A stretch of 64,000 nt of DNA, taken from positions 1 to 64,000 of the forward strand of contig OW028582.1 of NCBI GenBank assembly GCA_932294295.1, read 5' to 3'. Made by a program: the position numbers and the translations under genes. Source of the DNA: Alitta virens. Taxonomy: Eukaryota; Annelida; Polychaeta; Phyllodocida; Nereididae. How positions within the stretch are numbered: position 1 is the stretch's first letter; every line of letters starts with the position of its first letter. Shown here in pieces: positions 1 to 64,000 of this stretch. Under the pieces are notes generated by a model. That model ran no database searches. It worked only from the letters and a program-made list of their open reading frames with translations, and had not been told where the DNA came from.

Positions 1-448
1 CCAACTGTAGCCATGGTATGAACAGTGAGTGTCACCTGCCAACATTGGATTGCAATTGCCTTAGACACCATCCTCAGAATTGCTTAATGCTCTTCAAGCT
101 ATTGACACTTTGAGCAGTTTTCAAAATCAATTTTTTACTAATTATTAATTATGCCCAGTAATTATATTTAAAAATACTTTTCAAAAGTCAATATTTATAT
201 TTGTATTTGAAAATCTTTAGAAGTATTTGTATTTAAATACTTTTGGACATCTGAATATTTGTATTTGTAACTGACAGAATGGAGAGTGTTTGCTTTTAGA
301 TGCACTTTTTCTGCCTTTGAATCCAGCCCTTATCTAAGTCACCCAAAACTGATAAATAAAATTATTACAGCAGCAGCAACTGTTAACAAAAATGCCCTAA
401 GGTCAATTTAATAGGAATTGACCACTTTTTGGAATTTTTAACATATCA

Positions 449-615
449 GTTCCACTCCACTGGAGTGGAACCACAGTCTACGGTCCAATGATTCCAGCTT
501 CATACACAGTGATTAGGTCATCAGACCATACTGGAAGCTGATTGGCCAAGTGGGGCCTTACTCCACACCACAGAAAATAGGGCAAATTAGAGCACCAGCA
601 CCCAGTGCTTATAAG
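449..615 (+). promoter_or_regulatory. PLE promoter: 23-bp palindrome, CCAAT boxes, TATA (copy 1)
   Basis: A perfect inverted repeat with 11-bp arms (GTTCCACTCCA / TGGAGTGGAAC around one C) spans 449-471. It is followed by CCAAT at 485-489, an inverted CCAAT (ATTGG) at 541-545 and TTATAAG at 609-615. A TATA box here predicts initiation at about 638-645, right where the hammerhead-like motif begins. This reads as an RNA polymerase II promoter. The palindrome could bind a dimeric factor, but I cannot name one. Confidence 0.65.
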
Positions 616-642
616 CAGGCCACACACAGGTATAATCACATT

Positions 643-676
643 CACCTGACGAAGCTCACACTAGCGAAACGTCGTG
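643..676 (+). ncRNA. Hammerhead-ribozyme-like motif (copy 1)
   Basis: Core boxes are in order: CTGACGA (646-652, fits CUGANGA), a short stem II (GCT 654-656 with AGC 663-665, loop CACACT), GAAA (666-669) and GTC (671-673, predicted cleavage after C673). Stem I pairs CAC (643-645) with GTG (674-676). Stem III has no loop because GAAAC runs straight into GTC, so one molecule cannot fold it. The ACGT at 669-672 is self-complementary, which allows a dimeric hammerhead. PLEs are known to carry minimal type I hammerheads in their terminal repeats. Activity is not shown here. Confidence 0.65.
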
Positions 677-920
677 ACACCTTTCCTGTTCCTGCTGACT
701 GACTTGCTGTTTGCTGCTGCACTAGTCTTCCTGAACATCTCCCTGACTTAAACTTGGTATAGTTGAATTTTTTAACAAATTGTTTGATTTTATGCCAGAT
801 TCTAGTCTATTGTACATAGTGCAGCTCTGACAGTTAATTTAGCCAGCAGAGTCTACCCCAGACACTAACTAGGAAAATAAAATATTACATTTTTTTCTAA
901 GTCCCTTACAGGGCATAAAC

Positions 921-1745
921 TTAGAATTGTTTAAGAGTCAATTAGACATTGATATATCAGCTTAGCAATATTTTTAGTTAGGACCTTACATAGACTTTTG
1001 CTTTGTTTTTGTAACTTTTTGCTAAAATTAGGACCTTACATAGCCTTTTTTCATTGCCTTTACATTGCCTAAATTGATATATCAGCTTTTAGCATATATT
1101 TAAAATTAGTACATTGACCTTTTTTTTGTGTTTCTAACTTTTTTGCCAAAATTAGCATCTTACTTAGCTAATTTATTTTCACAATAACATTAGCATTTTA
1201 GAATTGTTTAAGAGTCAATTAGACATTGAAATATCAGCTTAGCAATATTTTTAGTTAGGACCTTACATAGACTTTTGCTTTGTTTTTGTAACTTTTTTGC
1301 TAAAATTAGGACCTTACATAGCCTTTTTTCATTGCCTTTACATTGCCTAAATTGATATATCAGCTTTTAGCATATATTCAAAATTAGTACCTGACATTTG
1401 ACCTGTTTTTGTGATTCTAACTTTTTTGCCAAAATTAGCACCTTACTTAGCTAATTTATTTTTACAATAACATTAGCATTTTAGAATTGTTTAATTAGAC
1501 ATTGATATATCAGCTTAGCAATATTTTTAGTTAGGACCTTACATAGACTTTTGCTTTGTTTTTGTAAACTTTTTGCTAAAATTAGGACCTTACATAGCCT
1601 TTTTTCATTGCCTTTACATTGCCTAAATTGATATATCAGCTTTTAGCATATATTCAAAATTAGTACCTGACATTGACCTTTTTTTGTGATTCTAACTTTT
1701 TTGCCAAAATTAGCACATTACTTAGCTAATTTACTTTCACAAAAA
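921..1745 (+). repeat. Three ~280-bp tandem repeats in PLE leader (copy 1)
   Basis: Blocks start with TTAGAATTGTTTAA at 921, 1198 and 1481, so the spacing is 277 and 283 bp. Each block contains two half-units sharing GATATATCAGCTT and AGGACCTTACATAG. Further decayed pairs follow: an ACAAATGTTGTAA pair near 1783 and 1907, and a CCTAGCC pair at 1984 and 2128. The whole 1.7-kb leader is thus AT-rich, repeat-built and free of a convincing gene. An acceptor-like site (pyrimidine run then TTGTAG ending at 2273) precedes ORF1, so the leader could be spliced. Confidence 0.85.
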
Positions 1746-2353
1746 TTGTACTTTTAAAAACCAAATTCTTTTTTTATAAAACAAATGTTGTAATTTTCAA
1801 AATCAAAATCTTTCAACCTTGTTAAAATTAGCACCTTACATAGCCTATTTTTCCGTTGGTTTTTTTTACTTAAATTAGGGCCCTTTTTTTCACCTTTTTT
1901 TATATAACAAATGTTGTAAATTCCAAAACAAATTTTAGTGCTTTTTCATAGTTTTTTTCTAAGTCATACATTGGACTACTATACCTAGCCAATGCTCTAA
2001 GACCCTAAAGATAATTTATTGGGCACTTTATTCAACTTAAAACACAATTTTGTAAACTTTGAGATCATTTACTATTAGAAAATTTTTTTTAGCATATTTC
2101 CAAAAGTAAGAATATAGGGTTACTTTTCCTAGCCTGCACTCTAAATCCCTAAGATAATTGATTGTGCAACCTTAGACAATCAACCCTCAAGTTTAATTAC
2201 TAGTAAGACACTTAAGATCGTTTCAACCATTTTTTTCAAATTTTGCATTAATTACTTCTTTTTAACCTTGTAGAACACCAGAGCATCTCTACAACCATTC
2301 AGCTAATCATTACATCACCATAACCTAGAAATTTGTTGTAAAATCTGGTCACA

Positions 2354-4906
2354 ATGAATCGCCTATGTGATTCTAGTGACACCAAACTTCTGTTTAGATA
2401 TATACAGGCGACCCACCACAGAAGCCAAGTCTTGCAGACACCTAGAGGCTTGCTTAAGATGCAAAGCAAACTAAATTCATTCATTAAGGTAGCAGCCCCC
2501 AACCCAATACAAATAAAGAGAGTGAGTGACATCAATGCAGATTGGGCAAAAAGCCAATCACAGGCCATGCAGGCACACTACAATGATCTCCTTGGTACGG
2601 CCAAAACTACAATCAAGGACCGTACTTTTACCCAGGAGTCATTCAACCAGGCTTGGAATGGCGCCTTAAAATGGGCCAAACAATCCTTGGGTGATAAACT
2701 TGCCCAAAACACCATAGACACCTGTAGGGGTGTCTGCCGACATTCGGCCATGCTAGGTGCTCCCCAAAACCACCAACAGCCCCAACCGAGCACCTCTGCA
2801 TCCACAGCCCCCCCTATCACACCCTCCATACCAACCAATGAGGAGTGGACAGTGGTAACCAGAAAACAGCGCTGGCCCATTCACCAACAAAACTTAACTG
2901 CCGTCGCTGGAGCTGGTGATGCCCTATCTAATTTTTTTAAATTTTCCTTTTGGTTCAATGGCAAACGCCACCACTCTGTTGAACAGGCTTACCAGATGTC
3001 CAAAGCTCACTGGATGGGCAATCTGAAGGCTTTCCACCAGATAGCTGCCACCACAACTGCCCCTGAGGCCAAGAGAGCCAGCGACCACTGGTTTAAGTCA
3101 GACCACTTTAAAAGGGCCCAAGGTAACAATGTGTATATTAGGAAAAGATTAGAGGAGTGGGACAGGCAGAGGTCCACTCGGGTCATGCACTTGCTGAGAG
3201 AAAAAGCAAAGCAGTGCAAACCCTTCATGCAGGCCTTAAGAAACAGTAACACCAGTGCCATTATTCATAATGTAACAGACCGGTTTTGGGGCACTGGCAG
3301 TAGAGAGGTGAGACAAACTAATGCCACCAACACTTTCGGGCACCTGCTCGAACAAGTAAGATTTGAGACCTTGGGACTGAGAACGGAGAGGGGGCCAGCG
3401 CCTAGGGCGAGCCCAGCAGAACAAAAAGGCAGGAAGGCACCACCTCCAGAGTGCAGGAAACAGACCTACGCGTCTGTGACTCTGGCAGGACCAAAAGAGG
3501 CAAGGGCAGCCTCCAAAGAGACCCAGGGGAGTAGGAAGGCACCTACCAGGCAGCCAACCCCTGTGGTAGAGAAGGGACAAACAAATGGAAAGGGAGGCAG
3601 AAAGGACCCCAGGGTCCAGCTCCAACCACAAATCTTGGTGCCAACCAAGGAAACCACCACTAGGGACAACCAGACAACCATCTCAGTCTCCCCACCAAAA
3701 CCCCAACGCAAATGGAATTCAAAAGACCGGCGTTCATATAAAAGAGCAAGGCAAGCAGCATCCCAGGAAGGTTCCCCCACGGGACCTAGGTCGCCGGCTC
3801 AAGAAACCAAGAGGGCTCGACACCTGTCGGGCTCTGAATGTGATATAGGGACGGTGCCTACCAGGCGTCCGTCTACCGGGCCAGATGTTGTAAGTTTGTC
3901 TGTAGGTGTCCACCATTCTTCCCTTAACTCATTAGAGTATCCTTCCCTAGACGAAGCCGAGAGGACAATGACAGGAATGCCAACCGGATCCCCTAAGTCA
4001 CTCGCGGGTACTAGCCCTATGACCATTCCCTCTGGGTTTAAGGTCCCACTGCAAGAGTCCGGCTCTACAGTGGCGCAGGGTGAATCCCCGGCCAAGCCTA
4101 CTTCTCCTGCCAGACCCAACCTGGGCGAGGCCCCTTTATCTCCTCTATCTACCTCTTTACCACCTAACCTTCTTCCTCCCACAGTGGAACCTCTCTCTTC
4201 ATCCCTCTGGAACCCTGTTCCTTCCATTTCAAAATCACCACATATTTCAACATCACAACCAGCCAGACCTATTACTGAATTTTTTGGACCCAAAACCACT
4301 AAAGTACTCAAGTTCACCACACTGAAAAGCAACCAATCTGGTGAAACTTTTGTTAGAAGCCAGGTGAGTCGATTTGAGCACGGCAACAATAAAAAAGCAT
4401 GGCAGCTCCCAGCTATCAATAAAACAGTCTTAATTATAGGGGACTCCAACCTTTCATCAGTTAGACAGATCCGACAGGCAGCTGCTACCAGCTGTCAAAT
4501 TATTTCTTATCCAGGGGCCAAATATAAAGAACTTTATGACATCTTAAGAAAGGTAACAGAACCTCAGACTCAAGTCAAGCACCTAATTCTAAGTATTGGT
4601 ATCAACAACAGAGCGCAGAATGCCTTATCTACAGCCAACAAAGATATCCGCTCCTTAATTTTTCAAGCCATGGAGAAATTTCCAAAGGCCAAAGTATATT
4701 ATCCTGAAATTGGCAACCACCTACCCAATCTTAAAGAAATGAGTAATCTCAGAGACTTCCATAAAACTTGGTCATCATACCCATCCATCACAATCCTACC
4801 ATCAATCACTCCAATCCGAACCACAGCACCCGATGGGATCCACTGGACTTGGGACACTGCCAAGCTCCTGGTGGATTCTTGGTTAGATCACCTTAATTTA
4901 AACTAA
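2354..4906 (+). CDS. PLE ORF1: NADAR domain plus SGNH hydrolase domain (copy 1)
   Basis: The protein is 850 aa; its ATG has A at -3. Residues 1-130 are unassigned and mostly helical-looking. Residues about 186-337 form a NADAR (YbiA/DUF1768) domain: LSNFF 191-195, SVEQAYQ 208-214, DRFWGTG 309-315 and a closing TFGHLLEQVR 327-336. NADAR proteins bind ADP-ribose compounds, and some remove ADP-ribose from guanine in DNA. Residues 340-640 are a Pro/Ser-rich, basic, probably disordered linker with likely nuclear signals (RRSYKRAR 459-466, KRAR 486-489). A degenerate PIP-like ITEFFGPK lies at 640-647. Residues 690-850 form an SGNH/GDSL hydrolase: GDSN 696-699 (S698), G721, GINN 749-752, DGIH 827-830 (D827, H830). 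Esterase domains occur in other retroelement ORF1s; I know of no PLE described with NADAR. The NADAR assignment is strong. DNA de-ADP-ribosylation as its role is inference. Confidence 0.9.
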   Translation: MNRLCDSSDTKLLFRYIQATHHRSQVLQTPRGLLKMQSKLNSFIKVAAPNPIQIKRVSDINADWAKSQSQAMQAHYNDLLGTAKTTIKDRTFTQESFNQAWNGALKWAKQSLGDKLAQNTIDTCRGVCRHSAMLGAPQNHQQPQPSTSASTAPPITPSIPTNEEWTVVTRKQRWPIHQQNLTAVAGAGDALSNFFKFSFWFNGKRHHSVEQAYQMSKAHWMGNLKAFHQIAATTTAPEAKRASDHWFKSDHFKRAQGNNVYIRKRLEEWDRQRSTRVMHLLREKAKQCKPFMQALRNSNTSAIIHNVTDRFWGTGSREVRQTNATNTFGHLLEQVRFETLGLRTERGPAPRASPAEQKGRKAPPPECRKQTYASVTLAGPKEARAASKETQGSRKAPTRQPTPVVEKGQTNGKGGRKDPRVQLQPQILVPTKETTTRDNQTTISVSPPKPQRKWNSKDRRSYKRARQAASQEGSPTGPRSPAQETKRARHLSGSECDIGTVPTRRPSTGPDVVSLSVGVHHSSLNSLEYPSLDEAERTMTGMPTGSPKSLAGTSPMTIPSGFKVPLQESGSTVAQGESPAKPTSPARPNLGEAPLSPLSTSLPPNLLPPTVEPLSSSLWNPVPSISKSPHISTSQPARPITEFFGPKTTKVLKFTTLKSNQSGETFVRSQVSRFEHGNNKKAWQLPAINKTVLIIGDSNLSSVRQIRQAAATSCQIISYPGAKYKELYDILRKVTEPQTQVKHLILSIGINNRAQNALSTANKDIRSLIFQAMEKFPKAKVYYPEIGNHLPNLKEMSNLRDFHKTWSSYPSITILPSITPIRTTAPDGIHWTWDTAKLLVDSWLDHLNLN
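4897..4906 (+). promoter_or_regulatory. Candidate -1 ribosomal frameshift site TTTAAAC-TAA (copy 1)
   Basis: The zero frame reads T TTA AAC TAA, the canonical X XXY YYZ slippery heptamer followed at once by the ORF1 stop. Slipping back one base gives TTT AAA, then CTA ATT TTG CCA, which is open into ORF2. The -1 frame is closed just upstream by TAA at 4894-4896, so the shift window is only about ten bases wide and the heptamer lies in it. I see no strong downstream stem or pseudoknot by eye; only a weak AACTT/AAGTT hairpin lies near 4976-4988. The stop codon itself may act as the pause. Confidence 0.65.
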
Positions 4907-7194
4907 TTTTGCCAAGTCAATCAAACTTACTAAAGCCATCAAGCACTACATCAAAGAAAGATCTGGATAATGAAGAACTTAAAAAGTTAGGAATTTTAAA
5001 TTTATCTACTCATTTTAAAATCAAAAGCCACCATGCAAACTTACTTCAGAAAGGTCTATCCTTTGTTCCTGTCCAGAAGAATACTCCAACAGAACAATTT
5101 TCATCTGGTATTGACAAATTTGTAAGAAATCTGAAAATAAAATTCACAAATTTCAACTTTAACCAACAACAGGTCAGTAAATTCAAAATTCCATCAAATT
5201 ACATACCTTATCCTGGGTCCTACCCACCGGACATTGATCAGCTATCCATCTTGCTGAAACAGGAACTGAGGAAAATACCTGAAAAAGTAAACATCAAAGA
5301 AAATCTAACCAAAGAAGATAGGAATGCCATCAAAGAATTAAAGGACAAATCCGCCATAGTAATTAAGTCAGCAGACAAAGGGTCAGCCATTGTTATTATG
5401 GATAGGAAAGATTATGTCTTTGAAGCTGAACGGCAACTAAAAATCAATAGACATTACAGGGAAATAGATGAACCCCAGTTCCCTAGGAACTGTGAAATTT
5501 TCAATAGAATTTTAAATGAGATGAAACTCAAAGGCCTTATTTCAAGCAAGGAGATAAACTTCCTAAGAACTACCCAAGATGCAAGAGAACGTATCTTTTA
5601 TTTATTACCTAAAATCCACAAAGAAACAAACAAGTGGACTGTTCCTGACAAAATACCACCGGGGAGGCCTATAGTAAGTGATGTAAATTCTGAGTCATAC
5701 GCAATTTCTAAATTTATTGATTATCACTTGGCTCCATATGCAACCAGCCATCCAGCATATGTAAAAAACACTTATGATTTCTTGGATAAAATTCAAACTA
5801 TTAAAACTCATCCAAATGCTCTTTTAATTTCCCTAGATGTAGACAGTCTATATACCAACATTGACAATGAAATGGGTATCAGGGCTGTAACTGAAAAATT
5901 TGCTACAGACCCAAAACCTATTCATAAGTACATCATTAAATTACTCCGTTTATCCCTAGAAGGAAATGACTTTATCTTTGATGGCAAACATTATTTACAG
6001 GTTTCTGGTACAGCTATGGGTAAGAAGTTTGCTCCTCACTACGCCGATATAACTATGGCATATTGGGAGGCAAACAATCTTACTAGATGTGAAAACCAAC
6101 CTAGAATTTATCTGAGATATTTAGATGACATTTTTATGATCTGGGAACATCCAAGAGAAACCTTTGATGATTTTTTTAATGTTCTGAACACTGCTCATCC
6201 CAATATAAAACTCAAATCTAACATCCAGGAAACTGAACTAGAATTCCTGGATGTCCTAATTTACAAGGGTGACATCTTTAACCAGTCTGGTACTTTCGAC
6301 ACTAAAGTATATTTCAAACCCACTGATTCACATGCATTGCTCCACAAACAATCATTCCACCCAAATCATACCTTTGCTGGAATCATTAAGTCACAACTAG
6401 TTAGATTTGGTCGAATCTGCCAATTAGAAAAAGATTTCGATGAGGCCACCAGCATCTTGTTTAGGGCACTTTATCCCAGGGGCTACTCGAAGAGATTCCT
6501 CAGAGACATCAAGTCCAAAACCAAGGTCCAGTTCTTTCCTCCAGACCACCTCACAGGCATGAAACCCTGCAAGAGACCACGCTGCAGCATCTGCAAATAT
6601 GTCAACACAGACAAAACTGTCAACACAAGTTCAAAGGAGGTAAAACTTTTTGCTAATGGGAATTGCGACACCCAAGTCGCCATTTATCTAATAAGCTGTA
6701 AGCAATGTCCACAGACACATTATGTGGGCCAAACAATCAATCTTAGAGGGAGAATACTCAGTCACCTAAGCTCAATCAGAAAAAACAGTGACAAGAAGGT
6801 ACACCAGCATTTTAAGTCTCCCAACCACAGTTTAGCTGATATTTCAATCACCATCTTGGAAATACCAAAATCTAATAAACAACAATTGTTAGATAGAGTA
6901 GAAAAGCAGTGGATTCGGAAAATTGACTCATTTCATCAGGGTTTAAATTCAGATTTAGGCAACACTCAAGGGGATGTTTGCACATTCATATTGCAACACC
7001 ATCCCACTTCTCAACGACTAGTTAAAATTGCAAGGGACTGGTTAGATGATTTTAAATCAAACTCATCAAGGTTCAAAAAACACCCAGTCACTATTATAAA
7101 AGCAAATGCTAGAAACAAGAATCTATCACAGCACTTAGTTAGAGCTATGCTAAAAGACCCCAATCCAGAAGATCCAGATCTTCCTTCTACATAA
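4897..7194 (+). CDS. PLE ORF2: reverse transcriptase with GIY-YIG endonuclease (copy 1)
   Basis: The frame is open from 4897 and has no ATG until residue 164 (numbering from TTG at 4909), inside the RT N-terminal region, so entry by -1 frameshift from ORF1 is likely. PLE RT motifs in order: SADKGSAIVIMD 154-165, LLPKIHK 232-238, GRPIVSDVNS 252-261, motif A SLDVDSLYTNI 308-318 (D310), motif B GTAMGKKFAPHYADI 367-381, motif C YLRYLDDIF 401-409 (D406, D407), motif D LEFLDVLIY 444-452. A Cys motif CKRPRCSIC (C554, C559, C562) leads into GIY-YIG: AIYLISC 591-597, HYVGQT 604-609, R613, H619, E665. All expected catalytic residues are present. RT would copy the element RNA and the nuclease would nick target DNA. 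PLE RTs are relatives of telomerase RT. Confidence 0.93.
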   Translation, partial: FKLILPSQSNLLKPSSTTSKKDLDNEELKKLGILNLSTHFKIKSHHANLLQKGLSFVPVQKNTPTEQFSSGIDKFVRNLKIKFTNFNFNQQQVSKFKIPSNYIPYPGSYPPDIDQLSILLKQELRKIPEKVNIKENLTKEDRNAIKELKDKSAIVIKSADKGSAIVIMDRKDYVFEAERQLKINRHYREIDEPQFPRNCEIFNRILNEMKLKGLISSKEINFLRTTQDARERIFYLLPKIHKETNKWTVPDKIPPGRPIVSDVNSESYAISKFIDYHLAPYATSHPAYVKNTYDFLDKIQTIKTHPNALLISLDVDSLYTNIDNEMGIRAVTEKFATDPKPIHKYIIKLLRLSLEGNDFIFDGKHYLQVSGTAMGKKFAPHYADITMAYWEANNLTRCENQPRIYLRYLDDIFMIWEHPRETFDDFFNVLNTAHPNIKLKSNIQETELEFLDVLIYKGDIFNQSGTFDTKVYFKPTDSHALLHKQSFHPNHTFAGIIKSQLVRFGRICQLEKDFDEATSILFRALYPRGYSKRFLRDIKSKTKVQFFPPDHLTGMKPCKRPRCSICKYVNTDKTVNTSSKEVKLFANGNCDTQVAIYLISCKQCPQTHYVGQTINLRGRILSHLSSIRKNSDKKVHQHFKSPNHSLADISITILEIPKSNKQQLLDRVEKQWIRKIDSFHQGLNSDLGNTQGDVCTFILQHHPTSQRLVKIARDWLDDFKSNSSRFKKHPVTIIKANARNKNLSQHLVRAMLKDPNPEDPDLPST

Positions 7195-7294
7195 ATCTCC
7201 CCAAATTTACTTATATTGTTTTCTGACACAAACCCACCAAGTGGTCATATCTTAAGTACTTGTGCCAGTGCATTTGTCAGGTATTTAGGTTGGG

Positions 7295-7300
7295 AATAAA
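7295..7300 (+). terminator. Polyadenylation signal AATAAA (copy 1)
   Basis: AATAAA lies 101 bp after the ORF2 stop and 30 bp before the CCCTAA tract. Cleavage at the usual distance would put the RNA 3' end at or just before the telomeric tract. Confidence 0.6.
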
Positions 7301-7330
7301 TTCAGGATTAAAACCAATTTATTGGCATTT

Positions 7331-7379
7331 AAACCCTGAACCCTAACCCTAACCCTGACCCTAACCCCAACCCTAACCC
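7331..7379 (+). repeat. Degenerate telomeric tract at 3' end of PLE copy 1
   Basis: 49 bp of CCCTAA-type repeats with fixed variants (CCCTGA twice, CCCCAA once) end at AACCC and join the next unit at AGCGAGTGCC. The same variants in the same order occur in all three copies, so this tract is carried by the unit and not added afresh each time. Confidence 0.95.
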
Positions 7380-7990
7380 AGCGAGTGCCTAGTACAAATT
7401 ATCCATAATTATTGAGATATGAGAATTTTACTATAAAAACTTACAAAATATTTTTAGAAAATTTGGTCTATGTTAACCAAGAAAAATGGACACATTTTCA
7501 CATTTTATTTTATTGAATTTTCTAGAAGCTAAAGGTTTGACCTCCATTACAGATACCCTGACCGGCGGCCATTTTTGTTGAGCAAACAATTTTTTTTCCC
7601 ATCTTTCTTCCCCCAAATTCCACAGAGGGCACCACTGTGGCCCTCAGATCCCCTAGCGGTACCTACTAACATTAATTATTTATTATTCAGAAATACCTAT
7701 GAAAATCACTTGATTTTGCTGAAAATATTCATTGACAAATTACAAAACTTTTTTTATTTGTACTGGTATTTGCACCAAAGTATTTGATTATTTACAAATA
7801 CTGCCTAAACTAGACATAGATTCTAAAAGTAATAATAAATCATCACAAAGATTGTGAAATTACTTCAAACAATTGTCACTTTTTTCAGGCCACTGTAGTT
7901 ATCTTAAGCATTGATGTTACCCTTTAATTAAAAACATCAATCTACAAAAGCCTAATAAGTGGAACATCAAAAAACATAAATTTTGAATAC
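7380..7990. other. 5' AT-rich segment of PLE unit, no gene seen
   Basis: This is non-coding by eye. The only open stretch (70 codons from 7575) is low complexity and unlike any family I know. A GC-richer island at about 7559-7660 includes an imperfect hairpin (GAGGGC/GCCCTC arms near 7624-7645). The same segment occurs at 15606-16216. The copy-1 equivalent lies outside the window. Confidence 0.7.
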
Positions 7991-8340
7991 AATGGTTCTA
8001 ATTGCAACTATATTTTGAAAATGACCAACTGTAAGCCATGGTATGAACAGTGAGTGTCACCTGCCAACATGAGATTGCAATTAGCTTCCTTAGAAGTATT
8101 TACTTAGAATTGCTCAAATGCTCTTAAAGCTATTGAGCTATTGTGTCCCTTTGGTGGGAGCAATGGTTTCCTTGAGAACTGACACTGTTCAATGGCTCTG
8201 ATTGCAATTATATTTTTGAAAATGACCCAACTGTAGCCATGGTATGAACAGTGAGTGTCACCTGCCAACATTGGATTGCAATTGCCTTAGACACCATCCT
8301 CAGAATTGCTTAATGCTCTTCAAGCTATTGACACTTTGAG
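7991..8340 (+). repeat. Imperfect 200-bp tandem duplication in PLE 5' region (copy 2)
   Basis: The block starting AATGGTTCTAATTGCAACTA at 7991 recurs as AATGGCTCTGATTGCAATTA at 8191. Both blocks contain the near-identical stretch around ATGGTATGAACAGTGAGTGT and end near 8135 and 8340. The blocks differ by several substitutions and small indels, so this duplication is older than the amplification of the 8226-bp units. Confidence 0.85.
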
Positions 8341-8674
8341 CAGTTTTCAAAATCAATTTTTTACTAATTATTAATTATGCCCAGTAATTATATTTAAAAA
8401 TACTTTTCAAAAGTCAATATTTATATTTGTATTTGAAAATCTTTAGAAGTATTTGTATTTAAATACTTTTGGACATCTGAATATTTGTATTTGTAACTGA
8501 CAGAATGGAGAGTGTTTGCTTTTAGATGCACTTTTTCTGCCTTTGAATCCAGCCCTTATCTAAGTCACCCAAAACTGATAAATAAAATTATTACAGCAGC
8601 AGCAACTGTTAACAAAAATGCCCTAAGGTCAATTTAATAGGAATTGACCACTTTTTGGAATTTTTAACATATCA

Positions 8675-8841
8675 GTTCCACTCCACTGGAGTGGAACCAC
8701 AGTCTACGGTCCAATGATTCCAGCTTCATACACAGTGATTAGGTCATCAGACCATACTGGAAGCTGATTGGCCAAGTGGGGCCTTACTCCACACCACAGA
8801 AAATAGGGCAAATTAGAGCACCAGCACCCAGTGCTTATAAG
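8675..8841 (+). promoter_or_regulatory. PLE promoter (copy 2)
   Basis: Palindrome at 8675-8697, CCAAT at 8711-8715, inverted CCAAT at 8767-8771 and TTATAAG at 8835-8841. It lies 1.3 to 1.46 kb downstream of the telomeric tract that separates this copy from copy 1. Confidence 0.65.
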
Positions 8842-8868
8842 CAGGCCACACACAGGTATAATCACATT

Positions 8869-8902
8869 CACCTGACGAAGCTCACACTAGCGAAACGTCG
8901 TG
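8869..8902 (+). ncRNA. Hammerhead-ribozyme-like motif (copy 2)
   Basis: CTGACGA is at 8872-8878, GAAA at 8892-8895 and GTC at 8897-8899. A readthrough transcript from copy 1 would contain this motif 8226 nt after the first one. Paired dimeric cleavage would then release a unit-length RNA. Confidence 0.65.
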
Positions 8903-9146
8903 ACACCTTTCCTGTTCCTGCTGACTGACTTGCTGTTTGCTGCTGCACTAGTCTTCCTGAACATCTCCCTGACTTAAACTTGGTATAGTTGAATTTTTTA
9001 ACAAATTGTTTGATTTTATGCCAGATTCTAGTCTATTGTACATAGTGCAGCTCTGACAGTTAATTTAGCCAGCAGAGTCTACCCCAGACACTAACTAGGA
9101 AAATAAAATATTACATTTTTTTCTAAGTCCCTTACAGGGCATAAAC

Positions 9147-9971
9147 TTAGAATTGTTTAAGAGTCAATTAGACATTGATATATCAGCTTAGCAATATTTT
9201 TAGTTAGGACCTTACATAGACTTTTGCTTTGTTTTTGTAACTTTTTGCTAAAATTAGGACCTTACATAGCCTTTTTTCATTGCCTTTACATTGCCTAAAT
9301 TGATATATCAGCTTTTAGCATATATTTAAAATTAGTACATTGACCTTTTTTTTGTGTTTCTAACTTTTTTGCCAAAATTAGCATCTTACTTAGCTAATTT
9401 ATTTTCACAATAACATTAGCATTTTAGAATTGTTTAAGAGTCAATTAGACATTGAAATATCAGCTTAGCAATATTTTTAGTTAGGACCTTACATAGACTT
9501 TTGCTTTGTTTTTGTAACTTTTTTGCTAAAATTAGGACCTTACATAGCCTTTTTTCATTGCCTTTACATTGCCTAAATTGATATATCAGCTTTTAGCATA
9601 TATTCAAAATTAGTACCTGACATTTGACCTGTTTTTGTGATTCTAACTTTTTTGCCAAAATTAGCACCTTACTTAGCTAATTTATTTTTACAATAACATT
9701 AGCATTTTAGAATTGTTTAATTAGACATTGATATATCAGCTTAGCAATATTTTTAGTTAGGACCTTACATAGACTTTTGCTTTGTTTTTGTAAACTTTTT
9801 GCTAAAATTAGGACCTTACATAGCCTTTTTTCATTGCCTTTACATTGCCTAAATTGATATATCAGCTTTTAGCATATATTCAAAATTAGTACCTGACATT
9901 GACCTTTTTTTGTGATTCTAACTTTTTTGCCAAAATTAGCACATTACTTAGCTAATTTACTTTCACAAAAA
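9147..9971 (+). repeat. Three ~280-bp tandem repeats in PLE leader (copy 2)
   Basis: Blocks begin at 9147, 9424 and 9707. The number of blocks is the same in all three PLE copies, although such repeats usually vary in number, which again points to very recent copying of the unit. Confidence 0.85.
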
Positions 9972-10579
9972 TTGTACTTTTAAAAACCAAATTCTTTTTT
10001 TATAAAACAAATGTTGTAATTTTCAAAATCAAAATCTTTCAACCTTGTTAAAATTAGCACCTTACATAGCCTATTTTTCCGTTGGTTTTTTTTACTTAAA
10101 TTAGGGCCCTTTTTTTCACCTTTTTTTATATAACAAATGTTGTAAATTCCAAAACAAATTTTAGTGCTTTTTCATAGTTTTTTTCTAAGTCATACATTGG
10201 ACTACTATACCTAGCCAATGCTCTAAGACCCTAAAGATAATTTATTGGGCACTTTATTCAACTTAAAACACAATTTTGTAAACTTTGAGATCATTTACTA
10301 TTAGAAAATTTTTTTTAGCATATTTCCAAAAGTAAGAATATAGGGTTACTTTTCCTAGCCTGCACTCTAAATCCCTAAGATAATTGATTGTGCAACCTTA
10401 GACAATCAACCCTCAAGTTTAATTACTAGTAAGACACTTAAGATCGTTTCAACCATTTTTTTCAAATTTTGCATTAATTACTTCTTTTTAACCTTGTAGA
10501 ACACCAGAGCATCTCTACAACCATTCAGCTAATCATTACATCACCATAACCTAGAAATTTGTTGTAAAATCTGGTCACA

Positions 10580-13132
10580 ATGAATCGCCTATGTGATTCT
10601 AGTGACACCAAACTTCTGTTTAGATATATACAGGCGACCCACCACAGAAGCCAAGTCTTGCAGACACCTAGAGGCTTGCTTAAGATGCAAAGCAAACTAA
10701 ATTCATTCATTAAGGTAGCAGCCCCCAACCCAATACAAATAAAGAGAGTGAGTGACATCAATGCAGATTGGGCAAAAAGCCAATCACAGGCCATGCAGGC
10801 ACACTACAATGATCTCCTTGGTACGGCCAAAACTACAATCAAGGACCGTACTTTTACCCAGGAGTCATTCAACCAGGCTTGGAATGGCGCCTTAAAATGG
10901 GCCAAACAATCCTTGGGTGATAAACTTGCCCAAAACACCATAGACACCTGTAGGGGTGTCTGCCGACATTCGGCCATGCTAGGTGCTCCCCAAAACCACC
11001 AACAGCCCCAACCGAGCACCTCTGCATCCACAGCCCCCCCTATCACACCCTCCATACCAACCAATGAGGAGTGGACAGTGGTAACCAGAAAACAGCGCTG
11101 GCCCATTCACCAACAAAACTTAACTGCCGTCGCTGGAGCTGGTGATGCCCTATCTAATTTTTTTAAATTTTCCTTTTGGTTCAATGGCAAACGCCACCAC
11201 TCTGTTGAACAGGCTTACCAGATGTCCAAAGCTCACTGGATGGGCAATCTGAAGGCTTTCCACCAGATAGCTGCCACCACAACTGCCCCTGAGGCCAAGA
11301 GAGCCAGCGACCACTGGTTTAAGTCAGACCACTTTAAAAGGGCCCAAGGTAACAATGTGTATATTAGGAAAAGATTAGAGGAGTGGGACAGGCAGAGGTC
11401 CACTCGGGTCATGCACTTGCTGAGAGAAAAAGCAAAGCAGTGCAAACCCTTCATGCAGGCCTTAAGAAACAGTAACACCAGTGCCATTATTCATAATGTA
11501 ACAGACCGGTTTTGGGGCACTGGCAGTAGAGAGGTGAGACAAACTAATGCCACCAACACTTTCGGGCACCTGCTCGAACAAGTAAGATTTGAGACCTTGG
11601 GACTGAGAACGGAGAGGGGGCCAGCGCCTAGGGCGAGCCCAGCAGAACAAAAAGGCAGGAAGGCACCACCTCCAGAGTGCAGGAAACAGACCTACGCGTC
11701 TGTGACTCTGGCAGGACCAAAAGAGGCAAGGGCAGCCTCCAAAGAGACCCAGGGGAGTAGGAAGGCACCTACCAGGCAGCCAACCCCTGTGGTAGAGAAG
11801 GGACAAACAAATGGAAAGGGAGGCAGAAAGGACCCCAGGGTCCAGCTCCAACCACAAATCTTGGTGCCAACCAAGGAAACCACCACTAGGGACAACCAGA
11901 CAACCATCTCAGTCTCCCCACCAAAACCCCAACGCAAATGGAATTCAAAAGACCGGCGTTCATATAAAAGAGCAAGGCAAGCAGCATCCCAGGAAGGTTC
12001 CCCCACGGGACCTAGGTCGCCGGCTCAAGAAACCAAGAGGGCTCGACACCTGTCGGGCTCTGAATGTGATATAGGGACGGTGCCTACCAGGCGTCCGTCT
12101 ACCGGGCCAGATGTTGTAAGTTTGTCTGTAGGTGTCCACCATTCTTCCCTTAACTCATTAGAGTATCCTTCCCTAGACGAAGCCGAGAGGACAATGACAG
12201 GAATGCCAACCGGATCCCCTAAGTCACTCGCGGGTACTAGCCCTATGACCATTCCCTCTGGGTTTAAGGTCCCACTGCAAGAGTCCGGCTCTACAGTGGC
12301 GCAGGGTGAATCCCCGGCCAAGCCTACTTCTCCTGCCAGACCCAACCTGGGCGAGGCCCCTTTATCTCCTCTATCTACCTCTTTACCACCTAACCTTCTT
12401 CCTCCCACAGTGGAACCTCTCTCTTCATCCCTCTGGAACCCTGTTCCTTCCATTTCAAAATCACCACATATTTCAACATCACAACCAGCCAGACCTATTA
12501 CTGAATTTTTTGGACCCAAAACCACTAAAGTACTCAAGTTCACCACACTGAAAAGCAACCAATCTGGTGAAACTTTTGTTAGAAGCCAGGTGAGTCGATT
12601 TGAGCACGGCAACAATAAAAAAGCATGGCAGCTCCCAGCTATCAATAAAACAGTCTTAATTATAGGGGACTCCAACCTTTCATCAGTTAGACAGATCCGA
12701 CAGGCAGCTGCTACCAGCTGTCAAATTATTTCTTATCCAGGGGCCAAATATAAAGAACTTTATGACATCTTAAGAAAGGTAACAGAACCTCAGACTCAAG
12801 TCAAGCACCTAATTCTAAGTATTGGTATCAACAACAGAGCGCAGAATGCCTTATCTACAGCCAACAAAGATATCCGCTCCTTAATTTTTCAAGCCATGGA
12901 GAAATTTCCAAAGGCCAAAGTATATTATCCTGAAATTGGCAACCACCTACCCAATCTTAAAGAAATGAGTAATCTCAGAGACTTCCATAAAACTTGGTCA
13001 TCATACCCATCCATCACAATCCTACCATCAATCACTCCAATCCGAACCACAGCACCCGATGGGATCCACTGGACTTGGGACACTGCCAAGCTCCTGGTGG
13101 ATTCTTGGTTAGATCACCTTAATTTAAACTAA
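10580..13132 (+). CDS. PLE ORF1: NADAR plus SGNH hydrolase (copy 2)
   Basis: An intact 850-aa reading frame with the same translation as copy 1, inside the only complete unit of the window. NADAR is encoded at about 11135-11590 and SGNH at about 12647-13129. The final sense codon AAC (13127-13129) is the last codon of the slippery heptamer, so the SGNH domain runs directly up to the frameshift point. Confidence 0.9.
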   Translation: MNRLCDSSDTKLLFRYIQATHHRSQVLQTPRGLLKMQSKLNSFIKVAAPNPIQIKRVSDINADWAKSQSQAMQAHYNDLLGTAKTTIKDRTFTQESFNQAWNGALKWAKQSLGDKLAQNTIDTCRGVCRHSAMLGAPQNHQQPQPSTSASTAPPITPSIPTNEEWTVVTRKQRWPIHQQNLTAVAGAGDALSNFFKFSFWFNGKRHHSVEQAYQMSKAHWMGNLKAFHQIAATTTAPEAKRASDHWFKSDHFKRAQGNNVYIRKRLEEWDRQRSTRVMHLLREKAKQCKPFMQALRNSNTSAIIHNVTDRFWGTGSREVRQTNATNTFGHLLEQVRFETLGLRTERGPAPRASPAEQKGRKAPPPECRKQTYASVTLAGPKEARAASKETQGSRKAPTRQPTPVVEKGQTNGKGGRKDPRVQLQPQILVPTKETTTRDNQTTISVSPPKPQRKWNSKDRRSYKRARQAASQEGSPTGPRSPAQETKRARHLSGSECDIGTVPTRRPSTGPDVVSLSVGVHHSSLNSLEYPSLDEAERTMTGMPTGSPKSLAGTSPMTIPSGFKVPLQESGSTVAQGESPAKPTSPARPNLGEAPLSPLSTSLPPNLLPPTVEPLSSSLWNPVPSISKSPHISTSQPARPITEFFGPKTTKVLKFTTLKSNQSGETFVRSQVSRFEHGNNKKAWQLPAINKTVLIIGDSNLSSVRQIRQAAATSCQIISYPGAKYKELYDILRKVTEPQTQVKHLILSIGINNRAQNALSTANKDIRSLIFQAMEKFPKAKVYYPEIGNHLPNLKEMSNLRDFHKTWSSYPSITILPSITPIRTTAPDGIHWTWDTAKLLVDSWLDHLNLN
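13123..13132 (+). promoter_or_regulatory. Candidate -1 ribosomal frameshift site (copy 2)
   Basis: TTTAAAC occupies 13123-13129 and the ORF1 TAA 13130-13132. Phase and context are unchanged from copy 1. Confidence 0.65.
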
Positions 13133-15420
13133 TTTTGCCAAGTCAATCAAACTTACTAAAGCCATCAAGCACTACATCAAAGAAAGATCTGGATAATGAA
13201 GAACTTAAAAAGTTAGGAATTTTAAATTTATCTACTCATTTTAAAATCAAAAGCCACCATGCAAACTTACTTCAGAAAGGTCTATCCTTTGTTCCTGTCC
13301 AGAAGAATACTCCAACAGAACAATTTTCATCTGGTATTGACAAATTTGTAAGAAATCTGAAAATAAAATTCACAAATTTCAACTTTAACCAACAACAGGT
13401 CAGTAAATTCAAAATTCCATCAAATTACATACCTTATCCTGGGTCCTACCCACCGGACATTGATCAGCTATCCATCTTGCTGAAACAGGAACTGAGGAAA
13501 ATACCTGAAAAAGTAAACATCAAAGAAAATCTAACCAAAGAAGATAGGAATGCCATCAAAGAATTAAAGGACAAATCCGCCATAGTAATTAAGTCAGCAG
13601 ACAAAGGGTCAGCCATTGTTATTATGGATAGGAAAGATTATGTCTTTGAAGCTGAACGGCAACTAAAAATCAATAGACATTACAGGGAAATAGATGAACC
13701 CCAGTTCCCTAGGAACTGTGAAATTTTCAATAGAATTTTAAATGAGATGAAACTCAAAGGCCTTATTTCAAGCAAGGAGATAAACTTCCTAAGAACTACC
13801 CAAGATGCAAGAGAACGTATCTTTTATTTATTACCTAAAATCCACAAAGAAACAAACAAGTGGACTGTTCCTGACAAAATACCACCGGGGAGGCCTATAG
13901 TAAGTGATGTAAATTCTGAGTCATACGCAATTTCTAAATTTATTGATTATCACTTGGCTCCATATGCAACCAGCCATCCAGCATATGTAAAAAACACTTA
14001 TGATTTCTTGGATAAAATTCAAACTATTAAAACTCATCCAAATGCTCTTTTAATTTCCCTAGATGTAGACAGTCTATATACCAACATTGACAATGAAATG
14101 GGTATCAGGGCTGTAACTGAAAAATTTGCTACAGACCCAAAACCTATTCATAAGTACATCATTAAATTACTCCGTTTATCCCTAGAAGGAAATGACTTTA
14201 TCTTTGATGGCAAACATTATTTACAGGTTTCTGGTACAGCTATGGGTAAGAAGTTTGCTCCTCACTACGCCGATATAACTATGGCATATTGGGAGGCAAA
14301 CAATCTTACTAGATGTGAAAACCAACCTAGAATTTATCTGAGATATTTAGATGACATTTTTATGATCTGGGAACATCCAAGAGAAACCTTTGATGATTTT
14401 TTTAATGTTCTGAACACTGCTCATCCCAATATAAAACTCAAATCTAACATCCAGGAAACTGAACTAGAATTCCTGGATGTCCTAATTTACAAGGGTGACA
14501 TCTTTAACCAGTCTGGTACTTTCGACACTAAAGTATATTTCAAACCCACTGATTCACATGCATTGCTCCACAAACAATCATTCCACCCAAATCATACCTT
14601 TGCTGGAATCATTAAGTCACAACTAGTTAGATTTGGTCGAATCTGCCAATTAGAAAAAGATTTCGATGAGGCCACCAGCATCTTGTTTAGGGCACTTTAT
14701 CCCAGGGGCTACTCGAAGAGATTCCTCAGAGACATCAAGTCCAAAACCAAGGTCCAGTTCTTTCCTCCAGACCACCTCACAGGCATGAAACCCTGCAAGA
14801 GACCACGCTGCAGCATCTGCAAATATGTCAACACAGACAAAACTGTCAACACAAGTTCAAAGGAGGTAAAACTTTTTGCTAATGGGAATTGCGACACCCA
14901 AGTCGCCATTTATCTAATAAGCTGTAAGCAATGTCCACAGACACATTATGTGGGCCAAACAATCAATCTTAGAGGGAGAATACTCAGTCACCTAAGCTCA
15001 ATCAGAAAAAACAGTGACAAGAAGGTACACCAGCATTTTAAGTCTCCCAACCACAGTTTAGCTGATATTTCAATCACCATCTTGGAAATACCAAAATCTA
15101 ATAAACAACAATTGTTAGATAGAGTAGAAAAGCAGTGGATTCGGAAAATTGACTCATTTCATCAGGGTTTAAATTCAGATTTAGGCAACACTCAAGGGGA
15201 TGTTTGCACATTCATATTGCAACACCATCCCACTTCTCAACGACTAGTTAAAATTGCAAGGGACTGGTTAGATGATTTTAAATCAAACTCATCAAGGTTC
15301 AAAAAACACCCAGTCACTATTATAAAAGCAAATGCTAGAAACAAGAATCTATCACAGCACTTAGTTAGAGCTATGCTAAAAGACCCCAATCCAGAAGATC
15401 CAGATCTTCCTTCTACATAA
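13123..15420 (+). CDS. PLE ORF2: RT with GIY-YIG endonuclease (copy 2)
   Basis: Intact, with the same translation as copy 1. Catalytic RT aspartates fall at about 14062 (motif A) and 14350-14355 (YLDDIF), and the GIY-YIG core at about 14905-15131. It overlaps the last bases of ORF1 and ends 101 bp before the polyadenylation signal. Confidence 0.93.
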   Translation, partial: FKLILPSQSNLLKPSSTTSKKDLDNEELKKLGILNLSTHFKIKSHHANLLQKGLSFVPVQKNTPTEQFSSGIDKFVRNLKIKFTNFNFNQQQVSKFKIPSNYIPYPGSYPPDIDQLSILLKQELRKIPEKVNIKENLTKEDRNAIKELKDKSAIVIKSADKGSAIVIMDRKDYVFEAERQLKINRHYREIDEPQFPRNCEIFNRILNEMKLKGLISSKEINFLRTTQDARERIFYLLPKIHKETNKWTVPDKIPPGRPIVSDVNSESYAISKFIDYHLAPYATSHPAYVKNTYDFLDKIQTIKTHPNALLISLDVDSLYTNIDNEMGIRAVTEKFATDPKPIHKYIIKLLRLSLEGNDFIFDGKHYLQVSGTAMGKKFAPHYADITMAYWEANNLTRCENQPRIYLRYLDDIFMIWEHPRETFDDFFNVLNTAHPNIKLKSNIQETELEFLDVLIYKGDIFNQSGTFDTKVYFKPTDSHALLHKQSFHPNHTFAGIIKSQLVRFGRICQLEKDFDEATSILFRALYPRGYSKRFLRDIKSKTKVQFFPPDHLTGMKPCKRPRCSICKYVNTDKTVNTSSKEVKLFANGNCDTQVAIYLISCKQCPQTHYVGQTINLRGRILSHLSSIRKNSDKKVHQHFKSPNHSLADISITILEIPKSNKQQLLDRVEKQWIRKIDSFHQGLNSDLGNTQGDVCTFILQHHPTSQRLVKIARDWLDDFKSNSSRFKKHPVTIIKANARNKNLSQHLVRAMLKDPNPEDPDLPST

Positions 15421-15520
15421 ATCTCCCCAAATTTACTTATATTGTTTTCTGACACAAACCCACCAAGTGGTCATATCTTAAGTACTTGTGCCAGTGCATT
15501 TGTCAGGTATTTAGGTTGGG

Positions 15521-15526
15521 AATAAA
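15521..15526 (+). terminator. Polyadenylation signal AATAAA (copy 2)
   Basis: Same position relative to ORF2 and the telomeric tract as in copy 1. If used, it would limit readthrough into copy 3. Confidence 0.6.
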
Positions 15527-15556
15527 TTCAGGATTAAAACCAATTTATTGGCATTT

Positions 15557-15605
15557 AAACCCTGAACCCTAACCCTAACCCTGACCCTAACCCCAACCCT
15601 AACCC
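15557..15605 (+). repeat. Degenerate telomeric tract at 3' end of PLE copy 2
   Basis: Same length and variant order as the tract at 7331-7379; it forms the junction between copies 2 and 3. Confidence 0.95.
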
Positions 15606-16216
15606 AGCGAGTGCCTAGTACAAATTATCCATAATTATTGAGATATGAGAATTTTACTATAAAAACTTACAAAATATTTTTAGAAAATTTGGTCTATGTT
15701 AACCAAGAAAAATGGACACATTTTCACATTTTATTTTATTGAATTTTCTAGAAGCTAAAGGTTTGACCTCCATTACAGATACCCTGACCGGCGGCCATTT
15801 TTGTTGAGCAAACAATTTTTTTTCCCATCTTTCTTCCCCCAAATTCCACAGAGGGCACCACTGTGGCCCTCAGATCCCCTAGCGGTACCTACTAACATTA
15901 ATTATTTATTATTCAGAAATACCTATGAAAATCACTTGATTTTGCTGAAAATATTCATTGACAAATTACAAAACTTTTTTTATTTGTACTGGTATTTGCA
16001 CCAAAGTATTTGATTATTTACAAATACTGCCTAAACTAGACATAGATTCTAAAAGTAATAATAAATCATCACAAAGATTGTGAAATTACTTCAAACAATT
16101 GTCACTTTTTTCAGGCCACTGTAGTTATCTTAAGCATTGATGTTACCCTTTAATTAAAAACATCAATCTACAAAAGCCTAATAAGTGGAACATCAAAAAA
16201 CATAAATTTTGAATAC

Positions 16217-16566
16217 AATGGTTCTAATTGCAACTATATTTTGAAAATGACCAACTGTAAGCCATGGTATGAACAGTGAGTGTCACCTGCCAACATGAGA
16301 TTGCAATTAGCTTCCTTAGAAGTATTTACTTAGAATTGCTCAAATGCTCTTAAAGCTATTGAGCTATTGTGTCCCTTTGGTGGGAGCAATGGTTTCCTTG
16401 AGAACTGACACTGTTCAATGGCTCTGATTGCAATTATATTTTTGAAAATGACCCAACTGTAGCCATGGTATGAACAGTGAGTGTCACCTGCCAACATTGG
16501 ATTGCAATTGCCTTAGACACCATCCTCAGAATTGCTTAATGCTCTTCAAGCTATTGACACTTTGAG
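16217..16566 (+). repeat. Imperfect 200-bp tandem duplication in PLE 5' region (copy 3)
   Basis: Same two diverged blocks as at 7991-8340, shifted by exactly 8226 bp. They carry the same internal differences, so the divergence predates amplification of the unit. Confidence 0.85.
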
Positions 16567-16900
16567 CAGTTTTCAAAATCAATTTTTTACTAATTATTAA
16601 TTATGCCCAGTAATTATATTTAAAAATACTTTTCAAAAGTCAATATTTATATTTGTATTTGAAAATCTTTAGAAGTATTTGTATTTAAATACTTTTGGAC
16701 ATCTGAATATTTGTATTTGTAACTGACAGAATGGAGAGTGTTTGCTTTTAGATGCACTTTTTCTGCCTTTGAATCCAGCCCTTATCTAAGTCACCCAAAA
16801 CTGATAAATAAAATTATTACAGCAGCAGCAACTGTTAACAAAAATGCCCTAAGGTCAATTTAATAGGAATTGACCACTTTTTGGAATTTTTAACATATCA

Positions 16901-17067
16901 GTTCCACTCCACTGGAGTGGAACCACAGTCTACGGTCCAATGATTCCAGCTTCATACACAGTGATTAGGTCATCAGACCATACTGGAAGCTGATTGGCCA
17001 AGTGGGGCCTTACTCCACACCACAGAAAATAGGGCAAATTAGAGCACCAGCACCCAGTGCTTATAAG
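16901..17067 (+). promoter_or_regulatory. PLE promoter (copy 3)
   Basis: Palindrome at 16901-16923, CCAAT at 16937-16941, inverted CCAAT at 16993-16997 and TTATAAG at 17061-17067. In this copy the promoter would drive transcription through ORF1 and ORF2 toward the telomeric tract and the satellite. Confidence 0.65.
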
Positions 17068-17094
17068 CAGGCCACACACAGGTATAATCACATT

Positions 17095-17128
17095 CACCTG
17101 ACGAAGCTCACACTAGCGAAACGTCGTG
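17095..17128 (+). ncRNA. Hammerhead-ribozyme-like motif (copy 3)
   Basis: CTGACGA is at 17098-17104, GAAA at 17118-17121 and GTC at 17123-17125. This is the last hammerhead-like motif in the array. No further one follows copy 3, because satellite replaces the next unit. Confidence 0.65.
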
Positions 17129-17372
17129 ACACCTTTCCTGTTCCTGCTGACTGACTTGCTGTTTGCTGCTGCACTAGTCTTCCTGAACATCTCCCTGACT
17201 TAAACTTGGTATAGTTGAATTTTTTAACAAATTGTTTGATTTTATGCCAGATTCTAGTCTATTGTACATAGTGCAGCTCTGACAGTTAATTTAGCCAGCA
17301 GAGTCTACCCCAGACACTAACTAGGAAAATAAAATATTACATTTTTTTCTAAGTCCCTTACAGGGCATAAAC

Positions 17373-18197
17373 TTAGAATTGTTTAAGAGTCAATTAGACA
17401 TTGATATATCAGCTTAGCAATATTTTTAGTTAGGACCTTACATAGACTTTTGCTTTGTTTTTGTAACTTTTTGCTAAAATTAGGACCTTACATAGCCTTT
17501 TTTCATTGCCTTTACATTGCCTAAATTGATATATCAGCTTTTAGCATATATTTAAAATTAGTACATTGACCTTTTTTTTGTGTTTCTAACTTTTTTGCCA
17601 AAATTAGCATCTTACTTAGCTAATTTATTTTCACAATAACATTAGCATTTTAGAATTGTTTAAGAGTCAATTAGACATTGAAATATCAGCTTAGCAATAT
17701 TTTTAGTTAGGACCTTACATAGACTTTTGCTTTGTTTTTGTAACTTTTTTGCTAAAATTAGGACCTTACATAGCCTTTTTTCATTGCCTTTACATTGCCT
17801 AAATTGATATATCAGCTTTTAGCATATATTCAAAATTAGTACCTGACATTTGACCTGTTTTTGTGATTCTAACTTTTTTGCCAAAATTAGCACCTTACTT
17901 AGCTAATTTATTTTTACAATAACATTAGCATTTTAGAATTGTTTAATTAGACATTGATATATCAGCTTAGCAATATTTTTAGTTAGGACCTTACATAGAC
18001 TTTTGCTTTGTTTTTGTAAACTTTTTGCTAAAATTAGGACCTTACATAGCCTTTTTTCATTGCCTTTACATTGCCTAAATTGATATATCAGCTTTTAGCA
18101 TATATTCAAAATTAGTACCTGACATTGACCTTTTTTTGTGATTCTAACTTTTTTGCCAAAATTAGCACATTACTTAGCTAATTTACTTTCACAAAAA
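17373..18197 (+). repeat. Three ~280-bp tandem repeats in PLE leader (copy 3)
   Basis: Blocks begin at 17373, 17650 and 17933. The acceptor-like TTGTAG before ORF1 ends at 18725 in this copy. Confidence 0.85.
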
Positions 18198-18805
18198 TTG
18201 TACTTTTAAAAACCAAATTCTTTTTTTATAAAACAAATGTTGTAATTTTCAAAATCAAAATCTTTCAACCTTGTTAAAATTAGCACCTTACATAGCCTAT
18301 TTTTCCGTTGGTTTTTTTTACTTAAATTAGGGCCCTTTTTTTCACCTTTTTTTATATAACAAATGTTGTAAATTCCAAAACAAATTTTAGTGCTTTTTCA
18401 TAGTTTTTTTCTAAGTCATACATTGGACTACTATACCTAGCCAATGCTCTAAGACCCTAAAGATAATTTATTGGGCACTTTATTCAACTTAAAACACAAT
18501 TTTGTAAACTTTGAGATCATTTACTATTAGAAAATTTTTTTTAGCATATTTCCAAAAGTAAGAATATAGGGTTACTTTTCCTAGCCTGCACTCTAAATCC
18601 CTAAGATAATTGATTGTGCAACCTTAGACAATCAACCCTCAAGTTTAATTACTAGTAAGACACTTAAGATCGTTTCAACCATTTTTTTCAAATTTTGCAT
18701 TAATTACTTCTTTTTAACCTTGTAGAACACCAGAGCATCTCTACAACCATTCAGCTAATCATTACATCACCATAACCTAGAAATTTGTTGTAAAATCTGG
18801 TCACA

Positions 18806-21358
18806 ATGAATCGCCTATGTGATTCTAGTGACACCAAACTTCTGTTTAGATATATACAGGCGACCCACCACAGAAGCCAAGTCTTGCAGACACCTAGAGG
18901 CTTGCTTAAGATGCAAAGCAAACTAAATTCATTCATTAAGGTAGCAGCCCCCAACCCAATACAAATAAAGAGAGTGAGTGACATCAATGCAGATTGGGCA
19001 AAAAGCCAATCACAGGCCATGCAGGCACACTACAATGATCTCCTTGGTACGGCCAAAACTACAATCAAGGACCGTACTTTTACCCAGGAGTCATTCAACC
19101 AGGCTTGGAATGGCGCCTTAAAATGGGCCAAACAATCCTTGGGTGATAAACTTGCCCAAAACACCATAGACACCTGTAGGGGTGTCTGCCGACATTCGGC
19201 CATGCTAGGTGCTCCCCAAAACCACCAACAGCCCCAACCGAGCACCTCTGCATCCACAGCCCCCCCTATCACACCCTCCATACCAACCAATGAGGAGTGG
19301 ACAGTGGTAACCAGAAAACAGCGCTGGCCCATTCACCAACAAAACTTAACTGCCGTCGCTGGAGCTGGTGATGCCCTATCTAATTTTTTTAAATTTTCCT
19401 TTTGGTTCAATGGCAAACGCCACCACTCTGTTGAACAGGCTTACCAGATGTCCAAAGCTCACTGGATGGGCAATCTGAAGGCTTTCCACCAGATAGCTGC
19501 CACCACAACTGCCCCTGAGGCCAAGAGAGCCAGCGACCACTGGTTTAAGTCAGACCACTTTAAAAGGGCCCAAGGTAACAATGTGTATATTAGGAAAAGA
19601 TTAGAGGAGTGGGACAGGCAGAGGTCCACTCGGGTCATGCACTTGCTGAGAGAAAAAGCAAAGCAGTGCAAACCCTTCATGCAGGCCTTAAGAAACAGTA
19701 ACACCAGTGCCATTATTCATAATGTAACAGACCGGTTTTGGGGCACTGGCAGTAGAGAGGTGAGACAAACTAATGCCACCAACACTTTCGGGCACCTGCT
19801 CGAACAAGTAAGATTTGAGACCTTGGGACTGAGAACGGAGAGGGGGCCAGCGCCTAGGGCGAGCCCAGCAGAACAAAAAGGCAGGAAGGCACCACCTCCA
19901 GAGTGCAGGAAACAGACCTACGCGTCTGTGACTCTGGCAGGACCAAAAGAGGCAAGGGCAGCCTCCAAAGAGACCCAGGGGAGTAGGAAGGCACCTACCA
20001 GGCAGCCAACCCCTGTGGTAGAGAAGGGACAAACAAATGGAAAGGGAGGCAGAAAGGACCCCAGGGTCCAGCTCCAACCACAAATCTTGGTGCCAACCAA
20101 GGAAACCACCACTAGGGACAACCAGACAACCATCTCAGTCTCCCCACCAAAACCCCAACGCAAATGGAATTCAAAAGACCGGCGTTCATATAAAAGAGCA
20201 AGGCAAGCAGCATCCCAGGAAGGTTCCCCCACGGGACCTAGGTCGCCGGCTCAAGAAACCAAGAGGGCTCGACACCTGTCGGGCTCTGAATGTGATATAG
20301 GGACGGTGCCTACCAGGCGTCCGTCTACCGGGCCAGATGTTGTAAGTTTGTCTGTAGGTGTCCACCATTCTTCCCTTAACTCATTAGAGTATCCTTCCCT
20401 AGACGAAGCCGAGAGGACAATGACAGGAATGCCAACCGGATCCCCTAAGTCACTCGCGGGTACTAGCCCTATGACCATTCCCTCTGGGTTTAAGGTCCCA
20501 CTGCAAGAGTCCGGCTCTACAGTGGCGCAGGGTGAATCCCCGGCCAAGCCTACTTCTCCTGCCAGACCCAACCTGGGCGAGGCCCCTTTATCTCCTCTAT
20601 CTACCTCTTTACCACCTAACCTTCTTCCTCCCACAGTGGAACCTCTCTCTTCATCCCTCTGGAACCCTGTTCCTTCCATTTCAAAATCACCACATATTTC
20701 AACATCACAACCAGCCAGACCTATTACTGAATTTTTTGGACCCAAAACCACTAAAGTACTCAAGTTCACCACACTGAAAAGCAACCAATCTGGTGAAACT
20801 TTTGTTAGAAGCCAGGTGAGTCGATTTGAGCACGGCAACAATAAAAAAGCATGGCAGCTCCCAGCTATCAATAAAACAGTCTTAATTATAGGGGACTCCA
20901 ACCTTTCATCAGTTAGACAGATCCGACAGGCAGCTGCTACCAGCTGTCAAATTATTTCTTATCCAGGGGCCAAATATAAAGAACTTTATGACATCTTAAG
21001 AAAGGTAACAGAACCTCAGACTCAAGTCAAGCACCTAATTCTAAGTATTGGTATCAACAACAGAGCGCAGAATGCCTTATCTACAGCCAACAAAGATATC
21101 CGCTCCTTAATTTTTCAAGCCATGGAGAAATTTCCAAAGGCCAAAGTATATTATCCTGAAATTGGCAACCACCTACCCAATCTTAAAGAAATGAGTAATC
21201 TCAGAGACTTCCATAAAACTTGGTCATCATACCCATCCATCACAATCCTACCATCAATCACTCCAATCCGAACCACAGCACCCGATGGGATCCACTGGAC
21301 TTGGGACACTGCCAAGCTCCTGGTGGATTCTTGGTTAGATCACCTTAATTTAAACTAA
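18806..21358 (+). CDS. PLE ORF1: NADAR plus SGNH hydrolase (copy 3)
   Basis: An intact 850-aa frame with no stop or indel, translation identical to the other two copies. NADAR is encoded at about 19361-19816 and SGNH at about 20873-21355. All putative catalytic SGNH residues (S698, G721, N751, D827, H830) are kept even in this innermost and presumably oldest-attached copy. Confidence 0.9.
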   Translation: MNRLCDSSDTKLLFRYIQATHHRSQVLQTPRGLLKMQSKLNSFIKVAAPNPIQIKRVSDINADWAKSQSQAMQAHYNDLLGTAKTTIKDRTFTQESFNQAWNGALKWAKQSLGDKLAQNTIDTCRGVCRHSAMLGAPQNHQQPQPSTSASTAPPITPSIPTNEEWTVVTRKQRWPIHQQNLTAVAGAGDALSNFFKFSFWFNGKRHHSVEQAYQMSKAHWMGNLKAFHQIAATTTAPEAKRASDHWFKSDHFKRAQGNNVYIRKRLEEWDRQRSTRVMHLLREKAKQCKPFMQALRNSNTSAIIHNVTDRFWGTGSREVRQTNATNTFGHLLEQVRFETLGLRTERGPAPRASPAEQKGRKAPPPECRKQTYASVTLAGPKEARAASKETQGSRKAPTRQPTPVVEKGQTNGKGGRKDPRVQLQPQILVPTKETTTRDNQTTISVSPPKPQRKWNSKDRRSYKRARQAASQEGSPTGPRSPAQETKRARHLSGSECDIGTVPTRRPSTGPDVVSLSVGVHHSSLNSLEYPSLDEAERTMTGMPTGSPKSLAGTSPMTIPSGFKVPLQESGSTVAQGESPAKPTSPARPNLGEAPLSPLSTSLPPNLLPPTVEPLSSSLWNPVPSISKSPHISTSQPARPITEFFGPKTTKVLKFTTLKSNQSGETFVRSQVSRFEHGNNKKAWQLPAINKTVLIIGDSNLSSVRQIRQAAATSCQIISYPGAKYKELYDILRKVTEPQTQVKHLILSIGINNRAQNALSTANKDIRSLIFQAMEKFPKAKVYYPEIGNHLPNLKEMSNLRDFHKTWSSYPSITILPSITPIRTTAPDGIHWTWDTAKLLVDSWLDHLNLN
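21349..21358 (+). promoter_or_regulatory. Candidate -1 ribosomal frameshift site (copy 3)
   Basis: TTTAAAC occupies 21349-21355 and the ORF1 TAA 21356-21358. Phase and context are unchanged from copy 1. Confidence 0.65.
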
Positions 21359-23646
21359 TTTTGCCAAGTCAATCAAACTTACTAAAGCCATCAAGCACTA
21401 CATCAAAGAAAGATCTGGATAATGAAGAACTTAAAAAGTTAGGAATTTTAAATTTATCTACTCATTTTAAAATCAAAAGCCACCATGCAAACTTACTTCA
21501 GAAAGGTCTATCCTTTGTTCCTGTCCAGAAGAATACTCCAACAGAACAATTTTCATCTGGTATTGACAAATTTGTAAGAAATCTGAAAATAAAATTCACA
21601 AATTTCAACTTTAACCAACAACAGGTCAGTAAATTCAAAATTCCATCAAATTACATACCTTATCCTGGGTCCTACCCACCGGACATTGATCAGCTATCCA
21701 TCTTGCTGAAACAGGAACTGAGGAAAATACCTGAAAAAGTAAACATCAAAGAAAATCTAACCAAAGAAGATAGGAATGCCATCAAAGAATTAAAGGACAA
21801 ATCCGCCATAGTAATTAAGTCAGCAGACAAAGGGTCAGCCATTGTTATTATGGATAGGAAAGATTATGTCTTTGAAGCTGAACGGCAACTAAAAATCAAT
21901 AGACATTACAGGGAAATAGATGAACCCCAGTTCCCTAGGAACTGTGAAATTTTCAATAGAATTTTAAATGAGATGAAACTCAAAGGCCTTATTTCAAGCA
22001 AGGAGATAAACTTCCTAAGAACTACCCAAGATGCAAGAGAACGTATCTTTTATTTATTACCTAAAATCCACAAAGAAACAAACAAGTGGACTGTTCCTGA
22101 CAAAATACCACCGGGGAGGCCTATAGTAAGTGATGTAAATTCTGAGTCATACGCAATTTCTAAATTTATTGATTATCACTTGGCTCCATATGCAACCAGC
22201 CATCCAGCATATGTAAAAAACACTTATGATTTCTTGGATAAAATTCAAACTATTAAAACTCATCCAAATGCTCTTTTAATTTCCCTAGATGTAGACAGTC
22301 TATATACCAACATTGACAATGAAATGGGTATCAGGGCTGTAACTGAAAAATTTGCTACAGACCCAAAACCTATTCATAAGTACATCATTAAATTACTCCG
22401 TTTATCCCTAGAAGGAAATGACTTTATCTTTGATGGCAAACATTATTTACAGGTTTCTGGTACAGCTATGGGTAAGAAGTTTGCTCCTCACTACGCCGAT
22501 ATAACTATGGCATATTGGGAGGCAAACAATCTTACTAGATGTGAAAACCAACCTAGAATTTATCTGAGATATTTAGATGACATTTTTATGATCTGGGAAC
22601 ATCCAAGAGAAACCTTTGATGATTTTTTTAATGTTCTGAACACTGCTCATCCCAATATAAAACTCAAATCTAACATCCAGGAAACTGAACTAGAATTCCT
22701 GGATGTCCTAATTTACAAGGGTGACATCTTTAACCAGTCTGGTACTTTCGACACTAAAGTATATTTCAAACCCACTGATTCACATGCATTGCTCCACAAA
22801 CAATCATTCCACCCAAATCATACCTTTGCTGGAATCATTAAGTCACAACTAGTTAGATTTGGTCGAATCTGCCAATTAGAAAAAGATTTCGATGAGGCCA
22901 CCAGCATCTTGTTTAGGGCACTTTATCCCAGGGGCTACTCGAAGAGATTCCTCAGAGACATCAAGTCCAAAACCAAGGTCCAGTTCTTTCCTCCAGACCA
23001 CCTCACAGGCATGAAACCCTGCAAGAGACCACGCTGCAGCATCTGCAAATATGTCAACACAGACAAAACTGTCAACACAAGTTCAAAGGAGGTAAAACTT
23101 TTTGCTAATGGGAATTGCGACACCCAAGTCGCCATTTATCTAATAAGCTGTAAGCAATGTCCACAGACACATTATGTGGGCCAAACAATCAATCTTAGAG
23201 GGAGAATACTCAGTCACCTAAGCTCAATCAGAAAAAACAGTGACAAGAAGGTACACCAGCATTTTAAGTCTCCCAACCACAGTTTAGCTGATATTTCAAT
23301 CACCATCTTGGAAATACCAAAATCTAATAAACAACAATTGTTAGATAGAGTAGAAAAGCAGTGGATTCGGAAAATTGACTCATTTCATCAGGGTTTAAAT
23401 TCAGATTTAGGCAACACTCAAGGGGATGTTTGCACATTCATATTGCAACACCATCCCACTTCTCAACGACTAGTTAAAATTGCAAGGGACTGGTTAGATG
23501 ATTTTAAATCAAACTCATCAAGGTTCAAAAAACACCCAGTCACTATTATAAAAGCAAATGCTAGAAACAAGAATCTATCACAGCACTTAGTTAGAGCTAT
23601 GCTAAAAGACCCCAATCCAGAAGATCCAGATCTTCCTTCTACATAA
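21349..23646 (+). CDS. PLE ORF2: RT with GIY-YIG endonuclease (copy 3)
   Basis: Intact, with the same translation as copy 1. The stop at 23644-23646 lies 136 bp upstream of the telomeric tract that joins the element to the satellite. The nuclease core is unbroken, unlike the endonuclease-lacking Athena PLEs known at rotifer telomeres. Confidence 0.93.
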   Translation, partial: FKLILPSQSNLLKPSSTTSKKDLDNEELKKLGILNLSTHFKIKSHHANLLQKGLSFVPVQKNTPTEQFSSGIDKFVRNLKIKFTNFNFNQQQVSKFKIPSNYIPYPGSYPPDIDQLSILLKQELRKIPEKVNIKENLTKEDRNAIKELKDKSAIVIKSADKGSAIVIMDRKDYVFEAERQLKINRHYREIDEPQFPRNCEIFNRILNEMKLKGLISSKEINFLRTTQDARERIFYLLPKIHKETNKWTVPDKIPPGRPIVSDVNSESYAISKFIDYHLAPYATSHPAYVKNTYDFLDKIQTIKTHPNALLISLDVDSLYTNIDNEMGIRAVTEKFATDPKPIHKYIIKLLRLSLEGNDFIFDGKHYLQVSGTAMGKKFAPHYADITMAYWEANNLTRCENQPRIYLRYLDDIFMIWEHPRETFDDFFNVLNTAHPNIKLKSNIQETELEFLDVLIYKGDIFNQSGTFDTKVYFKPTDSHALLHKQSFHPNHTFAGIIKSQLVRFGRICQLEKDFDEATSILFRALYPRGYSKRFLRDIKSKTKVQFFPPDHLTGMKPCKRPRCSICKYVNTDKTVNTSSKEVKLFANGNCDTQVAIYLISCKQCPQTHYVGQTINLRGRILSHLSSIRKNSDKKVHQHFKSPNHSLADISITILEIPKSNKQQLLDRVEKQWIRKIDSFHQGLNSDLGNTQGDVCTFILQHHPTSQRLVKIARDWLDDFKSNSSRFKKHPVTIIKANARNKNLSQHLVRAMLKDPNPEDPDLPST

Positions 23647-23746
23647 ATCTCCCCAAATTTACTTATATTGTTTTCTGACACAAACCCACCAAGTGGTCAT
23701 ATCTTAAGTACTTGTGCCAGTGCATTTGTCAGGTATTTAGGTTGGG

Positions 23747-23752
23747 AATAAA
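23747..23752 (+). terminator. Polyadenylation signal AATAAA (copy 3)
   Basis: Lies 30 bp before the long telomeric tract at the satellite junction. Confidence 0.6.
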
Positions 23753-23782
23753 TTCAGGATTAAAACCAATTTATTGGCATTT

Positions 23783-23906
23783 AAACCCTGAACCCTAACC
23801 CTAACCCTGACCCTAACCCCAACCCTAACCCTAACCCTAACCCTAACCCTAACCCTAACCCTAACCCTGACTAACCCTAACCCTAACCCTAACCCTAACC
23901 CTAACC
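23783..23906 (+). repeat. Telomeric tract joining PLE array to satellite
   Basis: The first 49 bp repeat the variant pattern of the unit's own tract. From 23832 the repeats are almost perfect CCCTAA, with one irregular CCCTGACTAACCC. The tract ends CTAACC and the satellite follows as TTCCTGGG. Satellite monomers read CCCTTCCTGGG, so two bases (CC) belong to both. The strand orientation puts the chromosome end on the left. Confidence 0.97.
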
Positions 23907-26900
23907 TTCCTGGGAGTGTTGATAGCTTGAGGAACTGAATGGCAAGCATTCCCTTCCTGGGAATGATGGCAAATGGAGAAATTGCATAGCAGGTATTCCC
24001 TTCCTGGGAGTGTTGACAGATTGAGAAACTGCTTGTCAAGAATGTGCTTCCTTGATGTGTCGGCAAGTCAAGAAAGTGCACAGCAGGCGCTCCTCGTTTT
24101 GAGTGTCAGCATTTTAACGTGCGCTGGGAGTAATTCCTGTTCTTGGACATTGAGGATCGGCTTGGCAAGCTTTTCCTTCTGGAAGCATTTCCTTCCTAGG
24201 AGTGTTGGTAAAATGAGAATGACATGACAAACATTCCCTTCCTGGGAGTGATGTCAAATTGAGAATCGCATGGCAAGCATTCCCTTCCTGGGAGTGTTGA
24301 TAGATTGAGAAACTGAGAAACAGGCAATTATGGGACATGGAGGAGAAGGTACGGCTGTTGGGGGTGGCTGGAGGCCGTCATAAGGAACATAAATAGTCTC
24401 AGAAAATGTCTGGAAAAAATGATGACACATTGAGAAACTGCTTGGCAAGCATTTCCTTCTGAAAGTGTTGGTAAAATGAGAATCACACGACAAACATTCC
24501 CTTCCTGGGAGTGTTGTCAAATTGAGAATTGCATGGCAAGCATTCCCTTCCTGGGAGTGTTGATAGCTTGAGAAACTGAATGGCAAGCATTCCCTTCCTG
24601 GGAGTGTTGTCAAATGGAGAAATTGCATAGCAAGTATTCCCTTCCTGGGAGTGTTGACAGATTGAGAAACTGCTTGTCAAGAATGTGCTTCCTTGATTTG
24701 TCGGCGAGTCAAGAAAGTGCACAGCAGGCACTCCTCGTTTTGAGTGTCAGCATTTTAACGTGCGCTGGGAGTAATTCTGTTCTTGGACATTGAGGATCGG
24801 CTTGGCAAGCTTTTCCTTCTGGAAGCATTTCCTTCCTGGGAGTGTTGGTAAAATGAGAATGACATGACAAACATTCCCTTCCTGGGAGTGATGTCAAATT
24901 GAGAATCGCATGGCAAGCATTCCCTTCCTGGGAGTGTTGATAGATTGAGAAACTGAGAAACAGGCAATTATGGGACATGGAGGAGAAGGTACAGCTGTTG
25001 GGGGTGGCTGAAGCCGACGTAAGGAACATAAATAGTCTCAGAAAATGTCGGTAAAAAATGATGACACATTGAGAAACTGCTTGGCAAGCATTTCCTTCTG
25101 AAAGTGTTGGTAAAATGAGAATGACACGACAAGCATTCCCTTCCTGGGAGTGTTGTCAAATTGAAAATCGCATGGCAAGCATTCCCTTCCTGGGAGTGTT
25201 GATAGATTGAGAAACTGAGAAACAGGCAATTATGGGACATGGATTAGAAGGTACGGCTGTTGGGGGTGGCTGGAGGCCGTCATAAGGAACATAAATAGTC
25301 TCAGAAAATGTTGGGAAAAAATGATGACACATTGAGAAACTGCTGGGCAAGCATTTCCTTCTGAAAGTGTTGGTAAGATGAGAATGACACGACAAACATT
25401 CTCTACCTGGGAGTGTTGTTAAATTGAGAATTGCATGGCAAGCATTCCCTTCCTGGGAGTGTTGATAGCTTGAGAAACTGAATGGCAAGCATTCCCTTCC
25501 TGGGAATGTTGGCAAATGGAGAAATTGCATAGCAGGTATTCCCTTCCTGGGAGTGTTGACAGATTGAGAAACTGCTTGTCAAGAATGTGCTTCCTTGATG
25601 TGTCGGCAAGTCAAGAAAGTGCACAGCAGGCGCTCCTCGTTTTGAGTGTCAGCATTTTAACGTGCACTGGGAGTAATATCTGTTCTTGGACATTGAGGAT
25701 CTGCTTGGCAAGCATTTCCTTCTGGAAGCATTTCCTTCCTGGGAGTGTTGGTAAAATGAGAATGACATGACAAACATTCCCTTCCTGGGAGTGTTGTCAA
25801 ATTGAGAATCGCATGGCAAGCATTCCCTTCCTGGGAGTGTTGATAGATTGAGAAACTGAGAAACTGAGAAACAGGCAATTATGGGACATGGATTAGAAGG
25901 TACGGCTGTTGGGGGTGGCTGGAGGCCGTCATAAGGAACATAAATAGTCTCAGAAAATGTCGGTAAAAAATGATGACACATTGAGAAACTGCTTGGCAAG
26001 CATTTCCATCTGAAAGTTTTGGTAAAATGAGAATGACACGACAAACATTACCTTCCTGGGAGTGTTGTCAAATTGAAAATCGCATAGCAAGCATTCCCTT
26101 CCTAGGAGTGTTGATAGCTTGAGAAACTGAATGGCAAGCATTCCCTTCCTGGGAGTGTTGTCAAATGGAGAAATTGCATAGCAGGTATTCCCTTCCTGGG
26201 AGTGTTGACAGATTGAGAAACTGCTTGTCAAGAATGTGCTTCCTTGATTTGTCGGCGAGTCAAGAAAGTGCACAGCAGGCACTCCTCGTTTTGAGTGTCA
26301 GCATTTTAACGTGCGCTGGGAGTAATTCTGTTCTTGGACATTGAGGATCGGCTTGGCAAGCTTTTCCTTCTGGAAGCATTTCCTTCCTGGGAGTGTTGGT
26401 AAAATGAGAATGACATGACAAACATTCCCTTCCTGGGAGTGATGTCAAATTGAGAATCGCATGGCAAGCATTCCCTTCCTGGGAGTGTTGATAGATTGAG
26501 AAACTGAGAAACAGGCAATTATGGGACATGGAGGAGAAGGTACAGCTGTTGGGGGTGGCTGAAGCCGACGTAAGGAACATAAATAGTCTCAGAAAATGTT
26601 GGGAAAAAATGATGACACATTGAGAAACTGCTTGGCAAGCATTTCCTTCTGAAAGTGTTGGTAAAATGAGAATGACACGACAAGCATTCCCTTCCTGGGA
26701 GTGTTGTCAAATTGAAAATCGCATGGCAAGCATTCCCTTCCTGGGAGTGTTGATAGATTGAGAAACTGAGAAACAGGCAATTATGGGACATGGATTAGAA
26801 GGTACGGCTGTTGGGGGTGGCTGGAGGCCGTCATAAGGAACATAAATAGTCTCAGAAAATGTTGGGAAAAAATGATGACACATTGAGAAACTGCTGGGCA

Positions 26901-29900
26901 AGCATTTCCTTCTGAAAGTGTTGGTAAGATGAGAATGACACGACAAACATTCTCTACCTGGGAGTGTTGTTAAATTGAGAATTGCATGGCAAGCATTCCC
27001 TTCCTGGGAGTGTTGATAGCTTGAGAAACTGAATGGCAAGCATTCCCTTCCTGGGAATGTTGGCAAATGGAGAAATTGCATAGCAGGTATTCCCTTCCTG
27101 GGAGTGTTGACAGATTGAGAAACTGCTTGTCAAGAATGTGCTTCCTTGATGTGTCGGCAAGTCAAGAAAGTGCACAGCAGGCGCTCCTCGTTTTGAGTGT
27201 CAGCATTTTAACGTGCACTGGGAGTAATATCTGTTCTTGGACATTGAGGATCTGCTTGGCAAGCATTTCCTTCTGGAAGCATTTCCTTCCTGGGAGTGTT
27301 GGTAAAATGAGAATGACATGACAAACATTCCCTTCCTGGGAGTGTTGTCAAATTGAGAATCGCATGGCAAGCATTCCCTTCCTGGGAGTGTTGATAGATT
27401 GAGAAACTGAGAAACTGAGAAACAGGCAATTATGGGACATGGATTAGAAGGTACGGCTGTTGGGGGTGGCTGGAGGCCGTCATAAGGAACATAAATAGTC
27501 TCAGAAAATGTCGGTAAAAAATGATGACACATTGAGAAACTGCTTGGCAAGCATTTCCATCTGAAAGTTTTGGTAAAATGAGAATGACACGACAAACATT
27601 ACCTTCCTGGGAGTGTTGTCAAATTGAAAATCGCATAGCAAGCATTCCCTTCCTAGGAGTGTTGATAGCTTGAGAAACTGAATGGCAAGCATTCCCTTCC
27701 TGGGAGTGTTGTCAAATGGAGAAATTGCATAGCAGGTATTCCCTTCCTGGGAGTGTTGACAGATTGAGAAACTGCTTGTCAAGAATGTGCTTCCTTGATT
27801 TGTCGGCGAGTCAAGAAAGTGCACAGCAGGCGCTCCTCGTTTTGAGTGTCAGCATTTTAACGTGCGCTGGGAGTAATTCCTGTTCTTGGACATTGAGGAT
27901 CGGCTTGGCAAGCTTTTCCTTCTGGAAGCATTTCCTTCCTGGGAGTGTTGGTAAAATGAGAATGACATGACAAACATTCCCTTCCTGGGAGTGATGTCAA
28001 ATTGAGAATCGCATGGCAAGCATTCCCTTCCTGGGAGTGTTGATAGATTGAGAAACTGAGAAACAGGCAATTATGGGACATGGAGGAGAAGGTACGGCTG
28101 TTGGGGGTGGCTGGAGGCCGTCGTAAGGAACATAAATAGTCTCAGAAAATGTTGGGAAAAAATGATGACACATTGAGAAACTGCTTGGCAAGCATTTCCT
28201 TCTGAAAGTGTTGGTAAAATGAGAATGACACGACAAGCATTCCCTTCCTGGGAGTGTTGTCAAATTGAAAATCGCATGGCAAGCATTCCCTTCCTGGGAG
28301 TGTTGATAGATTGAGAAACTGAGAAACAGGCAATTATGGGACATGGATTAGAAGGTACGGCTGTTGGGGGTGGCTGGAGGCCGTCATAAGGAACATAAAT
28401 AGTCTCAGAAAATGTTGGGAAAAAATGATGACACATTGAGAAACTGCTGGGCAAGCATTTCCTTCTGAAAGTGTTGGTAAGATGAGAATGACACGACAAA
28501 CATTCTCTACCTGGGAGTGTTGTCAAATTGAGAATTGCATGGCAAGCATTCCCTTCCTGGGAGTGTTGATAGCTTGAGAAACTGAATGGCAAGCATTCCC
28601 TTCCTGGGAATGTTGGCAAATGGAGAAATTGCATAGCAGGTATTCCCTTCCTGGGAGTGTTGACAGATTGAGAAACTGCTTGTCAAGAATGTGCTTCCTT
28701 GATGTGTCGGCAAGTCAAGAAAGTGCACAGCAGGCGCTCCTCGTTTTGAGTGTCAGCATTTTAACGTGCACTGGGAGTAATATCTGTTCTTGGACATTGA
28801 GGATCTGCTTGGCAAGCATTTCCTTCTGGAAGCATTTCCTTCCTGGGAGTGTTGGTAAAATGAGAATGACATGACAAACATTCCCTTCCTGGGAGTGTTG
28901 TCAAATTGAGAATCGCATGGCAAGCATTCCCTTCCTGGGAGTGTTGATAGATTGAGAAACTGAGAAACAGGCAATTATGGGACATGGATTAGAAGGTACG
29001 GCTGTTGGGGGTGGCTGGAGGCCGTCATAAGGAACATAAATAGTCTCAGAAAATGTCGGTAAAAAATGATGACACATTGAGAAACTGCTTGGCAAGCATT
29101 TCCATCTGAAAGTTTTGGTAAAATGAGAATGACACGACAAACATTACCTTCCTGGGAGTGTTGTCAAATTGAAAATCGCATAGCAAGCATTCCCTTCCTA
29201 GGAGTGTTGATAGCTTGAGAAACTGAATGGCAAGCATTCCCTTCCTGGGAGTGTTGTCAAATGGAGAAATTGCATAGCAGGTATTCCCTTCCTGGGAGTG
29301 TTGACAGATTGAGAAACTGCTTGTCAAGAATGTGCTTCCTTGATTTGTCGGCGAGTCAAGAAAGTGCACAGCAGGCGCTCCTCGTTTTGAGTGTCAGCAT
29401 TTTAACGTGCGCTGGGAGTAATTCTGTTCTTCGACATTGAGGATCGGCTTGGCAAGCTTTTCCTTCTGGAAGCATTTCCTTCCTGGGAGTGTTGGTAAAA
29501 TGAGAATGACATGACAAACATTCCCTTCCTGGGAGTGATGTCAAATTGAGAATCGCATGGCAAGCATTCCCTTCCTGGGAGTGTTGATAGATTGAGAAAC
29601 TGAGAAACAGGCAATTATGGGACATGGAGGAGAAGGTACAGCTGTTGGGGGTGGCTGAAGCCGACGTAAGGAACATAAATAGTCTCAGAAAATGTTGGGA
29701 AAAAATGATGACACATTGAGAAACTGCTTGGCAAGCATTTCCTTCTGAAAGTGTTGGTAAAATGAGAATGACACGACAAGCATTCCCTTCCTGGGAGTGT
29801 TGTCAAATTGAAAATCGCATGGCAAGCATTCCCTTCCTGGGAGTGTTGATAGATTGAGAAACTGAGAAACAGGCAATTATGGGACATGGATTAGAAGGTA

Positions 29901-31989
29901 CGGCTGTTGGGGGTGGCTGGAGGCCGTCATAAGGAACATAAATAGTCTCAGAAAATGTTGGGAAAAAATGATGACACATTGAGAAACTGCTGGGCAAGCA
30001 TTTCCTTCTGAAAGTGTTGGTAAGATGAGAATGACACGACAAACATTCTCTACCTGGGAGTGTTGTTAAATTGAGAATTGCATGGCAAGCATTCCCTTCC
30101 TGGGAGTGTTGATAGCTTGAGAAACTGAATGGCAAGCATTCCCTTCCTGGGAATGTTGGCAAATGGAGAAATTGCATAGCAGGTATTCCCTTCCTGGGAG
30201 TGTTGACAGATTGAGAAACTGCTTGTCAAGAATGTGCTTCCTTGATGTGTCGGCAAGTCAAGAAAGTGCACAGCAGGCGCTCCTCGTTTTGAGTGTCAGC
30301 ATTTTAACGTGCACTGGGAGTAATATCTGTTCTTGGACATTGAGGATCTGCTTGGCAAGCATTTCCTTCTGGAAGCATTTCCTTCCTGGGAGTGTTGGTA
30401 AAATGAGAATGACATGACAAACATTCCCTTCCTGGGAGTGTTGTCAAATTGAGAATCGCATGGCAAGCATTCCCTTCCTGGGAGTGTTGATAGATTGAGA
30501 AACTGAGAAACAGGCAATTATGGGACATGGATTAGAAGGTACGGCTGTTGGGGGTGGCTGGAGGCCGTCATAAGGAACATAAATAGTCTCAGAAAATGTC
30601 GGTAAAAAATGATGACACATTGAGAAACTGCTTGGCAAGCATTTCCATCTGAAAGTTTTGGTAAAATGAGAATGACACGACAAACATTACCTTCCTGGGA
30701 GTGTTGTCAAATTGAAAATCGCATAGCAAGCATTCCCTTCCTAGGAGTGTTGATAGCTTGAGAAACTGAATGGCAAGCATTCCCTTCCTGGGAGTGTTGT
30801 CAAATGGAGAAATTGCATAGCAGGTATTCCCTTCCTGGGAGTGTTGACAGATTGAGAAACTGCTTGTCAAGAATGTGCTTCCTTGATTTGTCGGCGAGTC
30901 AAGAAAGTGCACAGCAGGCGCTCCTCGTTTTGAGTGTCAGCATTTTAACGTGCGCTGGGAGTAATTCCTGTTCTTGGACATTGAGGATCGGCTTGGCAAG
31001 CTTTTCCTTCTGGAAGCATTTCCTTCCTGGGAGTGTTGGTAAAATGAGAATGACATGACAAACATTCCCTTCCTGGGAGTGATGTCAAATTGAGAATCGC
31101 ATGGCAAGCATTCCCTTCCTGGGAGTGTTGATAGATTGAGAAACTGAGAAACAGGCAATTATGGGACATGGAGGAGAAGGTACGGCTGTTGGGGGTGGCT
31201 GGAGGCCGTCGTAAGGAACATAAATAGTCTCAGAAAATGTTGGGAAAAAATGATGACACATTGAGAAACTGCTTGGCAAGCATTTCCTTCTGAAAGTGTT
31301 GGTAAAATGAGAATGACACGACAAGCATTCCCTTCCTGGGAGTGTTGTCAAATTGAAAATCGCATGGCAAGCATTCCCTTCCTGGGAGTGTTGATAGATT
31401 GAGAAACTGAGAAACAGGCAATTATGGGACATGGATTAGAAGGTACGGCTGTTGGGGGTGGCTGGAGGCCGTCATAAGGAACATAAATAGTCTCAGAAAA
31501 TGTTGGGAAAAAATGATGACACATTGAGAAACTGCTGGGCAAGCATTTCCTTCTGAAAGTGTTGGTAAGATGAGAATGACACGACAAACATTCTCTACCT
31601 GGGAGTGTTGTCAAATTGAGAATTGCATGGCAAGCATTCCCTTCCTGGGAGTGTTGATAGCTTGAGAAACTGAATGGCAAGCATTCCCTTCCTGGGAATG
31701 TTGGCAAATGGAGAAATTGCATAGCAGGTATTCCCTTCCTGGGAGTGTTGACAGATTGAGAAACTGCTTGTCAAGAATGTGCTTCCTTGATGTGTCGGCA
31801 AGTCAAGAAAGTGCACAGCAGGCGCTCCTCGTTTTGAGTGTCAGCATTTTAACGTGCACTGGGAGTAATATCTGTTCTTGGACATTGAGGATCTGCTTGG
31901 CAAGCATTTCCTTCTGGAAGCATTTCCTTCCTGGGAGTGTTGGTAAAATGAGAATGACATGACAAACATTCCCTTCCTGGGAGTGTTGT

Positions 31990-34900
31990 CAAATTGAGAA
32001 TCGCATGGCAAGCATTCCCTTCCTGGGAGTGTTGATAGATTGAGAAACTGAGAAACAGGCAATTATGGGACATGGATTAGAAGGTACGGCTGTTGGGGGT
32101 GGCTGGAGGCCGTCATAAGGAACATAAATAGTCTCAGAAAATGTCGGTAAAAAATGATGACACATTGAGAAACTGCTTGGCAAGCATTTCCATCTGAAAG
32201 TTTTGGTAAAATGAGAATGACACGACAAACATTACCTTCCTGGGAGTGTTGTCAAATTGAAAATCGCATAGCAAGCATTCCCTTCCTAGGAGTGTTGATA
32301 GCTTGAGAAACTGAATGGCAAGCATTCCCTTCCTGGGAGTGTTGTCAAATGGAGAAATTGCATAGCAGGTATTCCCTTCCTGGGAGTGTTGACAGATTGA
32401 GAAACTGCTTGTCAAGAATGTGCTTCCTTGATTTGTCGGCGAGTCAAGAAAGTGCACAGCAGGCGCTCCTCGTTTTGAGTGTCAGCATTTTAACGTGCGC
32501 TGGGAGTAATTCTGTTCTTGGACATTGAGGATCGGCTTGGCAAGCTTTTCCTTCTGGAAGCATTTCCTTCCTGGGAGTGTTGGTAAAATGAGAATGACAT
32601 GACAAACATTCCCTTCCTGGGAGTGATGTCAAATTGAGAATCGCATGGCAAGCATTCCTTTCCTGGGAGTGTTGATAGATTGAGAAACTGAGAAACAGGC
32701 AATTATGGGACATGGAGGAGAAGGTACAGCTGTTGGGGGTGGCTGAAGCCGACGTAAGGAACATAAATAGTCTCAGAAAATGTTGGGAAAAAATGATGAC
32801 ACATTGAGAAACTGCTTGGCAAGCATTTCCTTCTGAAAGTGTTGGTAAAATGAGAATGACACGACAAGCATTCCCTTCCTGGGAGTGTTGTCAAATTGAG
32901 AATTGCATGGCAAGCATTCCCTTCCTGGGAGTGTTGATAGATTGAGAAACTGAGAAACAGGCAATTATGGGACATGGATTAGAAGGTACGGCTGTTGGGG
33001 GTGGCTGGAGGCCGTCATAAGGAACATAAATAGTCTCAGAAAATGTTGGGAAAAAATGATGACACATTGAGAAACTGCTGGGCAAGCATTTCCTTCTGAA
33101 AGTGTTGGTAAGATGAGAATGACACGACAAACATTCTCTACCTGGGAGTGTTGTCAAATTGAGAATTGCATGGCAAGCATTCCCTTCCTGGGAGTGTTGA
33201 TAGCTTGAGAAACTGAATGGCAAGCATTCCCTTCCTGGGAATGTTGGCAAATGGAGAAATTGCATAGCAGGTATTCCCTTCCTGGGAGTGTTGACAGATT
33301 GAGAAACTGCTTGTCAAGAATGTGCTTCCTTGATGTGTCGGCAAGTCAAGAAAGTGCACAGCAGGCGCTCCTCGTTTTGAGTGTCAGCATTTTAACGTGC
33401 GCTGGGAGTAATTCCTGTTCTTGGACATTGAGGATCGGCTTGGCAAGCTTTTCCTTCTGGAAGCATTTCCTTCCTAGGAGTGTTGGTAAAATGAGAATGA
33501 CATGACAAACATTCCCTTCCTGGGAGTGATGTCAAATTGAGAATCGCATGGCAAGCATTCCCTTCCTGGGAGTGTTGATAGATTGAGAAACTGAGAAACA
33601 GGCAATTATGGGACATGGAGGAGAAGGTACGGCTGTTGGGGGTGGCTGGAGGCCGTCATAAGGAACATAAATAGTCTCAGAAAATGTCTGGAAAAAATGA
33701 TGACACATTGAGAAACTGCTTGGCAAGCATTTCCTTCTGAAAGTGTTGGTAAAATGAGAATCACACGACAAACATTCCCTTCCTGGGAGTGTTGTCAAAT
33801 TGAGAATTGCATGGCAAGCATTCCCTTCCTGGGAGTGTTGATAGCTTGAGAAACTGAATGGCAAGCATTCCCTTCCTGGGAGTGTTGTCAAATGGAGAAA
33901 TTGCATAGCAAGTATTCCCTTCCTGGGAGTGTTGACAGATTGAGAAACTGCTTGTCAAGAATGTGCTTCCTTGATTTGTCGGCGAGTCAAGAAAGTGCAC
34001 AGCAGGCACTCCTCGTTTTGAGTGTCAGCATTTTAACGTGCGCTGGGAGTAATTCTGTTCTTGGACATTGAGGATCGGCTTGGCAAGCTTTTCCTTCTGG
34101 AAGCATTTCCTTCCTGGGAGTGTTGGTAAAATGAGAATGACATGACAAACATTCCCTTCCTGGGAGTGATGTCAAATTGAGAATCGCATGGCAAGCATTC
34201 CCTTCCTGGGAGTGTTGATAGATTGAGAAACTGAGAAACAGGCAATTATGGGACATGGAGGAGAAGGTACAGCTGTTGGGGGTGGCTGAAGCCGACGTAA
34301 GGAACATAAATAGTCTCAGAAAATGTTGGGAAAAAATGATGACACATTGAGAAACTGCTTGGCAAGCATTTCCTTCTGAAAGTGTTGGTAAAATGAGAAT
34401 GACACGACAAGCATTCCCTTCCTGGGAGTGTTGTCAAATTGAAAATCGCATGGCAAGCATTCCCTTCCTGGGAGTGTTGATAGATTGAGAAACTGAGAAA
34501 CAGGCAATTATGGGACATGGATTAGAAGGTACGGCTGTTGGGGGTGGCTGGAGGCCGTCATAAGGAACATAAATAGTCTCAGAAAATGTTGGGAAAAAAT
34601 GATGACACATTGAGAAACTGCTGGGCAAGCATTTCCTTCTGAAAGTGTTGGTAAGATGAGAATGACACGACAAACATTCTCTACCTGGGAGTGTTGTTAA
34701 ATTGAGAATTGCATGGCAAGCATTCCCTTCCTGGGAGTGTTGATAGCTTGAGAAACTGAATGGCAAGCATTCCCTTCCTGGGAATGTTGGCAAATGGAGA
34801 AATTGCATAGCAGGTATTCCCTTCCTGGGAGTGTTGACAGATTGAGAAACTGCTTGTCAAGAATGTGCTTCCTTGATGTGTCGGCAAGTCAAGAAAGTGC

Positions 34901-37900
34901 ACAGCAGGCGCTCCTCGTTTTGAGTGTCAGCATTTTAACGTGCACTGGGAGTAATATCTGTTCTTGGACATTGAGGATCTGCTTGGCAAGCATTTCCTTC
35001 TGGAAGCATTTCCTTCCTGGGAGTGTTGGTAAAATGAGAATGACATGACAAACATTCCCTTCCTGGGAGTGTTGTCAAATTGAGAATCGCATGGCAAGCA
35101 TTCCCTTCCTGGGAGTGTTGATAGATTGAGAAACTGAGAAACTGAGAAACAGGCAATTATGGGACATGGATTAGAAGGTACGGCTGTTGGGGGTGGCTGG
35201 AGGCCGTCATAAGGAACATAAATAGTCTCAGAAAATGTCGGTAAAAAATGATGACACATTGAGAAACTGCTTGGCAAGCATTTCCATCTGAAAGTTTTGG
35301 TAAAATGAGAATGACACGACAAACATTACCTTCCTGGGAGTGTTGTCAAATTGAAAATCGCATAGCAAGCATTCCCTTCCTAGGAGTGTTGATAGCTTGA
35401 GAAACTGAATGGCAAGCATTCCCTTCCTGGGAGTGTTGTCAAATGGAGAAATTGCATAGCAGGTATTCCCTTCCTGGGAGTGTTGACAGATTGAGAAACT
35501 GCTTGTCAAGAATGTGCTTCCTTGATTTGTCGGCGAGTCAAGAAAGTGCACAGCAGGCGCTCCTCGTTTTGAGTGTCAGCATTTTAACGTGCGCTGGGAG
35601 TAATTCCTGTTCTTGGACATTGAGGATCGGCTTGGCAAGCTTTTCCTTCTGGAAGCATTTCCTTCCTGGGAGTGTTGGTAAAATGAGAATGACATGACAA
35701 ACATTCCCTTCCTGGGAGTGATGTCAAATTGAGAATCGCATGGCAAGCATTCCCTTCCTGGGAGTGTTGATAGATTGAGAAACTGAGAAACAGGCAATTA
35801 TGGGACATGGAGGAGAAGGTACGGCTGTTGGGGGTGGCTGGAGGCCGTCGTAAGGAACATAAATAGTCTCAGAAAATGTTGGGAAAAAATGATGACACAT
35901 TGAGAAACTGCTTGGCAAGCATTTCCTTCTGAAAGTGTTGGTAAAATGAGAATGACACGACAAGCATTCCCTTCCTGGGAGTGTTGTCAAATTGAAAATC
36001 GCATGGCAAGCATTCCCTTCCTGGGAGTGTTGATAGATTGAGAAACTGAGAAACAGGCAATTATGGGACATGGATTAGAAGGTACGGCTGTTGGGGGTGG
36101 CTGGAGGCCGTCATAAGGAACATAAATAGTCTCAGAAAATGTCGGTAAAAAATGATGACACATTGAGAAACTGCTTGGCAAGCATTTCCATCTGAAAGTT
36201 TTGGTAAAATGAGAATGACACGACAAACATTACCTTCCTGGGAGTGTTGTCAAATTGAAAATCGCATAGCAAGCATTCCCTTCCTAGGAGTGTTGATAGC
36301 TTGAGAAACTGAATGGCAAGCATTCCCTTCCTGGGAGTGTTGTCAAATGGAGAAATTGCATAGCAGGTATTCCCTTCCTGGGAGTGTTGACAGATTGAGA
36401 AACTGCTTGTCAAGAATGTGCTTCCTTGATTTGTCGGCGAGTCAAGAAAGTGCACAGCAGGCGCTCCTCGTTTTGAGTGTCAGCATTTTAACGTGCGCTG
36501 GGAGTAATTCTGTTCTTGGACATTGAGGATCGGCTTGGCAAGCTTTTCCTTCTGGAAGCATTTCCTTCCTGGGAGTGTTGGTAAAATGAGAATGACATGA
36601 CAAACATTCCCTTCCTGGGAGTGATGTCAAATTGAGAATCGCATGGCAAGCATTCCTTTCCTGGGAGTGTTGATAGATTGAGAAACTGAGAAACAGGCAA
36701 TTATGGGACATGGAGGAGAAGGTACAGCTGTTGGGGGTGGCTGAAGCCGACGTAAGGAACATAAATAGTCTCAGAAAATGTTGGGAAAAAATGATGACAC
36801 ATTGAGAAACTGCTTGGCAAGCATTTCCTTCTGAAAGTGTTGGTAAAATGAGAATGACACGACAAGCATTCCCTTCCTGGGAGTGTTGTCAAATTGAGAA
36901 TTGCATGGCAAGCATTCCCTTCCTGGGAGTGTTGATAGATTGAGAAACTGAGAAACAGGCAATTATGGGACATGGATTAGAAGGTACGGCTGTTGGGGGT
37001 GGCTGGAGGCCGTCATAAGGAACATAAATAGTCTCAGAAAATGTTGGGAAAAAATGATGACACATTGAGAAACTGCTGGGCAAGCATTTCCTTCTGAAAG
37101 TGTTGGTAAGATGAGAATGACACGACAAACATTCTCTACCTGGGAGTGTTGTCAAATTGAGAATTGCATGGCAAGCATTCCCTTCCTGGGAGTGTTGATA
37201 GCTTGAGAAACTGAATGGCAAGCATTCCCTTCCTGGGAATGTTGGCAAATGGAGAAATTGCATAGCAGGTATTCCCTTCCTGGGAGTGTTGACAGATTGA
37301 GAAACTGCTTGTCAAGAATGTGCTTCCTTGATGTGTCGGCAAGTCAAGAAAGTGCACAGCAGGCGCTCCTCGTTTTGAGTGTCAGCATTTTAACGTGCGC
37401 TGGGAGTAATTCCTGTTCTTGGACATTGAGGATCGGCTTGGCAAGCTTTTCCTTCTGGAAGCATTTCCTTCCTAGGAGTGTTGGTAAAATGAGAATGACA
37501 TGACAAACATTCCCTTCCTGGGAGTGATGTCAAATTGAGAATCGCATGGCAAGCATTCCCTTCCTGGGAGTGTTGATAGATTGAGAAACTGAGAAACAGG
37601 CAATTATGGGACATGGAGGAGAAGGTACGGCTGTTGGGGGTGGCTGGAGGCCGTCATAAGGAACATAAATAGTCTCAGAAAATGTCTGGAAAAAATGATG
37701 ACACATTGAGAAACTGCTTGGCAAGCATTTCCTTCTGAAAGTGTTGGTAAAATGAGAATCACACGACAAACATTCCCTTCCTGGGAGTGTTGTCAAATTG
37801 AGAATTGCATGGCAAGCATTCCCTTCCTGGGAGTGTTGATAGCTTGAGAAACTGAATGGCAAGCATTCCCTTCCTGGGAGTGTTGTCAAATGGAGAAATT

Positions 37901-39985
37901 GCATAGCAAGTATTCCCTTCCTGGGAGTGTTGACAGATTGAGAAACTGCTTGTCAAGAATGTGCTTCCTTGATTTGTCGGCGAGTCAAGAAAGTGCACAG
38001 CAGGCACTCCTCGTTTTGAGTGTCAGCATTTTAACGTGCGCTGGGAGTAATTCTGTTCTTGGACATTGAGGATCGGCTTGGCAAGCTTTTCCTTCTGGAA
38101 GCATTTCCTTCCTGGGAGTGTTGGTAAAATGAGAATGACATGACAAACATTCCCTTCCTGGGAGTGATGTCAAATTGAGAATCGCATGGCAAGCATTCCC
38201 TTCCTGGGAGTGTTGATAGATTGAGAAACTGAGAAACAGGCAATTATGGGACATGGAGGAGAAGGTACAGCTGTTGGGGGTGGCTGAAGCCGACGTAAGG
38301 AACATAAATAGTCTCAGAAAATGTTGGGAAAAAATGATGACACATTGAGAAACTGCTTGGCAAGCATTTCCTTCTGAAAGTGTTGGTAAAATGAGAATGA
38401 CACGACAAGCATTCCCTTCCTGGGAGTGTTGTCAAATTGAAAATCGCATGGCAAGCATTCCCTTCCTGGGAGTGTTGATAGATTGAGAAACTGAGAAACA
38501 GGCAATTATGGGACATGGATTAGAAGGTACGGCTGTTGGGGGTGGCTGGAGGCCGTCATAAGGAACATAAATAGTCTCAGAAAATGTTGGGAAAAAATGA
38601 TGACACATTGAGAAACTGCTGGGCAAGCATTTCCTTCTGAAAGTGTTGGTAAGATGAGAATGACACGACAAACATTCTCTACCTGGGAGTGTTGTTAAAT
38701 TGAGAATTGCATGGCAAGCATTCCCTTCCTGGGAGTGTTGATAGCTTGAGAAACTGAATGGCAAGCATTCCCTTCCTGGGAATGTTGGCAAATGGAGAAA
38801 TTGCATAGCAGGTATTCCCTTCCTGGGAGTGTTGACAGATTGAGAAACTGCTTGTCAAGAATGTGCTTCCTTGATGTGTCGGCAAGTCAAGAAAGTGCAC
38901 AGCAGGCGCTCCTCGTTTTGAGTGTCAGCATTTTAACGTGCACTGGGAGTAATATCTGTTCTTGGACATTGAGGATCTGCTTGGCAAGCATTTCCTTCTG
39001 GAAGCATTTCCTTCCTGGGAGTGTTGGTAAAATGAGAATGACATGACAAACATTCCCTTCCTGGGAGTGTTGTCAAATTGAGAATCGCATGGCAAGCATT
39101 CCCTTCCTGGGAGTGTTGATAGATTGAGAAACTGAGAAACTGAGAAACAGGCAATTATGGGACATGGATTAGAAGGTACGGCTGTTGGGGGTGGCTGGAG
39201 GCCGTCATAAGGAACATAAATAGTCTCAGAAAATGTCGGTAAAAAATGATGACACATTGAGAAACTGCTTGGCAAGCATTTCCATCTGAAAGTTTTGGTA
39301 AAATGAGAATGACACGACAAACATTACCTTCCTGGGAGTGTTGTCAAATTGAAAATCGCATAGCAAGCATTCCCTTCCTAGGAGTGTTGATAGCTTGAGA
39401 AACTGAATGGCAAGCATTCCCTTCCTGGGAGTGTTGTCAAATGGAGAAATTGCATAGCAGGTATTCCCTTCCTGGGAGTGTTGACAGATTGAGAAACTGC
39501 TTGTCAAGAATGTGCTTCCTTGATTTGTCGGCGAGTCAAGAAAGTGCACAGCAGGCGCTCCTCGTTTTGAGTGTCAGCATTTTAACGTGCGCTGGGAGTA
39601 ATTCCTGTTCTTGGACATTGAGGATCGGCTTGGCAAGCTTTTCCTTCTGGAAGCATTTCCTTCCTGGGAGTGTTGGTAAAATGAGAATGACATGACAAAC
39701 ATTCCCTTCCTGGGAGTGATGTCAAATTGAGAATCGCATGGCAAGCATTCCCTTCCTGGGAGTGTTGATAGATTGAGAAACTGAGAAACAGGCAATTATG
39801 GGACATGGAGGAGAAGGTACGGCTGTTGGGGGTGGCTGGAGGCCGTCGTAAGGAACATAAATAGTCTCAGAAAATGTTGGGAAAAAATGATGACACATTG
39901 AGAAACTGCTTGGCAAGCATTTCCTTCTGAAAGTGTTGGTAAAATGAGAATGACACGACAAGCATTCCCTTCCTGGGAGTGTTGT
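31990..39985. repeat. 3998-bp tandem segmental duplication within satellite
   Basis: Sequence variants from about 31990 to 35987 recur 3998 bp to the right up to about 39985. An example is a C-to-T change giving GCATTCCTTTCC near 32655 and 36653. The boundary near 35987 coincides with the one place where two long blocks are adjacent (anchors 35443, 36347, 37249). The junction is an out-of-register exchange. End points are approximate. Confidence 0.75.
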
Positions 39986-42899
39986 CAAATTGAAAATCGC
40001 ATGGCAAGCATTCCCTTCCTGGGAGTGTTGATAGATTGAGAAACTGAGAAACAGGCAATTATGGGACATGGATTAGAAGGTACGGCTGTTGGGGGTGGCT
40101 GGAGGCCGTCATAAGGAACATAAATAGTCTCAGAAAATGTTGGGAAAAAATGATGACACATTGAGAAACTGCTGGGCAAGCATTTCCTTCTGAAAGTGTT
40201 GGTAAGATGAGAATGACACGACAAACATTCTCTACCTGGGAGTGTTGTCAAATTGAGAATTGCATGGCAAGCATTCCCTTCCTGGGAGTGTTGATAGCTT
40301 GAGAAACTGAATGGCAAGCATTCCCTTCCTGGGAATGTTGGCAAATGGAGAAATTGCATAGCAGGTATTCCCTTCCTGGGAGTGTTGACAGATTGAGAAA
40401 CTGCTTGTCAAGAATGTGCTTCCTTGATGTGTCGGCAAGTCAAGAAAGTGCACAGCAGGCGCTCCTCGTTTTGAGTGTCAGCATTTTAACGTGCACTGGG
40501 AGTAATATCTGTTCTTGGACATTGAGGATCTGCTTGGCAAGCATTTCCTTCTGGAAGCATTTCCTTCCTGGGAGTGTTGGTAAAATGAGAATGACATGAC
40601 AAACATTCCCTTCCTGGGAGTGTTGTCAAATTGAGAATCGCATGGCAAGCATTCCCTTCCTGGGAGTGTTGATAGATTGAGAAACTGAGAAACAGGCAAT
40701 TATGGGACATGGATTAGAAGGTACGGCTGTTGGGGGTGGCTGGAGGCCGTCATAAGGAACATAAATAGTCTCAGAAAATGTCGGTAAAAAATGATGACAC
40801 ATTGAGAAACTGCTTGGCAAGCATTTCCATCTGAAAGTTTTGGTAAAATGAGAATGACACGACAAACATTACCTTCCTGGGAGTGTTGTCAAATTGAAAA
40901 TCGCATAGCAAGCATTCCCTTCCTAGGAGTGTTGATAGCTTGAGAAACTGAATGGCAAGCATTCCCTTCCTGGGAGTGTTGTCAAATGGAGAAATTGCAT
41001 AGCAGGTATTCCCTTCCTGGGAGTGTTGACAGATTGAGAAACTGCTTGTCAAGAATGTGCTTCCTTGATTTGTCGGCGAGTCAAGAAAGTGCACAGCAGG
41101 CGCTCCTCGTTTTGAGTGTCAGCATTTTAACGTGCGCTGGGAGTAATTCTGTTCTTCGACATTGAGGATCGGCTTGGCAAGCTTTTCCTTCTGGAAGCAT
41201 TTCCTTCCTGGGAGTGTTGGTAAAATGAGAATGACATGACAAACATTCCCTTCCTGGGAGTGATGTCAAATTGAGAATCGCATGGCAAGCATTCCCTTCC
41301 TGGGAGTGTTGATAGATTGAGAAACTGAGAAACAGGCAATTATGGGACATGGAGGAGAAGGTACAGCTGTTGGGGGTGGCTGAAGCCGACGTAAGGAACA
41401 TAAATAGTCTCAGAAAATGTTGGGAAAAAATGATGACACATTGAGAAACTGCTTGGCAAGCATTTCCTTCTGAAAGTGTTGGTAAAATGAGAATGACACG
41501 ACAAGCATTCCCTTCCTGGGAGTGTTGTCAAATTGAAAATCGCATGGCAAGCATTCCCTTCCTGGGAGTGTTGATAGATTGAGAAACTGAGAAACAGGCA
41601 ATTATGGGACATGGATTAGAAGGTACGGCTGTTGGGGGTGGCTGGAGGCCGTCATAAGGAACATAAATAGTCTCAGAAAATGTTGGGAAAAAATGATGAC
41701 ACATTGAGAAACTGCTGGGCAAGCATTTCCTTCTGAAAGTGTTGGTAAGATGAGAATGACACGACAAACATTCTCTACCTGGGAGTGTTGTTAAATTGAG
41801 AATTGCATGGCAAGCATTCCCTTCCTGGGAGTGTTGATAGCTTGAGAAACTGAATGGCAAGCATTCCCTTCCTGGGAATGTTGGCAAATGGAGAAATTGC
41901 ATAGCAGGTATTCCCTTCCTGGGAGTGTTGACAGATTGAGAAACTGCTTGTCAAGAATGTGCTTCCTTGATGTGTCGGCAAGTCAAGAAAGTGCACAGCA
42001 GGCGCTCCTCGTTTTGAGTGTCAGCATTTTAACGTGCACTGGGAGTAATATCTGTTCTTGGACATTGAGGATCTGCTTGGCAAGCATTTCCTTCTGGAAG
42101 CATTTCCTTCCTGGGAGTGTTGGTAAAATGAGAATGACATGACAAACATTCCCTTCCTGGGAGTGTTGTCAAATTGAGAATCGCATGGCAAGCATTCCCT
42201 TCCTGGGAGTGTTGATAGATTGAGAAACTGAGAAACAGGCAATTATGGGACATGGATTAGAAGGTACGGCTGTTGGGGGTGGCTGGAGGCCGTCATAAGG
42301 AACATAAATAGTCTCAGAAAATGTCGGTAAAAAATGATGACACATTGAGAAACTGCTTGGCAAGCATTTCCATCTGAAAGTTTTGGTAAAATGAGAATGA
42401 CACGACAAACATTACCTTCCTGGGAGTGTTGTCAAATTGAAAATCGCATAGCAAGCATTCCCTTCCTAGGAGTGTTGATAGCTTGAGAAACTGAATGGCA
42501 AGCATTCCCTTCCTGGGAGTGTTGTCAAATGGAGAAATTGCATAGCAGGTATTCCCTTCCTGGGAGTGTTGACAGATTGAGAAACTGCTTGTCAAGAATG
42601 TGCTTCCTTGATTTGTCGGCGAGTCAAGAAAGTGCACAGCAGGCGCTCCTCGTTTTGAGTGTCAGCATTTTAACGTGCGCTGGGAGTAATTCTGTTCTTG
42701 GACATTGAGGATCGGCTTGGCAAGCTTTTCCTTCTGGAAGCATTTCCTTCCTGGGAGTGTTGGTAAAATGAGAATGACATGACAAACATTCCCTTCCTGG
42801 GAGTGATGTCAAATTGAGAATCGCATGGCAAGCATTCCTTTCCTGGGAGTGTTGATAGATTGAGAAACTGAGAAACAGGCAATTATGGGACATGGAGGA

Positions 42900-45800
42900 G
42901 AAGGTACAGCTGTTGGGGGTGGCTGAAGCCGACGTAAGGAACATAAATAGTCTCAGAAAATGTTGGGAAAAAATGATGACACATTGAGAAACTGCTTGGC
43001 AAGCATTTCCTTCTGAAAGTGTTGGTAAAATGAGAATGACACGACAAGCATTCCCTTCCTGGGAGTGTTGTCAAATTGAGAATTGCATGGCAAGCATTCC
43101 CTTCCTGGGAGTGTTGATAGATTGAGAAACTGAGAAACAGGCAATTATGGGACATGGATTAGAAGGTACGGCTGTTGGGGGTGGCTGGAGGCCGTCATAA
43201 GGAACATAAATAGTCTCAGAAAATGTTGGGAAAAAATGATGACACATTGAGAAACTGCTGGGCAAGCATTTCCTTCTGAAAGTGTTGGTAAGATGAGAAT
43301 GACACGACAAACATTCTCTACCTGGGAGTGTTGTCAAATTGAGAATTGCATGGCAAGCATTCCCTTCCTGGGAGTGTTGATAGCTTGAGAAACTGAATGG
43401 CAAGCATTCCCTTCCTGGGAATGTTGGCAAATGGAGAAATTGCATAGCAGGTATTCCCTTCCTGGGAGTGTTGACAGATTGAGAAACTGCTTGTCAAGAA
43501 TGTGCTTCCTTGATGTGTCGGCAAGTCAAGAAAGTGCACAGCAGGCGCTCCTCGTTTTGAGTGTCAGCATTTTAACGTGCGCTGGGAGTAATTCCTGTTC
43601 TTGGACATTGAGGATCGGCTTGGCAAGCTTTTCCTTCTGGAAGCATTTCCTTCCTAGGAGTGTTGGTAAAATGAGAATGACATGACAAACATTCCCTTCC
43701 TGGGAGTGATGTCAAATTGAGAATCGCATGGCAAGCATTCCCTTCCTGGGAGTGTTGATAGATTGAGAAACTGAGAAACAGGCAATTATGGGACATGGAG
43801 GAGAAGGTACGGCTGTTGGGGGTGGCTGGAGGCCGTCATAAGGAACATAAATAGTCTCAGAAAATGTCTGGAAAAAATGATGACACATTGAGAAACTGCT
43901 TGGCAAGCATTTCCTTCTGAAAGTGTTGGTAAAATGAGAATCACACGACAAACATTCCCTTCCTGGGAGTGTTGTCAAATTGAGAATTGCATGGCAAGCA
44001 TTCCCTTCCTGGGAGTGTTGATAGCTTGAGAAACTGAATGGCAAGCATTCCCTTCCTGGGAGTGTTGTCAAATGGAGAAATTGCATAGCAAGTATTCCCT
44101 TCCTGGGAGTGTTGACAGATTGAGAAACTGCTTGTCAAGAATGTGCTTCCTTGATTTGTCGGCGAGTCAAGAAAGTGCACAGCAGGCACTCCTCGTTTTG
44201 AGTGTCAGCATTTTAACGTGCGCTGGGAGTAATTCTGTTCTTGGACATTGAGGATCGGCTTGGCAAGCTTTTCCTTCTGGAAGCATTTCCTTCCTGGGAG
44301 TGTTGGTAAAATGAGAATGACATGACAAACATTCCCTTCCTGGGAGTGATGTCAAATTGAGAATCGCATGGCAAGCATTCCCTTCCTGGGAGTGTTGATA
44401 GATTGAGAAACTGAGAAACAGGCAATTATGGGACATGGAGGAGAAGGTACAGCTGTTGGGGGTGGCTGAAGCCGACGTAAGGAACATAAATAGTCTCAGA
44501 AAATGTTGGGAAAAAATGATGACACATTGAGAAACTGCTTGGCAAGCATTTCCTTCTGAAAGTGTTGGTAAAATGAGAATGACACGACAAGCATTCCCTT
44601 CCTGGGAGTGTTGTCAAATTGAAAATCGCATGGCAAGCATTCCCTTCCTGGGAGTGTTGATAGATTGAGAAACTGAGAAACAGGCAATTATGGGACATGG
44701 ATTAGAAGGTACGGCTGTTGGGGGTGGCTGGAGGCCGTCATAAGGAACATAAATAGTCTCAGAAAATGTTGGGAAAAAATGATGACACATTGAGAAACTG
44801 CTGGGCAAGCATTTCCTTCTGAAAGTGTTGGTAAGATGAGAATGACACGACAAACATTCTCTACCTGGGAGTGTTGTTAAATTGAGAATTGCATGGCAAG
44901 CATTCCCTTCCTGGGAGTGTTGATAGCTTGAGAAACTGAATGGCAAGCATTCCCTTCCTGGGAATGTTGGCAAATGGAGAAATTGCATAGCAGGTATTCC
45001 CTTCCTGGGAGTGTTGACAGATTGAGAAACTGCTTGTCAAGAATGTGCTTCCTTGATGTGTCGGCAAGTCAAGAAAGTGCACAGCAGGCGCTCCTCGTTT
45101 TGAGTGTCAGCATTTTAACGTGCACTGGGAGTAATATCTGTTCTTGGACATTGAGGATCTGCTTGGCAAGCATTTCCTTCTGGAAGCATTTCCTTCCTGG
45201 GAGTGTTGGTAAAATGAGAATGACATGACAAACATTCCCTTCCTGGGAGTGTTGTCAAATTGAGAATCGCATGGCAAGCATTCCCTTCCTGGGAGTGTTG
45301 ATAGATTGAGAAACTGAGAAACAGGCAATTATGGGACATGGATTAGAAGGTACGGCTGTTGGGGGTGGCTGGAGGCCGTCATAAGGAACATAAATAGTCT
45401 CAGAAAATGTCGGTAAAAAATGATGACACATTGAGAAACTGCTTGGCAAGCATTTCCATCTGAAAGTTTTGGTAAAATGAGAATGACACGACAAACATTA
45501 CCTTCCTGGGAGTGTTGTCAAATTGAAAATCACATAGCAAGCATTCCCTTCCTAGGAGTGTTGATAGCTTGAGAAACTGAATGGCAAGCATTCCCTTCCT
45601 GGGAGTGTTGTCAAATGGAGAAATTGCATAGCAGGTATTCCCTTCCTGGGAGTGTTGACAGATTGAGAAACTGCTTGTCAAGAATGTGCTTCCTTGATTT
45701 GTCGGCGAGTCAAGAAAGTGCACAACAGGCGCTCCTCGTTTTGAGTGTCAGCATTTTAACGTGCGCTGGGAGTAATTCTGTTCTTCAACATTGAGGATCG

Positions 45801-48800
45801 GCTTGGCAAGCTTTTCCTTCTGGAAGCATTTCCTTCCTGGGAGTGTTGGTAAAATGAGAATGACATGACAAACATTCCCTTCCTGGGAGTGATGTCAAAT
45901 TGAGAATCGCATGGCAAGCATTCCCTTCCTGGGAGTGTTGATAGATTGAGAAACTGAGAAACAGGCAATTATGGGACATGGAGGAGAAGGTACAGCTGTT
46001 GGGGGTGGCTGAAGCCGACGTAAGGAACATAAATAGTCTCAGAAAATGTTGGGAAAAAATGATGACACATTGAGAAACTGCTTGGCAAGCATTTCCTTCT
46101 GAAAGTGTTGGTAAAATGAGAATGACACGACAAGCATTCCCTTCCTGGGAGTGTTGTCAAATTGAAAATCGCATGGCAAGCATTCCCTTCCTGGGAGTGT
46201 TGATAGATTGAGAAACTGAGAAACAGGCAATTATGGGACATGGATTAGAAGGTACGGCTGTTGGGGGTGGCTGGAGGCCGTCATAAGGAACATAAATAGT
46301 CTCAGAAAATGTTGGGAAAAAATGATGACACATTGAGAAACTGCTGGGCAAGCATTTCCTTCTGAAAGTGTTGGTAAGATGAGAATGACACGACAAACAT
46401 TCTCTACCTGGGAGTGTTGTCAAATTGAGAATTGCATGGCAAGCATTCCCTTCCTGGGAGTGTTGATAGCTTGAGAAACTGAATGGCAAGCATTCCCTTC
46501 CTGGGAATGTTGGCAAATGGAGAAATTGCATAGCAGGTATTCCCTTCCTGGGAGTGTTGACAGATTGAGAAACTGCTTGTCAAGAATGTGCTTCCTTGAT
46601 GTGTCGGCAAGTCAAGAAAGTGCACAGCAGGCGCTCCTCGTTTTGAGTGTCAGCATTTTAACGTGCGCTGGGAGTAATTCCTGTTCTTGGACATTGAGGA
46701 TCGGCTTGGCAAGCTTTTCCTTCTGGAAGCATTTCCTTCCTAGGAGTGTTGGTAAAATGAGAATGACATGACAAACATTCCCTTCCTGGGAGTGATGTCA
46801 AATTGAGAATCGCATGGCAAGCATTCCCTTCCTGGGAGTGTTGATAGATTGAGAAACTGAGAAACAGGCAATTATGGGACATGGAGGAGAAGGTACGGCT
46901 GTTGGGGGTGGCTGGAGGCCGTCATAAGGAACATAAATAGTCTCAGAAAATGTCTGGAAAAAATGATGACACATTGAGAAACTGCTTGGCAAGCATTTCC
47001 TTCTGAAAGTGTTGGTAAAATGAGAATCACACGACAAACATTCCCTTCCTGGGAGTGTTGTCAAATTGAGAATTGCATGGCAAGCATTCCCTTCCTGGGA
47101 GTGTTGATAGCTTGAGAAACTGAATGGCAAGCATTCCCTTCCTGGGAATGTTGGCAAATGGAGAAATTGCATAGCAGGTATTCCCTTCCTGGGAGTGTTG
47201 ACAGATTGAGAAACTGCTTGTCAAGAATGTGCTTCCTTGATGTGTCGGCAAGTCAAGAAAGTGCACAGCAGGCGCTCCTCGTTTTGAGTGTCAGCATTTT
47301 AACGTGCGCTGGGAGTAATTCCTGTTCTTGGACATTGAGGATCGGCTTGGCAAGCTTTTCCTTCTGGAAGCATTTCCTTCCTAGGAGTGTTGGTAAAATG
47401 AGAATGACATGACAAACATTCCCTTCCTGGGAGTGATGTCAAATTGAGAATCGCATGGCAAGCATTCCCTTCCTGGGAGTGTTGATAGATTGAGAAACTG
47501 AGAAACAGGCAATTATGGGACATGGAGGAGAAGGTACGGCTGTTGGGGGTGGCTGGAGGCCGTCATAAGGAACATAAATAGTCTCAGAAAATGTCTGGAA
47601 AAAATGATGACACATTGAGAAACTGCTTGGCAAGCATTTCCTTCTGAAAGTGTTGGTAAAATGAGAATCACACGACAAACATTCCCTTCCTGGGAGTGTT
47701 GTCAAATTGAGAATTGCATGGCAAGCATTCCCTTCCTGGGAGTGTTGATAGCTTGAGAAACTGAATGGCAAGCATTCCCTTCCTGGGAGTGTTGTCAAAT
47801 GGAGAAATTGCATAGCAAGTATTCCCTTCCTGGGAGTGTTGACAGATTGAGAAACTGCTTGTCAAGAATGTGCTTCCTTGATTTGTCGGCGAGTCAAGAA
47901 AGTGCACAGCAGGCACTCCTCGTTTTGAGTGTCAGCATTTTAACGTGCGCTGGGAGTAATTCTGTTCTTGGACATTGAGGATCGGCTTGGCAAGCTTTTC
48001 CTTCTGGAAGCATTTCCTTCCTGGGAGTGTTGGTAAAATGAGAATGACATGACAAACATTCCCTTCCTGGGAGTGATGTCAAATTGAGAATCGCATGGCA
48101 AGCATTCCCTTCCTGGGAGTGTTGATAGATTGAGAAACTGAGAAACAGGCAATTATGGGACATGGAGGAGAAGGTACAGCTGTTGGGGGTGGCTGAAGCC
48201 GACGTAAGGAACATAAATAGTCTCAGAAAATGTTGGGAAAAAATGATGACACATTGAGAAACTGCTTGGCAAGCATTTCCTTCTGAAAGTGTTGGTAAAA
48301 TGAGAATGACACGACAAGCATTCCCTTCCTGGGAGTGTTGTCAAATTGAAAATCGCATGGCAAGCATTCCCTTCCTGGGAGTGTTGATAGATTGAGAAAC
48401 TGAGAAACAGGCAATTATGGGACATGGATTAGAAGGTACGGCTGTTGGGGGTGGCTGGAGGCCGTCATAAGGAACATAAATAGTCTCAGAAAATGTTGGG
48501 AAAAAATGATGACACATTGAGAAACTGCTGGGCAAGCATTTCCTTCTGAAAGTGTTGGTAAGATGAGAATGACACGACAAACATTCTCTACCTGGGAGTG
48601 TTGTTAAATTGAGAATTGCATGGCAAGCATTCCCTTCCTGGGAGTGTTGATAGCTTGAGAAACTGAATGGCAAGCATTCCCTTCCTGGGAATGTTGGCAA
48701 ATGGAGAAATTGCATAGCAGGTATTCCCTTCCTGGGAGTGTTGACAGATTGAGAAACTGCTTGTCAAGAATGTGCTTCCTTGATGTGTCGGCAAGTCAAG

Positions 48801-51800
48801 AAAGTGCACAGCAGGCGCTCCTCGTTTTGAGTGTCAGCATTTTAACGTGCACTGGGAGTAATATCTGTTCTTGGACATTGAGGATCTGCTTGGCAAGCAT
48901 TTCCTTCTGGAAGCATTTCCTTCCTGGGAGTGTTGGTAAAATGAGAATGACATGACAAACATTCCCTTCCTGGGAGTGTTGTCAAATTGAGAATCGCATG
49001 GCAAGCATTCCCTTCCTGGGAGTGTTGATAGATTGAGAAACTGAGAAACAGGCAATTATGGGACATGGATTAGAAGGTACGGCTGTTGGGGGTGGCTGGA
49101 GGCCGTCATAAGGAACATAAATAGTCTCAGAAAATGTCGGTAAAAAATGATGACACATTGAGAAACTGCTTGGCAAGCATTTCCATCTGAAAGTTTTGGT
49201 AAAATGAGAATGACACGACAAACATTACCTTCCTGGGAGTGTTGTCAAATTGAAAATCACATAGCAAGCATTCCCTTCCTAGGAGTGTTGATAGCTTGAG
49301 AAACTGAATGGCAAGCATTCCCTTCCTGGGAGTGTTGTCAAATGGAGAAATTGCATAGCAGGTATTCCCTTCCTGGGAGTGTTGACAGATTGAGAAACTG
49401 CTTGTCAAGAATGTGCTTCCTTGATTTGTCGGCGAGTCAAGAAAGTGCACAGCAGGCGCTCCTCGTTTTGAGTGTCAGCATTTTAACGTGCGCTGGGAGT
49501 AATTCTGTTCTTGGACATTGAGGATCGGCTTGGCAAGCTTTTCCTTCTGGAAGCATTTCCTTCCTGGGAGTGTTGGTAAAATGAGAATGACATGACAAAC
49601 ATTCCCTTCCTGGGAGTGATGTCAAATTGAGAATCGCATGGCAAGCATTCCCTTCCTGGGAGTGTTGATAGATTGAGAAACTGAGAAACAGGCAATTATG
49701 GGACATGGAGGAGAAGGTACAGCTGTTGGGGGTGGCTGAAGCCGACGTAAGGAACATAAATAGTCTCAGAAAATGTTGGGAAAAAATGATGACACATTGA
49801 GAAACTGCTTGGCAAGCATTTCCTTCTGAAAGTGTTGGTAAAATGAGAATGACACGACAAGCATTCCCTTCCTGGGAGTGTTGTCAAATTGAGAATTGCA
49901 TGGCAAGCATTCCCTTCCTGGGAGTGTTGATAGATTGAGAAACTGAGAAACAGGCAATTATGGGACATGGATTAGAAGGTACGGCTGTTGGGGGTGGCTG
50001 GAGGCCGTCATAAGGAACATAAATAGTCTCAGAAAATGTTGGGAAAAAATGATGACACATTGAGAAACTGCTGGGCAAGCATTTCCTTCTGAAAGTGTTG
50101 GTAAGATGAGAATGACACGACAAACATTCTCTACCTGGGAGTGTTGTCAAATTGAGAATTGCATGGCAAGCATTCCCTTCCTGGGAGTGTTGATAGCTTG
50201 AGAAACTGAATGGCAAGCATTCCCTTCCTGGGAATGTTGGCAAATGGAGAAATTGCATAGCAGGTATTCCCTTCCTGGGAGTGTTGACAGATTGAGAAAC
50301 TGCTTGTCAAGAATGTGCTTCCTTGATGTGTCGGCAAGTCAAGAAAGTGCACAGCAGGCGCTCCTCGTTTTGAGTGTCAGCATTTTAACGTGCGCTGGGA
50401 GTAATTCCTGTTCTTGGACATTGAGGATCGGCTTGGCAAGCTTTTCCTTCTGGAAGCATTTCCTTCCTAGGAGTGTTGGTAAAATGAGAATGACATGACA
50501 AACATTCCCTTCCTGGGAGTGATGTCAAATTGAGAATCGCATGGCAAGCATTCCCTTCCTGGGAGTGTTGATAGATTGAGAAACTGAGAAACAGGCAATT
50601 ATGGGACATGGAGGAGAAGGTACGGCTGTTGGGGGTGGCTGGAGGCCGTCATAAGGAACATAAATAGTCTCAGAAAATGTCTGGAAAAAATGATGACACA
50701 TTGAGAAACTGCTTGGCAAGCATTTCCTTCTGAAAGTGTTGGTAAAATGAGAATCACACGACAAACATTCCCTTCCTGGGAGTGTTGTCAAATTGAGAAT
50801 TGCATGGCAAGCATTCCCTTCCTGGGAGTGTTGATAGCTTGAGAAACTGAATGGCAAGCATTCCCTTCCTGGGAGTGTTGTCAAATGGAGAAATTGCATA
50901 GCAAGTATTCCCTTCCTGGGAGTGTTGACAGATTGAGAAACTGCTTGTCAAGAATGTGCTTCCTTGATTTGTCGGCGAGTCAAGAAAGTGCACAGCAGGC
51001 ACTCCTCGTTTTGAGTGTCAGCATTTTAACGTGCGCTGGGAGTAATTCTGTTCTTGGACATTGAGGATCGGCTTGGCAAGCTTTTCCTTCTGGAAGCATT
51101 TCCTTCCTGGGAGTGTTGGTAAAATGAGAATGACATGACAAACATTCCCTTCCTGGGAGTGATGTCAAATTGAGAATCGCATGGCAAGCATTCCCTTCCT
51201 GGGAGTGTTGATAGATTGAGAAACTGAGAAACAGGCAATTATGGGACATGGAGGAGAAGGTACAGCTGTTGGGGGTGGCTGAAGCCGACGTAAGGAACAT
51301 AAATAGTCTCAGAAAATGTTGGGAAAAAATGATGACACATTGAGAAACTGCTTGGCAAGCATTTCCTTCTGAAAGTGTTGGTAAAATGAGAATGACACGA
51401 CAAGCATTCCCTTCCTGGGAGTGTTGTCAAATTGAAAATCGCATGGCAAGCATTCCCTTCCTGGGAGTGTTGATAGATTGAGAAACTGAGAAACAGGCAA
51501 TTATGGGACATGGATTAGAAGGTACGGCTGTTGGGGGTGGCTGGAGGCCGTCATAAGGAACATAAATAGTCTCAGAAAATGTTGGGAAAAAATGATGACA
51601 CATTGAGAAACTGCTGGGCAAGCATTTCCTTCTGAAAGTGTTGGTAAGATGAGAATGACACGACAAACATTCTCTACCTGGGAGTGTTGTTAAATTGAGA
51701 ATTGCATGGCAAGCATTCCCTTCCTGGGAGTGTTGATAGCTTGAGAAACTGAATGGCAAGCATTCCCTTCCTGGGAATGTTGGCAAATGGAGAAATTGCA

Positions 51801-54800
51801 TAGCAGGTATTCCCTTCCTGGGAGTGTTGACAGATTGAGAAACTGCTTGTCAAGAATGTGCTTCCTTGATGTGTCGGCAAGTCAAGAAAGTGCACAGCAG
51901 GCGCTCCTCGTTTTGAGTGTCAGCATTTTAACGTGCACTGGGAGTAATATCTGTTCTTGGACATTGAGGATCTGCTTGGCAAGCATTTCCTTCTGGAAGC
52001 ATTTCCTTCCTGGGAGTGTTGGTAAAATGAGAATGACATGACAAACATTCCCTTCCTGGGAGTGTTGTCAAATTGAGAATCGCATGGCAAGCATTCCCTT
52101 CCTGGGAGTGTTGATAGATTGAGAAACTGAGAAACAGGCAATTATGGGACATGGATTAGAAGGTACGGCTGTTGGGGGTGGCTGGAGGCCGTCATAAGGA
52201 ACATAAATAGTCTCAGAAAATGTCGGTAAAAAATGATGACACATTGAGAAACTGCTTGGCAAGCATTTCCATCTGAAAGTTTTGGTAAAATGAGAATGAC
52301 ACGACAAACATTACCTTCCTGGGAGTGTTGTCAAATTGAAAATCACATAGCAAGCATTCCCTTCCTAGGAGTGTTGATAGCTTGAGAAACTGAATGGCAA
52401 GCATTCCCTTCCTGGGAGTGTTGTCAAATGGAGAAATTGCATAGCAGGTATTCCCTTCCTGGGAGTGTTGACAGATTGAGAAACTGCTTGTCAAGAATGT
52501 GCTTCCTTGATTTGTCGGCGAGTCAAGAAAGTGCACAGCAGGCGCTCCTCGTTTTGAGTGTCAGCATTTTAACGTGCGCTGGGAGTAATTCTGTTCTTCA
52601 ACATTGAGGATCGGCTTGGCAAGCTTTTCCTTCTGGAAGCATTTCCTTCCTGGGAGTGTTGGTAAAATGAGAATGACATGACAAACATTCCCTTCCTGGG
52701 AGTGATGTCAAATTGAGAATCGCATGGCAAGCATTCCCTTCCTGGGAGTGTTGATAGATTGAGAAACTGAGAAACAGGCAATTATGGGACATGGAGGAGA
52801 AGGTACAGCTGTTGGGGGTGGCTGAAGCCGACGTAAGGAACATAAATAGTCTCAGAAAATGTTGGGAAAAAATGATGACACATTGAGAAACTGCTTGGCA
52901 AGCATTTCCTTCTGAAAGTGTTGGTAAAATGAGAATGACACGACAAGCATTCCCTTCCTGGGAGTGTTGTCAAATTGAAAATCGCATGGCAAGCATTCCC
53001 TTCCTGGGAGTGTTGATAGATTGAGAAACTGAGAAACAGGCAATTATGGGACATGGATTAGAAGGTACGGCTGTTGGGGGTGGCTGGAGGCCGTCATAAG
53101 GAACATAAATAGTCTCAGAAAATGTTGGGAAAAAATGATGACACATTGAGAAACTGCTGGGCAAGCATTTCCTTCTGAAAGTGTTGGTAAGATGAGAATG
53201 ACACGACAAACATTCTCTACCTGGGAGTGTTGTCAAATTGAGAATTGCATGGCAAGCATTCCCTTCCTGGGAGTGTTGATAGCTTGAGAAACTGAATGGC
53301 AAGCATTCCCTTCCTGGGAATGTTGGCAAATGGAGAAATTGCATAGCAGGTATTCCCTTCCTGGGAGTGTTGACAGATTGAGAAACTGCTTGTCAAGAAT
53401 GTGCTTCCTTGATGTGTCGGCAAGTCAAGAAAGTGCACAGCAGGCGCTCCTCGTTTTGAGTGTCAGCATTTTAACGTGCGCTGGGAGTAATTCCTGTTCT
53501 TGGACATTGAGGATCGGCTTGGCAAGCTTTTCCTTCTGGAAGCATTTCCTTCCTAGGAGTGTTGGTAAAATGAGAATGACATGACAAACATTCCCTTCCT
53601 GGGAGTGATGTCAAATTGAGAATCGCATGGCAAGCATTCCCTTCCTGGGAGTGTTGATAGATTGAGAAACTGAGAAACAGGCAATTATGGGACATGGAGG
53701 AGAAGGTACGGCTGTTGGGGGTGGCTGGAGGCCGTCATAAGGAACATAAATAGTCTCAGAAAATGTCTGGAAAAAATGATGACACATTGAGAAACTGCTT
53801 GGCAAGCATTTCCTTCTGAAAGTGTTGGTAAAATGAGAATCACACGACAAACATTCCCTTCCTGGGAGTGTTGTCAAATTGAGAATTGCATGGCAAGCAT
53901 TCCCTTCCTGGGAGTGTTGATAGCTTGAGAAACTGAATGGCAAGCATTCCCTTCCTGGGAATGTTGGCAAATGGAGAAATTGCATAGCAGGTATTCCCTT
54001 CCTGGGAGTGTTGACAGATTGAGAAACTGCTTGTCAAGAATGTGCTTCCTTGATGTGTCGGCAAGTCAAGAAAGTGCACAGCAGGCGCTCCTCGTTTTGA
54101 GTGTCAGCATTTTAACGTGCGCTGGGAGTAATTCCTGTTCTTGGACATTGAGGATCGGCTTGGCAAGCTTTTCCTTCTGGAAGCATTTCCTTCCTAGGAG
54201 TGTTGGTAAAATGAGAATGACATGACAAACATTCCCTTCCTGGGAGTGATGTCAAATTGAGAATCGCATGGCAAGCATTCCCTTCCTGGGAGTGTTGATA
54301 GATTGAGAAACTGAGAAACAGGCAATTATGGGACATGGAGGAGAAGGTACGGCTGTTGGGGGTGGCTGGAGGCCGTCATAAGGAACATAAATAGTCTCAG
54401 AAAATGTCTGGAAAAAATGATGACACATTGAGAAACTGCTTGGCAAGCATTTCCTTCTGAAAGTGTTGGTAAAATGAGAATCACACGACAAACATTCCCT
54501 TCCTGGGAGTGTTGTCAAATTGAGAATTGCATGGCAAGCATTCCCTTCCTGGGAGTGTTGATAGCTTGAGAAACTGAATGGCAAGCATTCCCTTCCTGGG
54601 AGTGTTGTCAAATGGAGAAATTGCATAGCAAGTATTCCCTTCCTGGGAGTGTTGACAGATTGAGAAACTGCTTGTCAAGAATGTGCTTCCTTGATTTGTC
54701 GGCGAGTCAAGAAAGTGCACAGCAGGCACTCCTCGTTTTGAGTGTCAGCATTTTAACGTGCGCTGGGAGTAATTCTGTTCTTGGACATTGAGGATCGGCT

Positions 54801-55300
54801 TGGCAAGCTTTTCCTTCTGGAAGCATTTCCTTCCTGGGAGTGTTGGTAAAATGAGAATGACATGACAAACATTCCCTTCCTGGGAGTGATGTCAAATTGA
54901 GAATCGCATGGCAAGCATTCCCTTCCTGGGAGTGTTGATAGATTGAGAAACTGAGAAACAGGCAATTATGGGACATGGAGGAGAAGGTACAGCTGTTGGG
55001 GGTGGCTGAAGCCGACGTAAGGAACATAAATAGTCTCAGAAAATGTTGGGAAAAAATGATGACACATTGAGAAACTGCTTGGCAAGCATTTCCTTCTGAA
55101 AGTGTTGGTAAAATGAGAATGACACGACAAGCATTCCCTTCCTGGGAGTGTTGTCAAATTGAAAATCGCATGGCAAGCATTCCCTTCCTGGGAGTGTTGA
55201 TAGATTGAGAAACTGAGAAACAGGCAATTATGGGACATGGATTAGAAGGTATGGCTGTTGGGGGTGGCTGGAGGCCGTCATAAGGAACATAAATAGTCTC
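42900..55300. repeat. 6813-bp offset segmental duplication within satellite
   Basis: Variants recur at an offset of 6813 bp (four 1543-bp units plus one 641-bp block). Examples are TTCTTCAACATTG near 45781 and 52594 and AATCACATAGC near 45527 and 52340. The two places where two short blocks are adjacent (anchors 46517/47158/47799 and 53330/53971/54612) are copies of one event. Ends are approximate. Confidence 0.75.
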
Positions 55301-58300
55301 AGAAAATGTTGGGAAAAAATGATGACACATTGAGAAACTGCTGGGCAAGCATTTCCTTCTGAAAGTGTTGGTAAGATGAGAATGACACGACAAACATTCT
55401 CTACCTGGGAGTGTTGTCAAATTGAGAATTGCATGGCAAGCATTCCCTTCCTGGGAGTGTTGATAGCTTGAGAAACTGAATGGCAAGCATTCCCTTCCTG
55501 GGAATGTTGGCAAATGGAGAAATTGCATAGCAGGTATTCCCTTCCTGGGAGTGTTGACAGATTGAGAAACTGCTTGTCAAGAATGTGCTTCCTTGATGTG
55601 TCGGCAAGTCAAGAAAGTGCACAGCAGGCGCTCCTCGTTTTGAGTGTCAGCATTTTAACGTGCACTGGGAGTAATATCTGTTCTTGGACATTGAGGATCT
55701 GCTTGGCAAGCATTTCCTTCTGGAAGCATTTCCTTCCTGGGAGTGTTGGTAAAATGAGAATGACATGACAAACATTCCCTTCCTGGGAGTGTTGTCAAAT
55801 TGAGAATCGCATGGCAAGCATTCCCTTCCTGGGAGTGTTGATAGATTGAGAAACTGAGAAACAGGCAATTATGGGACATGGATTAGAAGGTACGGCTGTT
55901 GGGGGTGGCTGGAGGCCGTCATAAGGAACATAAATAGTCTCAGAAAATGTCGGTAAAAAATGATGACACATTGAGAAACTGCTTGGCAAGCATTTCCATC
56001 TGAAAGTTTTGGTAAAATGAGAATGACACGACAAACATTACCTTCCTGGGAGTGTTGTCAAATTGAAAATCGCATAGCAAGCATTCCCTTCCTAGGAGTG
56101 TTGATAGCTTGAGAAACTGAATGGCAAGCATTCCCTTCCTGGGAGTGTTGTCAAATGGAGAAATTGCATAGCAGGTATTCCCTTCCTGGGAGTGTTGACA
56201 GATTGAGAAACTGCTTGTCAAGAATGTGCTTCCTTGATTTGTCGGCGAGTCAAGAACTTGCACAGCAGGCGCTCCTCGTTTTGAGTGTCAGCATTTTAAC
56301 GTGCGCTGGGAGTAATTCTGTTCTTCGACATTGAGGATCGGCTTGGCAAGCTTTTCCTTCTGGAAGCATTTCCTTCCTGGGAGTGTTGGTAAAATGAGAA
56401 TGACATGACAAACATTCCCTTCCTGGGAGTGATGTCAAATTGAGAATCGCATGGCAAGCATTCCCTTCCTGGGAGTGTTGATAGATTGAGAAACTGAGAA
56501 ACAGGCAATTATGGGACATGGAGGAGAAGGTACAGCTGTTGGGGGTGGCTGAAGCCGACGTAAGGAACATAAATAGTCTCAGAAAATGTTGGGAAAAAAT
56601 GATGACACATTGAGAAACTGCTTGGCAAGCATTTCCTTCTGAAAGTGTTGGTAAAATGAGAATGACACGACAAGCATTCCCTTCCTGGGAGTGTTGTCAA
56701 ATTGAAAATCGCATGGCAAGCATTCCCTTCCTGGGAGTGTTGATAGATTGAGAAACTGAGAAACAGGCAATTATGGGACATGGATTAGAAGGTACGGCTG
56801 TTGGGGGTGGCTGGAGGCCGTCATAAGGAACATAAATAGTCTCAGAAAATGTTGGGAAAAAATGATGACACATTGAGAAACTGCTGGGCAAGCATTTCCT
56901 TCTGAAAGTGTTGGTAAGATGAGAATGACACGACAAACATTCTCTACCTGGGAGTGTTGTCAAATTGAGAATTGCATGGCAAGCATTCCCTTCCTGGGAG
57001 TGTTGATAGCTTGAGAAACTGAATGGCAAGCATTCCCTTCCTGGGAATGTTGGCAAATGGAGAAATTGCATAGCAGGTATTCCCTTCCTGGGAGTGTTGA
57101 CAGATTGAGAAACTGCTTGTCAAGAATGTGCTTCCTTGATGTGTCGGCAAGTCAAGAAAGTGCACAGCAGGCGCTCCTCGTTTTGAGTGTCAGCATTTTA
57201 ACGTGCGCTGGGAGTAATTCCTGTTCTTGGACATTGAGGATCGGCTTGGCAAGCTTTTCCTTCTGGAAGCATTTCCTTCCTAGGAGTGTTGGTAAAATGA
57301 GAATGACATGACAAACATTCCCTTCCTGGGAGTGATGTCAAATTGAGAATCGCATGGCAAGCATTCCCTTCCTGGGAGTGTTGATAGATTGAGAAACTGA
57401 GAAACAGGCAATTATGGGACATGGAGGAGAAGGTACGGCTGTTGGGGGTGGCTGGAGGCCGTCATAAGGAACATAAATAGTCTCAGAAAATGTCTGGAAA
57501 AAATGATGACACATTGAGAAACTGCTTGGCAAGCATTTCCTTCTGAAAGTGTTGGTAAAATGAGAATCACACGACAAACATTCCCTTCCTGGGAGTGTTG
57601 TCAAATTGAGAATTGCATGGCAAGCATTCCCTTCCTGGGAGTGTTGATAGCTTGAGAAACTGAATGGCAAGCATTCCCTTCCTGGGAGTGTTGTCAAATG
57701 GAGAAATTGCATAGCAAGTATTCCCTTCCTGGGAGTGTTGACAGATTGAGAAACTGCTTGTCAAGAATGTGCTTCCTTGATTTGTCGGCGAGTCAAGAAA
57801 GTGCACAGCAGGCACTCCTCGTTTTGAGTGTCAGCATTTTAACGTGCGCTGGGAGTAATTCTGTTCTTGGACATTGAGGATCGGCTTGGCAAGCTTTTCC
57901 TTCTGGAAGCATTTCCTTCCTGGGAGTGTTGGTAAAATGAGAATGACATGACAAACATTCCCTTCCTGGGAGTGATGTCAAATTGAGAATCGCATGGCAA
58001 GCATTCCCTTCCTGGGAGTGTTGATAGATTGAGAAACTGAGAAACAGGCAATTATGGGACATGGAGGAGAAGGTACAGCTGTTGGGGGTGGCTGAAGCCG
58101 ACGTAAGGAACATAAATAGTCTCAGAAAATGTTGGGAAAAAATGATGACACATTGAGAAACTGCTTGGCAAGCATTTCCTTCTGAAAGTGTTGGTAAAAT
58201 GAGAATGACACGACAAGCATTCCCTTCCTGGGAGTGTTGTCAAATTGAAAATCGCATGGCAAGCATTCCCTTCCTGGGAGTGTTGATAGATTGAGAAACT

Positions 58301-60142
58301 GAGAAACAGGCAATTATGGGACATGGATTAGAAGGTATGGCTGTTGGGGGTGGCTGGAGGCCGTCATAAGGAACATAAATAGTCTCAGAAAATGTTGGGA
58401 AAAAATGATGACACATTGAGAAACTGCTGGGCAAGCATTTCCTTCTGAAAGTGTTGGTAAGATGAGAATGACACGACAAACATTCTCTACCTGGGAGTGT
58501 TGTCAAATTGAGAATTGCATGGCAAGCATTCCCTTCCTGGGAGTGTTGATAGCTTGAGAAACTGAATGGCAAGCATTCCCTTCCTGGGAATGTTGGCAAA
58601 TGGAGAAATTGCATAGCAGGTATTCCCTTCCTGGGAGTGTTGACAGATTGAGAAACTGCTTGTCAAGAATGTGCTTCCTTGATGTGTCGGCAAGTCAAGA
58701 AAGTGCACAGCAGGCGCTCCTCGTTTTGAGTGTCAGCATTTTAACGTGCGCTGGGAGTAATTCCTGTTCTTGGACATTGAGGATCGGCTTGGCAAGCTTT
58801 TCCTTCTGGAAGCATTTCCTTCCTAGGAGTGTTGGTAAAATGAGAATGACATGACAAACATTCCCTTCCTGGGAGTGATGTCAAATTGAGAATCGCATGG
58901 CAAGCATTCCCTTCCTGGGAGTGTTGATAGATTGAGAAACTGAGAAACAGGCAATTATGGGACATGGAGGAGAAGGTACGGCTGTTGGGGGTGGCTGGAG
59001 GCCGTCATAAGGAACATAAATAGTCTCAGAAAATGTCTGGAAAAAATGATGACACATTGAGAAACTGCTTGGCAAGCATTTCCTTCTGAAAGTGTTGGTA
59101 AAATGAGAATCACACAACAAACATTCCCTTCCTGGGAGTGTTGTCAAATTGAGAATTGCATGGCAAGCATTCCCTTCCTGGGAGTGTTGATAGCTTGAGA
59201 AACTGAATGGCAAGCATTCCCTTCCTGGGAGTGTTGTCAAATGGAGAAATTGCATAGCAAGTATTCCCTTCCTGGGAGTGTTGACAGATTGAGAAACTGC
59301 TTGTCAAGAATGTGCTTCCTTGATTTGTCGGCGAGTCAAGAAAGTGCACAGCAGGCACTCCTCGTTTTGAGTGTCAGCATTTTAACGTGCGCTGGGAGTA
59401 ATTCTGTTCTTGGACATTGAGGATCGGCTTGGCAAGCTTTTCCTTCTGGAAGCATTTCCTTCCTGGGAGTGTTGGTAAAATGAGAATGACATGACAAACA
59501 TTCCCTTCCTGGGAGTGATGTCAAATTGAGAATCACATGGCAAGCATTCCCTTCCTGGGAGTGTTGATAGATTGAGAAACTGAGAAACAGGCAATTATGG
59601 GACATGGAGGAGAAGGTACAGCTGTTGGGGGTGGCTGAAGCCGACGTAAGGAACATAAATAGTCTCAGAAAATGTTGGGAAAAAATGATGACACATTGAG
59701 AAACTGCTTGGCAAGCATTTCCTTCTGAAAGTGTTGGTAAAATGAGAATGACACGACAAGCATTCCCTTCCTGGGAGTGTTGTCAAATTGAAAATCGCAT
59801 GGCAAGCATTCCCTTCCTGGGAGTGTTGATAGATTGAGAAACTGAGAAACAGGCAATTATGGGACATGGATTAGAAGGTATGGCTGTTGGGGGTGGCTGG
59901 AGGCCGTCATAAGGAACATAAATAGTCTCAGAAAATGTTGGGAAAAAATGATGACACATTGAGAAACTGCTGGGCAAGCATTTCCTTCTGAAAGTGTTGG
60001 TAAGATGAGAATGACACGACAAACATTCTCTACCTGGGAGTGTTGTCAAATTGAGAATTGCATGGCAAGCATTCCCTTCCTGGGAGTGTTGATAGCTTGA
60101 GAAACTGAATGGCAAGCATTCCCTTCCTGGGAATGTTGGCAA

Positions 60143-61772
60143 ATGGAGAAATTGCATAGCAGGTATTCCCTTCCTGGGAGTGTTGACAGATTGAGAAACT
60201 GCTTGTCAAGAATGTGCTTCCTTGATGTGTCGGCAAGTCAAGAAAGTGCACAGCAGGCGCTCCTCGTTTTGAGTGTCAGCATTTTAACGTGCACTGGGAG
60301 TAATATCTGTTCTTGGACATTGAGGATCTGTTCTTGGACATTGAGGATCTGCTTGGCAAGCATTTCCTTCTGGAAGCATTTCCTTCCTGGGAGTGTTGGT
60401 AAAATGAGAATGACATGACAAACATTCCCTTCCTGGGAGTGTTGTCAAATTGAGAATCGCATGGCAAGCATTCCCTTCCTGGGAGTGTTGATAGATTGAG
60501 AAACTGAGAAACAGGCAATTATGGGACATGGATTAGAAGGTACGGCTGTTGGGGGTGGCTGGAGGCCGTCATAAGGAACATAAATAGTCTCAGAAAATGT
60601 CGGTAAAAAATGATGACACATTGAGAAACTGCTTGGCAAGCATTTCCATCTGAAAGTTTTGGTAAAATGAGAATGACACGACAAACATTACCTTCCTGGG
60701 AGTGTTGTCAAATTGAAAATCGCATAGCAAGCATTCCCTTCCTAGGAGTGTTGATAGCTTGAGAAACTGAATGGCAAGCATTCCCTTCCTGGGAGTGTTG
60801 TCAAATGGAGAAATTGCATAGCAGGTATTCCCTTCCTGGGAGTGTTGACAGATTGAGAAACAGTTACTGCTTGTCAAGAATGTGCTTCCTTGATGTGTCG
60901 GCGAGTCAAGAAAGTGCACAGCAGGCGCTCCTCGTTTTGAGTATCAGCATTTTAACGTGCGCTGGGAGTAATTCCTGTTCTTCGACATTGAGGATCTGCT
61001 TTGGCAAGCATTTCCTTCTGGAAGCATTTCCTTCCTAGGAGTGTTGGTAAAATGAGAATGACATGACAAACATTCCCTTCCTGGGAGTGTTGTCAAATTG
61101 AGAATCGCATGGCAAGCATTCCCTTCCTGGGAGTGTTGATAGATTGAGAAACTGAGAAACAGGCAATTATGGGACATGGAGGAGAAGGTACGGCTGTTGG
61201 GGGTGGCTGGAGGCCGTCATAAGGAACATAAATAGTCTCAGAAAATGTCGGTAAAAAATGATGAGACATTGAGAAACTGCTTGGCAAGCATTTCCTTCTG
61301 AAAGTTTTGGTAAAATGAGAATGACACGACAAACATTTCCTTCCTGGGAGTGTTGTCAAATGGAGAAATTGCATAGCAAGTATTCCCTTCCTGGGAGTGT
61401 TGACAGATTGAGAAACTGCTTGTCAAGAATGTGCTTCCTTGATGTGTCGGCAAGTCAAGAAAGTGCACAGCAGGCGCTCCTCGTTTTGAGTGTCAGCATT
61501 TTAACGTGCGCTGGGAGTAATTCCTGTTCTTGGACATTGAGGATCTGCTTGGCAAGCATTTCCTTCTGGAAGCATTTCCTTCTGAAAGTGTTGGTAAAAT
61601 GAGAATGACACGACAAGCATTCCCTTCCTGGGAGTGTTGTCAAATTGAAAATTGCATGGCAAGCATTCCCTTCCTGGGAGTGTTGATAGCTTGAGAAACT
61701 GAATGGCAAGCATTCCCTTCCTGGGAGTGTTGGCAAATGGAGAAATTGCATAGCAGGTATTCCCTTCCTGGG
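60143..61772. repeat. Decayed right edge of satellite array
   Basis: Here the regular structure breaks down. There is a 21-bp tandem duplication at 60307-60348, a 6-bp insertion near 60862-60867, an extra T near 61001, and shortened blocks (anchors 60805, 61360, 61737, spacing 555 and 377 bp). The last monomer stops at GGGA near 61772. Decay on the centromeric side but not on the telomeric side is typical where unequal exchange homogenises the interior and misses the edge. Confidence 0.8.
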
Positions 61773-62097
61773 AAAAACAATTACTATGAGCTTTCAGAAT
61801 TTGCTGTCAATTTTGACATATGAGCTACATGTCAAGGTCAAATTTAATGTTAACAATTCTGTCAATACTGAAATTTTGTTCATTTATAACTTAAAATATA
61901 ATTTGATTTGAACAAAAAAGGTTCAAGTAATCATTACGCCATGAAACTTTGGAAATCTAACCATCACTAAACCTTATCCTTGACCTAAACACTAACTTAA
62001 AATGTAACTTTAAACTTATAATCAAAAATTTTACCTTAACTTCCAACCTTTTTTTAAATGCTGCAGGTGCTTCACTTCTATAGGCTAAAAGAAGAAG
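61773..62097 (+). other. Unique AT-rich DNA with splice-acceptor-like sites
   Basis: No gene is seen. A pyrimidine-rich run followed by CTGCAG (ending 62066), and a second TATAG (ending 62083), could be 3' splice sites of the exon carrying the small ORF that starts at 62098. Confidence 0.4.
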
Positions 62098-62313
62098 ATG
62101 AAGGTTATACTTTTGTATGTGTCGGGGCTTTTCATCGGGACGTTGTTGGCAGTGATGATGGCTAAGATGATGATGGGATGCTTTGAATGCTACATGCGAT
62201 ACCGCACCAAGAAGGCAGTGGCAGCAAGGAAGACAGCACCTTTACCACTCCATCCTCAGCTGGTTGTCAAGTTCCGGGCAGAGGTGGACGGGTTACCGGA
62301 GACGTTTGTGTAA
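62098..62313 (+). CDS. Hypothetical small membrane protein (71 aa), possibly a last exon
   Basis: I do not recognise this protein. An ATG with A at -3 opens a 71-aa frame. Residues about 3-26 are a hydrophobic stretch (VILLYVSGLFIGTLLAVMMA then KMMM) fit for one membrane segment or a signal anchor. A Cys pair (CFEC 28-31), a basic patch (RYRTKK 34-39, ARK 43-45) and a short polar tail follow, suggesting a cytosolic basic tail. An AATAAA lies 66 bp after the stop, and acceptor-like sites lie within 32 bp upstream. It could be a complete small gene or the last coding exon of a gene whose upstream part was displaced by the satellite. GC content is visibly higher than in the flanks, which favours real coding. 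Confidence 0.45.
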   Translation: MKVILLYVSGLFIGTLLAVMMAKMMMGCFECYMRYRTKKAVAARKTAPLPLHPQLVVKFRAEVDGLPETFV

Positions 62314-62378
62314 ATCCAACTGTGTATTTTTTAGCCTATAGATATTTAAAATTTTTGTTAAAAGTATGCTTGATCACA

Positions 62379-62384
62379 AATAAA
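62379..62384 (+). terminator. Polyadenylation signal AATAAA
   Basis: Located 66 bp downstream of the stop codon of the 71-aa ORF, a fitting place for its 3' end. Confidence 0.4.
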
Positions 62385-62534
62385 AATATGTTTTTTATAT
62401 ATTCCGTGTTATTTGTTATTTCACTATGTCTGACAAAAATTCTGGCATCGTCAGTGCAGTCAGTCATACAATCATCTAAGCCTCTATATCTGATGAGGCA
62501 TGCAAATATTTCATCACATTGCAGAGGACTGAAT

Positions 62535-62645
62535 GTGAGTGATAATTAGGAGGTATATCAAAGCCTGAGCCTTTCTCATAAATGCATTAAAAGCAGTGTG
62601 AGTGATATTCTTGAGGTTTAGTGAAGCCTGAGTATCTCTCACCAC
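62535..62645. repeat. Imperfect 63-bp tandem duplication
   Basis: GTGAGTGATA at 62535 recurs at 62598. Both are followed by a GAGGT-like stretch and AAGCCTGAG, with TCTC after that. Two diverged units are visible. Confidence 0.65.
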
Positions 62646-62889
62646 AGAGAATAAGATAGAGTGTGAAAGGTAATAGGCAGATCTGTTGTCTAGCGTCATA
62701 AGGTTTATCTAAGTTTATTGCTACAAAGATGAGGATGTGTAATACATCCAAAAATGTAACCCTCCACATAAATTTTTGGCCCCAATTGTTAGCTTTGAAG
62801 AGTTTGTTTGGGTTGTTTAGAGTTGACAATTACATCGTTAAGTAATAGTGTGGATTGTCAATTGAACCTTAAATATGAAAATGGGACTC
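62646..62889. other. Unique AT-rich DNA, nothing recognised
   Basis: No reading frame, repeat or RNA gene is convincing in this stretch. Confidence 0.6.
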
Positions 62890-63108
62890 TTTCTCAACTC
62901 CCTGGGGAGTATTCAGCCTTGAACAAGGGGTTAACCACAGGGGCTTAAGAGCTCACACCAGTACAATCACTGTCGGTGCCTAATGCCAAGTACCCATTAC
63001 ACCCGGGTGGGGAGAGGCAATGGCCAATGGTTGATGAGGATCGGCCCAACTCCTCGATGCCATGGTGGGGGTTCGAATCCACAACCTTGGGGATAGCAGG
63101 CGAGTAAA
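62890..63108 (+). mobile_element. SINE-like element with tRNA-type promoter boxes
   Basis: GGTTCGAATCC at 63070-63080 is a perfect pol III B box. TGGCCAATGG at 63021-63030 is a weak A-box match about 50 bp upstream. The stretch TACCCATTACACCCGGGTGG with GAGAGGCAATG resembles a core I associate with dispersed SINE-like repeats of marine animals. No poly(A) tail or target duplication is clear, so it may be a fragment. Ends are approximate. Confidence 0.5.
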
Positions 63109-64000
63109 TGGAATTTTCTCAGGTAAATGGCTTGTATGCAAAAATGAAGCAATGAAGCTTAGTTATAATGCTTGAAAATTGTTTCTGGGGTTCTTAGAAC
63201 CAGTTTTTGTAGAATGGTTGGTCAGTTGGCCGTCTTCTGAAAACCAACTTTCGACGAAGCATTTGGGATTTTTCTCAAGGAAATGGGCTTGTATGCAAAA
63301 ATGAAGCAATGAGACTTAGTTCTTATGCCTGATTATTGTTTCTGGGGTCCTTAGAACTCGTTTTTGTCGGTAGGTTGGTTGGTTGGCTGTCGGTTGGCTA
63401 TCGGCTGAAAACCAACTTTCTTTACCGGGCCAAGTAAATACGCTTTTTCTCAAGTAAATGGGCTTGTATGCAAAAATGAAGCAATGAAACTTAGTTCTAA
63501 TGCCTAATGATTGTTTCTGGGGTCCTTAGAACCAGTTTCGGTAGAATGGTTGGTCAGTTGGCCGTCTTCCGAATACCAACTTTCGACAAAGCAAATGGGA
63601 TTTTCCTTAAGTAAATGGGCTTGTATGCAAAAATGAAGCAATGAAACCTAGTTCTTATGCCTGATTATTGTTTTTGGGGTCCTTAGACCTCGTTTTGGTC
63701 GGTAGGGTGGTTGCTTGGTTGGCATTCGGTTGGCTGTCAGCTGAAACCCACTTTCTTCGCCGGGCCAAGTAAATAGGTTTTTTCTCTAGTAAATGGGCTT
63801 ATATGCAAAAATGAATGAATGAAACTTAGTTCTAATGCATGATGATTGTTTCTGGGGTCCTTGGAACTAGTTTTGGTAGGAAGGATGGTTGGTTGGATGC
63901 TGTAAATGTAATTTTCTCAAGTGAATTGGCTTGTATGCGAAAATGAAGTAATGAAACTTAGTTCTAATGCCTGTAAATTGTTTCTGGGGTCCTTAGAATT
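63109..64000 (+). repeat. Dimeric minisatellite, ~332-bp higher-order period
   Basis: A monomer containing CTTGTATGCAAAAATGAAGC recurs at 63131, 63288, 63463, 63620, 63798 and 63930. Spacing alternates 157, 175, 157, 178, 132. Odd and even monomers differ in their second half: one has GGTTGGTCAGTTGGCCGTC, the other a GGTTGGTTGGCTGTCGGTT-type expansion. The real repeat is therefore a dimer of about 332 bp. The array runs off the window. No gene is seen. Confidence 0.85.

Follow-up and report, generated by a model that had tools for sequence, protein, structure and literature searches.

The window, by which we mean the whole 64,000-nucleotide stretch of Alitta virens DNA analysed here, began with an array of retroelements. 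Its first 24 kb consisted of three head-to-tail copies of an 8226-base unit; the window edge truncates unit 1 within its non-coding 5′ region. Between units 1 and 2, 0 of 8226 positions differed, and unit 3 matched unit 2 over 7379 bases, as far as the telomeric repeats. Every unit contained ORF1, in identical copies at 2354-4906, 10580-13132 and 18806-21358, and ORF2, which encodes a reverse transcriptase (RT) and a GIY-YIG endonuclease. Degenerate (AACCCT)n telomeric repeats formed the 3′ end of the units, with about 8 repeats on the forward strand at 7332-7379 and again at 15558-15605. In the third copy they extended to about 20 repeats (23784-23906) and were followed by a satellite of approximately 47-bp repeats, which could be followed as far as 61.5 kb or beyond. 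We identify the unit as a Penelope-like element (PLE), present as a head-to-tail array on telomeric repeats. The earlier note had placed a NADAR-bearing retroelement at chromosome ends, and the combination of a PLE ORF2 with (AACCCT)n at the unit 3′ ends agrees with such a setting. Since the C-rich telomeric strand reads from left to right, the chromosome end would lie on the left and the 3′ ends of the element would point inward. This is the arrangement expected if the C-rich 3′ tail of the RNA pairs with a G-rich overhang, as described for Terminons (PMC6431247).

The array resembles the published accounts of Athena elements and Terminons, which also carry reverse-complement telomeric repeats at their 3′ end, form head-to-tail arrays and include GDSL esterases among their accessory ORFs, comparable to the SGNH domain found here (PMC6431247, PMC3846280). 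In contrast, those elements are described as endonuclease-deficient and as carrying a hammerhead ribozyme (PMC6431247, PMC3846280), whereas the present element encodes GIY-YIG and gave no Rfam hammerhead match. Specifically, no Rfam family, hammerheads included, matched at its gathering threshold within the window, and a search of positions 1-24500 at E values up to 5 found no hammerhead and returned only SNORD56 (three copies) and mir-5912. Both scored below their own cut-offs and were dismissed as chance matches. Strings of the hammerhead core motif occurred three times in the first 8426 bases, counting both strands, and the one that was folded, at position 646, did not fold as a hammerhead. 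GIY-YIG PLEs of lake sturgeon are also reported to be bounded by telomere-like repeats (PMC12031113). They are described as degraded copies lying beside a herpesvirus integration, and the main text of that paper makes no mention of NADAR.

The ORF2 frame (4897-7194, forward strand) lies at -1 relative to ORF1. Its GIY-YIG endonuclease, at about 6679-6927 on the same strand, scored 31.6 bits against a cut-off of 22.6, while the RT was assigned from the YLDD motif and from relatives. Pfam RVT_1 gave no match to the window's ORF2 at E 0.1; on P0016, which is 81% identical to ORF2, it fell just below its cut-off of 29.6 (28.1), and on P0019, 70% identical, it exceeded it (35.7). Across 16 ORF2 sequences the YLDD motif was invariant, and so were C557, C562, C565, C589, C600 and C603, located between the RT and the endonuclease. 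A cysteine-rich stretch in that place is given as the defining feature of Neptune elements (PMC3846280). As judged from these residues, ORF2 is a predicted Neptune-like, cysteine-rich RT-endonuclease of a PLE.

No ATG was present in the ORF2 frame before residue 168, and the two frames overlapped by exactly 10 bases, TTTAAACTAA. The heptamer TTTAAAC (4897-4903, forward strand), which the ORF1 frame reads as U UUA AAC immediately ahead of its stop codon, is a candidate -1 frameshift site, and we take U UUA AAC to be a canonical -1 slip heptamer. Leu-Asn or Lys-Asn formed the C-terminus of 12 of the 13 full-length PLE ORF1s; these ends are compatible with U UUA AAC or A AAA AAC, the DNA being known for this ORF1 alone. 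Three results counted against frameshifting: a synonymous-codon control gave P of about 0.10 for a slippery last heptamer, two further in-frame heptamers of the slippery type occurred inside ORF1 (2932 and 4132), and folding of the region 3′ of the slip site predicted no stimulatory structure (z +1.62; 197 of 200 shuffles folded at least as well). We infer that ORF2 may be produced by -1 frameshifting from ORF1. If the frameshift works, the NADAR and esterase domains would be fused to the RT and the nuclease in a share of the molecules.

ORF1 (P0001; ATG at 2354, stop at 4906, forward strand) encodes 850 amino acids arranged as an N-terminal helical domain, a NADAR domain, a disordered linker and an SGNH hydrolase, all given here in forward-strand coordinates. 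The N-terminal domain (residues 9-134; 2378-2755) was helical in the AlphaFold model, with block pLDDT values of 67-94, and a scan of residues 1-139 yielded no Pfam family above cut-off and a single match below it. The NADAR domain occupied residues 178-341 (2885-3376) and the linker, with pLDDT below 50, residues 347-662 (3392-4339). In the SGNH (GDSL-type) hydrolase domain (residues 675-850; 4376-4903) the set S698, G721, N751 and H830 was invariant, and D827 was Asp in 10 of 12 sequences and Glu in the other 2. Pfam GDSL scored 15.8 bits on ORF1, below its cut-off of 32.9, and matched 2 of the 12 family members at E 0.001; two GDSL scores inspected besides that of ORF1 likewise lay below the cut-off. 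SGNH esterases are likewise found in the ORF1s of CR1, L2 and RTEX LINEs and of some PLEs, upstream of the RT (PMC3905857); the present ORF1 differs from these in that a NADAR domain precedes the SGNH domain.

A protein search, in which the 8000 candidates sharing most words with ORF1 were scored, matched 13 proteins, and all 13 carried PF08719. P0135 and a more remote protein, P0136, came from a search focused on the NADAR domain. Alignment A1 comprised 12 sequences and omitted P0002, which is near-identical to ORF1, and the truncated P0014; residue counts refer to 13 PLE domains, namely A1 plus P0135, and the LINE-like P0136 was tallied separately. Over the 12 sequences NADAR was the most conserved part of ORF1, with a mean pairwise identity of 0.51 and 37 of 158 columns invariant, which argues for function. 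The N-terminal domain reached 0.47 with 8 of 140 columns invariant and the SGNH domain 0.45 with 17 of 195, and the linkers stood at 0.21-0.25 (0.21 for residues 341-655) with 0 invariant columns. Conservation was assessed on proteins only; scans for nucleotide relatives gave none in viral contigs and plasmids for ORF1, and none in viral contigs and genome contigs for ORF2. The NADAR ORF1 was also associated with the PLE ORF2: 5 of 14 ORF1 clusters shared the exact size of their longest contig with an ORF2 relative (9499, 6687, 5294, 5025 and 6622; ORF2 side, the best 120 of 2854 matches), and over 1,000 shifts of the contig sizes, by 1 to 500 in either direction, no more than 3 coincidences arose. 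It is very likely that NADAR belongs to a PLE clade and, in these protein comparisons, it is carried by a family rather than by a single copy.

The identity of the domain was firmly supported. Pfam NADAR (PF08719) aligned with residues 191-336 over profile positions 13-159 of 163 (E=8.2e-12; 46.1 bits, cut-off 35.1). Taken individually, 12 of 12 family members matched it at E 0.001, the best at 2.7e-19, and P0135 scored 59.0 bits. In the AlphaFold model, residues 181-340 had ten-residue block means of pLDDT between 84 and 96, and residues 178 to 341 aligned with 8bau, the Phytophthora nicotianae NADAR in complex with ADP-ribose. The earlier note had located NADAR at residues 186-337 and had proposed a profile search and a structure prediction; both gave a NADAR match, far above chance, at nearly these limits. 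Homology of the middle domain of ORF1 to NADAR is thus virtually certain. The model for riboflavin-intermediate N-glycosidases, TIGR02464, stayed below its threshold of 73.7 bits in three of three proteins (43.3, 50.1 and 50.0). As to origin, tblastn with the domain returned 25 phage records, the best at E=6e-5, too weak to place it.

The residues of the domain were compared with those of 14 NADARs: YbiA, 8bau (partial), ten phage NADARs, T4 gp30.3 and P0136, of which YbiA, 8bau and the ten phage proteins made up 12 YbiA-type comparators. The phage proteins were chosen by hand, six from 645 records (among the 40 listed) and four from the 25 tblastn records; for the unannotated comparator L008 an open frame was used. 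E210 (2981-2983, forward strand), corresponding to the distal-ribose Glu (E43 in P. nicotianae NADAR, E88 in E. coli C7), and K217 (3002-3004, forward strand), corresponding to the phosphate-binding Lys (K50 and K95, respectively), were present in 13 of 13 PLE domains and 14 of 14 comparators. The PLE domains also all kept K240, W269, R/K273, D309 and W312. In the alignment E210, K217 and these residues mapped to E43, K50, K75, W89, R93, D130 and W133 of P. nicotianae NADAR (with an inferred numbering offset of two for chain 8bau), described as lying at or near ADP-ribose (PMC11543638). The distance from K240 to W269 was 29 residues, versus 14 for K75 to W89, which amounts to a PLE insertion of about 15 residues in the part of the domain that holds the adenine-binding residues of P. 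nicotianae. The PLE domain shares the fold and most ADP-ribose contacts with P. nicotianae NADAR (8bau) and E. coli YbiA (2b3w) and differs from them by this insertion and by the loss or replacement of one Glu.

That residue is the catalytic Glu (E125 in P. nicotianae; D171 in E. coli C7), which was absent from all 13 PLE domains. The "near-complete" NADAR signature of the earlier note accordingly holds for the residues contacting ADP-ribose but not for the YbiA-type catalytic Glu. In the MAFFT alignment this column is occupied by Glu in P0136 and in all 12 YbiA-type comparators, and by His in T4 gp30.3 and in every one of the 13 PLE domains. The PLE His, H305 (3266-3268, forward strand), lies at or beside the catalytic Glu/Asp position, at the end of strand 302-305. 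It was aligned with Glu in 21 of 21 MAFFT runs (7 settings, 3 sequence sets), whereas HHalign and HMMER placed a one-residue gap at the Glu and paired the His with the next residue. We favour a direct replacement of the catalytic Glu by H305, as suggested by sequence and model, because NADARs differ in the length of the loop that follows the Glu, P0136 shows identical spacing around a Glu, and the last strand of the model terminates at H305. With either alignment, the sequences indicate that the acid was lost and that one invariant His was present.

That the residues facing the ligand are conserved speaks for binding of ADP-ribose, and the domain would probably bind it. This conservation is difficult to reconcile with a domain retained for its shape, as a mere folding or oligomerising scaffold of ORF1: the lost catalytic Glu would suit such a role, but a scaffold needs none of the invariant E210, K217, K240, W269, D309, W312 and H305 that map at or near the P. 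nicotianae ligand, and we consider it very improbable. As to catalysis, change of D171 in the E. coli C7 NADAR is reported to abolish efficient hydrolysis (PMC11543638), and the accessible literature yielded no assay of a His-for-Glu exchange within a YbiA-like framework. Phage gp30.3 NADARs, however, are described as having His, and the phage NADAR tested, an E. coli phage protein of this type, hydrolysed guanosine-ADP-ribose in vitro (PMC11125620). Since the catalytic Glu/Asp was replaced or lost, activity rests on analogy with this His-type class. In the MAFFT alignment T4 gp30.3 shares with the PLE domains the His in the catalytic-Glu column and the pocket Glu and Lys. It is a stand-alone phage protein, unlike the PLE NADAR, and the analogy is partial, as it lacks the D..WG and N..G motifs that the PLE NADARs keep; by that alignment the PLE domain combines a gp30.3-type His with an otherwise YbiA-like framework, having the residue but not the subfamily in common.

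The main rival to an eraser is an ADP-ribose reader, which would bind ADP-ribosylated DNA or chromatin and tether the ribonucleoprotein to damaged or uncapped chromosome ends. A pocket kept in the absence of the catalytic Glu/Asp in 13 of 13 domains is what a reader would show, the element sits on telomeric repeats, and telomeric DNA can reportedly be ADP-ribosylated (PMC11102865). After loss of chemistry, however, varied residues would be expected at the catalytic position; one invariant His, as in the active phage class, argues instead for retained chemistry. We therefore regard a reader as unlikely, though a serious competitor, and lean slightly towards a domain that is catalytically active by analogy with gp30.3. 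The view of the earlier note that the enzyme clears an ADP-ribose mark stands as far as the contacts are concerned and depends on gp30.3 for the activity itself.

Our leading reading, to which we assign a probability of roughly 0.4, is that NADAR is a nucleic-acid ADP-ribose eraser serving the element. It would cleave ADP-ribose off nucleic acid, in the first place at guanine-type N-glycosidic links, whether in the RNA or cDNA of the element or at the target end, as a counter-measure against ADP-ribosyltransferases of the host or of invaders. ORF1 is presumably part of the element's ribonucleoprotein, so NADAR would travel with the RT, a share of ORF1 possibly being made as an ORF1-ORF2 fusion via -1 frameshifting. 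A role against host enzymes has a parallel in the NADARs of animal RNA viruses, which have been proposed to target host ADP-ribosylation (PMC9503650). Against the leading reading, NADAR antitoxins are described as narrow in specificity (PMC11125620). That the domain acts on nucleic acid for the element is, taken by itself, a tentative proposition. The substrate might instead be RNA or a small derivative of ADP-ribose, as in the repair of RNA ends or in NAD-derived signals or caps, with NADAR aiding the RNA intermediate and not DNA. Processing of RNA intermediates was suggested by the Ectocarpus authors for the NADARs of Gypsy and Tx1 elements (PMC12477816), and NADARs are reported in RNA viruses (PMC9503650) and in the trans-splicing protein SNA-3. 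The activities supported in the available parts of the literature are, however, those on guanine-ADP-ribose and on riboflavin intermediates, and direct RNA biochemistry was not found there, which makes an RNA substrate rather unlikely.

The earlier note had gone further, suggesting that the enzyme clears ADP-ribose from the telomeric end used for priming or damps the damage response. Its premise that telomeric DNA is ADP-ribosylated agrees with PMC11102865, as far as that source describes it; the tandem copies end in (AACCCT)n, the third being continuous with a longer telomeric tract, and G-rich overhangs would offer guanines. The reported telomeric mark, however, is written by PARP1 and erased by the macrodomain enzyme TARG1, and a thymidine transferase served to mimic it (PMC11102865), while none of the NADARs tested, phage ones included, reversed thymidine-ADP-ribose (PMC11125620). 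The literature available to us gave no NADAR activity on PARP-made marks at phosphate ends. Furthermore, attachment to telomeric repeats was observed for this one element among the NADAR-bearing PLEs, and NADAR also occurs in other retrotransposon types (PMC12477816). Removal of the telomeric mark from the priming end is thus disfavoured, and this telomere-specific version, improbable in our view, is weaker than a general nucleic-acid eraser; damping of the host damage response by NADAR is conjecture. An equally long shot would be an element with its own de-ADP-ribosylase, bearing His for Glu and fused by frameshifting to the esterase, RT and GIY-YIG nuclease, which strips or reads ADP-ribose at G-rich chromosome ends and thereby lets reverse transcription prime at them.

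What NADARs do in eukaryotes, including animals, is described as unclear (PMC11125620), and the family is said to be absent from vertebrates (PMC11543638). With this domain PLEs join the genetic parasites that encode ADP-ribose-processing domains, next to phages, giant and RNA viruses, and Gypsy and Tx1 elements. This suggests that hosts and retroelements have repeatedly come into conflict over ADP-ribosylation. The residue pattern also poses a testable question, namely whether a natural Glu-to-His NADAR still erases guanine-ADP-ribose, and whether the retroelement needs it. The earlier note knew of no description of NADAR in PLEs, and searches on NADAR/DUF1768 and on Penelope with ADP-ribose likewise gave no PLE case among the matches listed, with sparse coverage of subscription literature. 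NADAR in retrotransposons as such is already known, and we hold that its presence in PLEs is new among those matches. The published cases are Ectocarpus Gypsy elements, in Pol, and Crassostrea gigas Tx1 LINEs, in ORF1, with a role called unclear (PMC12477816). Like the PLE, these elements have a NADAR of the YbiA family within one of their own proteins, which in Tx1 is likewise ORF1. The present case differs from them, as they are described, in being a PLE with GIY-YIG, in having NADAR followed by SGNH, in the His for Glu and in the 3′ telomeric repeats.

In each of the Penelope-like element (PLE) units, ORF1, the NADAR and SGNH hydrolase protein, and ORF2, which encodes the reverse transcriptase and GIY-YIG endonuclease, overlapped on the forward strand (4897-4906, 13123-13132 and 21349-21358), and the shared stretch read exactly UUUAAACUAA. 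ORF2 lay in the -1 frame relative to ORF1 and lacked an early ATG; Leu/Lys-Asn formed the ORF1 C-terminus in 12 of the 13 full-length family members. This junction is a possible site of programmed -1 frameshifting in a Penelope-like element.

The pairing of NADAR with an SGNH-like stretch seemed to recur in P0136, a more distant NADAR protein that was retrieved by the domain-focused search and appears to belong to another retroelement type. P0136 was a LINE-like ORF1 with a NADAR match (E=1.8e-22), an SGNH-like stretch and a weak zinc-knuckle match; it retained Glu at the NADAR catalytic position, and its longest contig measured 6515 bases.

The three tandem PLE copies (1-23906) were identical and, despite the GIY-YIG endonuclease in the element, every one of them terminated in telomeric repeats. 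No open frame of at least 100 codons was found in the ~3-kb stretch 5′ of ORF1, which held 2.9 copies of a 276-bp tandem repeat (938-1742, 9164-9968 and 17390-18194) that may be regulatory. Towards the right end, a Pfam scan of a 120-codon open frame (62187-62549) returned no family above its cut-off. The third PLE copy sat on a longer telomeric tract, adjoining a satellite of ~47-bp repeats that extended from 23905 to at least 61500, with further periods of 94 bp, 263 bp and longer.
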